Shown here: piece by piece, positions 1 to 64,000 of the stretch
How positions within the stretch are numbered: the first letter of the stretch is position 1
Layout: every line of letters starts with the position of its first letter
Assembly: GCA_023213195.1 (NCBI GenBank)
Contig: CP096135.1
Coordinates: 1,258,616-1,322,615 of the forward strand
Direction: 5' to 3'
Length of the DNA: 64,000 bases
Source of the DNA: Sphingobacteriales bacterium JAD_PAG50586_3
GTDB lineage: Bacteria > Bacteroidota > Bacteroidia > CAMBQF01
Made by a program: the position numbers and the translations under genes
Notes under the pieces: model-generated
Database searches by the model: none
Told to the model about the DNA's origin: nothing
Seen by the model: only the letters and a program-made list of their open reading frames with translations

Positions 1-1
1 C

Positions 2-895
2 AAAACCCAGATATTTGAAGAGCACCCCAAGAAGATTATCAATAAAGTTGATAGTCCGGATATTGGTGCTGCTTATTCTATGAACCCGTATCAGGGCTGC
101 GAGCATGGCTGTATATATTGCTATGCCCGTAATACACACGAGTATTGGGGCTTTAGTGCAGGGTTAGATTTTGAGCAGAAGATTATCGTTAAGCCCGATG
201 CTGCTAAGTTGCTTGAAAGAGATTTGCGCCGCAAGAACCACCAGCCACTACCTATTATGTTCTCTGGGAATACAGATTGTTACCAGCCCATAGAGCGGAA
301 AATGAAGCTGACCAGGCAAATGCTGGAGGTGTTGCTAAAGTTTCGCCACCCGGCAGGTATGATAACCAAGAATGCTTTAATACTGCGCGATATTGATATT
401 TTGCAGGAGATGGCTAAGCTAAGATTGGTGCATGTTATGGTATCAATTACATCGTTAAAAGAAGACCTGCGCCAGCAAATGGAACCCCGCACGGCAACGG
501 CCAAGCGTAGGCTGCAGGTAATAGAGCAGCTAAGCAAAGCGGGTATACAAACAGGTATAATGACAGCCCCTATTATTCCGGGGTTGAATAGCGAAGAAAT
601 ACCCGCTTTGATTAAAGCCGCAGGCGACCATGGTGCAAGCATGGCAGGCTATACCATTGTAAGGCTTAACGGGGCTATTGGGCCCATCTTTACCGATTGG
701 GTACACAAGAACTACCCCGATAGGGCAGAGAAGGTGTTAAACCAGATAAAAGAAGCCCACGGAGGACAGTTGAACGATAGCCGCTTTGGTACCCGCATGC
801 GTGGCGAGGGTAAGATTGTAGAATCTATAAGGCAAATGTTTACCACATCGGTAGCTAAGCATATAAAAGTAAAAACCGCCAGGTCTATGAGTTAG
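2..895 (+). CDS. Radical SAM protein of the PA0069/SplB-like family (5' end outside the window)
   Basis: The frame is open to the left edge, so the N-terminus is missing; the first visible Met (position 80) lies directly before the iron-sulfur motif and is not the true start. The motif CEHGCIYC gives the CxxxCxxC pattern that binds the 4Fe-4S cluster used to cleave S-adenosylmethionine, preceded by NPYQG, which is typical of the PA0069/spore-photolyase-like (SplB/Rv2578c) radical SAM group. Further family signs are the MFSGNTDCYQP and MTAPIIPGLN blocks and the C-terminal GTRMRGEG. The substrate of this family is not established. No clear operon partner is visible; the next gene is convergent. 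Confidence 0.85.
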   Translation, partial: KTQIFEEHPKKIINKVDSPDIGAAYSMNPYQGCEHGCIYCYARNTHEYWGFSAGLDFEQKIIVKPDAAKLLERDLRRKNHQPLPIMFSGNTDCYQPIERKMKLTRQMLEVLLKFRHPAGMITKNALILRDIDILQEMAKLRLVHVMVSITSLKEDLRQQMEPRTATAKRRLQVIEQLSKAGIQTGIMTAPIIPGLNSEEIPALIKAAGDHGASMAGYTIVRLNGAIGPIFTDWVHKNYPDRAEKVLNQIKEAHGGQLNDSRFGTRMRGEGKIVESIRQMFTTSVAKHIKVKTARSMS

Positions 896-952
896 ACCTG
901 ACGGCTTTTAGGGTACCCGATGAACACGGGCAATTAAATTTGTTCGACTAGG

Positions 953-1996
953 TTAGTCAATCTCTCCGGTAGTGTAGTTCATACGGTCTGACAGGCTTGT
1001 AGAAGCGCCAAACATATAACCTACTTTACCATTGAAAGAACCATCGCCGTTATCTTCAAGAATTTTGATTTTTACACAGTATAGGCCGCTTGCATCTTTA
1101 GCCATTTCCCTGTTTAGCAATTCAAAAGTAGCACCTTCGTTTACGCGGGTCACATCGCTCCAGCTGTATTGCTTAAAGCCAGCTGTTGGAGAGAAGGTAA
1201 CTGTACCGTAAATATCAGGGTAGTTGCTAGATACCTGGTCTTTGAAAGAGCCACCGCTGCTGCTTTTGCTAGATGAGCCGCTGCTGCAAGCAGAGCCACC
1301 GTCAATGCGCTCTGCGGTATAATCCATATTGTCAGACAGGCTTGTAGATGCACCAAACACGTAACCTATTTTACCATTAAATTTACCGGTGCCGTTATCG
1401 TCTTTAATTTTGATTTTAACACATAAAAGGCCGCTGGCATCCGCTACTAATGTGCGGGTCAACAGTTCAAAAGTTGCACCTTCGTTTACACGGGTAACAT
1501 CGTCCCAGCTGTATTGCTTAAAACCGGCGGTAGGAGAGAATGTGATAGTACCACAAACACCGGGGTAGGTAGATTTTGCTTTGTCTAAAAAGCCGCCGCT
1601 TGATGAAGATGACGAACTGCCGCCTTTAATACGGCCGGTGGTATAGTCCATATCGTCTGACAGGCTGGTAGAGGCGCCAAACATAAAGCCCACTTTACCA
1701 TTAAATTTACCGGTACCGTTATCATCAATAATTTTAATTTTTACACAGTAAAGGCCACTGTTATCCTTTACCATTTCGCGGGTCATAAGTTCAAATGTAG
1801 CGCCTGAGTTTACACGCGTAACATCATCCCAGCTGTATTGCTTAAAGCCCGCTGTTGGAGAGTAAGTAACTTTGCCCTTAACACCCGGATAGGTGCTTGA
1901 TGCCTTATTTAAAAAGGTTGTTTGTGCATTTACACCTGCTATGCCAATGGCCAACAGGAATAATAAAATAGTGAATTTTTTCATTAGTAGTAGCAA
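953..1996 (-). CDS. Secreted protein with three SH3-like repeats
   Basis: A 347-residue protein. Its start at MLLLMKKF or the internal MKKF gives a clear signal peptide ending near NAQ. After it come three copies of a ~90-residue unit, each with YPGV.G.VT.SPTAGFKQYSWDDVTRVN, EGATFELL, VKIKIIDDNG.GKFNGKVGYMFGASTSL (split here by position) and a closing DYTTG, separated by Ser/Gly-rich linkers. The turn-rich GKVGY.YGAS part resembles the end of bacterial SH3-like domains, but I only infer that fold. No catalytic residues are recognised. It is the last of three same-strand genes sharing the repeat, suggesting duplication. The function is unknown; export to the periplasm or surface is likely. Confidence 0.8.
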   Translation of the reverse strand: MLLLMKKFTILLFLLAIGIAGVNAQTTFLNKASSTYPGVKGKVTYSPTAGFKQYSWDDVTRVNSGATFELMTREMVKDNSGLYCVKIKIIDDNGTGKFNGKVGFMFGASTSLSDDMDYTTGRIKGGSSSSSSSGGFLDKAKSTYPGVCGTITFSPTAGFKQYSWDDVTRVNEGATFELLTRTLVADASGLLCVKIKIKDDNGTGKFNGKIGYVFGASTSLSDNMDYTAERIDGGSACSSGSSSKSSSGGSFKDQVSSNYPDIYGTVTFSPTAGFKQYSWSDVTRVNEGATFELLNREMAKDASGLYCVKIKILEDNGDGSFNGKVGYMFGASTSLSDRMNYTTGEID

Positions 1997-2016
1997 TTAT
2001 AGAGTTATTATAGTAG

Positions 2017-5000
2017 TTAATCAATTCGTCCGGTGGTGTAGTTCATGCGGTCTGACAGGTTGGTAGACGCGCCATACACATAACCTATTTTACCATTAAA
2101 TTTACCCGAGCCGTTATCATCAATAATTTTGATTTTTAAGCGGTAAAGGTCGCTGGCATCTTTAGCCATTTCGCGGGTTAAAAGTTCAAAAGTAGCACCT
2201 TCGTTTACGCGTGTATCGTCATCCCAGCTATATACCATAAACCCTGCGTTTGGCGAGAAGGTTATACGGCCTTTTATGCTCTGGGTAGGTAGATTTTACC
2301 TGGTCTTGGAAAGAGCCTGATGATGAAGAACCAGATGAGCTGCCACCTATACTGCGCAAGCTTGTTGGGCCTCCGTCTATGCGTTTGGCGCTGTAGTTTG
2401 TATAATCGGTTAAAGAGGTTGATGCAGGGTATACATAACCAATTTTGCCGTTGTAAATACCAGAACCGTTATCATCAATAATCTTAACCTTAATACGGTT
2501 AAGGCTGCTGTTATCTTCAGCCATTTCGCGGCTCAATAGTTCAAAAGTAGCACCCTCTTTTACGCGGGTGTTATCATCCCAGCTGTATTGTAAAAAGCCG
2601 GCATCGGGCGAGAATGTAATTTTACCATACACACCGGGGTAGGTACTGGTTATTTGGTCAAGGAAAGAGTTAGAACGGCTTTTTGAGCTGCTGCCAGAGT
2701 TGCTTGTTGGCCCACCGTCAATTCTTTCTGCGGTATAGTCTACATAGTCTGATAATGATGTTGATGCAGGGTATACATAGCCAATTTTGCCGTTGTAAAC
2801 TCCCGAACCATTGTCGTCAATAATCTTTACTTTAATGGTATAGATATCGCTATTGTCTTTAATTAGTTTCCTGCTTAACAGTTCAAAGGTTGCACCTTCG
2901 TTTACGCGGGTTACATCATCGTGAGAGTATTGTTTAAACCCTGCGGTAGGAGAGAAGGTTATTTTACCATACACACCCGGGTTGGTAGTTACCAGCCTAT
3001 CTGCAAAGCCTGATGATGAGTTTGAAGTGGTGGTAGTAGTTCTAGAAGACTGGGTGGTAACCATACCGGTGGTATAGTCAACATCAAGGTTAGTAGAAGC
3101 TGCATAAACGTAGCCTGTTTTGCCTTTAAACTTGCCACCGTCTTTATCGCTTATAATTTCAATTTTAACGTTGTACAGGTTAGAATTATCAGGCACCATT
3201 TCGGTGTTTAATAATTTAAAAACTGCACCTTCGGTTATATTGCCGTTGTTATCATCAAAACCGGTTATTTTAAAGCGTGCACCATCAAAAGTAATTTTAC
3301 CGGTTATGCCGGTGCTAACATTGGGTACAAGGTTAAGTATGTTGCCAGATGATGATGAGGTAGTAGTAGTTTTATTAAGGTCGATTTTGCCGCTGGTATA
3401 GTCGGCCATATCGCCAAAGCTGGTTGATGATGGATACATAAAGCCCACCATGCCATTATATTGGCCACCATCTAAATCATCTATAATTTTAACTTTAACA
3501 TGGTTAAGGTTTAACGATGTGTTGTCCTTAATCATTTTAGTACTCAATAACTCAATTTTAGCACCTTTTTTAAGGTTAGGAGAAACGTCGTTAAAGGTTT
3601 TAGTTTTAAGCGTGCCACCATCAAAAGTAACAGTGCCTTTAGCGCCAGTGTAGCTTGTTGGCACTTGGTCTAAGAAAGAGCTGCTGCTTATTACACTGCT
3701 GCTGCTTCCGCTGTTATTATTATTTGTATTTGATGGAGGTGTAACAATAGGCTTAGTATCTGTTGATGTGCCTGTGCCTGAGGTAGAGCTAATGTTAGAT
3801 AGGTCAGAGCCTTTTACACGACCATCATCTTTAATTTTAAATTTAGCAATTACGGTAATAAAGAAGTTATCGTGGTTGCCGGCAACAGGGTACAGCCATA
3901 CCTTGTCAAGTTCCCTGAAAATATCTTTCTTTTGGCCTGTGTTTACAGTAACGTCAGATAGGTCTTTAACAGTAGTTTCTTCCAAGAAGTTTTCAACCTT
4001 AGAGTACGATTTTCTTAGCTGCTCTATAAGGCCCCATGCGGTGTTTACAATATCATCATTAGGTTTACCTTCAGATGTTACGTTTACATTTAAGTTGCTA
4101 ATGATAATCTCATTTTCTTTAACAGCAAACATTTGTTTTTTGTACTTATCAAGTTGGCCATCAAGGTAAGTAATGGCTTCTTTTACAGAGCTCTCTGGCG
4201 ATGCAGGATTAAACTTGATAGGTGTTTTAGACTTTACAAGGTCTTCAATAAGTTTCGAGCGGTTTTTTAATTGTCCGTTTAAGTCGTTAATCTCGCGGGT
4301 TAAATCGGCGTAGTTGTTGTCGCCTTTTTCAATAATTTGTTTCTCGCGGCGTTGAGAGTTTAGGTTAGAGTCTTTAATGTTATTGGTAAGGATAATAACC
4401 TCCGACTCTATGTTTTTAATCTCATCTGGCGATACGCCTGCTTTAGCAAGCTTATCTTTAAAGTCGGTATGCTCTATAAGGTTTATAATAGTTGCATTGC
4501 TACCGGTGCCTGCACTTAGTGCTGATGTTTTAACTGTTGAGTTAGTTTTTAGTGGGCTAACATCAATAGTAGCTACCAACAGGTATAGCGATTGGTTACC
4601 AATTTTACGGGTAATGTGTACTTTGTCTACACTGGCCTTACCACTAACTACAGTTTTTACATAATCAGTAACAACACCTGCATCTTTAACATAAGTTAGG
4701 CCGCTTACAAAAGTGCCGTTAAGGTCAGACACAGCCATAGGGCTAAGTAAAGATGTGGCTTTGTCGCCCAGTTCTTCTTTAGCATCTTGCCAGTCGCAGT
4801 TTAGTACCACAGCGTATAAGCCTTTAAAACTGATGTTTTCAAGGTCTTTTGCTGTTTGGGTTTTAATCTCGTCCCGGCTTTTTTCTTTAGACTTAATCTG
4901 GTCTTTAAGCTTATTAATGTCCTGCAATTTTAAAAGCTCTTGTTTGTCAAGGTACAGGGTAGTTATCCTGTTTTTTAAAGAGCTTAATGATGTGTCAACA

Positions 5001-5224
5001 GAGGTGTTGTTTTTTGTAACATCAACCTTTAGCTGTTGTATATCAATATCTGAAAATAATGCAGATTTTGATAATACACCTTTAAGAGTGGTTTTAGCAG
5101 AGCTTTCTTGTAAGATGCTGGGGTTAGATCCTGTTATGGGGCTTTTGGGTGAATAATACCCCTGTTGGGCATAACCCAGGTTAAATAAAGCGAAAAATAA
5201 CAGTAGCAACAGTGCCTTTTTCAT
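2017..5224 (-). CDS. Large secreted protein: coiled-coil N-terminal region plus five SH3-like repeats (frameshifted)
   Basis: Starts with a signal peptide (MKKALLLLLFFALFNLGYAQ). Residues ~40-500 are non-repetitive, with Lys/Glu-rich helical stretches likely to form coiled coils near 270-330 and the phrase ETTVKDLSDV, which recurs in the gene at 8113-9172. A Ser/Thr/Asn-rich linker leads to four intact SH3-like repeats. The open frame then stops after STYPEHK, while another frame from about 2278 continues exactly as the repeat (SIKGRITFSPNAGF, then YSWDDDTRVNEG) to a stop at 2017. One extra base near 2278-2285 explains this, so the locus is one gene of ~1,068 residues with five repeats. A TAATTTTG box lies just upstream (5254-5261). 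The function is unknown. Confidence 0.75.
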
Positions 5225-5253
5225 GTTAGCGTTTATTAGTAGTGTAAGAGTTA

Positions 5254-5261
5254 CAAAATTA
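5254..5261 (-). promoter_or_regulatory. Bacteroidota -7 promoter box for the 2017-5224 gene
   Basis: On the minus strand this reads TAATTTTG, a full match to the Bacteroidota TAnnTTTG box. It sits about 30 bases upstream of the ATG at 5224. I did not find a convincing -33 element. Confidence 0.45.
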
Positions 5262-5307
5262 GTGTTTTTTACGGGTCAATTTCAAATAGCAATTCAACAA
5301 AATGGGG

Positions 5308-7872
5308 TTATTTAATATCTTCGGTTCTTATGCGGTTATTCTTGTAATCGGTGTAGTTAGAAAAGCTGGTAGACGAGGGGTACATAAAACCAATTTTGCC
5401 TTTATGCGGCCCGTCAACCACCCTTACTTTTATGTGGTAAAGCCCATGCGATGAGCTGTCTTTAACCATTTTTGTGCCAAATAATTCTATTTTGGTTCCT
5501 TTTGGCAATTTGGGTTCAACATCGCTAAAGCTCTTTGTTTTCAGTGTTCCACCTTCAAACGTTACTGTGCCGGTGTGGCCTGTTTTATCGGTATTAATTA
5601 AGCTTAAATATTTTTTAGTTTGTTGTTTATTTGTTTGGCTATCTATCAGGTTTGTAATATTAATTTCGAGCTTATTATAGTCGGCAAAGCTTGAAAAGCT
5701 TGTAGCGCCAACGTATATGTAGCCTATTTGCTTATTGAAAGTTCCGCCGCCTTTATCATCAACCACCAATACTTTTATGTAGTAAAGGTTTTGAACTTTA
5801 TCGTCTTTAATAATTTCAGGACTTAGCAATTCTATAACAGCACCTTTCTTCAACCGTGGCTCTTCATCAGTAAAACTGGTTTTTTTAAAGCTGATTTCAT
5901 CGTGTGTAATAGTGCCTGTTAGGCCTGTGTATTGGTCTTGAATTAGGTTTAAAAAACCGCTGTCGGGTGGTTGTACAACCGGTGGGGGTATGGCAAGAGG
6001 CTCATCTGTTGGAACATCATCTGTAACAACAGTGCCTGCATCAGTATCTATGCTTGGGTTAACATATGCATCCTTATCAATATCAATTACCTCATTTACA
6101 TAATCGGCATAGGGCGATAGCGACGTTGAAGCAGCATACATATAGCCCACTTTGCCATTGTATTTGCCTGACCCATTGTCATCAATAATTTTAATTTTGA
6201 GTGTGTGAAGGCCATAATCGTCTTGCACCATTTTAAGGTTTAGCAAAGTAAATGTAGCACCCTCGTTAACCCTTGCCATATCTAAAAAGCCGGTAGACTT
6301 TAAGCTGGCTGTTGGGGCAAAAGTAACCTTGCCGTTTATGTTGGTATTTTCGGTAGGCACCCTGTCTATAAACTCAGAGGGTGTCATGTCTTGCGGTGGT
6401 GGGTTGTCGCTATCGATAGTACTATATCCTGCATCCGTATCACCATCATCAACAATTGGCGAAGCAATATCTATTTTAGCTTCAGCATAATCCATATTAT
6501 CGGCAAGGCTGGTAGAAGCGCCGTATATGTAGCCTACAAAGCCATTGTATTTGCCGGTAGCCTTATCGTCAATAATTTTTACTTTAATGGTGTAAAGGCC
6601 AATATCGTCCTTTACCATTTTTTTGTTTAGTAACTCAAAGGTTGCACCTTCGGGTACTTTAGTATCATCATCAAAACCGCTGAACTTTAGCGCTGCTTCA
6701 GGCGCAAATGTAACGGTGCCGGTTATGCCCGTGTTTATAGATGATAGTCGGTCTAGAAAAGCATCGCCGGTAATGGCGGTGTAGTCTATTTTAACTTCTT
6801 TAAGCGTTTGTGGGCCGCCAATTACTTCTTCCTGGGTATAGTCTGTATAATCTGTTATAGTGGTAGATGCCGGATACATGTAACCAACTTTACCATTGTA
6901 TTGGCCGTTTCCGTTATCATCAATAATTTTAATTTTTATGGTGTAAAGACTTATGTCGTCTTTAATCATTTTGCGGCTTAATAGCTCAAAGGTAGCACCT
7001 TCATTTACCCTTGTAGCATCATCAAAACCTGTTGATTTTAAACTTGCGTTTGGAGAGAAGGTAACCCTGCCAAACACCTTGGGCGATGTGGTTTGTAAAC
7101 GGTCTTCAAAATTACCGCTATAGGCTTTAGCACTTGTTTTGTATGCAGAGTAGCCCCTGCCTATAGTGCCTGAGACATAATCCATATAGTCGGCCAAATC
7201 TGTAGATGCGCCGTACATATACCCAACTGTGCCGTTCTGTTTGCCGTTACCGTTATCATCAATAATTTTAATTTTTATGGTATAAAGGTCAATATTGTCT
7301 TTAACCATGGTTGTGCTTAACAACTCAAAAGTAGAACCTTCGTTTACACGTGTTTGGTCTTCAAAGCCTGTAGATTTAAGGCTTGCCGTGGGCGAGAATG
7401 TTACCTTACCCGTTATGCCTGTTTTTTCTGTAGCAACACGGTTTAAAAATTTATTGGTTGCCTTTTTGCTGGTTTTAACCACCTTACCATCTTTCCTGTC
7501 TTTGCTTTTGCCGGTAACAATAGTGCCGGTTGTGTAATCTACAGTAAGGCTTGTAGAGGCCGCGTATACATAGCCAATTTTGCCGTTATACCTGCCATTG
7601 GCATTATCATCTATTATTTTTATTTTAACGTTAAAAAGCCCAATATCGTCTTTAGCCATTTTGGTGTTTAGCAACTTAAAGGTTGCTCCTTTGGGTATGT
7701 TGCCGCTGTTGTCTTCAAAGTCTTTTACTTTAAAGCGGGCCCCATCAAACGTTATAGTGGCTGTTATACCTGTGTTTTCAGTTTTAAGCTGGTTGATAAA
7801 TGAGTTGTCGCCGGGTTGGCTAAACGCATGTAAAGAAAACAAAAAGGCAAACAATAAAAGCAAACGTTTCAT
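5308..7872 (-). CDS. Secreted protein built of seven SH3-like repeats
   Basis: An intact 854-residue frame. The signal peptide MKRLLLLFAFLFSLHAFSQ is followed almost at once by seven copies of the ~90-residue repeat also found in the two downstream genes. The repeats are of two kinds: those with TFSPTASLKSTGF and VNEGATFELL, and those with TFDG or TFEGG and KKG or PKG in the same positions. All keep the KIKIIDDN.N/S.G...NG.VGYMY.AST core. Linkers between repeats 4 to 6 are rich in Asp, Pro and Thr. No sorting domain of the T9SS type and no lipobox are seen, so the final location is uncertain. It is the first gene of the three-gene repeat cluster. Confidence 0.8.
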   Translation of the reverse strand: MKRLLLLFAFLFSLHAFSQPGDNSFINQLKTENTGITATITFDGARFKVKDFEDNSGNIPKGATFKLLNTKMAKDDIGLFNVKIKIIDDNANGRYNGKIGYVYAASTSLTVDYTTGTIVTGKSKDRKDGKVVKTSKKATNKFLNRVATEKTGITGKVTFSPTASLKSTGFEDQTRVNEGSTFELLSTTMVKDNIDLYTIKIKIIDDNGNGKQNGTVGYMYGASTDLADYMDYVSGTIGRGYSAYKTSAKAYSGNFEDRLQTTSPKVFGRVTFSPNASLKSTGFDDATRVNEGATFELLSRKMIKDDISLYTIKIKIIDDNGNGQYNGKVGYMYPASTTITDYTDYTQEEVIGGPQTLKEVKIDYTAITGDAFLDRLSSINTGITGTVTFAPEAALKFSGFDDDTKVPEGATFELLNKKMVKDDIGLYTIKVKIIDDKATGKYNGFVGYIYGASTSLADNMDYAEAKIDIASPIVDDGDTDAGYSTIDSDNPPPQDMTPSEFIDRVPTENTNINGKVTFAPTASLKSTGFLDMARVNEGATFTLLNLKMVQDDYGLHTLKIKIIDDNGSGKYNGKVGYMYAASTSLSPYADYVNEVIDIDKDAYVNPSIDTDAGTVVTDDVPTDEPLAIPPPVVQPPDSGFLNLIQDQYTGLTGTITHDEISFKKTSFTDEEPRLKKGAVIELLSPEIIKDDKVQNLYYIKVLVVDDKGGGTFNKQIGYIYVGATSFSSFADYNKLEINITNLIDSQTNKQQTKKYLSLINTDKTGHTGTVTFEGGTLKTKSFSDVEPKLPKGTKIELFGTKMVKDSSSHGLYHIKVRVVDGPHKGKIGFMYPSSTSFSNYTDYKNNRIRTEDIK

Positions 7873-8112
7873 AATTGATAATGTATTTTAGTTAACAGGA
7901 AATGGCTGTATACTAATAAAATTAAGCGGGTGGTTGTAACTAAAAAACAACCGGTATATTAATAATTGCGGGTAGATAAAAACCGGCGCTTTGCCAATAA
8001 TAGAAATGGATAAACGCCGGTTTAAGAAAATAAATTTTAATAGGCAGGCCTGATAAAGCCAAGCCTTATAACTATATCAATACGTTAAGTAAAATTTTAC
8101 CGATTTTACCGG

Positions 8113-9172
8113 CTACGTTACCAATTTTTTCCAGTCAATTTTGCCTTTTTTGTTAGTGTCGGCAAGTTTAATTTGGCCCGTGGCTTTGTCTTGTATAAAG
8201 TCAATTACATCAACACCTTTGTTAAAGCCAATGGTTTGCATTAAGTCTTTGCTTAGATCTAATATTTTTGGTACCTGACCGGTGCTTTGGTATATCTGAG
8301 AAAAATCTAACGCTACGTTACCGTTCTCATCTAACACAACAGGAAACATTGATGGGTTAATAGACTGGCCGTTTAGGTTAAAAACGGTTGGTTTAGAACC
8401 ATCAATTACCTTAGTCTTGTGGAACGTTAGGGTCAACACCTGCAGGCTCTGAAGTAATATCTAAATGCGCAACCTGGCGTGCACGAGAGTATACCTGATT
8501 ATCAAAAGCACCTGCAAAACCATCGTTAGTGTATAGTGGCATGCGCAGGGTAACTTCCACAGTACCGTCAACTTCGCGAGACGGGCCTACTTGTTTGGCA
8601 CCTTTAATTTTACCTTCAACACGAGAGATTACAACATCGCTAACATCGCCAAGGTCTTTAACTGTGGTTTCGCCAATAATGTTAATTTCTTGTGTAAGCT
8701 CAAGTAAGTTGCGTTGGGCAACGGCAATAGCGCCACGCTCAGCCATTAATTTAGCTTGTGCCTTGTTTGGAAATTTGTCTGTGTTTATTACAACAACACC
8801 TACTGCCTCAACATACTGTTCAGAGTAGTTTACGTTGCCATTGGTAAAGCTTTGTACAACAGGTTTAGCGCTGCCTGCTGCAATTAAATCTTTAAACGGA
8901 TCGTCAGCACTTAATACAATTGGTTTTGCTGTAGCAGTAGTGCCTTTTCCACCGCTGGTTGTGCCTGTTGTAGGTACAGCGCTGGTGTTGCTTTTAACGC
9001 CTGTGTTGCTTTTGGTAGTAGTTGTTTTAACAGTGTTTTTTTTGCCGCCTGTTTTTACAGGTTGCGTTGCGCCTTTTTGGGCGTTAATAAAACCTGCAAA
9101 CAATAATGATAGTGTTACAAGTAATATGCCTTTTGTTTTCATAGTGTAAGTGTTTTTCATCTGTGTAGTCAA
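8113..9172 (-). CDS. Secreted LPP20/FlgT-N-like protein (frameshifted)
   Basis: The likely start is the Met at 9142 (MKTKGILLV...), giving a signal peptide ending at NAQ; two earlier Mets are also possible. A Thr/Lys/Gly-rich low-complexity stretch (residues ~35-85) is followed by a domain containing AKLMAERGAIAVAQRNLLEL and a later VEVTLRMPLY strand, the pattern of LPP20 lipoprotein and FlgT N-terminal domains. The frame stops after DPNVPQD, but another frame from ~8410 continues with KVIDGSKPTVFNLNGQSI to a stop at 8113. One extra base near 8405-8410 joins them into ~350 residues. It shares the ETTVKDL.DV phrase with the repeat protein at 2017-5224, so the two may act together (inference). 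Confidence 0.65.
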
Positions 9173-9446
9173 TTAGTGTGCCAAAGTTTTTTTGTAAGCC
9201 TTATAGTGCTGATAATGTAATTATTAAAATAAAATATTAACGCTAACTAATATTTTACAAGTATACAAAAAATAAGGGGAAAAACAAAAGGCAAAGCCAT
9301 TGTTTTCTTTGCTATTGCTTGCAAAGCTACTAGTAATGTGTTGGCTACAAGGTATGAAATAATGATACTATAACACATCCCATTTTAGTACGTATAAAGT
9401 AGTATATGATTCAAAAATATATCAACTTACAATTGCATAAGTATGC

Positions 9447-9979
9447 CTATTGCATTTTTAGTATTGCCCTTTGTACACCCTGTGTTTTATAAACCATAAC
9501 TTTTGGCACAATGCCATTATCAATCTTTACATCGCCTGTTTTACGAGGGTTTGCAAAGGGTCCAAAGGCAATTTCAAATATTATCTGGTCGGCTTGCTTC
9601 TCATAAGTAGAAAAAACAATTGCCCCTCAACCTCAAAGGTGCAATATAGTTTTTGGCCTATATAGTAACTGTCAAGCATTATAGAGTCGCCCTCATCAAT
9701 AACGTAATGTCCTTTTACTAAAGTGTCAATTATAAGTTTGTAGTCTTTTATAATAGGGCCTGTTTTAGTATTATAAGTAGTGCGCCATTGCAATGTGTTT
9801 TTGCTTAGTGGGGCAACTTCAAAAAGTACATTTATAGTATCGGGGGTGCTAAGCCCATCTTTAGATAAAATATCCAGTTGGCCTTTCCACTTCCCTATAT
9901 AATTTTCAGGAAAAGGTTTTTGTGCATTGGCATTTAATGCCAAGGTAAGCAGCAGTATTGATAGTAGTAAGATTCTCAT
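9447..9979 (-). CDS. Small secreted protein of unknown function (frameshifted)
   Basis: The signal peptide MRILLLSILLLTLALNANAQ is followed by a beta-rich domain starting FPENYIGKWKGQLDIL, which has a lipocalin-like opening (GKWKG). The open frame stops at 9581, but adding one T to the six-T run near 9611-9616 restores STYEKQADQIIFEIAFGPF and carries on to a TAG at 9447-9449. The restored protein is ~178 residues. It lies at the 3' side of a divergent gap with the SulP gene. The function is unknown. Confidence 0.7.
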
Positions 9980-10168
9980 AGTATAATAGTTGCAATAAAG
10001 CTACGCGCTTTATTTAATTGAATACCAATTGTTTTTTTACTGTTTTACTAATTTTAAAGGGGTAAACATTGTCTGTTTCAATACCGTTATAGGGGTATTG
10101 TTGTTGGTACAAATTATGAATACTGGCAATATTCGGCAAAAAAACTTAGTTTTACCCCGGAACCGTAT

Positions 10169-11737
10169 ATGAGTATAAAAGATAAATTGAGGGGTAGCCT
10201 GTCTTACGACTTGCCTGCCGCCCTGGTAGTGTTTTTAGTTGCGCTACCGTTGTGTTTGGGTATAGCTTTAGGCTCTAAAGCGCCGTTGTTTTCGGGTATT
10301 ATTGCCGGTATTGTAGGCGGTATAATTGTAGGCGCTATTAGCGGTTCGCAACTTAGCGTTAGCGGTCCTGCGGCTGGTTTAACAACCATTGTTGCCGCAG
10401 CCATAACCCGCATGCCTGTTTACGAAGCCTTTTTGCTGGCGGTTGTTATAGCCGGGGTAATTCAAATTATACTGGGCAATTTACGGGCCGGTTTCTTGGG
10501 CGATTTTGTTCCATCATCAGTAATTAAAGGCATGCTGGCCGCCATTGGCCTTATGCTTATTTTAAAACAGCTGCCCCACTTAGTAGGGTATGATGCCGAC
10601 TTTATGGGCGATGAAGAATTTTTTCAGCCCGACAAGGAAAATACCTTTACAGAAATTCTCAGGTCTGTTAACTTTATTTCGCCGGGCGCCATGGTAATTG
10701 GTGTTTTGGCTATTGCCATACAAATAATTTGGGAGGGTAAATTCTTTAAATCGCACAAAATATTATCACTAATACCTGCACCGCTAATAGTGGTAGTAAT
10801 GGGTATTGTTACCAACCAGATTTTGATTAGCGCTAATGCTGATATGGCTGTAAAGCCAGAGCACATGGTTAACATACCGGTGGCAGAATCGTTTGCGCAG
10901 TTTCAATCGTTTTTTACACTGCCCGATATTAAGTATCTTAAAAATATTGATGTGTGGATAACTGCCGGCACCATTGCCATTGTAGCCAGCCTTGAGTCTT
11001 TACTTAGTTTAGAAGCCAGCGATAAGCTAGATCCCTACAAGCGCCTTTCGCCACCAAACAGAGAACTTGTAGCCCAAGGCTCAGGCAATATAGTTTCGGG
11101 TATGTTGGGTGGCTTGCCGGTAACGGCTGTTATTGTGCGTAGCTCGGCCAATATAAACGCAGGTGCAAGAACCAAGCTTAGCGCTATTTTACATGGGGTG
11201 TTATTATTAGTATGTGTGGTATTTATACCCACGGTATTAAACCTTATACCCCTATCGGCACTGGCAGGCATACTAATATTTGTAGGCTTTAAACTGGCTA
11301 AACCCGCTGTTTTTAAAGAAGTGTTTAAACGCGGCTGGCCACAGTTTGTGCCATTTGTTGTTACTGTGGTTGCTATACTTGGCACCGACCTTTTAATAGG
11401 TATTTTTATTGGTATTGGTGTGGCCCTTTTCTACTTAATACGTAGCAACTACCGTCAGGCGGTTTTGGTTATAAATGATGGCGATAGCTATTTAATGCGC
11501 TTTAGGAGCGAGGTTTCTTTCTTAAACAAATCGTATGTGCGCAACTGGCTAGAATCTATCCCTCCACGCAGCCATGTGCTTATAGATGCATCGCAATCTC
11601 ATTACATTGATAATGATATTATACAAGATGTGCACGACTTTTTAGAGCATGCCCACCTTAAAGAGATTAGTGTAGAATTTAAAAAATCTAAAAATGGCAA
11701 AGACCATTTTGGTAAAGCTAAAAACGACGAGGAATGA
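10169..11737 (+). CDS. SulP-family anion (probably bicarbonate) transporter with STAS domain
   Basis: A 522-residue inner-membrane protein with about 11-12 hydrophobic segments over residues ~15-430 and a short C-terminal STAS domain (~435-515). Family marks are VALPLCLGIALGS, the GSQLSVSGPAAGLT block and VRSSANINAGA. SulP proteins move sulfate, bicarbonate or dicarboxylates. Its stop overlaps the start of the carbonic anhydrase gene by 4 bases (ATGA), so the two are translationally coupled. That pairing argues for bicarbonate as substrate, since carbonic anhydrase would interconvert the imported bicarbonate and CO2. A second SulP gene lies at 45525-47170. The substrate is inferred, not shown. 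Confidence 0.88.
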   Translation: MSIKDKLRGSLSYDLPAALVVFLVALPLCLGIALGSKAPLFSGIIAGIVGGIIVGAISGSQLSVSGPAAGLTTIVAAAITRMPVYEAFLLAVVIAGVIQIILGNLRAGFLGDFVPSSVIKGMLAAIGLMLILKQLPHLVGYDADFMGDEEFFQPDKENTFTEILRSVNFISPGAMVIGVLAIAIQIIWEGKFFKSHKILSLIPAPLIVVVMGIVTNQILISANADMAVKPEHMVNIPVAESFAQFQSFFTLPDIKYLKNIDVWITAGTIAIVASLESLLSLEASDKLDPYKRLSPPNRELVAQGSGNIVSGMLGGLPVTAVIVRSSANINAGARTKLSAILHGVLLLVCVVFIPTVLNLIPLSALAGILIFVGFKLAKPAVFKEVFKRGWPQFVPFVVTVVAILGTDLLIGIFIGIGVALFYLIRSNYRQAVLVINDGDSYLMRFRSEVSFLNKSYVRNWLESIPPRSHVLIDASQSHYIDNDIIQDVHDFLEHAHLKEISVEFKKSKNGKDHFGKAKNDEE

Positions 11738-12366
11738 AAAGCATAGAAAGAATTTTACTGGAGAATAAAGCATGGTCTAAAGAAAAATTAATGGACGATG
11801 CCGATTTTTTTAAAAGGCTTGAAAAAATACAAAAGCCCGACTTTTTATGGATTGGTTGTAGCGATAGCCGTGTACCGGCTAATGAGGTAACCAATACCGA
11901 CCCGGGCGAGATGTTTGTGCACCGCAACATTGCTAACATGGTTGTACATACCGATTTAAACCTGTTAAGTGTATTGCAATATGCCGTAGAGGTATTAGAG
12001 GTAAAGCATGTTATAGTTTGTGGCCACTATGGCTGCGGTGGGGTAAGGGCTGCCTTGGGCAACCAAAGCCTTGGTATTATTAATAAGTGGCTGCGCAATA
12101 TTAAAGATGTATATCATAACCACCGCGATGAGGTTGATGCACTTGGCGATATAGATATAAAAACAAACAGGCTGGTAGAGTTGAATGTTATGGAACAGGT
12201 AACCAACCTTGCCAAAACATCAATAATACAACATGCGTGGAAACACCATAACAGGCCTACGCTGCACGGTTGGGTATACTCATTAAGCGATGGGATATTA
12301 AAAGAATTATACTCTATGGATGAAAGCAGCGGAATAGACCCTATTTACCAATACGATAATCCATAG
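11734..12366 (+). CDS. can: Beta-class carbonic anhydrase
   Basis: A 210-residue enzyme that catalyses CO2 + H2O to bicarbonate + H+ using zinc. All key residues are present: Cys42, Asp44 and Arg46 in GCSDSRVPA, and His98 and Cys101 in CGHYGCGG. Length and the family-typical HRNIANMV block match type I beta carbonic anhydrases. It overlaps the upstream SulP gene by 4 bases and is followed by a strong hairpin terminator, so the two form a compact operon. Confidence 0.95.
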   Translation: MKSIERILLENKAWSKEKLMDDADFFKRLEKIQKPDFLWIGCSDSRVPANEVTNTDPGEMFVHRNIANMVVHTDLNLLSVLQYAVEVLEVKHVIVCGHYGCGGVRAALGNQSLGIINKWLRNIKDVYHNHRDEVDALGDIDIKTNRLVELNVMEQVTNLAKTSIIQHAWKHHNRPTLHGWVYSLSDGILKELYSMDESSGIDPIYQYDNP

Positions 12367-12391
12367 TACTTATTTGTTCCGTATTTCCAAT

Positions 12392-12426
12392 ACTCCCGTT
12401 TACCTTTTGGTGCGGGAGTTTTTTTA
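12392..12426 (+). terminator. Rho-independent terminator after the carbonic anhydrase gene
   Basis: ACTCCCG pairs with CGGGAGT across a ~14-base loop, and a run of seven T follows. It ends the sulP-can operon and abuts the convergent gene's stop codon. Confidence 0.85.
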
Positions 12427-13753
12427 TGTAAACATCCAAAAATGTACGGCTACATAAATTGCTGCCAACCCTACTGAAGATATGGCCCAGGTTTTTATGG
12501 GAATGTATTGCGATGGCGATATTTTTTCAATGCTCCTTATCCGGTAAATTAAATACGCTTTTTCTGCAAACGATGCTAAAACTACCGACATGGCTACACC
12601 GTTTATTCCCCATACATACCCTAAGCCAAGGCCTAATACAATGGCGGTGCAAAGCTCTAGAATAGACCCCTGCACAATAGCCCTGCGGTAGCCCAGGCCA
12701 AGCAATATACTTTGGGGGAACACAAACCTGCTTATAACCAACAGCAGAAATATATTAAATACCGATGCCGATTCTGCAAATTCGGGGTTGAAAACCGTTG
12801 GGTATATAAAGGGGCTGGCAACCATCAATACCGCACAAAACGGAAATAGGATACCTATATGTGTTGCGGTAGATTTTTTATCGGCCTAAGCCCTGCGCGC
12901 CATTCTTTGCCGGCCTCGGCTATTTGGGGTATAAGGGCGGCGCTAAAAGCGTTAGCTAAAAGCAAGGTTAGTGGCAACTCTTTGGCCCCGTAGCGGTAAA
13001 GGGCAAAATCGGTTTCGCCCATAAAGCCCGATACAAAAAACCCGATATATACTCTACCGACCCACTAAATAGCGCAGCAATAATAAGTGGCGACGCACCG
13101 GCCATTAGGTTATAAAACACCTGCTTTTTGGGTTTATATATCTTCTTGCCAAACACAACGCTTACCAATAAAGCAAAGCGCAACAGATTAAGCCCAATAA
13201 GCCAGTAAACACAATCGGCTATGCCGTTGCCCCAGGCAAATGCTGCGGCTACAGCGGCTACATGGGCGGTATAATGCAACACGCTGTACCACACCAACCA
13301 AGTTAGGCGCTGTTCTAATAGCAACACATACTCCATCATTACCGCAGTGCCTGCAATAAATATTACTATGCCGAAGAGCAGTATCGGCTGGCGGTATTCT
13401 CCGGTTGCTAAATCGGGGTAAAGTATAAATATAAATGCCAGGTATAGCAGGGTTATAGGCAGCCTAAATAGCATTAACCACCAAAAGGTGTTTTGCATTA
13501 AGGCCTTTTTATTGTCGGTTTTGGCGTACTGAATCAGCATGTTTTGCATAAACCCGTTTAGCCAGAAAAAGCTTACTGCCGATGATATAAAGATGAGCGT
13601 TTCGTAAATACCAATAAGGTTAGAAGCTACGCCCATTTGGGCAAGCACAACGCCGGTAAGCAATAGCGATGCAAACCTAAACAGTTGTACAAACTGCAGG
13701 GCCGATGTGCCATTGTTAAATATTGCTGATAGCGATGCGCTCTTATTACTCAA
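12424..13753 (-). CDS. Flippase-like multi-pass membrane protein (MATE/Wzx fold; two frameshifts)
   Basis: Three frames together encode one ~445-residue membrane protein of the polysaccharide flippase (MOP) type, which moves lipid-linked sugars across the inner membrane. About 12 hydrophobic segments are visible, starting with FRFASLLLTGVVLAQ and ending with IYVAVHFWMFT. Break 1 lies at the six-T run read on the minus strand near 13040: one more T restores SGFFVSGFMGETDFALYRYG. Break 2 is near 12888-12893: one more G restores AGLRADKKSTATHIGILFPF. The start is uncertain; TTG at 13753 (SNKSASLS...) fits better than the upstream Met at 13828, which would overlap the divergent gene deeply. The specific lipid substrate is unknown. 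Confidence 0.7.
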
Positions 13754-13772
13754 TTTACCCGATATTTGAAAC

Positions 13773-14660
13773 GTGGTTACCCACCTAAAACACAGCGAAA
13801 TTAACAAACTTAACTGGGACAGTTGCATATTGGCCTCAACATGTGCTGTGCCCTATGCTCTTTCGTGGTATTTAGATGTGGTGTCGCCCGGTTGGGAAGC
13901 CCTGGTTCTAGGCAATTACGAAGCTGTTATGCCGCTTACCTACAGGGTTAAGTATGGAGTTAGTTATGTTTTTACCCCACCCTTTGTTCAGCAACTGGGC
14001 ATATTTGGTAAAGATGGCGTTGATGAAGAAGCCTTTATAAAAGCCATTCCTGCTAAGTATAAGTATGTTGATGTGAACCTTAATGAGGGGAATACAACCG
14101 CAGGCATAGCCAATGCCAACATACTCCTCAACCTTAATAATACCTACGATAACCTATATGCTGCCTTTACCGATAACACTAAGCGGAATAGTAGAAAAGC
14201 CGAAAAGGCAGGCTTGGTTTTAAAACAGCTAGGCAATGCAGCAGAGGTAATAAACCTGTTTAAGGCCAATAAAGGCAAAGAGGTTAGCTTTGGCAAAGCT
14301 GAATACGACTTGCTTAATGCGTTGGTAAAAAAGCTAAACAGCACAACGCTTGTTCTATATGGGGTGTTGTTAATCAAGCTAATGAGGTGGTTGCCGGGGC
14401 GGTGTTTATTTCGGCTGCGGGCAGGCATGTGTTTTTATTCTCAGGCAACAATGCCGATGCACGGCAGGCCGGTGCTATGCACTTTTTGTTGGCAGGGTTT
14501 ATTAAGCAGCATGCCAATACCCATACTGTTTTAGATTTTGAAGGCTCTAACAATGCCAACCTGACTAAGGTTCTATTTAAGTTTTGGTGGGTATAAAACC
14601 CAATACCCAAAGCTAAAGCTAAACAGGTTGCCGTTTCCGCTCAATAAGCTGAAAGCTTAA
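13773..14660 (+). CDS. GNAT/FemAB-like acyltransferase-fold protein (two frameshifts)
   Basis: Starts with GTG at 13773. The N-terminal KLNWDSCI...ALSWYLDVVSPGWEALV and the block NTKRNSRKAEKAG are typical of Bacteroidota GNAT-like proteins related to FemAB aminoacyl transferases. Two breaks occur. Near 14356-14362, one more T gives WGVVNQANEVVAGAVF. Near 14566-14571, removing one base gives FYLSFGGYKTQYPKL up to a TAA at 14658-14660. The repaired length is ~295 residues. The gene is divergent from the flippase and converges on recO with a 4-base overlap. With the flippase next door, a role in cell-envelope building is possible (inference). Confidence 0.65.
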
Positions 14661-15373
14661 GCGAGTACTTCTTTTAATATTATATGCGATTTTATGGTGC
14701 CCAGCGTTTCTACATGCACACGGTAATATTCTATTAGCCTTGCCAATAGAAGCTCTCTGCGGGCTTTGTCAGGGTGAAAGTGTACTTTGCCCTCGCCTAA
14801 ATACCAGTTTATGCATTGGGCCAGCAGGGCGGTTTCAGTACTATCAGTATAGTGCGGGTGCGGCGGAATGATATCGGTAAATTCGCCCACCATTAAATCA
14901 AAATACGGCATGGCATCTTCGGGTGGTAGGGTAGGGAAGAAGCCCAAAAACCTTGATAGCCCAATTAAATATGCATGCGGAAACATGGCAGGTATATCAA
15001 CAGTGTTTTCCAGGTTGTAGGTGGTAGTTTCTAAAAATTTAAACAGGTCAATGTCTTGTTCCTGCTGCTTTACACTTTTAATAAATACCTCGGCCATAAA
15101 CACCGCCAGCGATCCTTTAATAATATTACTGCTTATACTGTGCCACGGTTGCGCCAACGAAACCTCTTTAAGGTTTTGCATGGTATTATTCTCTTTGCGG
15201 TAGGCAACAATATTTAACAAGGTAAGGGGCTGAAAATAGCTAAGACCTATCCTGCCGCTAAGGCGTACAAAAAAGGTATTTAGCCCATCGGTTTCAGAGT
15301 AGGCTTTTACAACAAGGCTTTTATCGTTATACTTTTGATAGTGCAGCACTATGGCCCGCGTGGTATACAGCAT
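14657..15373 (-). CDS. recO: DNA repair protein RecO
   Basis: A 238-residue protein; RecO loads RecA on gapped single-stranded DNA with RecR. The N-terminal OB-fold opening (TTRAIVLHYQKYNDKSLVVKAYSE is the relevant stretch, around residues 4-27) and the alpha-helical C-terminal part with SRFLGFFP and LPPEDAMPYFDL fit the family. Bacteroidota RecO often lacks the zinc cysteines, as here. The start is preceded at only four bases by a TAAGTTTG promoter box, which would place transcription start at the A of the ATG. Confidence 0.9.
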   Translation of the reverse strand: MLYTTRAIVLHYQKYNDKSLVVKAYSETDGLNTFFVRLSGRIGLSYFQPLTLLNIVAYRKENNTMQNLKEVSLAQPWHSISSNIIKGSLAVFMAEVFIKSVKQQEQDIDLFKFLETTTYNLENTVDIPAMFPHAYLIGLSRFLGFFPTLPPEDAMPYFDLMVGEFTDIIPPHPHYTDSTETALLAQCINWYLGEGKVHFHPDKARRELLLARLIEYYRVHVETLGTIKSHIILKEVLA

Positions 15374-15377
15374 TGTG

Positions 15378-15385
15378 CAAACTTA
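15378..15385 (-). promoter_or_regulatory. Promoter box for recO implying a leaderless transcript
   Basis: The minus strand reads TAAGTTTG and then, four bases later, the recO ATG. With the usual spacing from TAnnTTTG to the start of transcription, the mRNA would begin at or next to the start codon. Confidence 0.5.
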
Positions 15386-16938
15386 CAACGTTGCCGGTAT
15401 CTGGCAGCTATCTACAATAGCGGTAATGGTAGAGCGGGGGTGCTTAAAGAAATCGGAAACCAGAGTAGATTTATATATACCGCTTATTTTTTCTACATAC
15501 TGCTTGCGGCCGGTAAGCATCCATTGGGCGCCATAGTAATAAGCGTGTATGCAAATGTCGTTATCCTCGTTTATTTTGCGGCCCTGCGTAAGCTTAATGT
15601 AGCGCTTGTATGTGTTTACACACTTTTCGTAGTCTTTAATAGAGAAGTAGCCAATCATTAAACAGGTAAAATAACTATCTATACTCTCTGAGAACGAAAT
15701 TTGCTGGTACGATATAAGGGTTTCTTCAATAAGGTCTATGGCCTGCATGCGCTGCTTACTATCGCCCAGCAGCATTAAGCCGCTAAGGTTTAGGCGCAGG
15801 TGTATAAGGTCTAGTATATTATTGCGTTTCCACTCGGTAGTGCGGTGTATTTCATCAGCCCTTTTTCTCCACACTTCAATATCGGCACGCACTTCATCAG
15901 ATATGTTTTGCTCGGCGCCGGGCAGGTGTAGTACCTATGGTGGTAATTGGCCAAAAAGTAAGTAGCTTTTACGTTTATGGCATACAACTCTGGCTGGTTG
16001 CCAAAGTATTTCCAAAAACCAAAGTACTCGTTAAGGCGCATCAGCTTATCAATCTCTTTCCGGCTCTCGCGGGTGGTAAGGTCCAAATCGGGGTTGTTAA
16101 GCCTAAAAAGGGTTATTTTACTTTGCATGTCAGTAAAATAAGGCAATACCACATAACCATATTTACTTAGGTCTTCTTCAAAAATAATTAAAGCAGCCTG
16201 GTTTTCTTTAGAATAAAAGTACTGGGCGTTGTAGTAATAGTTTATGTAGAATATAAAATACCTGGCATGGGCCGAAATTGAGAAACAGGGGTGGTTTACA
16301 TATTGAGCAAAGTAGCCTAGGTGCTTTTCAAGGTCAGACCCTAAATCGTTCTCGCGTACGTTGATGTTGATGTTGCTCTTGAAATAGAGCATAATCTCAT
16401 TCAAAATCATTTCGTACTGCAAAATCTCGTTCAAGCGTTTTTGCAGCCTAAGCCCCTCGCCCTGGGCATTGGTCATATAGCTGTATTGAGAAAGGAAACT
16501 AAGCGCCCTTGCCGTAGCTTTAAAGTCTTCTATTTTTTCACCAATATCCAATAACAATTCCATTAGCTTAACCGCCTCGGCAATTTTGCCCTGGCTAACC
16601 ATAAGCTCTGGCTTAAATACGCTGATAGAGATATAGGTGGGGTAATTTCGGGCTAAAAAGGATGTCAGTTTTAGGGTGTACGATGCAAGTTGGTTAAAGC
16701 TTTGGCGGGTTTGCTTATCGGCCCGGCCATAAATAAGGGTGCAAAGCTCCTCATTGCCCTGAAATGTAGATATATCAGTAGTAATAGAATTTATCAACTT
16801 TAAAGGCAACTGGGCATTAGCTTTGGCCAAATAGGCCTTAAATTCTGCTAAATGCTCGTTGCTCAAAAGCTTAACTAACTTCTCTATAGTTAGTACCTGT
16901 ACTTGCTGTTTTGCAGGAGTAGCCACCGTTTCAACCAT
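15383..16938 (-). CDS. Helical, TPR-like protein of unknown function (frameshifted)
   Basis: Two frames make one ~518-residue protein. The first begins MVETVATPAKQQVQVLTIEKL and is helical with many Tyr, Leu and Asn; the second continues from AEQNISDEVRADIEVW after a one-base break near 15915-15922. No signal peptide or membrane segment is seen, so it is probably cytoplasmic. Segments such as QGKIAEAVKLMELLLDIGEK and ALSFLSQYSYMTNAQGEGL look like paired helices of a TPR-type solenoid, a protein-binding fold. I do not recognise a named family. The stop codon falls on the recO promoter box. Confidence 0.6.
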
Positions 16939-17235
16939 AATTATTATTCTACTAAGATACTACAATTTTCTTATTTCAGGCTGGCAATGTAACTTTTTTA
17001 CTGTATGTAAGGTCTTACTTTAAATAAGTTAAACTTTTATGTAAGGTTAATATTTCTCATCATTCTATTCGTCAATAATGGCGAATAAAACTGTGTGGTT
17101 TAGCTTCATATTGGTTTAATGATTTTTAAACAATGTTTTAACATTAAGTAGTGTAAGAAATGTCCCTGAAATTGATTTTTTCTTTTTAGGGCTTCTGATA
17201 ATGTTGCCAATACGAATAAAAAATATTTTAAGAGC
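16939..17235. other. Divergent intergenic region, 297 bases
   Basis: AT-rich, between the helical protein gene (minus) and the giant surface protein gene (plus). It should hold both promoters, but I see no full TAnnTTTG match and no hairpin I can defend. Confidence 0.5.
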
Positions 17236-20200
17236 ATGAAAAACAATTATTTAATTAACAAAGTTATGAGGCTTTTAGTTACAGTAACAGTTTTTTTACT
17301 GGCTGTTACGGTAAATGCCCAAACCAATTATTACTCAAAAGCAGCCGCTACCGACTTTAATTCTACGGCCAGCTGGGGTGTAAATACTGATGGTTCGGGC
17401 GCAGCGCCGGCATCTATCAGCAACGCCAATAACTTTATTATCCAAAACAACTCAGTAATGAGCTTGTCGGGTGCCGCAGCCGTGCGTACATTGGTTATTA
17501 ATGCCGGTGCATTAACGGTGGGTAGCAACACGCTTACGGTGTCTTTGGCTACAGGCAACACCTCTAACCTTACGGTTAATACAGGTGGAAGCCTAACCGT
17601 TGGCGCAGGCAGTAGCATTGTGCTAAATGGTAATATGCTTATTGCCAATGGTGCTAATTTTACCCAAAGTGGCGGCTTAATTACTATTGATGGTAATAGC
17701 AATACCGGTGTTGTGGGCAATGCTACCAGTGTTGCATCGGCCACGCCATTGTTTGCAATAGGTACAGGCAGCCAAAACTACAACTCAGGTACACTTTCTT
17801 TTACCGGAGGTAAGATTACTATTGTTGATCCACACATTGGCTCAAATACAACAACCAATGCGTATGCTTTTTATGCCAGGGTAGCCGCAGCGTCAAGTGT
17901 AAATGCCACTAACCATACGGTAGAGTTTGGCGATGGTACATCTACCGCAGCAGGCGGTACCGGTGGTTTTGTTTTTGATGGGTATGTAGGTGCCGGTTCA
18001 TTTAACTTTTTTAACTTAACGGTTAATAGTGCCGCAGGTACCAACCGTGGTGTTATTCAACAAACCAATACACAAACCATAAACGGAGACTTAACAATTT
18101 CTAAAGGAACCTTTAGTCAAAATGCATTAACAACTTATATAGGAGGTAATATTTTGGTAGATGGTTCAACCAGCAACCTTATTGCCAATAGCTTATTTTA
18201 CTTTTGCCAAACAGTTGGCACAACCATTTCTGCTCAAACTACAGCTCAAAGTGTATCTGTTGCAAACTCAGGCACTATAAACAACCTTAGCAACAAGCCC
18301 AACGGCAAATTTTACCAGTATAACTATCAGCAACACATCTAGCACAGGTGTAACTTTTAATGCATTAAACACCATATCGGGCGGTGTATCTAACTCATCA
18401 TCGGTATCTACCAATATTATATTTACAAATGGCAGGATTACTACAGGTGGCACAAGTGCTCTGTTATGGGGTACTGTAGCAAACGGTGCAACCGGTACTT
18501 TAACCACTACTGCTGCTGCCGCTTTTGCACCGGGCAGTACTTTTGGCCGTTATTGGACAGCCGCCCAAGGAGGTACAGTATTAGGTACAGGCGATGCTTC
18601 TGCAACATCAACAAGCCGTTTTCCGTTTTTAGATAATGCAGGCGTAGCACGTACCCTTTGGGTGCAAAGGGTTACCCCAAGTGGTGCAGGCGTAATTGCT
18701 GTAACATTTAATGGTACAACAGGCATTTCTAGCGGAACTTATACAGATGGAGCTTACAATATTGGCAGGGTTTCTAATTGCAGGTGGAGTGTTTCTACTT
18801 TAGGAACAGCGTTAACAGCTACAACATTTAACTTATCTGCAACAGCTACAGGTCTTTATGTGCCTACTACTACAGCCAGTAGGTTATTTAACCCCACCCT
18901 GCCTGCATACCCGGGTACACATGTTGCTGGTAGCACAACACCAACAGCAAATAGATCAGGCCTTACATTGGCTCAGTTAACGGCAGCACCATTATACATG
19001 GGCATAGCCACCGCCGACCTTAGCATTTACATCGGCACAAAGTGGCCCTTGGGAAAATACCAGCACCTGGGTTACAGGTGTTGTACCAACGGCAACCGAC
19101 AATCCAACCATATTAAATACCCACAACGTAACTGTTAACGGTGCAGCAGCTACAGCGGCTACAGTTACAGTTAATAGCGGCGGTACGCTAACCGTAAGCG
19201 GCAACACATTAACTGTTGGAACAACCATTACTAATAACGGCACGGTAACCGTAAGCGGCGGTACAATAAATGCCGTTGCAGCAACGGCAACTTTCCCAAC
19301 AACAGCTACATCAATACTGAACATAAGTAGCGGTACTTTTAATTACGGGCCTTCGGGTGGGCATAACCGCTCTATGAGTTTTGCATCGGGAGCCAGACTT
19401 AACGTAACCGGCGGAACATTTAATATTAACGGTAACCTTGCTTTAGTTTCGGGCTCGTTTTTTACACATAGTGGTGGCGATATTAATATTGACGGTAACG
19501 GCTCTAGCAGCGTGGCTACAGCTACCGCCTTATTAGGTATTGCAACACCTACAGCAAATATTAACCTAAGTGGTGGTACAATTACTATTGTTGACCCCGC
19601 AGCTAACACTACCCAAAATGCCTTTACTTTTAGCGGTACGGGTACTGTTATTTGTACCGGTACGCATACTGTGCGTTTTGGCGATGGCACATCAACAACA
19701 GCCGGAACAACCGATGGGTTTATTTTAAATAATACCGGTGCGCCCTCTCGCTTTAATTTTAGAAATTTAATTGCTAATGGCGGAAGCACAGGTGCTAACA
19801 GGTTTGTAAGGCAATCGTCTACAGATAATAGTGTGTTGGGTACTTTAACAGTAAATGCAAACTCTGCATACCGTTGCAACACCTACAGTTTATATTTAGC
19901 CGGCAACCTGGTTGTAAACGGTACTTTAGTTGTTGATGGAACAGCATCTGACGACTTGTTTTTCCAAGATTTTTCTACAGGCACAGGTGTAGCGGTAACT
20001 GTTGGGCAAACAATAAGCGGAACAGGTACAATACAAAATGCTATTACAGGGGCAACCGCTAATATGACAAGGGTAACCTTCCACAACTCAAGCGCGGCAG
20101 GTGTTACCATTAATAATACAGGCAACTTTATAACAGGTGTAGGTACAGGGTCTGTTAGTGCCACCCTTACTTTAACAGCCGGTAAAATAGATTTAAGTGG

Positions 20201-23200
20201 CAGTACAATTACATTAGGTACTACTACCGCATCGGCAGGCACGCTTGCAGGTGTTACCACCACATCTACCCCATATTTTTATAATGGAAGCTTTAGAAGG
20301 TGGTTTACTACAACATCACAAACAATTGCCCAAGAAGATATTTCGGGAGCTTTCCCGGTAGGTGGCGATAACAGCCCACGCTATGTGTGGATTGGCCGAG
20401 TTTCTGGTACCACCACTCCGGGCACAATAACAGTAACCCACAATGCAGGCACAGGCTTTACAACGCCAACCCCATTTATTGATGCTTTATCAACCATAGA
20501 AAAATATCAAACGCCAATTGGGCAATTGCCACAGGTAACGGTTATGCGTCTACAGGCCCTGTAAACCTTAGTATACGCGGAGACAATGTACTTGGCTTGT
20601 CAAGCCTTGCTGCATTACGCATAACATTAGCTTCGGGCGCAGCCCCAGCAACGTCGGTTGCAGCAGGTGGTAGTTTAACTTCGCCAATAGGTCGTAAAAC
20701 TCCTTATGCGGTAACAGATTTAAACAACACATTCTACTTAGGTGCGCCTAACGTAATAAACTCTATTGCAACAGGTGTTTGGAGCGATGTTAATACGTGG
20801 GATTGTACCTGCGTGCCAGCATCAGACGATAATGTTGTAATTAACAATACACACAACGTAAGTACTGATGGTGCTAACGTTGCCAATACATTAACTATAA
20901 ACAGCGGCGGTACACTTACCGCGGCCACAAACTCTTTAACCGTTGGCGGTGGTACAACAGGTATAGTAAATAATGGTACAGTACTACTATCGGGCGCTAC
21001 AGTAACCCTTGGCGCAACCGGTGGAGATAGCAAGTCTTTTGTAAACAATGCCGGTTCTGCCTTCAACATGTCGGGCGGTACGCTAAACGTAAACGGTTAC
21101 CTGCACTTTTTAAGCAGTGCCAACTTTACCCAATCGGCCGGTACTATTAATATAGATGGTAACGGTACTAGCAGTGTAGCAACAGGCAGCCCATTGTTGG
21201 GCATAGGCTTGGTGTTAGCTAATACATACACCGGAACACTAGCGTTAACAGGTGGTACTATCCGCATTGTTGACCCCCATGCAGCAGCAGTAACAGGTAC
21301 TGATATTGCTTTGATGTACTACAGCGCAACAAGCCGCAACATACCTGCTACCCACACATTTGAATTTGGCGATGGTACATCTACCGCCGCAGGTGGCAGC
21401 ACAAGTGCATTTGCATTAAATACATCGCAAGCCGCGGGCGACCTTTCTTTGGGTACAGTAACAGTAAACGGTGGTGCAGGTACTAACCGTTTTGTTAGCC
21501 AGCCATTTGATATGGGTATGGTAGGTAACCTTACTATTAATTCAGGAGGCGAGTTTAGGGTTATAATAGGAAACGTAGTACACGTTGCAGGCAATATAAC
21601 CAATAACGGTACGCTTACTACCGCAGGCACATTAGCGTTGCAAACCTTTACAAGTGGAGCAACATCGGCAGTTACAGCCGTGCAAACTATTAGCGGCAGC
21701 GGTACGTTCCGTAATGCTGCAACATCGCCAAGCGGTAGTTTCTACGGACTTACTTTTAATAATACCAACGCTACGGGTGTTACTATCAGCACCAATAACC
21801 TAAGCGTAGTTACCAACCTAACTTTTACCGCAGGCAGGGTAGCATTGGGTTCTAACACATTCCAAATAGGGGTGGGACTAACGCCCGCTACGCTGGCAGT
21901 TACCGCAGGTGGTTTCTTAGATGGTACTGTAACACGCGCATTTGGTAATAGTACACTAACAATAAATACCTTAGCCACCCAATTCCCGTTTATTTCTGCA
22001 ACAGGCCAAAACCGCTCAGCGTATTTAGGTACTACAACATTAACAACTGGAGGAACTTTAAGCATCAAGTATACAGACGGAGCAGGCATTAACACTGTTC
22101 CCGCATTTAACGATAATGGTGTAGGTATTTCAAAAGTATCTAACGCCTACTGGACAGTAACTGCGGGCACACTAGTACCTACAGGTTCTACTGCTCAGCT
22201 TGGTTTTAGGGGCGATGGTATTACCACCCTTTTATTGGTTGCCGATGCGCGCGCTACCCGTGCCACATCTGCAAGCAATGGTACTGCTGCTAACCAGGGT
22301 ACTATAGCAAACCCTGTAGCCATTAAAACAGGTTTAGCCACTGCAGATTTTAGCGGAGACTACTACTTTAGCGCACCGGGCACTATTACCTCTATAGCAA
22401 CCGGCATTTGGGATGCTACCACCACATGGGATTGTGGCTGTATTCCGGGCGCAGGCGATGCTGTAATTATTAATACAGGTCACAACGTTACCCTTAGCGG
22501 TGCCAATGCTGCATTGTCTTTACAAATTAACAGCACAGGCGCTTTAACAGGCGCGGGCAGCAACAGCCTTACCGTATCAGGTGCATTAACTAATAATGGT
22601 ACTATAACAGGTAACGGCAATGCAATTACTATTGCTGCGGGTGTTACTAATGGTGGCACTATAAACACTACAGGTAGCACTATTACAGTAGGGACTAACA
22701 TAACCAACAACGGTACTATAAACGTAAACGGTGGTACTCTTAATGCAATAGCTTCTACAGCTACGTTAACACAAGGTAACCCATCAGCAATAAATATTAG
22801 CGCGGGTACATTTAACTTTGGCCCGGCAGGCGGACACAACCGTCTTTTCTCTTTAGCTGCTGGTAATACCTTAAATATAACCGGTGGTACGTTCAACTTT
22901 AATGGCAACGTAGCCATGGCAGCCGGCACATTTAACATGACAGGCGGTGCATTTAATATTGATGGTAACAGCAACAGCATTGTTAGCAGCGTTTTGGTTT
23001 CTACTGTTATCTTTACTATTGATGGTACTGTAACCGGAACTGTTAACGGTGGCACTATAACCATTGTAGACCCTAACTTTAACAATGCTACTGTTCAAAC
23101 ATTCTCTTTTACAGGCACAACAGCCCGCAACTGGACAGGTAATACCCTGCGCCTTGGCGATGGTGTTAGTACAGATGCTTCTAGCGCGGCGCGCGGCTTT

Positions 23201-26200
23201 GAGATAGATTGCTTTATAAGCAGCGGCCGCTTAACACTAGGCGATGTTGTTGTTAACGGTGGCGCAGGTGCAAACCGTTTTGTTACTACAGCTAATAATA
23301 CATCTAATGGCACATTTATAACCAACCTTATAATAAATGCAGGCAGCGAACTTAGAAATACAACAGCTACCAACTTCTATGTGAATGGTAATATTACCAA
23401 TAATGGTACGCTTACTGTAATTAATACATTGAGTTTACTTACAGCTACGGGTGGCGCTAATGCTAACGCGCAAACTATAAGCGGCAGTGGTGTTTTCCGC
23501 AACGCAACAAGCAGCCCAACAGCAAGCTTTACCAACCTTGCAATAAACAACACTAATGCAACGGGTATTACTGTAAACGTAAATAACCTAAGGGTTAGCG
23601 GCACGCTAACTTTAACAGCAGGTAAAATAGTATTAGGTTCTAATACATTCATCCTTGGTGTATCAGTAGGCACCCCGGGTACATTATCTTATACCGATGG
23701 TGGTTTTACCAGTGGTACATTTACCCGTTGGTTTGGTACTGGCACAATAACCATTGGCGGCGCTACAAACCGTTTCCCATTTATATCGGGTACAAACAAC
23801 CGCTCAGCATTTTTTGGTACCAGCGGAGCAACATCGGGCGGCTCAGTATCTGTTAACTATAACGATGCATCAGGCACATCAACTGTAACTGCTTTTACAG
23901 ATTTAGGTGTGTCAATTTCAAGACGTTCTAACGCCAACTGGGTAGTTACTAATACCATGACGCTTGGTGCTTCTACAGCCCAGTTGCGTTTGCAAGGCCA
24001 AGGCATATTTACTGTTGTGCCTAACTTCCTTGATATGCGCATAACCAGCGGTACAGGTTTAGCCGCAGGTACTTCTATTGCAGGTACCGGCTCTAATGGT
24101 AACCCAGCGGGTAACAAGACTACTATGACAAGTGGTGATTTAACTAACACTTTTTATGTAGGCATACCAAGTGTAATAAACTCTATAGCCACCGGTAACT
24201 GGAGCGACCCTTTAACATGGGATTGTAACTGTGTACCTACATCGGGTGATATAGTATTTATTAATAATACCCACAATGTTTCTACTGATGGCGCAAACAC
24301 ATCGGGCAACTTAACAATTAATGCAGGCGGTACTTTAACCGCGGCAAGTAACTCATTAACAGTATCGGGCAATGTTACCGATAATGGCGACTTATTGATT
24401 ACAGGTGGTACAGTTACCATTGGCCCTGCCGGTGGTGGCAACAGAACACTGCTTGTAAGCGATGCCAACGTAGGTTTATTAAGTATAACCAGCGGTACAT
24501 TAAATGTAAACGGTAATGTTATTATTGAAAATACCGATGCATTGTTTGAGATGACAGGTGGTGCATTTAATATTGACCCTAACGATGGTACATTGGCAGG
24601 TAGCGTTGCATCTGGCACAACAACCTTATATGTAGGTTCTTGGACTACCAACGTAACAGGCGGTACTATAACTATAGTAGACCCACCATTTACCGGCACT
24701 GGTGCAAGCTTTGAATACTGGAGCTCTTTAGACCAAGACTGGACAGGCAATACCTTAAGGTTAGGAGACGGTGTTAGCACCAACCCATCTACTGCTACTT
24801 ATGGCTTTAGTGTTAATACATACAGTAGCACAGGTACAACAATTTTAGGTACAGTTTTAGTTAATGGCGGTAGTGGTGCCAACCGTTTTACTTCTCCGGC
24901 TTCAACTACACTTGATGAATTTAATACTAATAACTTAACCATTAATGCCGGTAGCGAATTCCGCGCGGTAGGTGGTATGAGCGATGCAGTTGTTAATACC
25001 AATGTTACAAATAACGGTACACTAACTATTAGTACTGCTGATATATTAGTATTGGCAGTTTACCCCGGTACACCAAGCCCTAACACCCAAACCATAAGTG
25101 GCAGCGGTGTGTTCCGCGATGCGGTATCATCTCCGGTAGGCAACATTGGTAACCTTTCAATTGACAATTCTAATGCAACGGGTGTAAACATCAACGTAAA
25201 CAACCTATCAGTATCAGGTATATTTACTTTGGTTGGCGGCAAAATTAACCTTGGCAGCAATACATTCAGTCTGGGTACTTCTGCAACAAACCCCGGTACA
25301 TTAACTTATACAGCAGGTGGTTTTACTGGTGGCACATTCAGGCGTTGGTACAATACGTCAGCTATAACCATTGGCAATGGAACTTTTACAGGTCTATACC
25401 CTTTTGTTAGCGGAACCAATAACCGTTCATTCCACGTAGGTACATCGGGCGCTTTAACTGCCGGTGGCAGCATTAACGTAACCTATGCTGATGTTGCAGG
25501 CACTACCGCTGTAAGTATTACTGATGGGGCAAGTGTAACACTACGTTCAAACTCATCGTGGGCGGTTGCACAGTCTGGCCTAAACTTAGGTTCATCTACC
25601 ATACTTACCCGCATACAAGGTACAGGTGTTGGCACAGTTACAGACTTTACAGCTACACGCATAGTAAATGCAAGCACTATTGCACCGGGCACCAGCGTAG
25701 CCGGTACAGGTAGCAACGCAGCGCCTGCGGCTAATAAAACCGCTTACACAGCAGCTAACCTTGCAGGTACTTATTACTTTGGTATAGGTATAATATTATG
25801 CCCTGCTCCAAGTGCTTTAACAGCGGCTAACATTACTACAATATCGGCAGACCTTAACTGGACTGTGGGTGGTACAGAAACAGCTTGGGATATTGAGTGG
25901 ATGCTTAGCTCTGCTACACCTACAGGTACGCCTAACGTAACAGGCACTACAACACGCCCTTACCCGCTTGGTGGCTTAACAGCAGCAACATCGTACAAAT
26001 ATTATGTACGTGCAGCATGCGGTGGCGGTAATGGTAACAGCACATGGGTTGGTCCGTTTACGTTTACAACAGCGGTACCAGCTGCTACTAACGATTTAAT
26101 TTGTAATGCTACTACGCTTACAGTAAATACTCAGGCAGCATTTAGCAGCTACAGCAACGCGGGCTCAACTACCGATGCAACACCATCAGTAGCAAGCACA

Positions 26201-28897
26201 TGCCAATCTAATATTACCGGCGATGTTTGGTTTAGAGCAGTAGCGCCTGCAGAAGGCACTATGGCCGTTTACTTTAGGCAAACAACCGCATCGCCTGCAT
26301 TAAGCGATGTAGTATTACACACATACACGTCTAGCAATAACACTTGCAGCGGAACATTAACATTAGCCCTTTGTAATGATGATAGTGGCCCTACAACTTT
26401 ACCTTTTGCCTATTTAACAGGTTTAACACCGGGCAATACGGTATTTATCAGGGTGTCTAGCTATGGTTCTACAACTACAACAATAGGCTCTTTTGATATT
26501 GCTGTAACCCCATACATAGAGTGGACTGGTGCAACCAGCACAACATGGGCAACCCCATCTAACTGGTTATCTGATAACGATGGTGTAAACGGCACACCCG
26601 GCACTACAAGCCATGTATTAATACCAAACGTTGCTAATGATCCTATAAACCTAGCAGGTGCCGGTATTAACGGTCTTAGAGTATTGCCTGGAGCTACCGT
26701 AACCAATAACGGTGGTAACTTAACAATACGTAGCTTCTTAGTATCGGATAACGCACAGTTCTTAGGGCCTAACCTTGTAGTAATGACTGGCTCTACCGCG
26801 CAAACCATTAGCGGAAACGGCAGCACATTTACCAACCTGCGTATTAACAACACTGCCGGTGTAACTGTGGCTAGCGGAGCTAACATGCAAACCATTACAG
26901 AGATGCTTGAATTGAGGAATGGTACACTTAACCCTAACGGTAACATTACTATTAGGTCTAGCGCAACTACACAGGCTTATATTGATGACTTTAGCAGTGG
27001 CAATACAGGCAGTGTTACGGGCAGCCTAAGAGTAGAGCGTTATATAACCAACGGACCTAACGGTTACCGTTATATTGGCCCACCGGTAGCTACCACACAA
27101 GGTGGTTCTACCTTAGCGCTAAGCGCAATGTCTGGTTTTGTAGTATCGGGCATACTAGGACAATTAATACCATTGCCAACCTGTAGCCCTAATAACTCTG
27201 CATCAAACTCGCCATACGGTACATTTATGTATTGGCAAGAAAACTCTAACTACGGCAGCCCTGCTTGTCGCCAGGCAGGCTGGTGGTTCCAAACCAGCGG
27301 TACTATGACGGTAGGCCGTGGTTACGGAGCTAAGCTTGGTGGTGGTAACAAGGTAACGTATACCGGCGTGCCTAATACAGGTACTATATCAAACACAAGC
27401 TGTACACATACCAATGTGTTTGGTACAGCGCTAAACGGCTGGAACCTTGTTTCTAACCCATTCCCATCAAGCATAGGTATTAGTAGCGTAAGCGGCGATG
27501 GCAGCACAACAAACGATATGCCAGCCGGTTTTGATGGTCAAATACAATTCTACCAAACTAGCGGTCCGTTTACGGGCACTTACGTAACGTACAATGTAGG
27601 TACTTTAGCCGCTCCAATTGCATTGGGCCAGGGCTTCTGGGTACGTGTATCTAGTGTTGGTGCAACCCCGGCATTTACTTTAGGTGCGGGTCACCGTACT
27701 ACTAATGATGCTACATATTTTAACTCACCGGTACAACACCACCTATCTGTAGATGTAGCTGGCAATGGTTTTATGGATAAAACAGAGATTAACTTCTTAC
27801 CTGAAGCACAAACCGGTTTTGATTTTTATGATGGTTACAAATGGGATAGCCGCAGCGAGCAGCCTACACTCTACACTAAAAATGGTAGCGACAATATGTC
27901 TATCAACTCACTGCCATCGTTACAAGAAACAATGGTAGTGCCAATGGGTATGAAACCGGGCACCAGCGGTAGCTTTACATTTACATTTAATGATGTTGCT
28001 ACCTTCCCGCAAACTTCTATGATTTACTTAGAAGATATTGCATTGGGTACTATGACCGATTTACGTGCTAACAACAGCTACCAGTTTACTATGAACAATG
28101 GTGACAATACTGATAGGTTTATGCTACACTTCCAACCCGGTTTACAAGCTGAGGTTGCCGACCAGGATTGTGACAATGCAGGTTCTATTGAGCTAACTCA
28201 ACCTGCCCCAACCGTTTGGTCTACTTACGAGGTGCGTGGTACTGATGGCAACGTATATGCCCAAGGTGCTAACCTGACAGGCACTGTAACTATTAGCAAC
28301 CTGCCTGCACAAGAGTATGTTGTTACTGTTACCCACCCAAGTGGTTACTCTGCACAAGAGTATATTACTGTAAACGGCAGCAGCCCTGTTAATGCTACCA
28401 TTAACGCATCGGCTACTAATGTTATGATTGACGAAATGGTAACCCTTGCAGCTACTGCAAGCAATGCTACAGAATATACATGGAACTTTGGCGATGGTAA
28501 CACAGCTACAGGTTCGGCCAACGTGGTGCATGCTTACGATGCTGCCGGTACTTACACTGTAACCCTTACAGCGGCAAGCAACGTATGTAATGATGTGGCA
28601 ACCAAAACTATTGTAGTTGGTAACACTACAGGTATTACTACCGAAGAAACCGGCTTAACTGTTAATGGTGTAGGCACGCAGGTTGTAGTAGAATTTACCA
28701 ACTGGGGTAGTGGCAAAGCAAACATTACTATGTACGATATGCTTGGCTAGGAACTTAACTCATTAACGGGCGTGTCAACCATTAATGGCCGCCACGAAAT
28801 ACGCGTAACTGATGTTAAACCGGGCTACTACCTGATAAGGGTTGTTAGCGGTGATAAAACATACAGCCGCAAACTGTTTTTAACTGCGGATGAATAA
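17236..28897 (+). CDS. Giant T9SS-exported surface protein with five ~550-residue modules (three frameshifts and one in-frame TAG)
   Basis: Starts with a signal peptide (MKNNYLINKVMRLLVTVTVF to VNAQ). Five similar modules begin near 17370, 19050, 20770, 22400 and 24190. Each opens with a W...TW(DC.C).P...D.V.I...H.V motif and runs through short Gly/Thr/Asn-rich strands (GGT..INGN, GGTITIVDP, FGDGTST, GANRF) that suggest a beta-helix. After ~25795 come an Fn3 domain (~25800-26075), a pre-peptidase-like domain (~26090-26500), a further beta-rich region, a PKD domain (~28400-28625; NFGDGNTATG) and a C-terminal T9SS sorting domain ending in KLFLTADE. Frame breaks lie near 18293-18302, 19025-19030 and 20508-20512. 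TAG at 28748-28750 interrupts the sorting domain where Gln is expected. Total ~3,885 residues; probably an adhesin or surface-layer protein. Confidence 0.8.
17370..25795 (+). repeat. Five tandem coding modules of about 1.6-1.8 kb
   Basis: Module starts are spaced about 1,680, 1,710, 1,630 and 1,790 bases apart. Modules 3 to 5 share the TWDCxCxP opening and the INSIATG or ITSIATG lead-in; modules 1 and 2 are more diverged. Each ends with an R..N..W.V and a S.AQL...G.G type segment before the next lead-in. Confidence 0.75.
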
Positions 28898-28939
28898 TAC
28901 TTAATTGGAAAGGCAGTAGTAAATCATCCTTACATTTAC

Positions 28940-28985
28940 GAAAACCAGAAGTACCCCGGCAGCAATGTCGGGGTTTTTGGTTTTT
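28940..28985 (+). terminator. Terminator after the giant surface protein gene
   Basis: ACCCCGGC pairs with GTCGGGGT over a six-base loop and is followed by T-rich sequence; flanking AAAACC and GGTTTT can extend the stem. Confidence 0.75.
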
Positions 28986-29028
28986 ATGGGGTAGGGTGTA
29001 GTGGGCCCAAATGAATTTTAAGAGTGTC

Positions 29029-29125
29029 GCTCCTCCAGAGCTTTTATCAATAGTATTTCGGTGTTCTATTGACATATCGTCCCTCCGGGACTTACAAAGC
29101 TCCACAGGAGCGGAATGTCAATAGA
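29029..29125. repeat. Composite palindromic intergenic repeat (REP/BIME-like)
   Basis: Three short hairpins follow each other: GCTC..GAGC (29029-29041), GTCCC TCC GGGAC (29079-29091) and GCTCC ACA GGAGC (29099-29111). The last two are enclosed by an 11-base perfect inverted repeat, TCTATTGACAT at 29065-29075 and ATGTCAATAGA at 29115-29125. Such elements are common between Bacteroidota genes. A minus-strand frame across it is not a gene. The rest of 28898-29183 holds only the terminator. Confidence 0.75.
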
Positions 29126-29183
29126 TAAAAAGAAAGCACGCTATTTAAACCCCATAGGGTGATACATTAATCAATTATTTGCA

Positions 29184-29645
29184 TTAAGCCTCATTGTACG
29201 CCGCCTCTAAATCGGCTACAATAATCTTATTCATTTTAAGCATGGCCTGTATTACGTTGCCTGCTTTTTGCTGGTTAGGGTCGCCCATTAATCGGCCCAA
29301 AGCATCGGGTATTATTTGCCACGATAAACCGAACTTGTCTTTTAACCATCCGCAACGGCTTTCTACACCGCCATTGGCAGTAAGTTTCTCCCAATAGTAA
29401 TCTACTTCGGCTTGGTCGGCACAGTTTACAAAGAACGAAACAGCCTCATTAAACTTAAACATAGGCCCCGCATTCATGGCTTTAAACTCCTGACCCTCTA
29501 TTACAAACACAGCCGAAAATACCGGCCCATCAGCCCCCATACGGTTAATGCTTTTTACCTCAGTATTTTTAAAAACAGAAGTGTAGAAATTAATGGCTTC
29601 TTCCAGGTTATTATCAAACCATAAAAAGGGGGTTACTTTTTGCAT
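29184..29645 (-). CDS. VOC-family (PhnB-like) protein
   Basis: 153 residues, beginning MQKVTPFLWFDNNLEEAINF. The WFDN..EEA..FY opening, the F.AMNAGP block, VNCADQAEVD and SWQIIP are the signature of the group once called 3-demethylubiquinone-9 3-methyltransferase domain proteins, members of the vicinal oxygen chelate (glyoxalase) fold. The exact reaction is unknown for most members. A TACATTTG promoter box lies 20 bases upstream. It is a single-gene unit. Confidence 0.88.
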   Translation of the reverse strand: MQKVTPFLWFDNNLEEAINFYTSVFKNTEVKSINRMGADGPVFSAVFVIEGQEFKAMNAGPMFKFNEAVSFFVNCADQAEVDYYWEKLTANGGVESRCGWLKDKFGLSWQIIPDALGRLMGDPNQQKAGNVIQAMLKMNKIIVADLEAAYNEA

Positions 29646-29667
29646 AGCTATAGTGTTTTAGATGGTA

Positions 29668-29675
29668 CAAATGTA
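29668..29675 (-). promoter_or_regulatory. Promoter box for the VOC gene
   Basis: Minus strand TACATTTG, a full match to TAnnTTTG, about 20 bases upstream of the ATG at 29645. Confidence 0.5.
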
Positions 29676-29749
29676 GGTTGATAAAACAGCATCTTTAGGG
29701 TGCAAAAACGGCAATGCGGAGGGCCGAATGCGACAAGTTCAATGGTCAA

Positions 29750-30379
29750 TTAGCGTATGGTTAATTGAATGCTCCTTACGCTCCGCCCAGGACTATCAGG
29801 AGCTATAGCAACAATATTGTCGAAATAAATAACAGCCCCACTTTTTAGGCTTTTTATGCAGTCTATCATATCCGGGGTAAGTTGTGGCCCGTTAGCTTTT
29901 AACTCAGGTGTTGTTGTATTGCCGCTTTTACTCATAAATGTAAATCCGGTAATCCGCATAGGCATTTTATATAAGGCATCGTTAAAACTTAATATCAAAA
30001 ATGGTTGCAACAATATCTCGGCTTTGCTTGCCTGTTGGGTTTTTATATTGCCTATGGTGGCTATTACATTGTATATACGTTTTAGCAGAAAGACTTTCTG
30101 ATATAAAACTTTGCCTTTAGCTACTATTTTTAGGGTGTCGTAGGCGTTATTGAATTTGATTGAAACAAGAAATTGATTTGCTGTATCCTTATTAATAGTT
30201 GACCCTGCAGACGATGTTAAAGTGTATTGTGAGGCAACTCCGCTAACTACTATTTTATTGGTTACACCTAAGTATAAGTGTGCAACATCCGGCTTGGTTA
30301 GCGACTGGTTGGTAATGCTAATTTGTGCATGTATCTGCAACGATAAAACAAGCAACAACAGGCCGAGGGTTTTTTGCAT
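29750..30379 (-). CDS. Secreted protein with a GldM C-terminal-like domain
   Basis: 209 residues with the signal peptide MQKTLGLLLLVLSLQIHA. The start of the mature part (PDVAHLYLGVTNKIVVSG) and the end (GAVIYFDNIVAIAPDSPGRSV...) match the pattern of the last two beta domains of GldM, the periplasmic part of the gliding/T9SS motor: LY.GV.N.I in one domain and F.(D/E)I.A..PD in the other. It lacks the GldM transmembrane helix and coiled parts, so it is not GldM itself. Stand-alone copies are known in Bacteroidota; their role is unclear. It lies just downstream of ggt on the same strand. Confidence 0.6.
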   Translation of the reverse strand: MQKTLGLLLLVLSLQIHAQISITNQSLTKPDVAHLYLGVTNKIVVSGVASQYTLTSSAGSTINKDTANQFLVSIKFNNAYDTLKIVAKGKVLYQKVFLLKRIYNVIATIGNIKTQQASKAEILLQPFLILSFNDALYKMPMRITGFTFMSKSGNTTTPELKANGPQLTPDMIDCIKSLKSGAVIYFDNIVAIAPDSPGRSVRSIQLTIR

Positions 30380-30409
30380 GGTAGGTGTACGGGGAATTGT
30401 TTTGATTAG

Positions 30410-32141
30410 TTACTCTCCATCCGCATTATCATCGCCGCGATAGTCGGCGCCGCCGCATAGTTTACCGTCTTTAATCATAATAGCATCAACACGGCCAATG
30501 GGTTCGCGCTCCTGTGTTTTATAGCCCAGGGCTTTTAGCATATAGAGTTGCTTCTGTTTAAAAGCACCTTTCTCGTAATACAAAGTATCGGGCAGCCATT
30601 GGTGGTGGAATTTGGGAGCATCAACAGCGGTTTGCATATCCATTTTATGGTCTATAACATTGACAATAGTTTGCAGTACCGATGTTATAATGGTAGAGCC
30701 TCCCGGTGTGCCAACTACCATAAACAGTTTGCCGTCTTTCTCAATTATGGTGGGTGTCATAGAGCTTACCATGCGCTTACCCGGGGCAATAGAATTGGCT
30801 TTGCTGCCGGGCAATCCGTAGGTATTTAAAGCGCCGGGCTTGGAGCTAAAATCGTCCATCTCATTATTCAATATAAACCCACACCCCTGCACAAACAAAT
30901 GCGAGCCGTAAGCGCTGTTTATGGTGGTGGTTATGGCTATGGCATTACCGTTGCCATCAACAATAGAAAAATGGGTGGTTTCTTCACTCTCTGGTAAGGC
31001 AAAGCTACCCGGTTTTACTGCGGCGGCAGGGTTTGCACGGCAGCATTGCAGAGCAAAAAGCGCTTGCGCAGGTAAGCTTCGTCTAATAACGTATCAACGG
31101 GAATATCAATATAGCTTGGGTCGCCAATGTATTTAGAGCGGTCGGCATAGGCAATTTTCTCGGCTTCGGCCATAAGGTTAACGGTAACGGCTTTGTTAAA
31201 CCCGCGCGAGGTAAGGTCGAAAGGCTCCAGCATTTTTAATATCTGCAACAAGGCAATACCCCCGCCGATGGAGGCGGAACGGTAGTAACGGTATGCCCGC
31301 GGTATGTGCCCTTTAACGGCTTGCGCCATTCGGTTTTATAGCCCGCTAAATCGGCATTGGTAATAATGCCCCCTGAACGCTTCATTTGGGCAACAATGCT
31401 ATCGGCCACCCAACCGGTATAAAAGCCATCGCGGCCTTTGTCGCGAATGGTTTCTAAAGTACGGCCCAGGTCGGGAATGCGGAGGGTGTCGCCTTGCTGC
31501 CACGACGTATAATGTCTAATCCCGAATTCAAGATTATTAGTTAGATAGTGAGATAAACCAGAGTAAGTATTAAAATCAGCATTGTGATTATTAAATTCAC
31601 CCGCTTGTTGTTCAGTAATAGGAAAACCTTTGTTAGCCAAATCAATAGCGGGCTGAATAAGGTCTATCCAAGGCAACGAGCCGTGTTTTTGGTGCAAATC
31701 CCACATGCCGGCTACCGACCCGGGTACACCTGCACATAATGCCCCGCTCAGGCTTAAATCAGGTATTACATTGCCATCTTTATCAAGAAACATGTTTTTT
31801 GATGCCTTGGCAGGAGCTGTTTCGCGGTAGTCGAGCATATCAAAAGCGCCATCGGCTTTTCTATACAGGGCAAAACCACCCCCGCCAATATTGCCGGCGG
31901 TAGGGTAGCACACCGCCAGGGCAAAATGTACGGCTACGGCAGCATCTACAGCATTGCCGCCCTTTTTAAGCACCTGAAGCCCTATTTGGGTAGCCTGTGG
32001 GTGGGCGGTAACCACCATGCTTTTATCTTTTACTACCAGCTGCTTGCGCGCATAGCTGTAGTTAACAGGCTTTTGGCCCTGCAAAACACCTATAGTGTTG
32101 CATATCAATAATAAGAGTATAAAAACACGTTTTAGCTGCAT
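30410..32141 (-). CDS. ggt: Gamma-glutamyltransferase (two frameshifts)
   Basis: Three frames give one ~577-residue secreted enzyme that cleaves or transfers the gamma-glutamyl group of glutathione and related compounds. The signal peptide is MQLKRVFILLLLICNTIGVL. The large-subunit part has KGGNAVDAAVAVHFALAV and GGGGF; the small subunit begins at the catalytic Thr in ETTHFS (about 30990). Later GS.IIT and VDAPKFHHQWLPD fit the family. Break 1 near 31262-31268 restores PPPS.GGIALLQI; break 2 near 31018-31024 restores AVKPGSFALPESEETTHFS. Both lie in G/C runs. The proenzyme self-cleaves before that Thr. Confidence 0.85.
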
Positions 32142-32176
32142 AGCTTTTTATTGATTATCAGCGAGTTTAAAAATAA

Positions 32177-32210
32177 TTTTGATATGTAGCGCATAAATTT
32201 CTTTACTTTG
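32177..32210 (+). promoter_or_regulatory. Probable promoter for acpP-fabF-rnc
   Basis: TTTTG at 32177-32181 and TACTTTG at 32204-32210 are spaced 22 bases apart, near the range for Bacteroidota -33 and -7 elements. The -7 box is one base short of the full TAnnTTTG pattern. The acpP ATG is at 32239. Confidence 0.45.
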
Positions 32211-32238
32211 CAACCTAATTTTTTAAAACCAATTTAAA

Positions 32239-32478
32239 ATGTCAGATATCTCTGCAAAAGTAAAAGCAATTATCGTAGATAAGTTAGGTGTTGATGCCGC
32301 TGAGGTTACACCTGAGGCTAGTTTTACTAATGATTTAGGCGCCGATTCGTTAGATACGGTTGAACTAATCATGGAATTTGAAAAAGAATTTGGCATTGCC
32401 ATTCCTGATGATCAGGCCGAAAACATCGGTACAGTAGGCGAAGCCATTGCTTACATTGAGAAAAACGTTAAGCAATAA
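32239..32478 (+). CDS. acpP: Acyl carrier protein
   Basis: 79 residues, acidic and helical. Ser37 in [10 protein letters not shown] is the site where 4'-phosphopantetheine is attached, so the protein can carry growing fatty acyl chains. It is followed after 15 bases by fabF and then rnc, the usual Bacteroidota order. Confidence 0.97.
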
Positions 32479-32493
32479 CTTAACTTTCCTTTT

Positions 32494-33747
32494 ATGGAAT
32501 TAAAACGGGTAGTAGTAACAGGGCTTGGGGCAGTAACCCCATTAGGTAATTCTGTTCCGGAGTACTGGAACAACCTGCTTAATGGTGTTAGTGGAGCCGG
32601 CCCTATTACCCGCTTTGATGCTTCTAAATTTAAAACCAAGTTTGCCTGCGAGGTAAAAAACTTTGACGCCGGTTTGTATTTTGACCGCAAAGAAGCCCGT
32701 AAGCAAGATTTATATTCTCATTTTGCCATTGCCGCTGCCGACGAGGCTATTAAAGACTCGGGCATTAATCTGGAGCAGGTAAACCTTGCCCGCTTTGGTG
32801 TTATATGGGGTTCTGGCATTGGTGGTGTTGAAACGTTTTACAAAGAGAGTGCAGAGTACGCCCGTGGCGATGGCACCCCGCGTTTTAACCCATTTTTTAT
32901 CCCTAAAATGATTGGAAATATTGCCGGAGGGCAAATTTCTATCCGCTATGGGTTGCGCGGTCCTAACTATACAGCTGTGTCGGCTTGCGCATCGTCTACC
33001 AACTCGGTTATAGATGCCTTTAACTACATACGTTTAGGCAAGGCCGATATGTTTGTTACCGGTGGCTCTGAAGCCGCTATTAACGAAACAGGTGTGGGTG
33101 GCTTTAACGCCATGCACGCCATGAGTACCCGCAACGACGACCCGCAAGGTGCATCACGCCCGTTTGATGCAGGCCGCGATGGTTTTGTATTGGGCGAGGG
33201 TGCCGGTGCTATTATCCTTGAAGAATACGAACACGCTAAAGCCCGCGGCGCTAAAATTTACGCCGAAATGGTTGGCGGTGGCATGTCTGCCGATGCGTAC
33301 CACCTTACCGCGCCACACCCCGAGGGGTTAGGGGCTATTGCGGTAATGCAGGAAACCCTGCGCGATGCGGAGATGAAGCCTGAGGATGTTGACTACATCA
33401 ACGTACACGGTACATCTACCCCATTGGGCGATGCTACCGAGCTTAAGGCCATACAAAAGGTGTTTGGTGAGCATGCGTATAGCATGAATATAAGCTCTAC
33501 CAAATCTATGACAGGGCACTTATTGGGTGCAGCAGGGGTAATAGAGGCTATAGCTTCTATTTTAGCCGTTAAAAATGGTGTAGTGCCTCCAACTATCAAC
33601 AACACAACCGTAGACCCCGAAATTGACCCTAAGCTTAACCTGACGCTTAATAAAGCCCAGGAACGTGAGGTTAACGTAGCCCTTAGCAATACCTTTGGGT
33701 TTGGCGGACATAATGCCTCTGTTATTTTCAAAAAATACAGCAATTAG
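32494..33747 (+). CDS. fabF: Beta-ketoacyl-ACP synthase II
   Basis: 417 residues, the normal length. It extends acyl-ACP by condensing it with malonyl-ACP. The catalytic Cys lies in SACASSTN (about residue 165) and the two catalytic His in VHGTSTPLGD (about 304) and TKSMTGHLLGAAG (about 341). Downstream GFGGHN is the usual C-terminal Gly-rich block. Start MELKRVVVTGLG matches family starts. Confidence 0.97.
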   Translation: MELKRVVVTGLGAVTPLGNSVPEYWNNLLNGVSGAGPITRFDASKFKTKFACEVKNFDAGLYFDRKEARKQDLYSHFAIAAADEAIKDSGINLEQVNLARFGVIWGSGIGGVETFYKESAEYARGDGTPRFNPFFIPKMIGNIAGGQISIRYGLRGPNYTAVSACASSTNSVIDAFNYIRLGKADMFVTGGSEAAINETGVGGFNAMHAMSTRNDDPQGASRPFDAGRDGFVLGEGAGAIILEEYEHAKARGAKIYAEMVGGGMSADAYHLTAPHPEGLGAIAVMQETLRDAEMKPEDVDYINVHGTSTPLGDATELKAIQKVFGEHAYSMNISSTKSMTGHLLGAAGVIEAIASILAVKNGVVPPTINNTTVDPEIDPKLNLTLNKAQEREVNVALSNTFGFGGHNASVIFKKYSN

Positions 33748-33749
33748 TT

Positions 33750-34505
33750 GTGCCTGTAAATACCCTTAAAAAATTTATTCTTAATACCGAAGACCAACGT
33801 TTGTTTACGTTTATTCGTAACGTAACGGGTGTGTCGCCTAAAAACCTGGGCTTGTATAAGCAGGCGTTCAGGCACAGCTCTGTATCGCAAGATATTGGCT
33901 ATGGCGCCCGCAATAGTAATGAGCGGTTAGAGTTTCTTGGCGATGCTATTTTAAGTGCATCGGTAGCTAACTACCTGTTTAAGAAATTTCCCTACCGCGA
34001 TGAGGGTTTCCTTACCGAAATGCGTTCTAAAATAGTAAGTCGTAACAACCTTAACAGCCTATCATTAAAAATGGGCTTTGAGGATTTTATTGATGCCGGT
34101 AAAGATGTCATACGCCACAACAGGGCCATATTGGGCAATACCTTTGAGGCCTTTATTGGTGCCTTTTTTCTTGACAAGGGCTACCTGGTTACCGAGCGTT
34201 TTATTATGAAGCGCCTGATAGAGGGCCAAATTGACATTGATGTGTTGGAAGATACCGACATCAGCCACAAAAGCAAACTGCTTAACTGGGCCAACCGTGA
34301 GCGCCGCAAGCTGGAGATTAACTTCCTTGAGGTACCTGCCGAAGGAGAAGACAAGTCGAAGAGCAAGCGCTACCACAAAACGGTGGTTATTTTAGATGGA
34401 ACGCAAATTGCCGACGGCATGGGCATTTCTAAAAAGGAAGCATCAGAAAACGCTGCCCAGCGCGCTGTTAGGGCGCTGGAGGCGGGTGGAACTTCTTTAA
34501 GTTAA
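33750..34505 (+). CDS. rnc: Ribonuclease III
   Basis: 251 residues starting with GTG two bases after the fabF stop. RNase III cuts double-stranded RNA in rRNA processing. The signature NERLEFLGDAIL carries the metal-binding acids, and GNTFEAFIGAFFLDKG is the second acidic motif. The C-terminal third (from KSKLLNWANRERR) is the double-stranded RNA-binding domain, ending KKEASENAAQRAVRAL. Co-transcription with acpP and fabF is expected from spacing. Confidence 0.96.
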   Translation: MPVNTLKKFILNTEDQRLFTFIRNVTGVSPKNLGLYKQAFRHSSVSQDIGYGARNSNERLEFLGDAILSASVANYLFKKFPYRDEGFLTEMRSKIVSRNNLNSLSLKMGFEDFIDAGKDVIRHNRAILGNTFEAFIGAFFLDKGYLVTERFIMKRLIEGQIDIDVLEDTDISHKSKLLNWANRERRKLEINFLEVPAEGEDKSKSKRYHKTVVILDGTQIADGMGISKKEASENAAQRAVRALEAGGTSLS

Positions 34506-34606
34506 TCTGAAATCTGACAATTGAAATCTGAAAGTTTTAAGGTTGTTTTTTCCTTCGGAAAAATTAGGTTTTGTTTCAGTAAATCAAAGAACAAGTAGTT
34601 TAGGTT

Positions 34607-35299
34607 TTACAATATCTCCATTAACTGGTTTAGGTTTGATATTGAATGTACCCCATCAAGCACTTCGCCGGCGGGGTTAAAGTATATGGCCCTGATGCCC
34701 GCATTATGCGCGCCCTGAATGTCTTTTGTAGGCTCATCGCCAATCATAATACATTCGTCAGCAGTAGCATTCAGCAACTTCATGGTATAGTCGAATATTT
34801 TGCGGTGGGGTTTAAGGGCACCGGCTTTTTCTGATGTTATCAGGTTATCAAAATAATGGTCTATGCCCGATGATTTTACCTTAACCGTTTGCACCTCTTC
34901 AAACCCGTTGGTGATGATATGCAGGCTGTATTTCTCCTTTAGGTAATCAAGCGTAGCGTGGCAGTTAGGGAAGCAGGCACTTTGTAAGGGACTTAGCACA
35001 ATATAGTCGGTGCCCATTTGCTCTGCCATGGCTTTGTCTTTAATACCAAACACCTCAAGCGTTTTGCGGTAGCGCACCGTGCGCAGGTGCTTCTTGGTTA
35101 TTTTACCATCAATGTATAAGTTCCAATAGCGCTCGTTTTGAAAGCGGTACTCGGCAATAAACACCTCAGGACTGCTTATGTGCTTACCCAGGTTGTACTT
35201 AACAAACATCTCGCGCAGGGTAATCTCCACGTTGGTGTTAAAGTCCCACAGGGTATGGTCAAGGTCGAAAAATATATGCTTAATACCTGTCAAAATCAA
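34607..35299 (-). CDS. YjjG-family HAD nucleotidase
   Basis: 230 residues, start codon TTG (at 35299 or the next TTG at 35293). HAD motifs: FFDLDHTLWD with both catalytic Asp, HIITNGFEEVQ with motif II Thr, Lys in EKAGALKPHRKIFD, and MIGDEPTKDIQGAHNAG with the motif IV acids. This combination is typical of YjjG, which removes phosphate from non-canonical pyrimidine nucleotides. The gene ends close to the 3' side of rnc, convergently. Confidence 0.88.
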   Translation of the reverse strand: MILTGIKHIFFDLDHTLWDFNTNVEITLREMFVKYNLGKHISSPEVFIAEYRFQNERYWNLYIDGKITKKHLRTVRYRKTLEVFGIKDKAMAEQMGTDYIVLSPLQSACFPNCHATLDYLKEKYSLHIITNGFEEVQTVKVKSSGIDHYFDNLITSEKAGALKPHRKIFDYTMKLLNATADECIMIGDEPTKDIQGAHNAGIRAIYFNPAGEVLDGVHSISNLNQLMEIL

Positions 35300-35302
35300 A
35301 AA

Positions 35303-35776
35303 CTAAAAAGAAGTAAAAATGGCCGAAAATATCAGCGACCATACAGCCAGCGAACCTGCCATATACATGTATACATGCCTACGGTCGTGGCGATAAAGGC
35401 GGGCGGCAATAAGCGTACCCACGGGTATAGATAGTATGGTGGGCGTAATAAGCGATATGCCTATCAACCCGTATTTAGCTTTAAACCTAACCAGCTTGCG
35501 CTTGCGGGGCGTAAACACCTTGCCGGTGCGCTTGTGGTGCTCGCCGGTAATTTTATGCTTTAGCCAAGAGTAGGCATCAAAAATATAGGTACTCAGGTAT
35601 AGGGTAACCATAACGCCAAACATGCCCGATGCCATAGAAAAGCACATGGCCTCTATAAACGTCATTTGAAAAACCTGTATGGCAATAGGTGTAAACACAA
35701 GGAATTTAAACGCTGATGATAAGAACAACGTAACAAACTGAACGGTTAACACTTTACTTAAAACTATAGTAAACAC
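35303..35776 (-). CDS. Small multi-pass membrane protein (small multidrug export/DedA-like)
   Basis: 157 residues with hydrophobic stretches at about 8-35, 38-65, 104-125 and 135-157 and a basic loop between (KHKITGEHHKRTGKVFTPRKRK). The FKAKYGLIGISLITPTILSIPVGTL block (residues ~98-122) resembles the re-entrant region of the Sm_multidrug_ex (YqgA/DedA-like) group. It lies 3 bases upstream of the nucleotidase gene on the same strand, so the two are co-transcribed. Transport function is only suggested by family. Confidence 0.65.
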   Translation of the reverse strand: MFTIVLSKVLTVQFVTLFLSSAFKFLVFTPIAIQVFQMTFIEAMCFSMASGMFGVMVTLYLSTYIFDAYSWLKHKITGEHHKRTGKVFTPRKRKLVRFKAKYGLIGISLITPTILSIPVGTLIAARLYRHDRRHVYMYMAGSLAVWSLIFSAIFTSF

Positions 35777-35807
35777 AGGCTTTTAACGAATATGTAAGGG
35801 GTTTGTT

Positions 35808-36461
35808 CTAACTATCTTGTTTAGGCCCAAAAGTCAGGTCGCCGGCATCGCCAAGGCCGGGTACTATATAAGCCTGCGCCGTAAGTTCATCGTCAATGCC
35901 GCCTACCCAAATGGTGCAGTTGCTTGGCGTGTGGCTGCGGGTATATTCAACACCCTCGCTGCTGGCAATAAGGCCTACAAAGTGGGTATGTTTTGGAATG
36001 CCTTTGGTAATAAGCGCTTTGTAGGCCAGTACCATAGACGATCCTGTGGCAATCATAGGGTCGCACACAATCAGAATTTTATCGGTAAGGTCGGGGCAGC
36101 TTAGGTACTCTATTTTAATATCGAACGTACCGTCTTTATGGTGCTTACGGTAGGCCGATACAAAGGCATTTTGCGCACCGTCAAAGTAATTTAATACCCC
36201 TTGGTGAAATGGCAACCCTGCACGCAGAATGCAGGCAATAACTACCTTGTCGCTAATAAGGTTAACGTTGGCAATGCCCAGCGGCGTAGTAACCTCCTTG
36301 TTTTCATAATCAAGCACCTTGCTAATCTCGTACGACAAAATCTCGGCGCAACGCTCCAGGTTACGGCGAAAACGCATGCTATCGCCCTGTATAGAGGTAT
36401 CGCGCATTTCTGCCAAAAAGTGATTAAAAATGGTGTTGTTCTTGTTGAGTACGTGCAGCAT
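35808..36461 (-). CDS. upp: Uracil phosphoribosyltransferase
   Basis: 217 residues. It makes UMP from uracil and PRPP (pyrimidine salvage). The PRPP loop DPMIATGSSM and the uracil-binding C-terminal loop GGIDDELTAQAYIVPGLGDAG are both intact. A TATATTTG promoter box lies about 20 bases upstream of the ATG. Confidence 0.95.
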   Translation of the reverse strand: MLHVLNKNNTIFNHFLAEMRDTSIQGDSMRFRRNLERCAEILSYEISKVLDYENKEVTTPLGIANVNLISDKVVIACILRAGLPFHQGVLNYFDGAQNAFVSAYRKHHKDGTFDIKIEYLSCPDLTDKILIVCDPMIATGSSMVLAYKALITKGIPKHTHFVGLIASSEGVEYTRSHTPSNCTIWVGGIDDELTAQAYIVPGLGDAGDLTFGPKQDS

Positions 36462-36481
36462 GGGGTATTTTGTTGGGGTAG

Positions 36482-36489
36482 CAAATATA
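36482..36489 (-). promoter_or_regulatory. Promoter box for upp
   Basis: Minus strand TATATTTG, a full TAnnTTTG match, about 20 bases before the upp ATG. Confidence 0.5.
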
Positions 36490-36539
36490 GGTTTTTTAGG
36501 GTTCAGAGGTCAGGGTTTAGGGGTCAGTTTTTGGAAATA

Positions 36540-37085
36540 AGTTTTATAATAGCCCCACCCTTTAGGGCGGGGACTAAGGCACGAAGAACAAACTCCCCTC
36601 CTTTTTAAGGAGGGGCGCCGTAGGCGGGGTGGTTACTCATTGCCTACCTGCGGTCTCTACCGAGGGTTGCCTATGCGGCAGGCACTCCTGTGCGGAGGGC
36701 AATTACTTTTTGCTTGATCAAAAAGTAATCAAAAAATCACGGCTGAAAATTAATTGTCTAAAAACTACACTCTGTTGCGCTGAACCCTGCATTCTAGTCC
36801 AACACACTTAGCAGTGCTTATGGACGTCGCTCAGGCGCAGGCTTCATCCCCGCTATTGCGGGGCTACGCTCCACTCCGTTTGTTTTATTACGACACTTAA
36901 TTTAAGGCCGAATTGTTTCCGCCGTTGGCGGAATGGGGTTCGCACTTTTCGTGGACGGCCCACGCACGAATAAACTATATCGTTGATTGTCATTCCTGCG
37001 AAGGCAGGAATCTCACCAAGCGGTAGAAGAAAATGTCCCCCTCTGGGAGGGGTGCCCAAAGGGCGGGGGAGGTTTTATTATAATA
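36540..37085. repeat. Array of palindromic intergenic repeats between upp and the two-gene cassette
   Basis: No gene is seen in 36462-37125. It holds several different inverted repeats: CCCCaCCC/GGGcGGGG (36553-36572), CCCCTCC/GGAGGGG (36595-36615), ATTACTTTTTG/CAAAAAGTAAT (36702-36729), CCCCGC/GCGGGG (36848-36863), ATTCCTGC/GCAGGAAT (36992-37011) and C-rich/G-rich units near 37037-37072. These are the short dispersed repeat types often found between Bacteroidota genes. Small frames over them are not genes. Confidence 0.8.
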
Positions 37086-37125
37086 AGAAGCTATACATCT
37101 TAATATTGAGTATATTTATAATTAA

Positions 37126-37608
37126 ATGTTAAATATGTCTGAATATTTAGAGATTGCATCTGCTTTGAAGAATCATTTTGATTCAATACAAGAATTAAAA
37201 AGGCTAAATATTGCTACAAATAAAAAAGATTTTACTTCGCAAATTGGAGAATGGTTAATAGCAGAAATTTACGGCGGAACAAGAGCCAAAAGTAGCATAC
37301 AAAAAGATTGGGATATTGAACATAATGGCAATTATATCCAAGTAAAAACTCATTCAAAATCAGAAGATAACAAGAATAGATGGACAGCTATAAAAAGTGC
37401 TGAAGGTGCTAATATTACTACATTAATAACTATCATTTTTACCCATAATTATAAATTACGTGAAATTTATTCTGTGCCATGGACTGAAGCTCTCCTATTA
37501 ATTAAACAGCATAAAGGCAGAAATATAATTTATTGGGACCATCAAAAAAAGTATCAATTAAAAATCGATGAATTACCTAATCAAGAGCTAATATCTATAT
37601 TCTTATAA
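37126..37608 (+). CDS. Predicted PD-(D/E)xK-like nuclease-fold protein of an AT-rich cassette
   Basis: 160 residues, start MLNMSEYL or the inner MSEYL. The pattern QIGEWLIAEIYGG, then KDWDIEHNG, then YIQVKTHSKS fits the E...D...(Q/E)xK core of the restriction-endonuclease fold, close in form to DUF6998 proteins. The catalytic set would be Glu of GEW, Asp of DWDIE and Lys of QVK. Codon use is clearly richer in A and T than in neighbouring genes, a sign of transfer. The next gene follows after 6 bases. Similar proteins occur next to restriction or defence genes; a role here in nucleic-acid cutting is inference. Confidence 0.6.
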   Translation: MLNMSEYLEIASALKNHFDSIQELKRLNIATNKKDFTSQIGEWLIAEIYGGTRAKSSIQKDWDIEHNGNYIQVKTHSKSEDNKNRWTAIKSAEGANITTLITIIFTHNYKLREIYSVPWTEALLLIKQHKGRNIIYWDHQKKYQLKIDELPNQELISIFL

Positions 37609-37614
37609 ATTCAA

Positions 37615-38730
37615 ATGGATTATACACTCGAAGAAATATATTTACTGATAGGGAAAGATGATAAAGTGGCGTCTATCTGGTTTAAACAAGATACTCATTC
37701 ATATAATGAGTATGGTAGATTTATTACAGCTATTATAAATTATACGCAAAAACAAAGAGAAGAACTAGATATCCTAGTAAATGAAAAACCTTTTTCGAAA
37801 ACTGGAATAATCAAAGTGAAATACTTAGGCCTTGATATGGCTAAAGAAAAAGTTGCGAACTTGGTTACAGATGGAATTGAGTCTAGTGATATCTCTAAGA
37901 TTGAATATTCTGAAAGATTAATATCCAATAAATTTCATTCTATTCAGAAAAGGGAAATAACTAAAATAAATGTGCCATTTACCTCTTTGCCAAAGGGTCA
38001 AGATGCAAATTGGCAATATGGATTTTATAAAATGTTAGTAACTGATAATGTTGGCTTATGTCCAGAAGAAAGATATTCTTATTTGGCTTCAAAATACTAT
38101 TTCGAAAAAGAAAACTTAACAGATGCGGAAAAGGGTGAAGTATATACTCAGAATGGATTAAATGAAAATGTCGAATGGAAATTACTAAAGCTAAAACGTC
38201 ATAGGAAAGATATAACTGATGATGAAAATCAACGGCTGTTAAAATTGTATGTTCTACACAAAAAGAAAGTTAGAGAAAAGCTCGATAAATGTTTAAAGGA
38301 AGCAGGCAGCAGCTTAAATACACTGATTAAGACTAATAATGAACTGGCAAAGACAATGTTGTTCAAAGGACTTTTCTATCAACAGAGAAGATTTAATGCA
38401 ATTGGACTAATTCCTATTTATTTAGATTTAGATAGATATTTACATATTTATACTAGGCATGTTGAAGAAATGAAATTTAATAGTCAATTTAAATCAAAAG
38501 ATAATTTTCAGTGGGAAGAACCAGATGTTTTAATAGTTATTGGTAAAGTTATAGAAGAACTTGATGATGAAATACAGCAATATTTTAAAATAAATCTAGG
38601 CAAACGTTATAGTAGATATGGAGATCAAAGCTATTACTTCGAAGGGGATTATTATACTTTTCATATAGAGCCCAATGGTCTAATTAGTACATTTCATAAA
38701 AACAAAAAGACTCACGAACGCATAGTATAG
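37615..38730 (+). CDS. Protein of unknown function with a possible BECR-type RNase C-terminus
   Basis: 371 residues, soluble, Lys/Glu/Tyr-rich, same AT-rich codon use as the gene before it. Residues ~1-270 match nothing I know. The last ~100 residues show DRYLHIYTRHVEEMKF, then FQWEEPDVLIVIGKVIEEL, then YYFEGDYYTFHIEPNGLIST. This order (H..RH, an acidic helix, two strands, G.I.T) resembles RNase toxins of the barnase/EndoU/colicin/RelE (BECR) group. If so, the His residues would be catalytic. It forms a tight pair with the nuclease-like gene, and both are framed by palindromic repeats. Confidence 0.45.
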   Translation: MDYTLEEIYLLIGKDDKVASIWFKQDTHSYNEYGRFITAIINYTQKQREELDILVNEKPFSKTGIIKVKYLGLDMAKEKVANLVTDGIESSDISKIEYSERLISNKFHSIQKREITKINVPFTSLPKGQDANWQYGFYKMLVTDNVGLCPEERYSYLASKYYFEKENLTDAEKGEVYTQNGLNENVEWKLLKLKRHRKDITDDENQRLLKLYVLHKKKVREKLDKCLKEAGSSLNTLIKTNNELAKTMLFKGLFYQQRRFNAIGLIPIYLDLDRYLHIYTRHVEEMKFNSQFKSKDNFQWEEPDVLIVIGKVIEELDDEIQQYFKINLGKRYSRYGDQSYYFEGDYYTFHIEPNGLISTFHKNKKTHERIV

Positions 38731-38869
38731 TAATTAATTTATTCTTTAAAAGGATATGGCTGTTTTGTCAAGCGCCACTATAAATTAATTAATTGTATTT
38801 TAGTTAGGTAACATTGATAATATAAAGCAGGGTTGACAAGCCCCTATCCGAGGTTGTATCTTTGTGGTG

Positions 38870-38995
38870 GAGAGAGAAAACCTCCCTCCCCGTTGCGCAT
38901 GCGCAACGGTACTCCCTCAATGAGGGAGACCTAAAACATTTACTAAACCAAAGACTCCCCCGCCCGCCAGCGGGCACCCCTCTTAGAGGGGGATT
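38870..38995. repeat. Palindromic repeats closing the AT-rich cassette
   Basis: Contains a perfect 20-base palindrome (38890-38909, CCGTTGCGCA then its complement), a CTCCCTC/GAGGGAG pair (38912-38928) and further CCCGC/GCGGG and CCCCTCT/AGAGGGG pairs. These are the same classes as in the array on the other side of the cassette. Confidence 0.75.
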
Positions 38996-39002
38996 TAATT
39001 AA

Positions 39003-40375
39003 TTGCCTACGATGAAAAAGCCTTTTAACCCACCTACCGTTAAACACGATATTGAGCATTTTAAAATAATGGAACCTAACGCTAAGGGCGAGATGGTGGA
39101 AAAACATATTGTGCGTATATCCGGTCCGGGGTTGCCGGGTATTGATTACCCATACGAAGACGAAAGCCTGCCTAAGGTTTTGCAGCGCTACAGCTTGGCA
39201 GATGTATTAAATACACCTCCCAAGAAACCCGAAAAGCTATGGGGCAATTATTGGCAAAGCGGTCAGCTATGCATATTGGCGGGCGATATGGGTACGGGTA
39301 AAAGTACTGTGGCTATACAGTTGGCGAAAAGCTTGAGCCTCACCCCCGGCCCCTCTCCAAAGGAGAGGGGGAAATAAATCCCCCATCGGCACTTGAAGAA
39401 AATCCCCCGTCAGCACTTACCAGTGCTGACACCCCCATTGAAAAGGGGGAACTTAATAAAGGCAAAAAAGTATTATTTATCGGGTTTGAGTTGAGTGGGG
39501 CGGATATGCGGATGCGGTATGGCAGTGGGGAGGTATCGGAAAACTTGTTTTATGCTAACCTGAATGCCGATGCTTTTGCAACGGGCAGGGCTACGCTGGG
39601 CGAACGGTTGGTTACTTTGCTTGATGATATGGTTAAAGAAACAGGGGCCGAGGTGGTTATTATAGACCAGCCCGACCGTATGCACCTGCAACCCGCCATG
39701 TGGAATTATTTTATGCTAAAACTAAATGCCCTGAAAGTGCAACAAGGGGTTTCTATACTCATTACCCTAAACAATAAGCCCCGCAACCTGAGCAAAGCGC
39801 CCACCATTAGCAGCCTGTACAAAAGCAACCTGCTGGCCCCGCATGCCGATAGTATTGTGTGTATAGCCAACCATTGCAGGCAAGAAGGGAAACGGTATAT
39901 AAAACTACTAAAAAATACGGCCCTGCCCCTAGGTGAAAATGCCTTGGTTGAGGTGTTGGAAATTGGGTTGCAAAACAATGAAATTTTGCTACAACCACCG
40001 ACGATTCTGTCGGTGCAGGTGTGCGGCACAGAGCAGGAAGAAAAAGTACTACAACCCACCGCCACCGAGCGCCGGAATGCCCGCATGATTTTAGCCGAAG
40101 AAATGCGTTGCCAGGGGATGAGTTTCAGGGATATTGCTATTGCAATGGAATTGCCGGAACGGACGGTTAGGAGTTGGGTATCGTTTATAGGGGAGAGAGC
40201 AGTGAGGAGTGAGGAGCGGGAAGTTGCGAGTGTTGAGGGCGGTGGGGTGAGTGATAAGCATGAGCAGGCTTACCATTTGGTATCGGGAGAAAGGGGTGGT
40301 GGCTTCGGGTTAGTACAAACGGAACATGCCGCCACCCCTCCCTCACGCCGAAGGCGTGAGTACTCCCCTTTGTAG
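39003..40375 (+). CDS. RecA-fold (RepA-like/AAA_25) ATPase with a palindromic repeat inside the coding region (frameshifted)
   Basis: The first frame has Walker A GDMGTGKST and a following helix (VAIQLAKSLS), then stops inside a C-rich repeat. From ~39350 another frame runs through the repeat without a stop (PPSALEENPPSALTSADTPI) into KGKKVLFIGFELSGADM, the second strand of the RecA fold, and Walker B VVIIDQPD. One base change in the C run at 39342-39346 would give one ~457-residue protein. The insert lies in a surface loop. Near the C-terminus, ERRNARMILAEEM and MSFRDIAIAMELPERTVRSWV form a helix-turn-helix. The last residues and stop codon come from a second repeat copy (40330-40375). DNA-linked function in a mobile element is likely. 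Confidence 0.65.
39339..39450 (+). repeat. Repeat inserted in the ATPase gene
   Basis: Contains CCCCTCTCC AAA GGAGAGGGG (39350-39370) and GTCAGCACT TACC AGTGCTGAC (39409-39430). One frame encodes the LTPGPSPKERG peptide often produced by this repeat type; another is open throughout. Confidence 0.75.
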
Positions 40376-40392
40376 GGGGAGAGCCATTTAAT
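40330..40392 (+). repeat. Repeat forming the 3' end of the ATPase gene
   Basis: CTCACGCC GAA GGCGTGAG (40342-40360) and TCCCC/GGGGA (40363-40380). It supplies the Arg-rich end and the stop of the ATPase frame. Confidence 0.7.
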
Positions 40393-40474
40393 GAAGAACT
40401 ATTTCCCCCTCACTTGTTCAATACTACCCTTAGGGAGTGGATAAATATCGTAGACCCCATGCCCTAATAATTTT

Positions 40475-40482
40475 TAAATTTG
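40475..40482 (+). promoter_or_regulatory. Promoter box for trxB implying a leaderless transcript
   Basis: TAAATTTG ends four bases before the trxB ATG at 40487, the same spacing as at recO. Confidence 0.45.
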
Positions 40483-40486
40483 CAGT

Positions 40487-41440
40487 ATGAATACAGATGT
40501 AGAAACCATTAAATGTTTGATTATAGGCTCTGGCCCTGCGGGGTACACTGCCGCTATATACGCAGCCCGCGCCGACCTTAAACCTGTTATGTACCAAGGC
40601 CTTCAGCCGGGTGGTCAGCTTACCATTACTAACGATGTAGAGAATTTTCCCGGCTACCCCGATGGGGTAATGGGTCCGGCCATGATGCAAGACCTGCAAA
40701 AGCAGGCCGAGCGCTTTGGTACCGATGTGCGCTGGGGCTACGCTTCGAGCGTTGATTTTTCTTTGCACCCATACAAGGTAACTATTGACGAGGTTAAAAC
40801 TGTTTTAGCCGAAACGGTGATTATATCTACCGGTGCTTCGGCCAAATGGTTAGGCCTGCCCAGCGAGGAGCGTTTGAACGGCTTTGGTGTATCGGCCTGT
40901 GCCGTGTGCGACGGGTTCTTTTTCCGCGGTCAGGATGTAGCCATTGTTGGTGGTGGGGATACTGCTGCCGAAGAGGCTACCTACCTTGCCAAACTTTGCC
41001 GCAAGGTGTATATGATTGTCCGCCGCGACGAGCTGCGCGCCTCTAAAGCTATGCAGCACCGTGTGCTTAACACCCCAAACCTGGAGGTTTTGTGGGATAC
41101 TGAAACAGTAGAAATTCAAGGTGAGCAAGCTGTTGAGCATGCCCTTGTACGCAACCTAAAAACAGGCGAAGAGCGTACGCTGGATATTACAGGCTTTTTT
41201 GTTGCTATTGGCCATACGCCAAACTCGGGCATATTTAAAGGCTGGATTGATATGGACGAGAGCGGCTACATTAAAACCAAGCCGGGCACTACGCAAACCA
41301 ACCTGCCGGGGGTATTTGCCTGCGGCGATGTGCAAGACCATGTGTACCGTCAGGCGGTTACCGCAGCGGGCACAGGCTGTATGGCTGCCTTAGAAGCCGA
41401 GCGTTGGTTGGCCGCTAAAGAAGTTCCGGCAGAGGTGTAA
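40487..41440 (+). CDS. trxB: Thioredoxin reductase
   Basis: 317 residues. The flavoenzyme uses NADPH to reduce thioredoxin. GSGPAGYTAAIYAARA is the FAD-binding motif, CAVC (about residues 139-142) the redox disulfide, GGGDTAAEEA the NADPH site and ACGDVQD the second FAD motif. All are intact. Confidence 0.97.
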   Translation: MNTDVETIKCLIIGSGPAGYTAAIYAARADLKPVMYQGLQPGGQLTITNDVENFPGYPDGVMGPAMMQDLQKQAERFGTDVRWGYASSVDFSLHPYKVTIDEVKTVLAETVIISTGASAKWLGLPSEERLNGFGVSACAVCDGFFFRGQDVAIVGGGDTAAEEATYLAKLCRKVYMIVRRDELRASKAMQHRVLNTPNLEVLWDTETVEIQGEQAVEHALVRNLKTGEERTLDITGFFVAIGHTPNSGIFKGWIDMDESGYIKTKPGTTQTNLPGVFACGDVQDHVYRQAVTAAGTGCMAALEAERWLAAKEVPAEV

Positions 41441-41474
41441 AACATTTTAAGATGCATTTTCGTATATTTAGGAT

Positions 41475-41732
41475 ATGAAACCACTGACAATTGATATTAA
41501 GTATGGCAAAGAAACCCGTACGTTGAAATATACAGGCGAGTTAGCTCAGGAATATCTATTGTTCTTGTTAAGGGATTTAGGTTTTGATACGAATGATATT
41601 GTTGATAGAGAGATATCTGAAGAGGATAAACAAGAGCTTAAAAATCGTGTTGCCGACTTTAAAGCAGGTAAAACTAAAGCCATAACCCTTGAAGAATTAA
41701 ATAAAAAGATAGCCGGGCGCAAGAATAAGTAG
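41475..41732 (+). CDS. Putative antitoxin of a ParE-type pair
   Basis: 85 residues. The N-terminal half has short strands (LTIDIKYGKETRTLKY) and the C-terminal half is charged and helical (ISEEDKQELKNRVADFKAG), the build of many antitoxins with a disordered toxin-wrapping tail. It lies 3 bases upstream of the ParE-like toxin gene. The role is assigned from that pairing; I do not recognise the DNA-binding type. Confidence 0.65.
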   Translation: MKPLTIDIKYGKETRTLKYTGELAQEYLLFLLRDLGFDTNDIVDREISEEDKQELKNRVADFKAGKTKAITLEELNKKIAGRKNK

Positions 41733-41735
41733 GTA

Positions 41736-42044
41736 ATGGATTTAAAAATTGAACCAAAAGCTGCAGAAGACATACTTGCTATTTATGATTACTACGAAGG
41801 TATTTCTGAAGGGTTAGGAGATAAATTTTATAGCGAGTTTAGGGCCAAGTTGTTTTTAATTCGCATGTTTCCTAAAATGTATAGTGTGCGAAGAAAGCTA
41901 TATAATTTACGAGGTGCTGTTGTAAAAAACTTTCCTTACATTGCTTTATACCATGTTGGAAAAGACGCAGTACATATTATAGCTGTTTTTTCTTGTTACC
42001 AATCACCCGCTCATCACAAGAAAGAAATTAGGAAAAGGAAATAG
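41736..42044 (+). CDS. ParE/RelE-superfamily toxin
   Basis: 102 residues: MDLKIEPKAAEDILAIYDYY, then a helix with FYSEFRAKLFLI, then strands YNLRGAVVKNFPYIALYHV and VHIIAVFSCYQSP. This helix-helix-strand layout with R...FPY...Y.V....V.I..V is the ParE/RelE toxin fold. ParE members act on gyrase, RelE members on ribosome-bound mRNA; which applies is not visible. The preceding small gene is the likely antitoxin. Confidence 0.85.
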   Translation: MDLKIEPKAAEDILAIYDYYEGISEGLGDKFYSEFRAKLFLIRMFPKMYSVRRKLYNLRGAVVKNFPYIALYHVGKDAVHIIAVFSCYQSPAHHKKEIRKRK

Positions 42045-42045
42045 A

Positions 42046-42053
42046 TACCTTTG
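42046..42053 (+). promoter_or_regulatory. Promoter box for the 3-hydroxyanthranilate dioxygenase gene
   Basis: TACCTTTG, a full TAnnTTTG match, 17 bases before the ATG at 42071. It lies just after the toxin stop codon. Confidence 0.5.
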
Positions 42054-42064
42054 TAACAAAGTAA

Positions 42065-42591
<527 letters not shown>

Positions 42592-42634
42592 GACCCCTCA
42601 CCCCAACCCTCTCCCCTTAAAGGGAGAGGGAGCA
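42592..42634 (+). repeat. Short palindromic repeat between the two kynurenine-pathway genes
   Basis: CTCTCCC CTTAAA GGGAGAG, the same class as the repeat inside the ATPase gene. Confidence 0.65.
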
Positions 42635-42641
42635 ATAAAAC

Positions 42642-43673
42642 ATGAGCAACCTAGTAATAGACATACATACTCACATTATACCTGAACACATGCCCGATTG
42701 GGCTAGCAAGTTCGGGTATGGGAGTTTTATCCGCCTGGAACACCACAAGCCTTGCTGCGCAAGGATGATGCAGGGCGATAAATTCTTCCGCGAGATTGAA
42801 GACAACTGCTGGAGTGGCGACCGCCGTGTAGAGCAATGCGACCACCACGGGGTGCATGTGCAGGTGTTGAGCACTATCCCCGTAATGTTTAGTTACTGGG
42901 CCAAGCCCGCAGACTGTTTGCAGGTATCTCAGTTCCTGAACGACCATATTGGCGAGGTGGTTAGTCGCCACCCGAAGCGTTTTGTAGGCTTGGGTACTAT
43001 ACCCTTACAAGACACCGACATGGCCATTGCCGAACTTGAGCGCTGCGTTAAAGAATTAGGCTTTGTAGGTGTGCAAATAGGCAGTAATGTCAATACCCCA
43101 GAGGGTACAGAATTTAATTTGAATGAGGAACGCCTATTCCCCTTTTACGAAGCTGCAGAGCGTTTAGGCGCTGCCATATTTGTCCACCCATGGAATATGA
43201 TGGGGCAGGAGAAGATGCAGAAATACTGGCTCCCTTGGTTAGTAGGCATGCCTGCTGAAACCAGCAGGGCAATATGCTCTATGATATTTGGAGGGGTGTT
43301 TGAGAAGTTCCCCAAACTGCGTGTGGCCTTTGCCCACGGCGGCGGCTCGTTTCCATTTACCATAGGCCGTATAGAACATGGCTTTGATAGTCGCCCCGAC
43401 CTTGTTGCTATTGATAATAACATCACCCCAAGAAATTACCTTGGTAAGTTTTGGTTTGATAGCCTGGTACACGATAAAATGGCCCTTAAATACCTTGTGG
43501 AATTAGCCGGTGCTAACCGTGTTGCCTTGGGTAGTGATTATCCATTTCCCTTAGGAGAAGATATTCCCGGTACGTTGATTAAAGATGCCGGCTTTGACCT
43601 TGCCACCCAACAGCAATTGCTTAGTGGCTCTGCCTTGGAATGGATGGGGGTAGAGGCGAAGAGGTTTGTGTAG
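42642..43673 (+). CDS. nbaD: 2-amino-3-carboxymuconate-6-semialdehyde decarboxylase
   Basis: 343 residues, amidohydrolase fold. It removes CO2 from the unstable product of the preceding dioxygenase, steering tryptophan carbon away from quinolinate. Zinc ligands: IDIHTHIIPEH near the start, His in FVHPWNM, and Asp in LGSDYPFPLG near the end; FAHGGGSFP is another family block. Gene order after nbaC supports the call. Other kynurenine-pathway genes are not in the window. Confidence 0.92.
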   Translation: MSNLVIDIHTHIIPEHMPDWASKFGYGSFIRLEHHKPCCARMMQGDKFFREIEDNCWSGDRRVEQCDHHGVHVQVLSTIPVMFSYWAKPADCLQVSQFLNDHIGEVVSRHPKRFVGLGTIPLQDTDMAIAELERCVKELGFVGVQIGSNVNTPEGTEFNLNEERLFPFYEAAERLGAAIFVHPWNMMGQEKMQKYWLPWLVGMPAETSRAICSMIFGGVFEKFPKLRVAFAHGGGSFPFTIGRIEHGFDSRPDLVAIDNNITPRNYLGKFWFDSLVHDKMALKYLVELAGANRVALGSDYPFPLGEDIPGTLIKDAGFDLATQQQLLSGSALEWMGVEAKRFV

Positions 43674-43674
43674 G

Positions 43675-44148
43675 CTACTGCCTACTAAATATATACCTCC
43701 TACTATATATATCCATTTTTCGGAAGGTGCCATCATACATACGGTCGTAAAGCAATAGTTCCAGCGTGGTATTATCAACCTTATTGATACGGTAAAACGC
43801 CTTAGGCGAGTTGGTTATTGTAGCCAGTTCTAATCCTTTGGTATAGGTTTGGGTAAGGATAAGTGTATCGGCGTTTATGCGGTAGTTGTGGGCCTCTACA
43901 GTGTCGTTAGCAGTAGGAGAGGTAGCCAGGGCTGATAAATCGCCTGTAATGGCCATTTTGCCGGTGTTAAACTTCCAATATACAGGTGGGTAACCATCGG
44001 CTTGGTCGGTGGTGCTGTTGTAGAACATGATATTGCCGTTGTTACGGCTCATAGTTTCTAACTTCCAGTTGCCTTGTATAAGGTTGGTGGTTTGAGAAAA
44101 GGTGGCTGCGCTAATAGCCAAGCAACAGATAATTATTAGTAACCTCAT
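43675..44148 (-). CDS. Secreted lipocalin-like protein
   Basis: 157 residues with the signal peptide MRLLIIICCLAISAATFS. The mature part begins LIQGNWKLETM and continues with short strands (YWKFNTGKMAI, YRINADTLILT, TLELLLYDR), the form of lipocalin-like domain proteins of Bacteroidota. No ligand can be named. A TATATTTG box lies five bases upstream of the ATG. Confidence 0.65.
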   Translation of the reverse strand: MRLLIIICCLAISAATFSQTTNLIQGNWKLETMSRNNGNIMFYNSTTDQADGYPPVYWKFNTGKMAITGDLSALATSPTANDTVEAHNYRINADTLILTQTYTKGLELATITNSPKAFYRINKVDNTTLELLLYDRMYDGTFRKMDIYSRRYIFSRQ

Positions 44149-44153
44149 AAGGT

Positions 44154-44161
44154 CAAATATA
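44154..44161 (-). promoter_or_regulatory. Promoter box for the lipocalin-like gene, very short leader
   Basis: Minus strand TATATTTG, five bases before the ATG at 44148. Confidence 0.45.
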
Positions 44162-44238
44162 GTAAAAGCTGATAAGTGGTTTCTAGGCAGGGCAATCCTT
44201 CTAATAAAAATCTAATATCAAAACGGCATAAAATTTGA

Positions 44239-44246
44239 TAGCTTTG
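44239..44246 (+). promoter_or_regulatory. Promoter box at the head of the DAB cluster
   Basis: TAGCTTTG, full TAnnTTTG match, five bases before the GTG start at 44252. It may drive the whole 44252-51675 cluster. Confidence 0.45.
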
Positions 44247-44251
44247 TAGCA

Positions 44252-44584
44252 GTGAAAAGTGTAAAAACATATTCGGCACGTTACCTAGCATTCTTTATGT
44301 TGGTGTTAGGCTTAATTGCTTTTACATCGGCTACAGCCAGCAATCATTTTGCTTACGATGCTGATATGGCGTCGGTAGAAGTTGAACTTGCCGATTTTGA
44401 TATTGACGAGACCAACAACTACCACGAGCTTCTTCATTTTACCCTGTCTAATATTTGGAATGCCTCTTCTGTGCTAGATGAAGGCACCCCTGTTACCTTT
44501 TCTGTTTCTGCCGGTTTTCATTCTAAAAACTCCACCGGTAAAAGTATCTGCGTCCAGTTTCGCAAGCTTAAGCTATACTGCTAA
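44252..44584 (+). CDS. Small secreted protein of unknown function at the head of the DAB cluster
   Basis: 110 residues from a GTG start. The N-terminal part (YLAFFMLVLGLIAFTSATAS) is a signal peptide; the mature ~75 residues are acidic at first (VEVELADFDIDE) and end with two Cys-containing blocks (KSICVQFRKLKLYC). I do not recognise it. It lies upstream of the DUF2490, SulP and Dab genes on the same strand, so a link to carbon uptake is possible but unproven. Confidence 0.55.
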   Translation: MKSVKTYSARYLAFFMLVLGLIAFTSATASNHFAYDADMASVEVELADFDIDETNNYHELLHFTLSNIWNASSVLDEGTPVTFSVSAGFHSKNSTGKSICVQFRKLKLYC

Positions 44585-44699
44585 TTAGTTTTTCTGTGGT
44601 AGGATAAATCTGTCCTGCCCTAAACCGCAACCCCCTGTTGTTTTGGGCTTTGGCGCGTTTTTGCCATTCCCGGTTTTAAGAAAAATTAATTCAGCAAGC

Positions 44700-45521
44700 A
44701 TGATTATTATAAAAGATAAAAAGCATAAAGGCTATGGCCGCTTTATAGCGGTACTGGCATGCTGCGCCATATTATTTGGCCCGGCCGGGCTTAAAGCCCA
44801 AAGCCCCGAGATTGTAAAGGGCAACTTTAGTTCATGGTTCCTGTTGCTAAACAGGTTTCAGCTAACCAAACACTTTTCAATTACCAATGAGTTGCACGAG
44901 CGTACAGGCTCTTTTCTTAGCGACCAGGGGCAGTTTTTATGGCGTCCTTCAGTTGACTATTCATTAAATAAGAACCTTGAATTATCAGTAGGCTACAGCC
45001 TTATACATGTAGATCCATACGCCCCGTTCAATCAAAAAATGACTACTACCGAGCATAACGTTTGGGAGCAGGTATTTATGAAATGGGATATTGGCAAGGT
45101 ACATTTTGCTAACCGCTTTAGGCTGGAAAACCGCTGGGTGCCGCATGTGGTTACTAATGGCGAGGGCCAAAGTATCTACAATACCTACGACCATAAAAAC
45201 CGTTTTCGCTACCGCTTTATAGTTAATACTGATTTAGTAACGTTTAAGAACAAGCAGTCGGTATTTCTTATGGCGTGGGATGAATATTGGTTTAATATGC
45301 GAGACAAAACGGTTATGCCGGAATCGTTTACCCGCAACTGGGCATATTTAGGGCTAGGCTACAAATTTAACCCTATTATGAATGTGCAGTTGGGTTATAT
45401 GAACCAGATAGACAGGGTTAATGATACCAAGTTTGTATCTACACCCATAATGCAATTAACGTTTGTCAAAAACTTTGACTTTACCCACAAAGCCGAAGTA
45501 AAACCAACTACTAAACCCTAA
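44700..45521 (+). CDS. DUF2490 outer-membrane protein
   Basis: I choose the ATG at 44700, which gives a signal peptide (FIAVLACCAILFGPAGLKAQ); an earlier ATG at 44643 would add 19 residues that do not fit. The rest is alternating beta strands rich in Tyr, Trp and Asn (SWFLLLNRFQLTKHFSITNE, WEQVFMKWDIG, FANRFRLENRWV), the pattern of DUF2490 beta-barrels. It precedes sulP by 3 bases and is probably in the same operon. It may let anions across the outer membrane (inference). Confidence 0.8.
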   Translation: MIIIKDKKHKGYGRFIAVLACCAILFGPAGLKAQSPEIVKGNFSSWFLLLNRFQLTKHFSITNELHERTGSFLSDQGQFLWRPSVDYSLNKNLELSVGYSLIHVDPYAPFNQKMTTTEHNVWEQVFMKWDIGKVHFANRFRLENRWVPHVVTNGEGQSIYNTYDHKNRFRYRFIVNTDLVTFKNKQSVFLMAWDEYWFNMRDKTVMPESFTRNWAYLGLGYKFNPIMNVQLGYMNQIDRVNDTKFVSTPIMQLTFVKNFDFTHKAEVKPTTKP

Positions 45522-45524
45522 GCC

Positions 45525-47170
45525 ATGAACTTACAAAACAAAAGCAACACAAATGCTCCTGAGTTCGGCGTGGCTGGGCTTAAAAAGTATTTTTCTAATG
45601 ATATACTATCGGGTTTTTTAGTATTCCTGGTAGCGCTGCCCTTATGCCTGTAGGCATATCTATGGCTAGCGGATTTCCACCTATTGGTGGTATTTTTACC
45701 GCAATAATAGGCGGTATGTTAGTGCCGCTAATAGCAGGCAAAAAAAACGCGCAGCTTACCATAAAAGGCCCTGCCGCAGGGCTAATTGCAATAGCTGTAG
45801 CCTGTGTTGCCGACCTTGGCAAAGGCGACCCTTTGTTGGGCTACAAACTGGCTTTAGCCGTTGTAGTAATTACAGGCCTTATCCAGATTTTATTTGGCGT
45901 TTTAAAGCTGGGTAACTTTAGCGATTTCTTCCCCATATCAGTAGTGCATGGTATGCTGTCGGCTATTGGTATTATCATTATCCTAAAACAGTTTCCCGCT
46001 ATGTTAGGCGTTAAACCTGCTGGCAAGGATATGATGGCACTTATTGGCGAACTGCCAACTACCATCTCCAATATTAACTACGAAATAGCATTGATAGGTT
46101 TTATAAGTTTTGCCATTTTAATAATACTGCCCCGCATAAACAACAAGTATGTAAAAATGATACCTGCCCCTATGGTAGTTATTTTGGTTAGTATTCCGCT
46201 GGGTATGTATTTCGATTTGGAACATGAGCATGTATACCTTTTTCAGCAACACCAATACCATGTTGGCCCCAGCTTTTTAGTTACCCTGCCGGGCAGAATG
46301 GCCGATGCTATTTCGTTTCCTGATTTTTCTCAGGTGTTCTCGGGTACTTCTATTAAATACATTATCATGTTTGCCCTTGTAGGTAGCCTGGAAACGCTTA
46401 TCAGTGCTAAGGCAGTAGATATGCTGGACCCCTTTAAACGCAAAACAAACTTTAACAGAGATTTAATTGCTGTTGGCGCGGGTAATACCCTTGCCGGTTT
46501 TATTGGCGGCTTACCAATGATATCAGAAATTGTACGCAGTTCGGCCAACATAAACAACGGTGCAAAAACAAGTTGGAGTAATTTCTTCCACGGTGCATTC
46601 CTGCTAATTTTTGTCGCGTTTTTCCCTCTGTTAATCCATAAAATTCCATTGGCTGCATTAGCTGCTATGCTTGTTTTTACAGGCTTCAGGTTAGCATCGC
46701 CTAAGGAGTTTTCTAAAACATTTAAAATTGGGCCAGAACAGTTATTTATTTTCTGCGTAACCATTTTCTTTACCCTGTATGAGGATTTGCTTGTAGGCAT
46801 TTTTGCCGGTATAGCGGCCAAGTTTGTGGTAGAGTTGGTAATGGGTGTTAAGCCTAAAAATATTTTTAAAGCAGAGATTGATGTTATTAACGAGCCCGAT
46901 AACCGCATTGTAGTTAAGCTACATAGCTCTGCCGTTTTTTCTAACTGGTTGGGCATTAAGCGCAAGCTATTGGCTATAGAACAAGGCAAGCATATTCAAA
47001 TAGACCTGTCTGACTGTAAAATTGTAGACCACTCTGCAATGGATAACCTGCACCTTTTTGAGAGCGGTTACCGCGCAACCGGTGGACACTGCCATATTAT
47101 AGGATTAGACACACATAAACCACTATCAAAACACCCATTGGCAGTACACATTAAGCCAAAGGTTAGTTAG
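45525..47170 (+). CDS. SulP-family transporter of the DAB cluster (frameshifted)
   Basis: The true start is ATG at 45525 (MNLQNKSNTNAPEFGVAGLK), 3 bases after the DUF2490 stop. The frame hits TAG after VALPLCL, and another frame continues with GISMASGFPPIGGIFTAIIGG; the break is at ~45641-45653 (either one C short in the CCC run, or two extra bases). Repaired length is ~548 residues: about 12 membrane segments with KGPAAGLIAIAVA and VRSSANINNGA, then a STAS domain with IDLSDCKIVDHSAM. Pairing with dabA/dabB suggests bicarbonate as substrate. Confidence 0.88.
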
Positions 47171-47228
47171 CCGGTTTTTAAAGATAGTCGGAGTGCGGTT
47201 CTCGCCGCGCCGATTTTTACGGTTCCTT

Positions 47229-47256
47229 AAAATGGGGGCTTCGGCCCCCATTTTTA
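47229..47256 (+). terminator. Strong hairpin between sulP and dabA
   Basis: AAAATGGGGGC TTCG GCCCCCATTTTT: an 11-base stem with a UUCG-type loop and a T run. It would end or weaken the upstream transcript before dabA, so dabA probably has its own promoter or lower dose. Confidence 0.85.
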
Positions 47257-47304
47257 AAAACTTTTTTAGTGTAATTTTTATTTAGCGTTCTTATAAAAAC
47301 AAAA

Positions 47305-49803
47305 ATGAAAACACAACATGCTCCTTTTAACGGACATGAGGTACTCCATAATTTGAAGCACTTTTTGCCCGCACAGGCCCCGCTTAAAGATTTTATACAT
47401 CATAATACATTACACGCTTTTCAGCATTTAAAATTTGATACCGGCATACGTAATGCCTCTGAAATATTCGGCTACAATGTTTCCCTTTCTATTGATGAAT
47501 ACAGGCAATTATATCAATCAAAAAAAATAAGGGAAGATGTTTTAGAAAAAATTATTGCCAATAAAAAAGGCATAGCTGCGGTTAGCGATTGGAAAGGCCG
47601 CCTTATAAACCACCAGTACCAAAGTCCCGGCCTGCCACGCATTGGCAGGCTTAGGGATAATTGGAAACGCGAGTTTCAAATAGATTTAGACTCGCTGGTA
47701 CATCCAATCCTCTTCAGGGTTATTTGCAGCTATCTAGACCAAGGCATTTCTATTTGGAATTTTCCGGTATTAGATAAAGGTTTTTTAGCATCGTTAAGAG
47801 AGTTAGAAAAGGGCAGCTACACCAGCTTTTTTAAGACTGAACGTGCCCGTAAATTATTATTGAGCGGTGACGACGAATTGGAAAACCTGCTGCATATTTT
47901 GGTGGGCGATGAAACGTTATATGAGCAGTATGTTTACGACCAACAATTTGCCCACCAGGGCTGGTCGGGCATGGTGGCGGCTACAGAAGAGCAGCCACAA
48001 ACCTTGTTAGACCATAAGAAAATAACCTTGCACGATTTTATTGTGTTTGAGTTGTTGTTGGAGATTGATGCACTCGATTTTAGCTTTGGTACTATATGGT
48101 CGCCATTGGCACTTAAAATAAAACAAAGGCCTTCGCCACTGTTTGGCCCCGTAGAAGATACGGAGCTTATAGAAGCGCTTACTATTTGGCAAGAGGCGTT
48201 TGAATGGACGTATTATGATGAGGTATTAGCCGGTATAAAATCTACCCATAGTGGTGATGGTGAGAAAACCAAAACCACATTCCAAGCCATGTTTTGTATT
48301 GATGATAGGGAATGCTCGCTTCGCCGGTACATAGAAAAGTTCGATAACAATTGTGAAACATTTGGTACCCCTGGTTTTTTTGGTGTTGAATTTTATTATA
48401 AGCCACAAGGCGGTAAATTTTATACCAAGCTGTGCCCTGCACCTGTAAACCCTAAATACCTTATTAAAGAAACCAGCGATGGCGGTAAACGTGGAAAAGA
48501 ACACCACATGAATAAACGTTCTCACTCGCTTTTTCAGGGTTGGCTAATATCGCAAAGCTTAGGCTTTTGGTCGGCAGCAAAGTTGTTCTTCAACATTTTC
48601 AGGCCTACTATGAGTCCCGCTACAGCATCATCATTTAAACACATGCACAAGCACGCAAAGCTTGTTATTGAAAACGAAGGCCCAACGCATACAGAAAGCC
48701 ATTTGCAGGTTGGCTTTACGGTTGATGAAATGGTAACCCGCGTAGAAAACCTGTTAAAGAGTATTGGCCTGGTAAAAGATTTTGCCCCTGTGGTATACGT
48801 AATAGGTCATGGCTCTAGCAGCGTAAATAACCCACATTACGCTGCGTATGATTGTGGCGCGTGTTCTGGCCGGGCAGGTTCTGTTAATTCGCGCGTGCTC
48901 TGCTACATGGCAAACCATACAAAGGTGCGCCACCAACTGGAGTTACGTGGAATTAATATCCCTAACACAACACAATTTGTAGGTGGCCTACACGATACTA
49001 CCCGAGACGAAATAGTGTTTTTTGATGAAGCTACTCTTTCTATAGCCAATGCCGCCGCGCATAAGCAAAACGAAAGTGTATTTAGTAATGCTTTAGACCT
49101 AAACGCTAAAGAGCGCTCGCGCAGGTTTATGTCAATAAATACCCATTTGTCGGCACAAAAAATACACGAAAAAATACGCACACGCTCAGTGTCTTTATTT
49201 GAACCAAGGCCTGAGCTAAACCATGCTACCAATACACTGTGTGTTGTTGGCCGCAGAGCACTTACCAAGAATTTGTTTTTAGACCGACGCGCGTTTATGA
49301 ACTCGTTTGACTATACTGTAGACCCTGATGGAAAATACCTGCTTAACATTTTAAAAGCAGCAGCGCCTGTTTGCGGCGGCATTAATTTGGAGTACTATTT
49401 CTCCCGCGTTGATAATCAAAAACTAGGCGCAGGCTCTAAGCTTCCGCACAACGTTATGGGCCTTATAGGTGTGGCAAATGGTATAGATGGCGATTTACGC
49501 CCCGGCCTTCCCAGCCAAATGATTGAAATGCACGACCCCGTTAGGCTTATGATTATTGTTGAGCATTTTCCTGATGTGGTGTTGGATGTCATTAAGCGCG
49601 ATGAAGCCACCTACCAGTGGTTTATAAACGAGTGGGTGCACCTGGTGGCTGTAAATCCGGAGTCGCAGGCGTTTTTCTTGTTTAAAGATGGCGCGTTTAC
49701 TCCCTACTACCCAACGGCCAATAGCATTGCTACCGTTGCCGATTTAACACCATTGTTAGAGTCGCACGCAGATAATTTACCTATATACCAAATAGCATCG
49801 TAA
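47305..49803 (+). CDS. dabA: DabA, DUF2309 carbonic-anhydrase-like subunit of the DAB inorganic-carbon pump
   Basis: 832 residues. DabA with membrane partner DabB is thought to hydrate CO2 to bicarbonate in one direction, driven by the cation gradient. The zinc and catalytic set is complete: Cys331 and Asp333 in FCIDDREC, His502 in VIGHGSSS and Cys517 in DCGACSGR; these line up with Cys351, Asp353, His524 and Cys539 of the Halothiobacillus protein. Arg and Asp next to the first motif (DDRE) also match. It is peripheral, with no membrane segment. dabB follows after 2 bases. Confidence 0.95.
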   Translation: MKTQHAPFNGHEVLHNLKHFLPAQAPLKDFIHHNTLHAFQHLKFDTGIRNASEIFGYNVSLSIDEYRQLYQSKKIREDVLEKIIANKKGIAAVSDWKGRLINHQYQSPGLPRIGRLRDNWKREFQIDLDSLVHPILFRVICSYLDQGISIWNFPVLDKGFLASLRELEKGSYTSFFKTERARKLLLSGDDELENLLHILVGDETLYEQYVYDQQFAHQGWSGMVAATEEQPQTLLDHKKITLHDFIVFELLLEIDALDFSFGTIWSPLALKIKQRPSPLFGPVEDTELIEALTIWQEAFEWTYYDEVLAGIKSTHSGDGEKTKTTFQAMFCIDDRECSLRRYIEKFDNNCETFGTPGFFGVEFYYKPQGGKFYTKLCPAPVNPKYLIKETSDGGKRGKEHHMNKRSHSLFQGWLISQSLGFWSAAKLFFNIFRPTMSPATASSFKHMHKHAKLVIENEGPTHTESHLQVGFTVDEMVTRVENLLKSIGLVKDFAPVVYVIGHGSSSVNNPHYAAYDCGACSGRAGSVNSRVLCYMANHTKVRHQLELRGINIPNTTQFVGGLHDTTRDEIVFFDEATLSIANAAAHKQNESVFSNALDLNAKERSRRFMSINTHLSAQKIHEKIRTRSVSLFEPRPELNHATNTLCVVGRRALTKNLFLDRRAFMNSFDYTVDPDGKYLLNILKAAAPVCGGINLEYYFSRVDNQKLGAGSKLPHNVMGLIGVANGIDGDLRPGLPSQMIEMHDPVRLMIIVEHFPDVVLDVIKRDEATYQWFINEWVHLVAVNPESQAFFLFKDGAFTPYYPTANSIATVADLTPLLESHADNLPIYQIAS

Positions 49804-49805
49804 CC

Positions 49806-51675
49806 ATGGAATCATTACTGCATATTTTCATATTGCTTCCGGTGCTTGGCTTTTTAATTAGCCTTAGTATTGCCGGCAAAAAAAGAAGACTGGCTATCAT
49901 GGTCGGCCTTTATTACCGTTGGCCTACACCTGCTGGCAGCGGTGGTATATATTGTGTATTGGGTGTTGAACAAACACCAGCCTCTTAACCTTAAAGATAT
50001 AGTTGTTTTTAAGACTGATGGATATGAGTTTTTTATAGACTTCTATTTTGATAAAATTACGGTTGTATACTTGTTCGTTGGTTCATTCCTTACTTTCCTT
50101 GTAACAGTATACAGTCGTTACTACATGCACCGCGAAGAAGGGTATAAGCGCTTTTTCAACGCTATTATGTTCTTTTTTGTGGGATACAACATAGCCATTT
50201 TTGCAGGTAATTTCGAAACACTTTTTATGGGTTGGGAAGTATTAGGCATCTCATCGTTTTTGCTAATTGCGTTTTACCGCAACCGTTACCTACCGGTAAA
50301 AAACGCCGTAAAAGTATTCTCCATTTACCGCGTGGGCGATGTTGGAATTCTTTTAGCTATGTGGCTTAGCCATCACCTGTGGCACGAGAATATTACTTTT
50401 ATGAAGCTGAATAATTACGAGTTGGTAAGTTCTCAATTGCAAAACCATACCCTTATGGGCGTAATTATATCATTGTTGATATTGGTTACTGCGGCTGCAA
50501 AATCGGCACAGTTGCCATTCTCATCGTGGTTACCGCGTGCTATGGAAGGCCCAACACCATCAAGCGCTATTTTCTATGGTTCACTGTCGGTAAATATGGG
50601 CGTGTTCCTTTTGTTGCGCACCTTTCCGTTTTGGGAACACCAGTTTTCTGTACGCATAATAATTGGTGTTTTAGGCTTGGTTACCAGTGTTGTGGCAACG
50701 GGTATAGCCCGTGTGCAGTCATCCGTAAAAAGCCAGATAGCATACGCATCAATAGCCCAAATTGGGTTGATATTTATTGAGCTGGCTCTGGGGTTAGATT
50801 ATCTTGCATTGTTCCACTTTGCAGGCAATGCATTTTTGCGCACTTACCAGTTGTTAGTATCACCATCGGTAGTTAGTTATATGATACGCGAGCAGTTTTA
50901 CAATTTTGTGCCGCGAGAAAAAACGTACGAGGATACATGGCCTAAACGTATAGAGTACTCATTCTACATACTGTGCTTAAAAGAGTTTAATCTGGATTCG
51001 CTAATGTACCGCTACCTCTGGAACCCTATGAAACAGGTAGGCCGCAAGCTGAATTTTATAAATCTTAAATGGACATTGATAACCTTTATCCCTATTTATC
51101 TTTTTGGCTTAGCATGCCTTGTAAACGATCATCTGCTAACCGATAACATAAAGCACTACCTGCCCATATTATTTTCTTTTATAGGCGTTGTTTTGGTGTT
51201 TAAAGCGTTTACAGAGCGTAAGAATGTTAAAATGAGTTGGCTGTATATTATCATGAACCATTTTTGGATTGCCCTAGCTATATCATTTAACGAGCATTAT
51301 TTGTTTGATGAGGCTATGCTGTATTTAAGCGGCATAACCATTGCCGGAACCTTGGGCTACTTTGTACTGCGCAGGTTGCGTAAAATTGAAACCGCTATAG
51401 ACCTTGACCAATTCCACGGACACTCTTATGCGCACCCAAAACTGGCATTTGTGTTCTTGTTAGCATGCTTGGGCTTAACAGGTTTTCCTATTACCACTGC
51501 CTTTATAGGCGAAGATTTAATCTTTAGCCACATACACGAAAACCAGATACTGCTGGCCTTTTTTGTATCGCTGAGCTTTATAATAGACGGGTTAGCCGTG
51601 ATACGCATTTTTGCCCGCGTATTTATGGGGCCGCACGTAAAATCGGTATACGAAATGGCATATCGTTCATCGTAG
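49806..51675 (+). CDS. dabB: DabB, proton-translocating membrane subunit of the DAB pump (frameshifted)
   Basis: The start is ATG at 49806. A seven-A run at 49877-49883 has one A too many: with six, the frame reads SIAGKKEDWLSWSAFITVGL and continues as one ~622-residue protein. It belongs to the NuoL/MrpA antiporter-like family: WEVLGISSFLLIAFYRNR, AAKSAQLPFSSWLPRAMEGPTPSSA (Lys and Glu in the proton path; residues ~215-240) and SSVKSQIAYASIAQIGLIF. About 15 membrane helices are visible. It supplies ion flow to DabA. A terminator follows. Confidence 0.92.
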
Positions 51676-51740
51676 TGTTTTCCGGAGCTTTGGGTTGCTT
51701 TTTACAACTCCATGCGATTCAATAATCCGGTTTTTTTAGC

Positions 51741-51772
51741 AAAAAGGGTCAGATTGGTTATCTGACCCTTTT
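51741..51772. terminator. Bidirectional terminator between dabB and cphA
   Basis: AAAAGGGTCAGAT TGGTT ATCTGACCCTTTT: a 13-base near-perfect stem with A and T tracts on both sides, serving the convergent genes. Confidence 0.88.
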
Positions 51773-51797
51773 GTTATTTTTAGACATTTCTTGCAGC

Positions 51798-54415
51798 TTA
51801 CTCCAACCCTCTCTCTTTATCTAAATACGATTGTACTACATCAATAGCATTAGTAATAACATCGCTTAGCGCAACTATATAAGTACCCGGCTTAGCCAAT
51901 GTAAAAGCATGTTTCAACGCCTCTACTTCTTTAGGTACATATTCGTAAGACTTGTTTGGGTCGTGGCCCTGTATGCCCTCTACCAAAAGGCGCACAATAT
52001 CATCAGCTTCACGTCCGCGAAGGAACTTATCCTGGCGGATGATGATATGGTCAAACATCTCTGCCGATATACGTCCAAGGTTACGTATGTCCTCATCGCG
52101 CCTGTCGCCGGTGCCGGTAATAATACCAATCTTCATTGGCGAATCTATGGTAGACAAAAACTCCTTAATGCCTTTAAAGCCTTCGGGGTTGTGGGCAAAG
52201 TCAATCAGTACTTTATATTCTTTAAAGTCGAAGATGTTCATACGCCCCGGTGTTTGCGCTGCCGATGGTATAAAGGTGTCTAAACACGTGCGGATGTCTT
52301 CAATGCTAAAACCATAAACGTAGGTAGCCAATGTAGCGGCAAGCACATTGCTAATCATAAACTTAACTGTGCCGCCAAACGTAAGCGGTATGCTGCTGGC
52401 CTTTTCTACACGAAATTTCCACTCGCCTTTTTTAATGGTTATAAAACCATTCTCGTATATAGCCGCTACGCCTCCTTTTTTGCAATGTTCAATAATAACC
52501 GGGTTGTTTTCATCTAAGCTAAAATAAGCCACATTACAATCAACCTGGTTGGCAATGGCAACGGTGTAGGGGTTGTCGGCATTTAGAACAGTATAGCCGG
52601 TGCGCTTAACACTTTTGGCAACTACTGCTTTTACATTAGCCATATCCTTTAGCGTATGTATATCGCTAAGACCCATGTGGTCTTCTTGTATGTTGGTAAC
52701 CACCGCTACATCGCACTTGCTAAAACCCAAGCCTGCACGTAAAATACCACCGCGGGCAGTTTCTAAAACCGCAAAATCTACCGTAGGGTCGCGTAGTACA
52801 AACTCGGCACTAACCGGGCCGGTAGTATCGCCTTTGGTAAGCATGGTGTTTTGTACATATATACCGTCTGATGTGGTAAAGCCAACCCTGTGCCCATTAT
52901 TTTTTACAATGTGGGCAATAAGGCGTGTGGTGGTGGTTTTACCATTGGTGCCCGTTACCGCTATAATAGGTATGCGGCAGCTTTTGCCTGTTGGGTAAAG
53001 CATATCAATAACCGGTGCTGCAACGTTGCGGGGCAGGCCTTTGGCAGGCGCTAAGTGCATACGGAAACCCGGTGCTGCATTAACCTCTAACACTACAGCG
53101 CCAGTTTTAATCATAGGTTCACTAAGGTTTTGGCCCATAATATCAATACCGCAAATATCCAGCCCTATAACCCGCGATATACGCTCGCAGATAAAAATAT
53201 TATCTGGGTGCATCATGTCTGTAACATCGGTAGATGTGCCACCGGTGCTAAGGTTGGCTGTGCCTTTTAAATAACATTTTTCATCTTCAGGCAAAACGGT
53301 ATCTAACGTGTAGTTGTTTTTAGCCAGTTGGTCTAATGTTTCTTTATCAATGCTAATTTCGGTAAGTACATTTTCGTGCCCGTAGCCACGGCGTGGGTCC
53401 AGGTTTTCATTATCAATAAGCTGTTGTATGGTAGACATACCATCGCCAATAACATGGGCAGGCTCACGCAGGGCGGCGGCAATAAACTTGTTGTTTATCA
53501 CCAAAACCCTAAAATCGTAGCCAGTAATAAATTTCTCTACAATAATGCGGCGCGAGTATTTTTTGGCATGGTGAAAGGCTTCGTAAGCGGCTTCTTCAGT
53601 TTTTACATTAATAGAAGCACCTTTACCGTGGTTACCATCCAGTGGTTTAAACACCAGCGGAAAGCCTACTTTAGAAATTACTTCAGCTACTTCAGATTCT
53701 TTAGATATGCACATACCCTAGCAACAGGTATAGCAGCTTCCTGTAACATGCGTTTGGTTTCGTCTTTATTGCTGGCAAGGTCTACAGCAATAGAGCTGGT
53801 ACGGTCTGTCATGGTAGCGCGGAAACGTACCTGGTTTACCCCGTAGCCCAACTGCACCAACGATTCTCCATTTAAACGAATGTATGGAATGTCGCGCGCA
53901 ATGGCCTCATCAACAATAGAGCCGGTACTAGGGCCAAAACGGGTGTTTTCGCGTATTTTACGCATCTCCGTAATGTCGGCATCAAGGTCATAATCAACAC
54001 CATCAATAAGTGCTTGGGCAATATCTACCGATGCTTTGGCAGCATACAACCCCACTTTTTCTTCCATGTAAGAGAATACCACGTTGTACACACCATCGGT
54101 GCCTGTACCGCGCGTGCGACCAAAGCCACACTCCATACCGGCAATAGTTTGTATCTCCAAAGCTATATGCTCAATAACATGGCCCATCCAGGTGCCTTCT
54201 TTTACACGCTCAAAAAAGCCACCGGCATGGTTTTTAGAACAGCGGTGAGAGCGCATACTCGGTATCATAGCCTCCAATCGCTCTAAAAAACCGTCAATTG
54301 TATTGGTTGGGCGTTGCTCCATCTCCTCCAAATCCAGCTTCATTACAATCAGCTTTTTGCGGTAGTTGCTCCAGTAATTTGGCCCCCTAAGGGCTTTTAT
54401 CTCTATAATTTTCAT
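51798..54415 (-). CDS. cphA: Cyanophycin synthetase (frameshifted)
   Basis: Two frames make one ~873-residue enzyme that builds the storage polymer multi-L-arginyl-poly-L-aspartate using ATP. The N-terminal part (MKIIEIKALRGPNYWSNYRK) and ATP-grasp region (GFPLVFKPLDGNHGKGASIN, residues ~255-275) add Asp/Arg; the Mur-ligase-like C-terminal half has GTNGKTTTTRLIAHI and LIDFAHNPEGF. The break at 53715-53720 is one G short: with four G it reads VARGMCISKESEVAEV. It faces cphB across a 131-base divergent promoter region. Confidence 0.93.
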
Positions 54416-54487
54416 GTTTACGGTTGTTGTAGATAGTGTTACCTATAAACAGCAATATGTTTAAAATATGGTAACAATGTGTTAAGC

Positions 54488-54495
54488 CAAATATA
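54488..54495 (-). promoter_or_regulatory. Promoter box for cphA
   Basis: Minus strand TATATTTG, full match, about 73 bases upstream of the cphA ATG. Confidence 0.5.
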
Positions 54496-54515
54496 AATTA
54501 TAATAGCATTTGCGG

Positions 54516-54523
54516 TAACTTTG
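54516..54523 (+). promoter_or_regulatory. Promoter box for cphB
   Basis: TAACTTTG, full match, 23 bases upstream of the cphB ATG. The two boxes are 20 bases apart and back to back, so the genes may be co-regulated. Confidence 0.5.
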
Positions 54524-54546
54524 CCGTAAAATAATTTAATCCACTT

Positions 54547-55412
54547 ATGAGTATTCCACAAGGTAAGCTGATTATTATAGGCGGGGCCATTGATACGGGC
54601 AGCTTCACAGAAACTACATTTGACTAAGGCGGTTAACATGAATTTTTTTGAGCGTGGCATCCTCAAGCGCATCCTTACCGAGTCTGAAAACGATAAGGAA
54701 TCGCGTATAGAAATTGTTACTACAGCCTCTAATATCCCTGAAAAGGTTGGCGAGGAATACATAAAAGCATACGAGCAGCTTGGTGTAACCAATATTGGTG
54801 TGCTGAATATAAAAAAGAGGGAAGAGGCTAATGCTGAGGAGTTTACCGATAGGCTTAAAAATGCCGATGTGGTTATTTTTACCGGCGGCGACCAGCTAAG
54901 GCTTACCTCTATTTTTGGGGGCACGGCTTTTCACCACTTGTTGCTTGATAAATACATGAACAGCAATATTGTTATTGCAGGTACATCGGCAGGTGCAGCA
55001 GCCAGCTCTAATAATATGATTTACCAGGGCAGCAGCCATGGAAGCTTTGCTGAAAGGCGAGGTTAAAATTACCGGAGGGTTGGGTTTGATAAATAATGTA
55101 ATTATTGATACGCACTTTGTGCAACGCGGGCGCATTGGCCGTTTGTTGTATGCTTGCGCCAGCAACCCCATTAACTTGGGCATAGGACTAGGCGAAGATA
55201 CCGGCCTGGTTATTACCAACGGCCAAACCATGGAAGCTATAGGTTCGGGCTTAATTATTTTGGTTGATGGCACACATATGCGCCATACTAACCTTACCGA
55301 TGTAGAAATGGGCGAACCTGTTTCTATAGAAAACCTGATTGTACACGTTATGGCTATTGGCGACAATTTCGACCTGCGCACTAAAAAACTGACTATCGCC
55401 CCCGCAAAGTGA
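54547..55412 (+). CDS. cphB: Cyanophycinase (two frameshifts)
   Basis: Starts MSIPQGKLIIIGGAIDTGSF and stops early at 54627, but removing one T near 54626 gives DKAVNMNFFERGILKRIL. A second break near 55034-55037 (one C too many) joins IYQGSS to MEALLKGEVKITGGL. The repaired protein is ~288 residues, normal for CphB. It is a serine exopeptidase that releases beta-Asp-Arg dipeptides from cyanophycin. The nucleophile lies in AGTSAGAAASS; GGDQLRLTS and IIDTHFVQRGR (His) complete the family pattern. Confidence 0.9.
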
Positions 55413-55464
55413 TAATTGAGGAAACAGAACCTACAGTAAAAATTGATTAGTTCATTATTATTGA

Positions 55465-55971
55465 ATGACCTACGTTTTATCAATTGATAAAAATGAAGAC
55501 GGAACCTGTTTTTTTCATACAGATTATATAGATGTACCTTTTCTTGCCAATGCATTAGACGGGAATGCAAACATTCAAATTCATGGAATTTTTAAATGCC
55601 AGTGGTGGGTTAACAAGGAGTATTTTTATTTAGAGCCTAATAATTCTGATTTTAAAGTAGCCAAAGATTTAGATTCATTTATTAATGGCAAGATTGCAAT
55701 AAGCGATATTTTTGAGGTTTTTGAAATTGAGCTAAAGGCCGATGCTGAAATAAACTACATTGGCTCACATGAAGATATGGTATGGTTTGGCTTGAAAGAA
55801 AGTGAAAATTACCTTAATAAATTTAAAAGAATACTTAGTGCATCTGATAAGCTCAACAATCAAAAATTAAGTAAACTACTTGATTTATGTAATCAGAATA
55901 TCGGGAATTATCTTTTCTACGATACAGTAACAGATAGCATTGAAATATACCCTGAGCTTTACGGCAACTAA
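55465..55971 (+). CDS. Unknown AT-rich protein between cphB and the isoaspartyl peptidase gene
   Basis: 168 residues, acidic, with many Asn, Ile, Phe and no signal peptide. It opens MTYVLSIDKNEDGTCFFHTD and has IHGIFKCQWWVNKEYFYLEP in the first half; the second half is helical. A + T content is above that of its neighbours. The shape recalls immunity-like or SMI1-unrelated small proteins, but I recognise no family. It overlaps the 3' end of the convergent iaaA gene by 4 bases. Confidence 0.6.
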   Translation: MTYVLSIDKNEDGTCFFHTDYIDVPFLANALDGNANIQIHGIFKCQWWVNKEYFYLEPNNSDFKVAKDLDSFINGKIAISDIFEVFEIELKADAEINYIGSHEDMVWFGLKESENYLNKFKRILSASDKLNNQKLSKLLDLCNQNIGNYLFYDTVTDSIEIYPELYGN

Positions 55972-56912
55972 GCTTCGTAAATACCGATATACGTTTCCTC
56001 TCCGCTTTTTTTACTAGCCCTATACATTCCCTCCGAGTTAAATGGCAGTTCAATATTGCCTTGTGCATCTAGGGCAATAAGGCCACCTTCGCCGCCTAAT
56101 TTTACCAGTTTGTCTTGTACAACAATATCACAAGCTTCTTTCAGCGATAGGCCTTTGTATTCCATTAAACAGGAAATATCGTAGGCAACTACGGCACGTA
56201 TGAAATACTCACCATGGCCGGTGCACGATATTGCACAGGTATTATTGTTTGCATAAGTGCCCGAACCTATTACCGGACTATCGCCTACACGTCCGTATTT
56301 TTTGTTAGTCATGCCCCCGGTTGATGTGCCTGCGGCAATATTTCCGTGCACGTCTAACGCTACACAACCAACAGTGCCAAACTTCTTCTCCCCATTTTCA
56401 AAATCATCTTCGGTATGGTCTAATACTATGCTGTCGCTTTCTTTGGCTTTTTGTAGTTGCTCAAAACGCATCGGCACAAAAAAGTATTCATCGTCGGCAA
56501 ACTCAGCGCCTGCCTTTTCGGCAAACTCCATAGCGCCCAAACCAGCCAGCATAACATGCTCACTTTGGTCCATAACGGCGCGTGATAGTTTAATAGGGTT
56601 TTTAATATTCTGCACACCCGCTACAGCTCCTGCACGTAAATCCTTCCCATCCATTAGCGATGCGTCCATCTCGTTCTTGCCCATATTGGTAAATACAGAG
56701 CCCTTACCTGCATTAAAAAGGGGATTGTTTTCAAGCGATACAATAGCAGCCTCAACAGCATCTAACGCACTGCCATTAGCCATTAAAATAACTTCGCCGG
56801 CGTTTATGGCATCGGCTAATGCTTGTTTGTATTCTGCTTCTTTTTCGGGTGTCATGGTGCTGCGTAAAATAGTGCCTGCACCTCCGTGTATTGCTATAGC
56901 GTACTTGCTCAT
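55968..56912 (-). CDS. iaaA: Isoaspartyl peptidase / plant-type L-asparaginase
   Basis: I choose MSKYAIAIHGGAGTIL at 56912, 3 codons inside the longest frame. The Ntn hydrolase cleaves itself before the Thr in FGTVGCVALD, which then becomes the nucleophile. GTSTGGMTNKKYGRVGDSP and GTGxxF-like GHGEYFIR form the substrate pocket. It splits beta-aspartyl dipeptides, so it would turn the beta-Asp-Arg made by cyanophycinase into Asp and Arg. About 315 residues, normal length. Confidence 0.93.
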   Translation of the reverse strand: MSKYAIAIHGGAGTILRSTMTPEKEAEYKQALADAINAGEVILMANGSALDAVEAAIVSLENNPLFNAGKGSVFTNMGKNEMDASLMDGKDLRAGAVAGVQNIKNPIKLSRAVMDQSEHVMLAGLGAMEFAEKAGAEFADDEYFFVPMRFEQLQKAKESDSIVLDHTEDDFENGEKKFGTVGCVALDVHGNIAAGTSTGGMTNKKYGRVGDSPVIGSGTYANNNTCAISCTGHGEYFIRAVVAYDISCLMEYKGLSLKEACDIVVQDKLVKLGGEGGLIALDAQGNIELPFNSEGMYRASKKSGEETYIGIYEA

Positions 56913-56947
56913 CAGTATCAATTTGAATAAGCAATATTAGGTAAAAA

Positions 56948-57321
56948 TTATTCGTCACAATCTAAAAAATATACGGCTACATTACCATCTCTTTTAACTA
57001 TAAACTCTTTTGAACCGGCTTTCTTAATTACTGAATCGCCTACCGAATAAGTGTAATTTTCAGGAAACCCTATTTTGCTTATTTCTTTATCTATATTTAA
57101 GCTTATTGCCTTTTTAAGATTATCTATAGCAACTTGGCCAACCGGGTGCCCCTAGCCTGACATCATTGTAATAACACCTTTTACTTCAAGGCCTTTTGTT
57201 TTACAATCATACGTGTTTTGCCAACTGTCTTTTTTAAAATGAAAAAGTAAATGAAAGATCCACTCAAAAATAGATACAAGGGTAAAATCAGAATAGTTCG
57301 GTATTTTTCAGGTATAAGCAT
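56948..57321 (-). CDS. Small membrane-anchored protein of unknown function (frameshift and in-frame TAG)
   Basis: Found by joining frames: MLIPEKYRTILILPLYLFLSG gives a membrane anchor; one more A in the six-A run near 57230 restores ILKKDSWQNTYDCKTKGLEV; the frame then meets a TAG at 57152-57154 and continues GHPVGQVAIDNLKKA to VYFLDCDE and TAA at 56948. Repaired, it has ~124 residues. The TAG lies in GGCTAGG, like the TAG in the giant gene. No family is recognised; it may be a real pseudogene. Confidence 0.45.
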
Positions 57322-57404
57322 ACGGCATATAAAAGTAGATAATTACTCCACCGAACAAAAATCAATTTTGCTGGGTTTCATAAATAACACATAACCTGAA
57401 AATT

Positions 57405-57581
57405 ATGAAACTTAGCACCTTTTATTCAGCACTTATAATAGTATTAATAGTAACCTTTTTACCCGGATGCGAAATTATCGGCGATATATTTAAGGCCGGT
57501 GTTTGGGTAGGGGTACTAATGGTAGCAGCTGTTATAGCAGTTATTATATTTATTATAAGTAAACTTAGCGGCAGAAAATAA
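57405..57581 (+). CDS. Small membrane lipoprotein-like protein (58 residues)
   Basis: MKLSTFYSALIIVLIVTFLP then GCEIIGDIFKAG, then a second hydrophobic stretch and SKLSGRK. The Cys after LPG fits a lipobox loosely. The G.IFKAG.W.G motif followed by one membrane helix is a small-protein form I know from many Bacteroidota genomes; its function is unknown. It is too short for most gene callers. A bidirectional terminator follows. Confidence 0.65.
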   Translation: MKLSTFYSALIIVLIVTFLPGCEIIGDIFKAGVWVGVLMVAAVIAVIIFIISKLSGRK

Positions 57582-57586
57582 ACGCA

Positions 57587-57621
57587 TAAAAAAAGTCCTC
57601 CTAATTCTGGGAGGACTTTTA
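57587..57621. terminator. Bidirectional terminator
   Basis: AAAAAGTCCTCC TAATTCT GGGAGGACTTTT with A and T tracts on the two sides, between the 58-residue gene and the convergent T9SS cargo gene. Confidence 0.88.
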
Positions 57622-57642
57622 AAATATTAAGTAGAAGAATAG

Positions 57643-60600
57643 CTATTCTTTCACAATTTTTCGTGTGGTGTTTCTGCCCGCACTATCATTAATTGTAAGT
57701 AAATAAACACCCGGAGCATACGTGCTTAAATCTACTATTTGGGTAGATGATGTGATGTTGCTTTGTACTAGCCTGCGCCCCGTAACATCAAACAAAGTAT
57801 AAACAAGTTTTTCGGTGTTAATATTATCTGTTTTGATAAATATGTTGCCTGTAGTTGGGTTAGGATAAACATCAACAGAAGCATACAATTCATTAATGCC
57901 AATAGTGCTAATGTTTATTACGTTTGATGTATCTGAACAGTTGCCATCACTAACTACTACAGAGTAGTTTCCGTTTTGGGTTGCGGTGTAGTTTTGGCCC
58001 GTAGCATTATTAATAGGGCTTCCGTTTAATAACCATTGGTAACCATCAAAAGTACCTGTGCTTAGGTTTACGTTATTGCTAACTGTAGCTACAGGGTTTA
58101 AGGAAATAACAGTAAGGTCTAATGCTTCAATGCTATCACAGCCTTGCGATGATACCAGGGTGTCGTAATACATTCCATCAACACTATATTCATTACCTTG
58201 AAAAGAATACGATTCCCCATCGCAAATAGTAGCGCTATTAAATACAATCAGTATAGGTAAAACGTTTAGCGTTGCAATGGTAGATGTGGCATTGCCGCAA
58301 TCGCTGGTAATAGATACGCTGTAATTGCCATTGTTTGCAACAGTTGCATTAGTTACTGTATAGCTTGCACTGTTAGTGCCTACAGGGTTGCCATTAAATA
58401 GCCATTGATATTGCAAGTTGCTGCCTACAGCAGTAACGGTAAACGTGGCATCGCCATTAAAGCATGGCGTAACAGATTGCGGGTTTTGTGTAATGGTTAA
58501 TGATGATGTAACCGTTACTGCCCTGTCGGCAGTAGTTGGGCTGCCACAAGTACCTGTAGCAGTGGCACGCACGGTAAAGTTGCCTGTAACGTTGCTTACA
58601 ACACCTGTTGTTGGGTTAATGGTAGCCCCTGTGCCGCCAACAATGCTATACGTTATACCTGTTGAATTAGTAGCTGTTGCAGTATAGGTGCTTGCGCCAT
58701 TGGTACATAGCGATGTTGCTCCTGCTGTAAATGTTGGCGTACCAACAGTTGGTGTAACAGTAACTGCTCTATCGGCAGTAGTGGGTCCACCACAAGTACC
58801 CGTAGCAGTAGCACGTACAGTAAAGTTGCCTGTAACGTTGCTTACAACACCTGTTGTTGTATTTATGGTTGCGCCAACGCCACCTACAATGCTGTAGGTA
58901 ATACCTGTTGAATTAGTAGCTGTTGCTGTGTATGTATCTGTTGCACCAGCGCATAATGTAGTTGCACCGGCAGTAAATGTTGGGCTTCCAACGGCTGGGG
59001 TAACAGTAACTGTTCTATCGGCAGTAGTGGGTCCACCACAAGTGCCTGTAGCTGTTGCACGCACGGTAAAGTTGCCTGTTACATTGCTTACAGCACCTGT
59101 AGTTGTATTTATGGTTGCGCCAACACCACCTACAATGCTATAGGTAATGCCCGTTGAATTAGTAGCTGTTGCTGTGTAAGTATCTGTTGCACCTGCACAT
59201 AATGTAGTTGCGCCTGTTGTAAAGGTGGGTGTACCTACACTTGGGGTAATAGTTACTACCCTGTCTGCAGTAGTAGGGCTGCCACAAGTACCTGTAGCGG
59301 TAGCACGCACGGTAAAGTTGCCTGTTACGCTGCTTACAACACCTGTAGTAGAATTAATGGTAGCGCCAACACCGCCTACAATGCTATAAGCAATAGAGGT
59401 TGAATTAGTTGCTGTTGCGGTATATGTACTTGTGCCACCAATGCATAGTGTTGTTGCCCCTGCTGTAAATGTTGGTGTACCTACGTTAGGGGTAATAGTA
59501 ATATCAATAGTACGCGGTGTGCTGCTACAGCCGTTATTAGCGGTAACACTAAGTGTGCCTCCTGTAGCGTTGCTGGCAAAATTAAGGATAACGCTATTGC
59601 CACTGCCGTTTATAGTAACGTTAGAGCCGCTGTAACTCCAGGTATAAGTAACGTTTTGGTCGTTAGGTACTGTATATACAACCCCTGATTGGCCCGCACA
59701 TGCAGTTGCCGAAGAGGCTGTAAAAGCGCCGGGTTGTGCAGGCGGTGTGCAGCCTGCGGTAACACGGCCTGTTACTTCGGCACCGCTTAGTGGTGCTGTA
59801 GCCTGCGATAAACCGTTTGCTACAATATTGGTTGCCGATGGTGTAGAGGCATAGCCTGTCCAGTTTGTGTTAGGCAGGTATATGTAGCTGGCCGACATGG
59901 GTGCGAAAGCGCCTACTAAATCAGCCGCTTGAAAGGTAAAAGTAGCATCGTAAGTGTAGCCACCCGGGGCCGATTCTTCTGAAAAATGCCAGTAGCGCGA
60001 TATGTAGCTGGTTGCAGTGCCATCGTTAGGGTGTTGCGCATCAACTACCCTTACCCCAAATGTGCGTTGTGCAGCATTGGTGGTAAAGTTTAATGTTACA
60101 GGAGAATACTCGCCAATGCTGGTAATTTCACCTACCGGGAAGGTAAACGATTGTCCACCCGATGGAATAACTTTTTTAACCTCACCATTGCCATTAGTAA
60201 CAATCATTTTAAGGTTTGTTAGGCTAACAGGGCTATAATCGGCAGTTACACCAAAGGTAAAGTTGTAATTACCAATAAGCAGTCGGCCATTGGTAAAATA
60301 AACCCTGTGTGTAACAGTAACATCAGAGCCTAACGATGTTCCATTGGTAGTTGGGTTAGCTATGTCAAGGTCGTAAAGGTTGCTACCGTTCATAGTTAGC
60401 ACCTGCGTACCCGAACCGGTAACAACAACTTCGCCTGTGCGGGCTATAAATGTGCCGTTATTGGTAAAATTTACAGCAAACTCAATGTTCTTAATATTAG
60501 TTGCATCGCCTGTGCCTGATGCATCAAGCGTAGCGCCGGTGTTAATGGTTAACGAACCTCGTATGTCAATCCAGGCGGCTAAGCCATTTACCAAACGTTT

Positions 60601-61461
60601 AGTTCCTCCGCCTGAAATAATTACATTGTTATAGTAAGTAGTGCTGTTTCCACACCACACATCTTGCGTACCACTTGGCGCGTAAAACTCAATGGTATTT
60701 CCGGTTTGCATAGTTAGTGTAACGTTAGGGTCTACCGTAGCACCTGTTACACCTCTTACCCCTGTTGGGTTAGCTGTACGCAATGTGCCAACTAAACTAA
60801 TGCTTGATGTAATGTTACCCACCTCGGTTATAAGGTAGGTTGATGCATCTAACGCTCCATTTATGAATGATACCAATGCGCCTGAAATGCCAATATTACA
60901 TTGCAGTGCTATGGTTGCTCCTGTTGCAATAGTAAATTTTCTAAACTGTGTGGTGCCGCTACCACTTATAGTTTTGGCGGTGCCGGTAAATGTAAATTCG
61001 CCACTGCTATTGCCATAGCTTAATGTACCATTATTTACCAGGTTGCCCGCTGTGCTTATTTCTGTTTGGTTATTTAATATACAACCTGAGTTTACAGTAA
61101 CATCGCCGGTGGCAACCAAATCGAAGTTAACGCCGGTTACAGCAACTGTTATGTTGTTTAGTATAGAAAATTGACCAATAGTGCGCGTTGCGGCAAGGTT
61201 TAGCGTAATACTGGTTCCTGCTTGCGCACCGGAGGTATTGCTTACATCTGAGCCATCAACAACATAATTGGTAGTTGCGCTTGTGGTAATTGTGCCGCCA
61301 ACAGGAGCACCACCTAACGATGTGCTCCAGGCTGTACCTGTAGTAAAATCAGCAGTGGCTAAATCGCCCCCTACATAAAAATAGGTTTGGCTGTAGGCCG
61401 ATGTAATACTTAATACTAAAACAATAAGTGTTAAAGTTTTGGTGTAGATATACTTAGACAT
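57643..61461 (-). CDS. Large T9SS-exported protein with Ig-like repeats
   Basis: I choose MSKYIYTKTLTLIVLVLSIT at 61461; a longer frame from 61512 would add 17 residues without a better signal peptide. About 1,272 residues. The N-terminal ~580 residues are short-strand repeats (like the giant protein). Four near-identical ~82-residue Ig-like repeats follow (about 58500-59500), then an Ig domain with NPQSVTPCFNGDATF and YQWLFNGNPVG, then the sorting domain VYPNPTTGNIFIKTD to KIVKE. Exported by T9SS and probably fixed at the surface. Confidence 0.85.
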   Translation of the reverse strand: MSKYIYTKTLTLIVLVLSITSAYSQTYFYVGGDLATADFTTGTAWSTSLGGAPVGGTITTSATTNYVVDGSDVSNTSGAQAGTSITLNLAATRTIGQFSILNNITVAVTGVNFDLVATGDVTVNSGCILNNQTEISTAGNLVNNGTLSYGNSSGEFTFTGTAKTISGSGTTQFRKFTIATGATIALQCNIGISGALVSFINGALDASTYLITEVGNITSSISLVGTLRTANPTGVRGVTGATVDPNVTLTMQTGNTIEFYAPSGTQDVWCGNSTTYYNNVIISGGGTKRLVNGLAAWIDIRGSLTINTGATLDASGTGDATNIKNIEFAVNFTNNGTFIARTGEVVVTGSGTQVLTMNGSNLYDLDIANPTTNGTSLGSDVTVTHRVYFTNGRLLIGNYNFTFGVTADYSPVSLTNLKMIVTNGNGEVKKVIPSGGQSFTFPVGEITSIGEYSPVTLNFTTNAAQRTFGVRVVDAQHPNDGTATSYISRYWHFSEESAPGGYTYDATFTFQAADLVGAFAPMSASYIYLPNTNWTGYASTPSATNIVANGLSQATAPLSGAEVTGRVTAGCTPPAQPGAFTASSATACAGQSGVVYTVPNDQNVTYTWSYSGSNVTINGSGNSVILNFASNATGGTLSVTANNGCSSTPRTIDITITPNVGTPTFTAGATTLCIGGTSTYTATATNSTSIAYSIVGGVGATINSTTGVVSSVTGNFTVRATATGTCGSPTTADRVVTITPSVGTPTFTTGATTLCAGATDTYTATATNSTGITYSIVGGVGATINTTTGAVSNVTGNFTVRATATGTCGGPTTADRTVTVTPAVGSPTFTAGATTLCAGATDTYTATATNSTGITYSIVGGVGATINTTTGVVSNVTGNFTVRATATGTCGGPTTADRAVTVTPTVGTPTFTAGATSLCTNGASTYTATATNSTGITYSIVGGTGATINPTTGVVSNVTGNFTVRATATGTCGSPTTADRAVTVTSSLTITQNPQSVTPCFNGDATFTVTAVGSNLQYQWLFNGNPVGTNSASYTVTNATVANNGNYSVSITSDCGNATSTIATLNVLPILIVFNSATICDGESYSFQGNEYSVDGMYYDTLVSSQGCDSIEALDLTVISLNPVATVSNNVNLSTGTFDGYQWLLNGSPINNATGQNYTATQNGNYSVVVSDGNCSDTSNVINISTIGINELYASVDVYPNPTTGNIFIKTDNINTEKLVYTLFDVTGRRLVQSNITSSTQIVDLSTYAPGVYLLTINDSAGRNTTRKIVKE
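58500..59500 (-). repeat. Four tandem ~246-base coding repeats
   Basis: Each encodes PTF..GATTLC...TYTATATNSTGI.YSIVGG and VTGNFTVRATATGTCG.PTTADR (given in two parts). The copies are almost identical over long stretches, the middle two most of all. Confidence 0.85.
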
Positions 61462-61491
61462 AAAGATGTTTTTTAACACCGCAAATATCAA

Positions 61492-61528
61492 CAAAAAAGC
61501 CTGTATTGGCAAGCAATACAGGCTTTTC
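61492..61528 (-). terminator. Terminator after the beta-propeller T9SS gene
   Basis: On the minus strand AGCCTGTATTG CTTGC CAATACAGGCT followed by TTTTT: an 11-base perfect stem. Confidence 0.88.
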
Positions 61529-61544
61529 TAATTAAACACTAATG

Positions 61545-63095
61545 TTAGTTTTTTATAAGTTTTATTGATGCACGGTTCTTATCGTTTAATGTTAAGATAT
61601 ACATGCCACTTGGTAAAGCATTAATGTCTACAACAGAATTGGCATAGGCTAACCTGCCGCTAAGCATTGCCCTGCCTACTAAATCAGAAATAGTATAAGG
61701 GGTATTAGCAGGTGCATTTATAGTAATAAAATTGGTGGCAGGGTTAGGGTAAATGCTAATGTTTGATGATGGATTTTCGTCTAAACCTACAGCACAATTT
61801 ACAAAGGTGTAGCTTAGTTCCAAGCCAAGACTTTGGTTATAATCGGGGCAAGTAGCCGGCGCACCTGATACTGAATAAACACCCGATGTGGTAATAACCA
61901 ACGTATCGTTAGTTTCGTTTGGTAATGGTATTCCGCCTTTAGTCCATTGTATATTTTCAGTATAGGGCTGGCCTATAATAAGCAGCAAGGTATCTTCGCC
62001 TGCACACAAGGTATCTTGCAAGCCTTCGGTAATAACAAATACAGGTAAAAACACCCATCCGTCAATCAAGACTTCCGGCGACATTTCAGCACAGTTATTC
62101 AACGTGGCCTCTACCTTAAACAAGCTGCCTCCATCGTTATTGGCTGAAACGACATAATATTGGTTGGTAGCATTAGGAATAAGGATGCCGTCTTTATACC
62201 ATTTGTAACTATCATATACCTCTGTCCATAAAGTATCGGTAGTGTTAGGGCACATAATTAAATTGTCAGGCATTACGGTTGGGTTATGTGCACAGTCGGG
62301 CGTGCCTAAATAGTGGTAAGTAGTATTATTGCCATTGCCTGCATTGGGTACGCCAAGCGTATCGGTTACTGTATTGTAAAAAATATCGGCAGGGTTGCTA
62401 AGGCCCGTTACTACAGTGGTTGGGCCCGATGTAAAAGTGCTGTTAAACTCGCTAACTCCCTGTAAACCCCACGACGATACAAAGTAATTACCCGCAGCAT
62501 CGCGCGTAATTCCATCACAGTTACTAAGTGTTGTAGAAAGTAATGTAGAGGTGGTAGAATCGGTTAAATTAACTGCCATGATAGGCGCGTTTGTACCCCA
62601 GTTTACAAACACACAACGGTTGTTGGGTTGGTCAAAAACAATGCCGTTTGGGCTTTTAGCTAACCCAGTAACAAATGTTGTATACTGTTGTGTGGCTATT
62701 TTTACACGGTATATTTTTTTAGCAGAAAAATCGGTAGCATATAAATTCCCGTTATCATCGTGCGTTAAACCGTTAAGAAACGATGCGCCTGAAATATTAA
62801 CATTAAAAACTTCGGCGCCGCTAGTAAGGTCGTACCCTTTAATGCGAGGGTTATCGCAAACGTATGCCGTGTTACCAACAATTTCAAGGCCGTAAGGGGC
62901 TGTTGGGGCAGCTGTAAATAGTGTTACTACACCCGTAGCGCTGCTGCGGGCCAATATAGTTCCTGCTGCGCGGTTAGAAATAAGCCAGCGGTTGTTGGTG
63001 TAATCAAACTCAATACTCTCTGGGCTGTTATAGGCTGTTTGCGCAAAGGTATTTGCAGCAATAAATAGTATAAACAGGGTAAATAATTTTCTCAT
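61545..63095 (-). CDS. T9SS-exported NHL/SMP-30-like beta-propeller protein
   Basis: 516 residues with signal peptide MRKLFTLFILFIAANTFA. Residues ~20-270 form propeller-like repeats (SPESIEFDYTNNRWLISN, PYGLEIVGNTAYVCDN, LNGLTHDDNGNLYATDF, GITRDAAGNYFVSSW), as in NHL and SMP-30 proteins. Two short Ig-like segments follow and then the sorting domain (IYPNPATNFITINAPAN to IKLIKN). A TAGGTTTG promoter box lies about 20 bases upstream of the ATG. Partner or substrate unknown. Confidence 0.85.
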   Translation of the reverse strand: MRKLFTLFILFIAANTFAQTAYNSPESIEFDYTNNRWLISNRAAGTILARSSATGVVTLFTAAPTAPYGLEIVGNTAYVCDNPRIKGYDLTSGAEVFNVNISGASFLNGLTHDDNGNLYATDFSAKKIYRVKIATQQYTTFVTGLAKSPNGIVFDQPNNRCVFVNWGTNAPIMAVNLTDSTTSTLLSTTLSNCDGITRDAAGNYFVSSWGLQGVSEFNSTFTSGPTTVVTGLSNPADIFYNTVTDTLGVPNAGNGNNTTYHYLGTPDCAHNPTVMPDNLIMCPNTTDTLWTEVYDSYKWYKDGILIPNATNQYYVVSANNDGGSLFKVEATLNNCAEMSPEVLIDGWVFLPVFVITEGLQDTLCAGEDTLLLIIGQPYTENIQWTKGGIPLPNETNDTLVITTSGVYSVSGAPATCPDYNQSLGLELSYTFVNCAVGLDENPSSNISIYPNPATNFITINAPANTPYTISDLVGRAMLSGRLAYANSVVDINALPSGMYILTLNDKNRASIKLIKN

Positions 63096-63114
63096 GGTTT
63101 ACGGTTATATACCA

Positions 63115-63122
63115 CAAACCTA
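63115..63122 (-). promoter_or_regulatory. Promoter box for the beta-propeller gene
   Basis: Minus strand TAGGTTTG, full match, about 20 bases before the ATG at 63095. Confidence 0.5.
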
Positions 63123-63171
63123 TGGTTTATTGGGGATATGGGCAAGCAATATAGGGTTAACGAAACTAATG

Positions 63172-63539
63172 TGGAGCCGGAGGGATTCGAACCCTCGTCC
63201 AAACAAGAAATTACTGTGCTTTCTACGCGCTTATCATCTTGTTAATTGTCGGGTAAGTGCAGGCCAAGTTGCCCGCCAACACAAACCGTATCTGCTAATA
63301 CGTCAACAAGCCCGCAGCTTGCCTGTTAACGACCGGGCATTTGATGATGCCGTTACTCCTACCGCAGCCCGGCCGAGTTGCAGGAAACGACAATGACTAT
63401 GCTAATCTGAGATTAGGCAGCCATGGCGTAGTTATTCTCGCCAGTTATTTGTTTTGCTAAGTTGATTTTTACGGGGTACACTTGCAACCCCCGGCGTGCT
63501 TACACAACAAGTGCATGCTGTCAAAACCATGTCGGCCCC
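63172..63539 (-). ncRNA. ssrA: tmRNA
   Basis: 368 nucleotides, minus strand. The 5' GGGGCCG pairs with CGGCTCC at the 3' end to form the tRNA-like acceptor stem, and GTTCGAATCC gives the T-arm. The tag frame begins with GCA at 63455-63457 and reads AKQITGENNYAMAA, ending in TAA at 63413-63415. The 3' CCA is not encoded (the sequence after the discriminator A is CAT), so it must be added by nucleotidyltransferase. tmRNA rescues stalled ribosomes with SmpB and marks the product for proteolysis. Confidence 0.96.
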
Positions 63540-63565
63540 ATAAGTCAAAGAACTATTCTATGCTG

Positions 63566-63573
63566 CAAATATA
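63566..63573 (-). promoter_or_regulatory. Promoter box for ssrA
   Basis: Minus strand TATATTTG, full match, 27 bases before the mature 5' end, leaving a short leader for RNase P to remove. Confidence 0.55.
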
Positions 63574-63631
63574 ACAAAAACCATGCTACTAAGGTTATTA
63601 TGTCGTTATGGCAGGGTTTATGATAAATAAA

Positions 63632-63639
63632 TAACTTTG
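63632..63639 (+). promoter_or_regulatory. Promoter box for the hydrolase gene
   Basis: TAACTTTG, full match, 17 bases before the ATG at 63656. Confidence 0.5.
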
Positions 63640-63655
63640 CTATTATTGCCATACT

Positions 63656-64000
63656 ATGAAAACAAAAATACTTACACTACTGCTTGTTGTACTTGGTATC
63701 CAGGTAAAAGCCCAATCGTATTGCGACTTTAACAACTGCCTTTTTTGGCTGCCTCAAAGCGCTACCGTTTTAGGCGATACGGTTAACTATGCTACTAACC
63801 AGTGGAGTATAGATGAATGGGATAATATTGATTGTAACTTCCCTACCACGCAGTGCGAAAATTTAGGGTTAGAAGTGTACTATCCGTCTAACATTCAACC
63901 TAATGAAAAACGCCCGCTATTGCTAATGATACACGGGGGTGGGTTTATTGGCGGTTCTAAGGCCGATTTTAGAGACCAAGCCATAAATTTTGCCAAATTC
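63656..64000 (+). CDS. Secreted alpha/beta hydrolase, carboxylesterase-like (3' end outside the window)
   Basis: 115 residues are visible. The signal peptide MKTKILTLLLVVLGIQVKAQ is followed by ~60 residues with Cys and Trp (YCDFNNCLFWLPQ), then LEVYYPSN and PLLLMIHGGGFIGGSK. HGGGF is the oxyanion-hole motif of the carboxylesterase/hormone-sensitive-lipase group; the nucleophile Ser would lie beyond the window edge. Substrate unknown. Confidence 0.8.
   Translation, partial: MKTKILTLLLVVLGIQVKAQSYCDFNNCLFWLPQSATVLGDTVNYATNQWSIDEWDNIDCNFPTTQCENLGLEVYYPSNIQPNEKRPLLLMIHGGGFIGGSKADFRDQAINFAKF

Follow-up and report, generated by a model that had tools for sequence, protein, structure and literature searches.

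A putative BisI-like nuclease with altered methyl-reading residues, beside a very rare gene at a repeat-rich spot in a Sphingobacteriales genome

Eco15I and NhoI belong to the BisI family of Type IIM endonucleases, which depend on 5-methylcytosine (5mC). The active site of the family consists of E50, D70, Q80, and K82 (in the numbering of NhoI), and alterations of the tested active-site residues abolish the activity of Eco15I (PMC11347163). Two pockets read the methyl groups. The external pocket includes R84, for which about half of the family have T or V, and S98, while the internal pocket is formed by an (H/R)(V/I/T/M) pair and R101. Changing R84 of NhoI to histidine lowers the activity about 100-fold.

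Here we describe a distant relative of these enzymes, ORF1, and the gene that follows it, ORF2. Both lie in a window of 64 kb (the whole stretch of DNA that we analysed, 64,000 nucleotides; Table 1). A preliminary description of this DNA had viewed them as a two-gene nuclease cassette and a possible defence system. As it reported, the genes are just 6 bases apart, and they are richer in A+T than their surroundings: the cassette has a GC content of 29.0%, while that of the window is 42.6%, and no other 1.6-kb stretch of the 64 kb is as AT-rich. Both genes lie on the same strand. The GC content at third codon positions is about 0.2 (0.19–0.22) in the two ORFs and 0.46–0.53 in the flanking housekeeping genes. 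Because of the 6-base spacing, ORF1 and ORF2 are likely to be co-transcribed.

Table 1. Features of the locus, relatives of ORF2, and copies of the AAA_25-HTH gene.
Feature	Position	Strand	Remarks
Stretch absent between upp and trxB in G001	36466–40396		contains the repeats, ORF1, ORF2, and the AAA_25-HTH gene
Dispersed palindromic repeat, left copy	37036–37072		inverted partner of 38957–38993
ORF1	37126–37608	+	160 amino acids; BisI/Eco15I-type PD-(D/E)XK nuclease, predicted catalytic residues E42, D63, Q72-V-K74
ORF2	37615–38730	+	371 amino acids; rare protein without family or structure match
Dispersed palindromic repeat, right copy	38957–38993		inverted relative to 37036–37072
AAA_25-HTH gene	39003–40375	+	two frames, 39003–39377 and 39491–40375, around a dispersed repeat
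tmRNA gene	63171–63539	-	tag GENNYAMAA
ORF2 relative, G087	L012 8812–10161		26% identity, E=4e-28
ORF2 relative, G359	L018, about 183–1391		at contig edge
Other AAA_25-HTH copies	G000:C1 57304, 230847, 908655, 1086736, 1471351, 1618740		
Further AAA_25-HTH copies	G000:C1 2114306, 2299003, 2510727, 2902204, 3454961		fragment at 2534616

The best match to ORF1 in our libraries is a PADLOC profile, PDLC03212 ("Type II methyl-directed restriction enzyme"; E=4.3e-11, residues 8–119), which places ORF1 in the broad mREase_II group. The nearest solved relatives are Eco15I (PDB 8q5m, E=1e-7) and NhoI (PDB 8q5n, E=0.004). In the alignment, E42, W62-D63, and Q72-V73-K74 of ORF1 correspond to E50, W69-D70, and Q80-V81-K82 of NhoI, and ORF1 spells "WD" and "QVK" as NhoI does. 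That is, ORF1 has the PD-QxK catalytic site of the BisI family, along with its helix glutamate. The preliminary description had seen a restriction-endonuclease-type core in the motifs GEW (with E42), DWDIE (with D63), and QVK (residues 72–74); all three are present, and the core can now be specified as a PD-(D/E)XK core of the BisI/Eco15I type. Judging from these residues, ORF1 should be an active nuclease with a BisI-type fold, and it is predicted to be an outlying member of the BisI/Eco15I group of modification-dependent nucleases. (A structure model of ORF1 from two sequences was too poor for use, with a pLDDT of 37.5, and we set aside a match to the PDB profile of a circular tendon repeat as a repeat effect or too weak.)

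ORF1 lacks the external methyl pocket, with H76 in place of R84 and T87 in place of S98. It also lacks the internal pocket: K90 replaces R101, and the H139-V140 pair becomes H139-Q140 in ORF1 (this is from the alignment with Eco15I, which is weak there). Another position, N42 of NhoI, is K34 in ORF1. The closer Eco15I-type protein of genome G078 also appears to read HQ at the HV pair. By these residues, ORF1 would fall outside the class of enzymes that are specific for 5mC in GCNGC, and it probably targets something other than the multiply 5-methylated GCNGC of NhoI and Eco15I. With the 5-methylcytosine readers of these two enzymes missing, their target is no guide to that of ORF1.

ORF1 has few relatives. 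A single-sequence search of 149 related genomes, two of them from the same genus, found none, and given this lack of orthologues, we rejected the idea that ORF1 is a housekeeping enzyme. Searching 295 genomes of the class with a two-row profile found three more relatives. The homologue in G523 is 35% identical to ORF1 (E=2e-27) and matches PADLOC's mREase_II profile with E=1.9e-5. It has the E, the WD, and the QVK in common with ORF1, as well as a changed segment, QVKTHSK...NRWT. Because the G523 homologue has ORF1's main changes, the comparison, which is of two sequences only, suggests that they form a distinct subfamily and that the changes are not random decay.

Some of the other relatives lie among defence genes. 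The clear Eco15I-type protein of G078 (PDLC03212, E=7e-55) is encoded next to the Dazbog genes DzbA (5e-57) and DzbB (1.6e-8). A more distant relative in G605, which has SIK for QVK, is flanked on one side by a large gene that has defence matches in PADLOC and on the other by a cytosine methyltransferase (5.7e-125). These settings link the wider ORF1 group to defence by association only, and no recognised defence gene adjoins the copy in the window. We also noticed the same mutase gene near two different BisI-like nucleases from two families (L102 8760–9239 and L103 2179–2667). It is possible that the neighbourhood of the mutase gene in G523 and G078, which are of different families, is a shared and perhaps conserved hot spot for defence genes.

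We considered an origin from a plasmid or phage and rejected it, as the plasmid matches of ORF1 are only Eco15I-type and enterobacterial, and ORF2 has no match. The sole yield of scanning viral contigs was one Eco15I-type gene, and scans of genome contigs matched neither ORF1 nor ORF2.

Do the two genes form a two-component defence system? If so, ORF1 would cut, and ORF2 would provide target recognition or control in place of the missing readers. The genes' close spacing on one strand and their like composition are consistent with this, and replaced readers in ORF1 could demand a separate specificity subunit. However, no ORF2-like gene lies beside the relatives of ORF1 in G523, G078, G605, G183, or G474, or beside Eco15I; even the subfamily member from G523 carries ORF1's changes without an adjoining ORF2. 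Nor is there an ORF1-like gene near the ORF2 relative of G087, which is the sole one with sequence on both sides (the contig of G359 starts at the ORF2 relative, with the upstream side missing). One genus contains both genes, with ORF2's relative in G087 and ORF1's in G523, but these are different species. Although this sample is small, none of the relatives' loci that we retrieved holds both genes, and to the extent that these loci allow a test, they give no support to a fixed two-component system; we think that such a system is rather unlikely. The preliminary description had named a lack of joint occurrence elsewhere as grounds for giving up the pair, and that is what this small sample shows. 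Its proposal of a paired cassette is not supported, and its proposal of a defence role is plausible for ORF1, given its family and the settings of its relatives.

ORF1 and ORF2 are part of a larger difference between related genomes. About 80 bases separate upp from trxB in the sister genome G001, as against 3.9 kb in the window. When the window was compared to L028 with blastn, the matches stopped at 36465 and restarted at 40397. This comparison involves one sister genome, and an insertion here or a deletion there would both fit.

The preliminary description also stated that palindromic repeats bound the pair on both sides. Inverted copies (76% complementary) do flank it, and there are terminator-like stems at about 37037–37052 and 38977–38992 (5 such stems in the region versus 1.3 expected), but repeats of this kind also occur elsewhere. 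Its left flank has 62 matches across the genome, and because the repeats are so dispersed, they cannot define the cassette; they mark a type of spot.

Another gene in the 3.9-kb stretch, AAA_25-HTH, has a match to AAA_25 (E=5e-9) as well as HTH matches. Its frame is uninterrupted in the sister genome (L029). One clade of these AAA genes has a dispersed repeat (SLTPGPSPKERG...) within the reading frame (39330–39490, L029 379–1650, and L042 8305–8814); the frame continues through the repeat in the sister genome, but in the window the repeat coincides with a change of frame. The genome contains about a dozen copies of the AAA_25-HTH gene, which is present in 4 of the 60 genomes searched (counting the source genome). 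The same repeats are found near all 11 of the other copies examined and in 10 of 40 random 16-kb stretches of the genome. Relative to these 40 stretches, the neighbourhoods of the AAA copies have a lower minimum GC content in 1-kb windows (medians of 0.320 versus 0.371; Mann-Whitney p=0.0007), although the pattern was noticed first and the test was picked afterwards, which makes the result a lead and not a proof. Spots that have the repeats but lack the AAA gene are AT-rich too, and the repeats alone may explain the low GC content at the AAA copies.

The AAA copies often have AT-rich genes next to them, and some of these resemble defence genes. The AT-rich neighbours include genes that match the PADLOC candidates PDC-M64B/C and a protein with weak matches to HSDR_N and HATPase. 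We also observed an AT-rich pair of a Type II methyltransferase and a restriction enzyme adjoining an AAA_25-HTH fragment (L051 9206–11716). By another AAA copy (L046 6862–8398) are AT-rich genes with no match in Pfam or PADLOC; by eye, the second one starts with a SIR2-like GAGAT motif.

A spot that gathers AT-rich genes of many kinds might also hold a PD-(D/E)XK nuclease without modification dependence or a role in defence, such as the remnant of a mobile element, which would be retained there, or be decaying, by chance. The replaced readers and the very sparse distribution of ORF1 would fit with this. Against it are the catalytic residues, which are intact and common to the G523 homologue, and the defence settings of the relatives; furthermore, no known family of mobile-element nucleases matches ORF1. 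We consider this explanation unlikely.

Searches of Pfam, PADLOC, NCBIfam, PHROGs, PDB, plasmids, and phages gave no significant match to ORF2. The family is very rare: among the genomes sampled, we found just two full-length relatives, in G087 and G359, both from the same phylum. At L012 8812–13039, the relative in G087 adjoins a large serine recombinase, whose gene in turn overlaps a shortened gene resembling comM; this suggests that the locus is an integrated mobile island. The best-conserved part of ORF2 is the last ~105 residues (about 38401–38727), in which H, RH, K, and Y residues are invariant (including H15, R19, and H20 in domain numbering). This C-terminus recalls the BECR RNases, as they are described in PMC5512222. 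It nevertheless seems improbable that ORF2 is a toxin-like RNase that arrests growth, with ORF1 as its trigger, partner, or neighbour: the invariant residues, and a histidine-bearing helix followed by likely strands, are in a BECR-like order, but a Pfam search with the C-terminal domains of three members, run up to E=10, matched no BECR family, the serine or threonine (alcoholic) position expected in the late strands of BECR is not conserved in the family, there is no antitoxin-like gene, ORF1 resembles a nuclease and not an immunity protein, and the structure model of ORF2 is unusable (from a single sequence, pLDDT 33.5). The RNase fold that had been suggested for the end of ORF2 is not borne out by these results. 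(We set aside matches of the C-terminus to PDB profiles of designed repeat proteins and of Rqc2 as repeat effects or too weak.)

The explanation that we favour, and that we hold to be somewhat probable, is that ORF1, which has no methyltransferase beside it, belongs to an outlying BisI-like subfamily and acts as an orphan restriction nuclease and that ORF2 is a passenger at a repeat-rich acquisition spot. ORF1 would dimerise on incoming DNA and would cut it, probably if it is modified, through the E/D/QxK active site. Phage or plasmid DNA would be destroyed, and unmodified host DNA would be spared. Both genes probably arrived as foreign DNA at the repeat-rich upp-trxB spot with the AAA_25-HTH gene, and ORF2 was probably acquired separately, as an AT-rich passenger. 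A bolder combination, that the ORF1/G523 subfamily reads a modification other than 5mC in GCNGC and also that the AAA_25-HTH/repeat units capture AT-rich defence cargo, strikes us as doubtful when both parts are taken together.

Modification-dependent nucleases protect against phages whose DNA is altered, and they serve as tools for mapping DNA modification. A subfamily with the BisI catalytic core but replaced methyl readers would supply compact enzymes that may have a new specificity. And if the AAA_25-HTH/repeat spots do gather defence genes, then looking for such spots would be a simple way to locate others in this group of bacteria.

How does the locus compare to known systems? ORF2 shares with the BECR/PBECR RNases a short C-terminal domain whose histidines are conserved, but it differs from them in its lack of a profile match and at the serine/threonine position of the active site. 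The PADLOC mREase_II proteins of PDLC03204/03205 (the relatives in G183, G474, and G605) are from the same nuclease group as ORF1, with a weak match via PDLC03212, but they have SIK where ORF1 has QVK, and they are without the QVKTHSK...NRWT segment. Compared to Eco15I and NhoI, ORF1 is only about 25% identical; its C-terminal region is hardly alignable; the extra C-terminal domain of Eco15I is absent; and the residues that match R84, S98, R101, N42, and V140 of NhoI are replaced. Yet ORF1 is the same kind of small PD-(D/E)XK nuclease, with the QxK motif and with E, D, Q, and K all aligned, and like Eco15I and NhoI, it is encoded by an orphan gene with no methyltransferase beside it.
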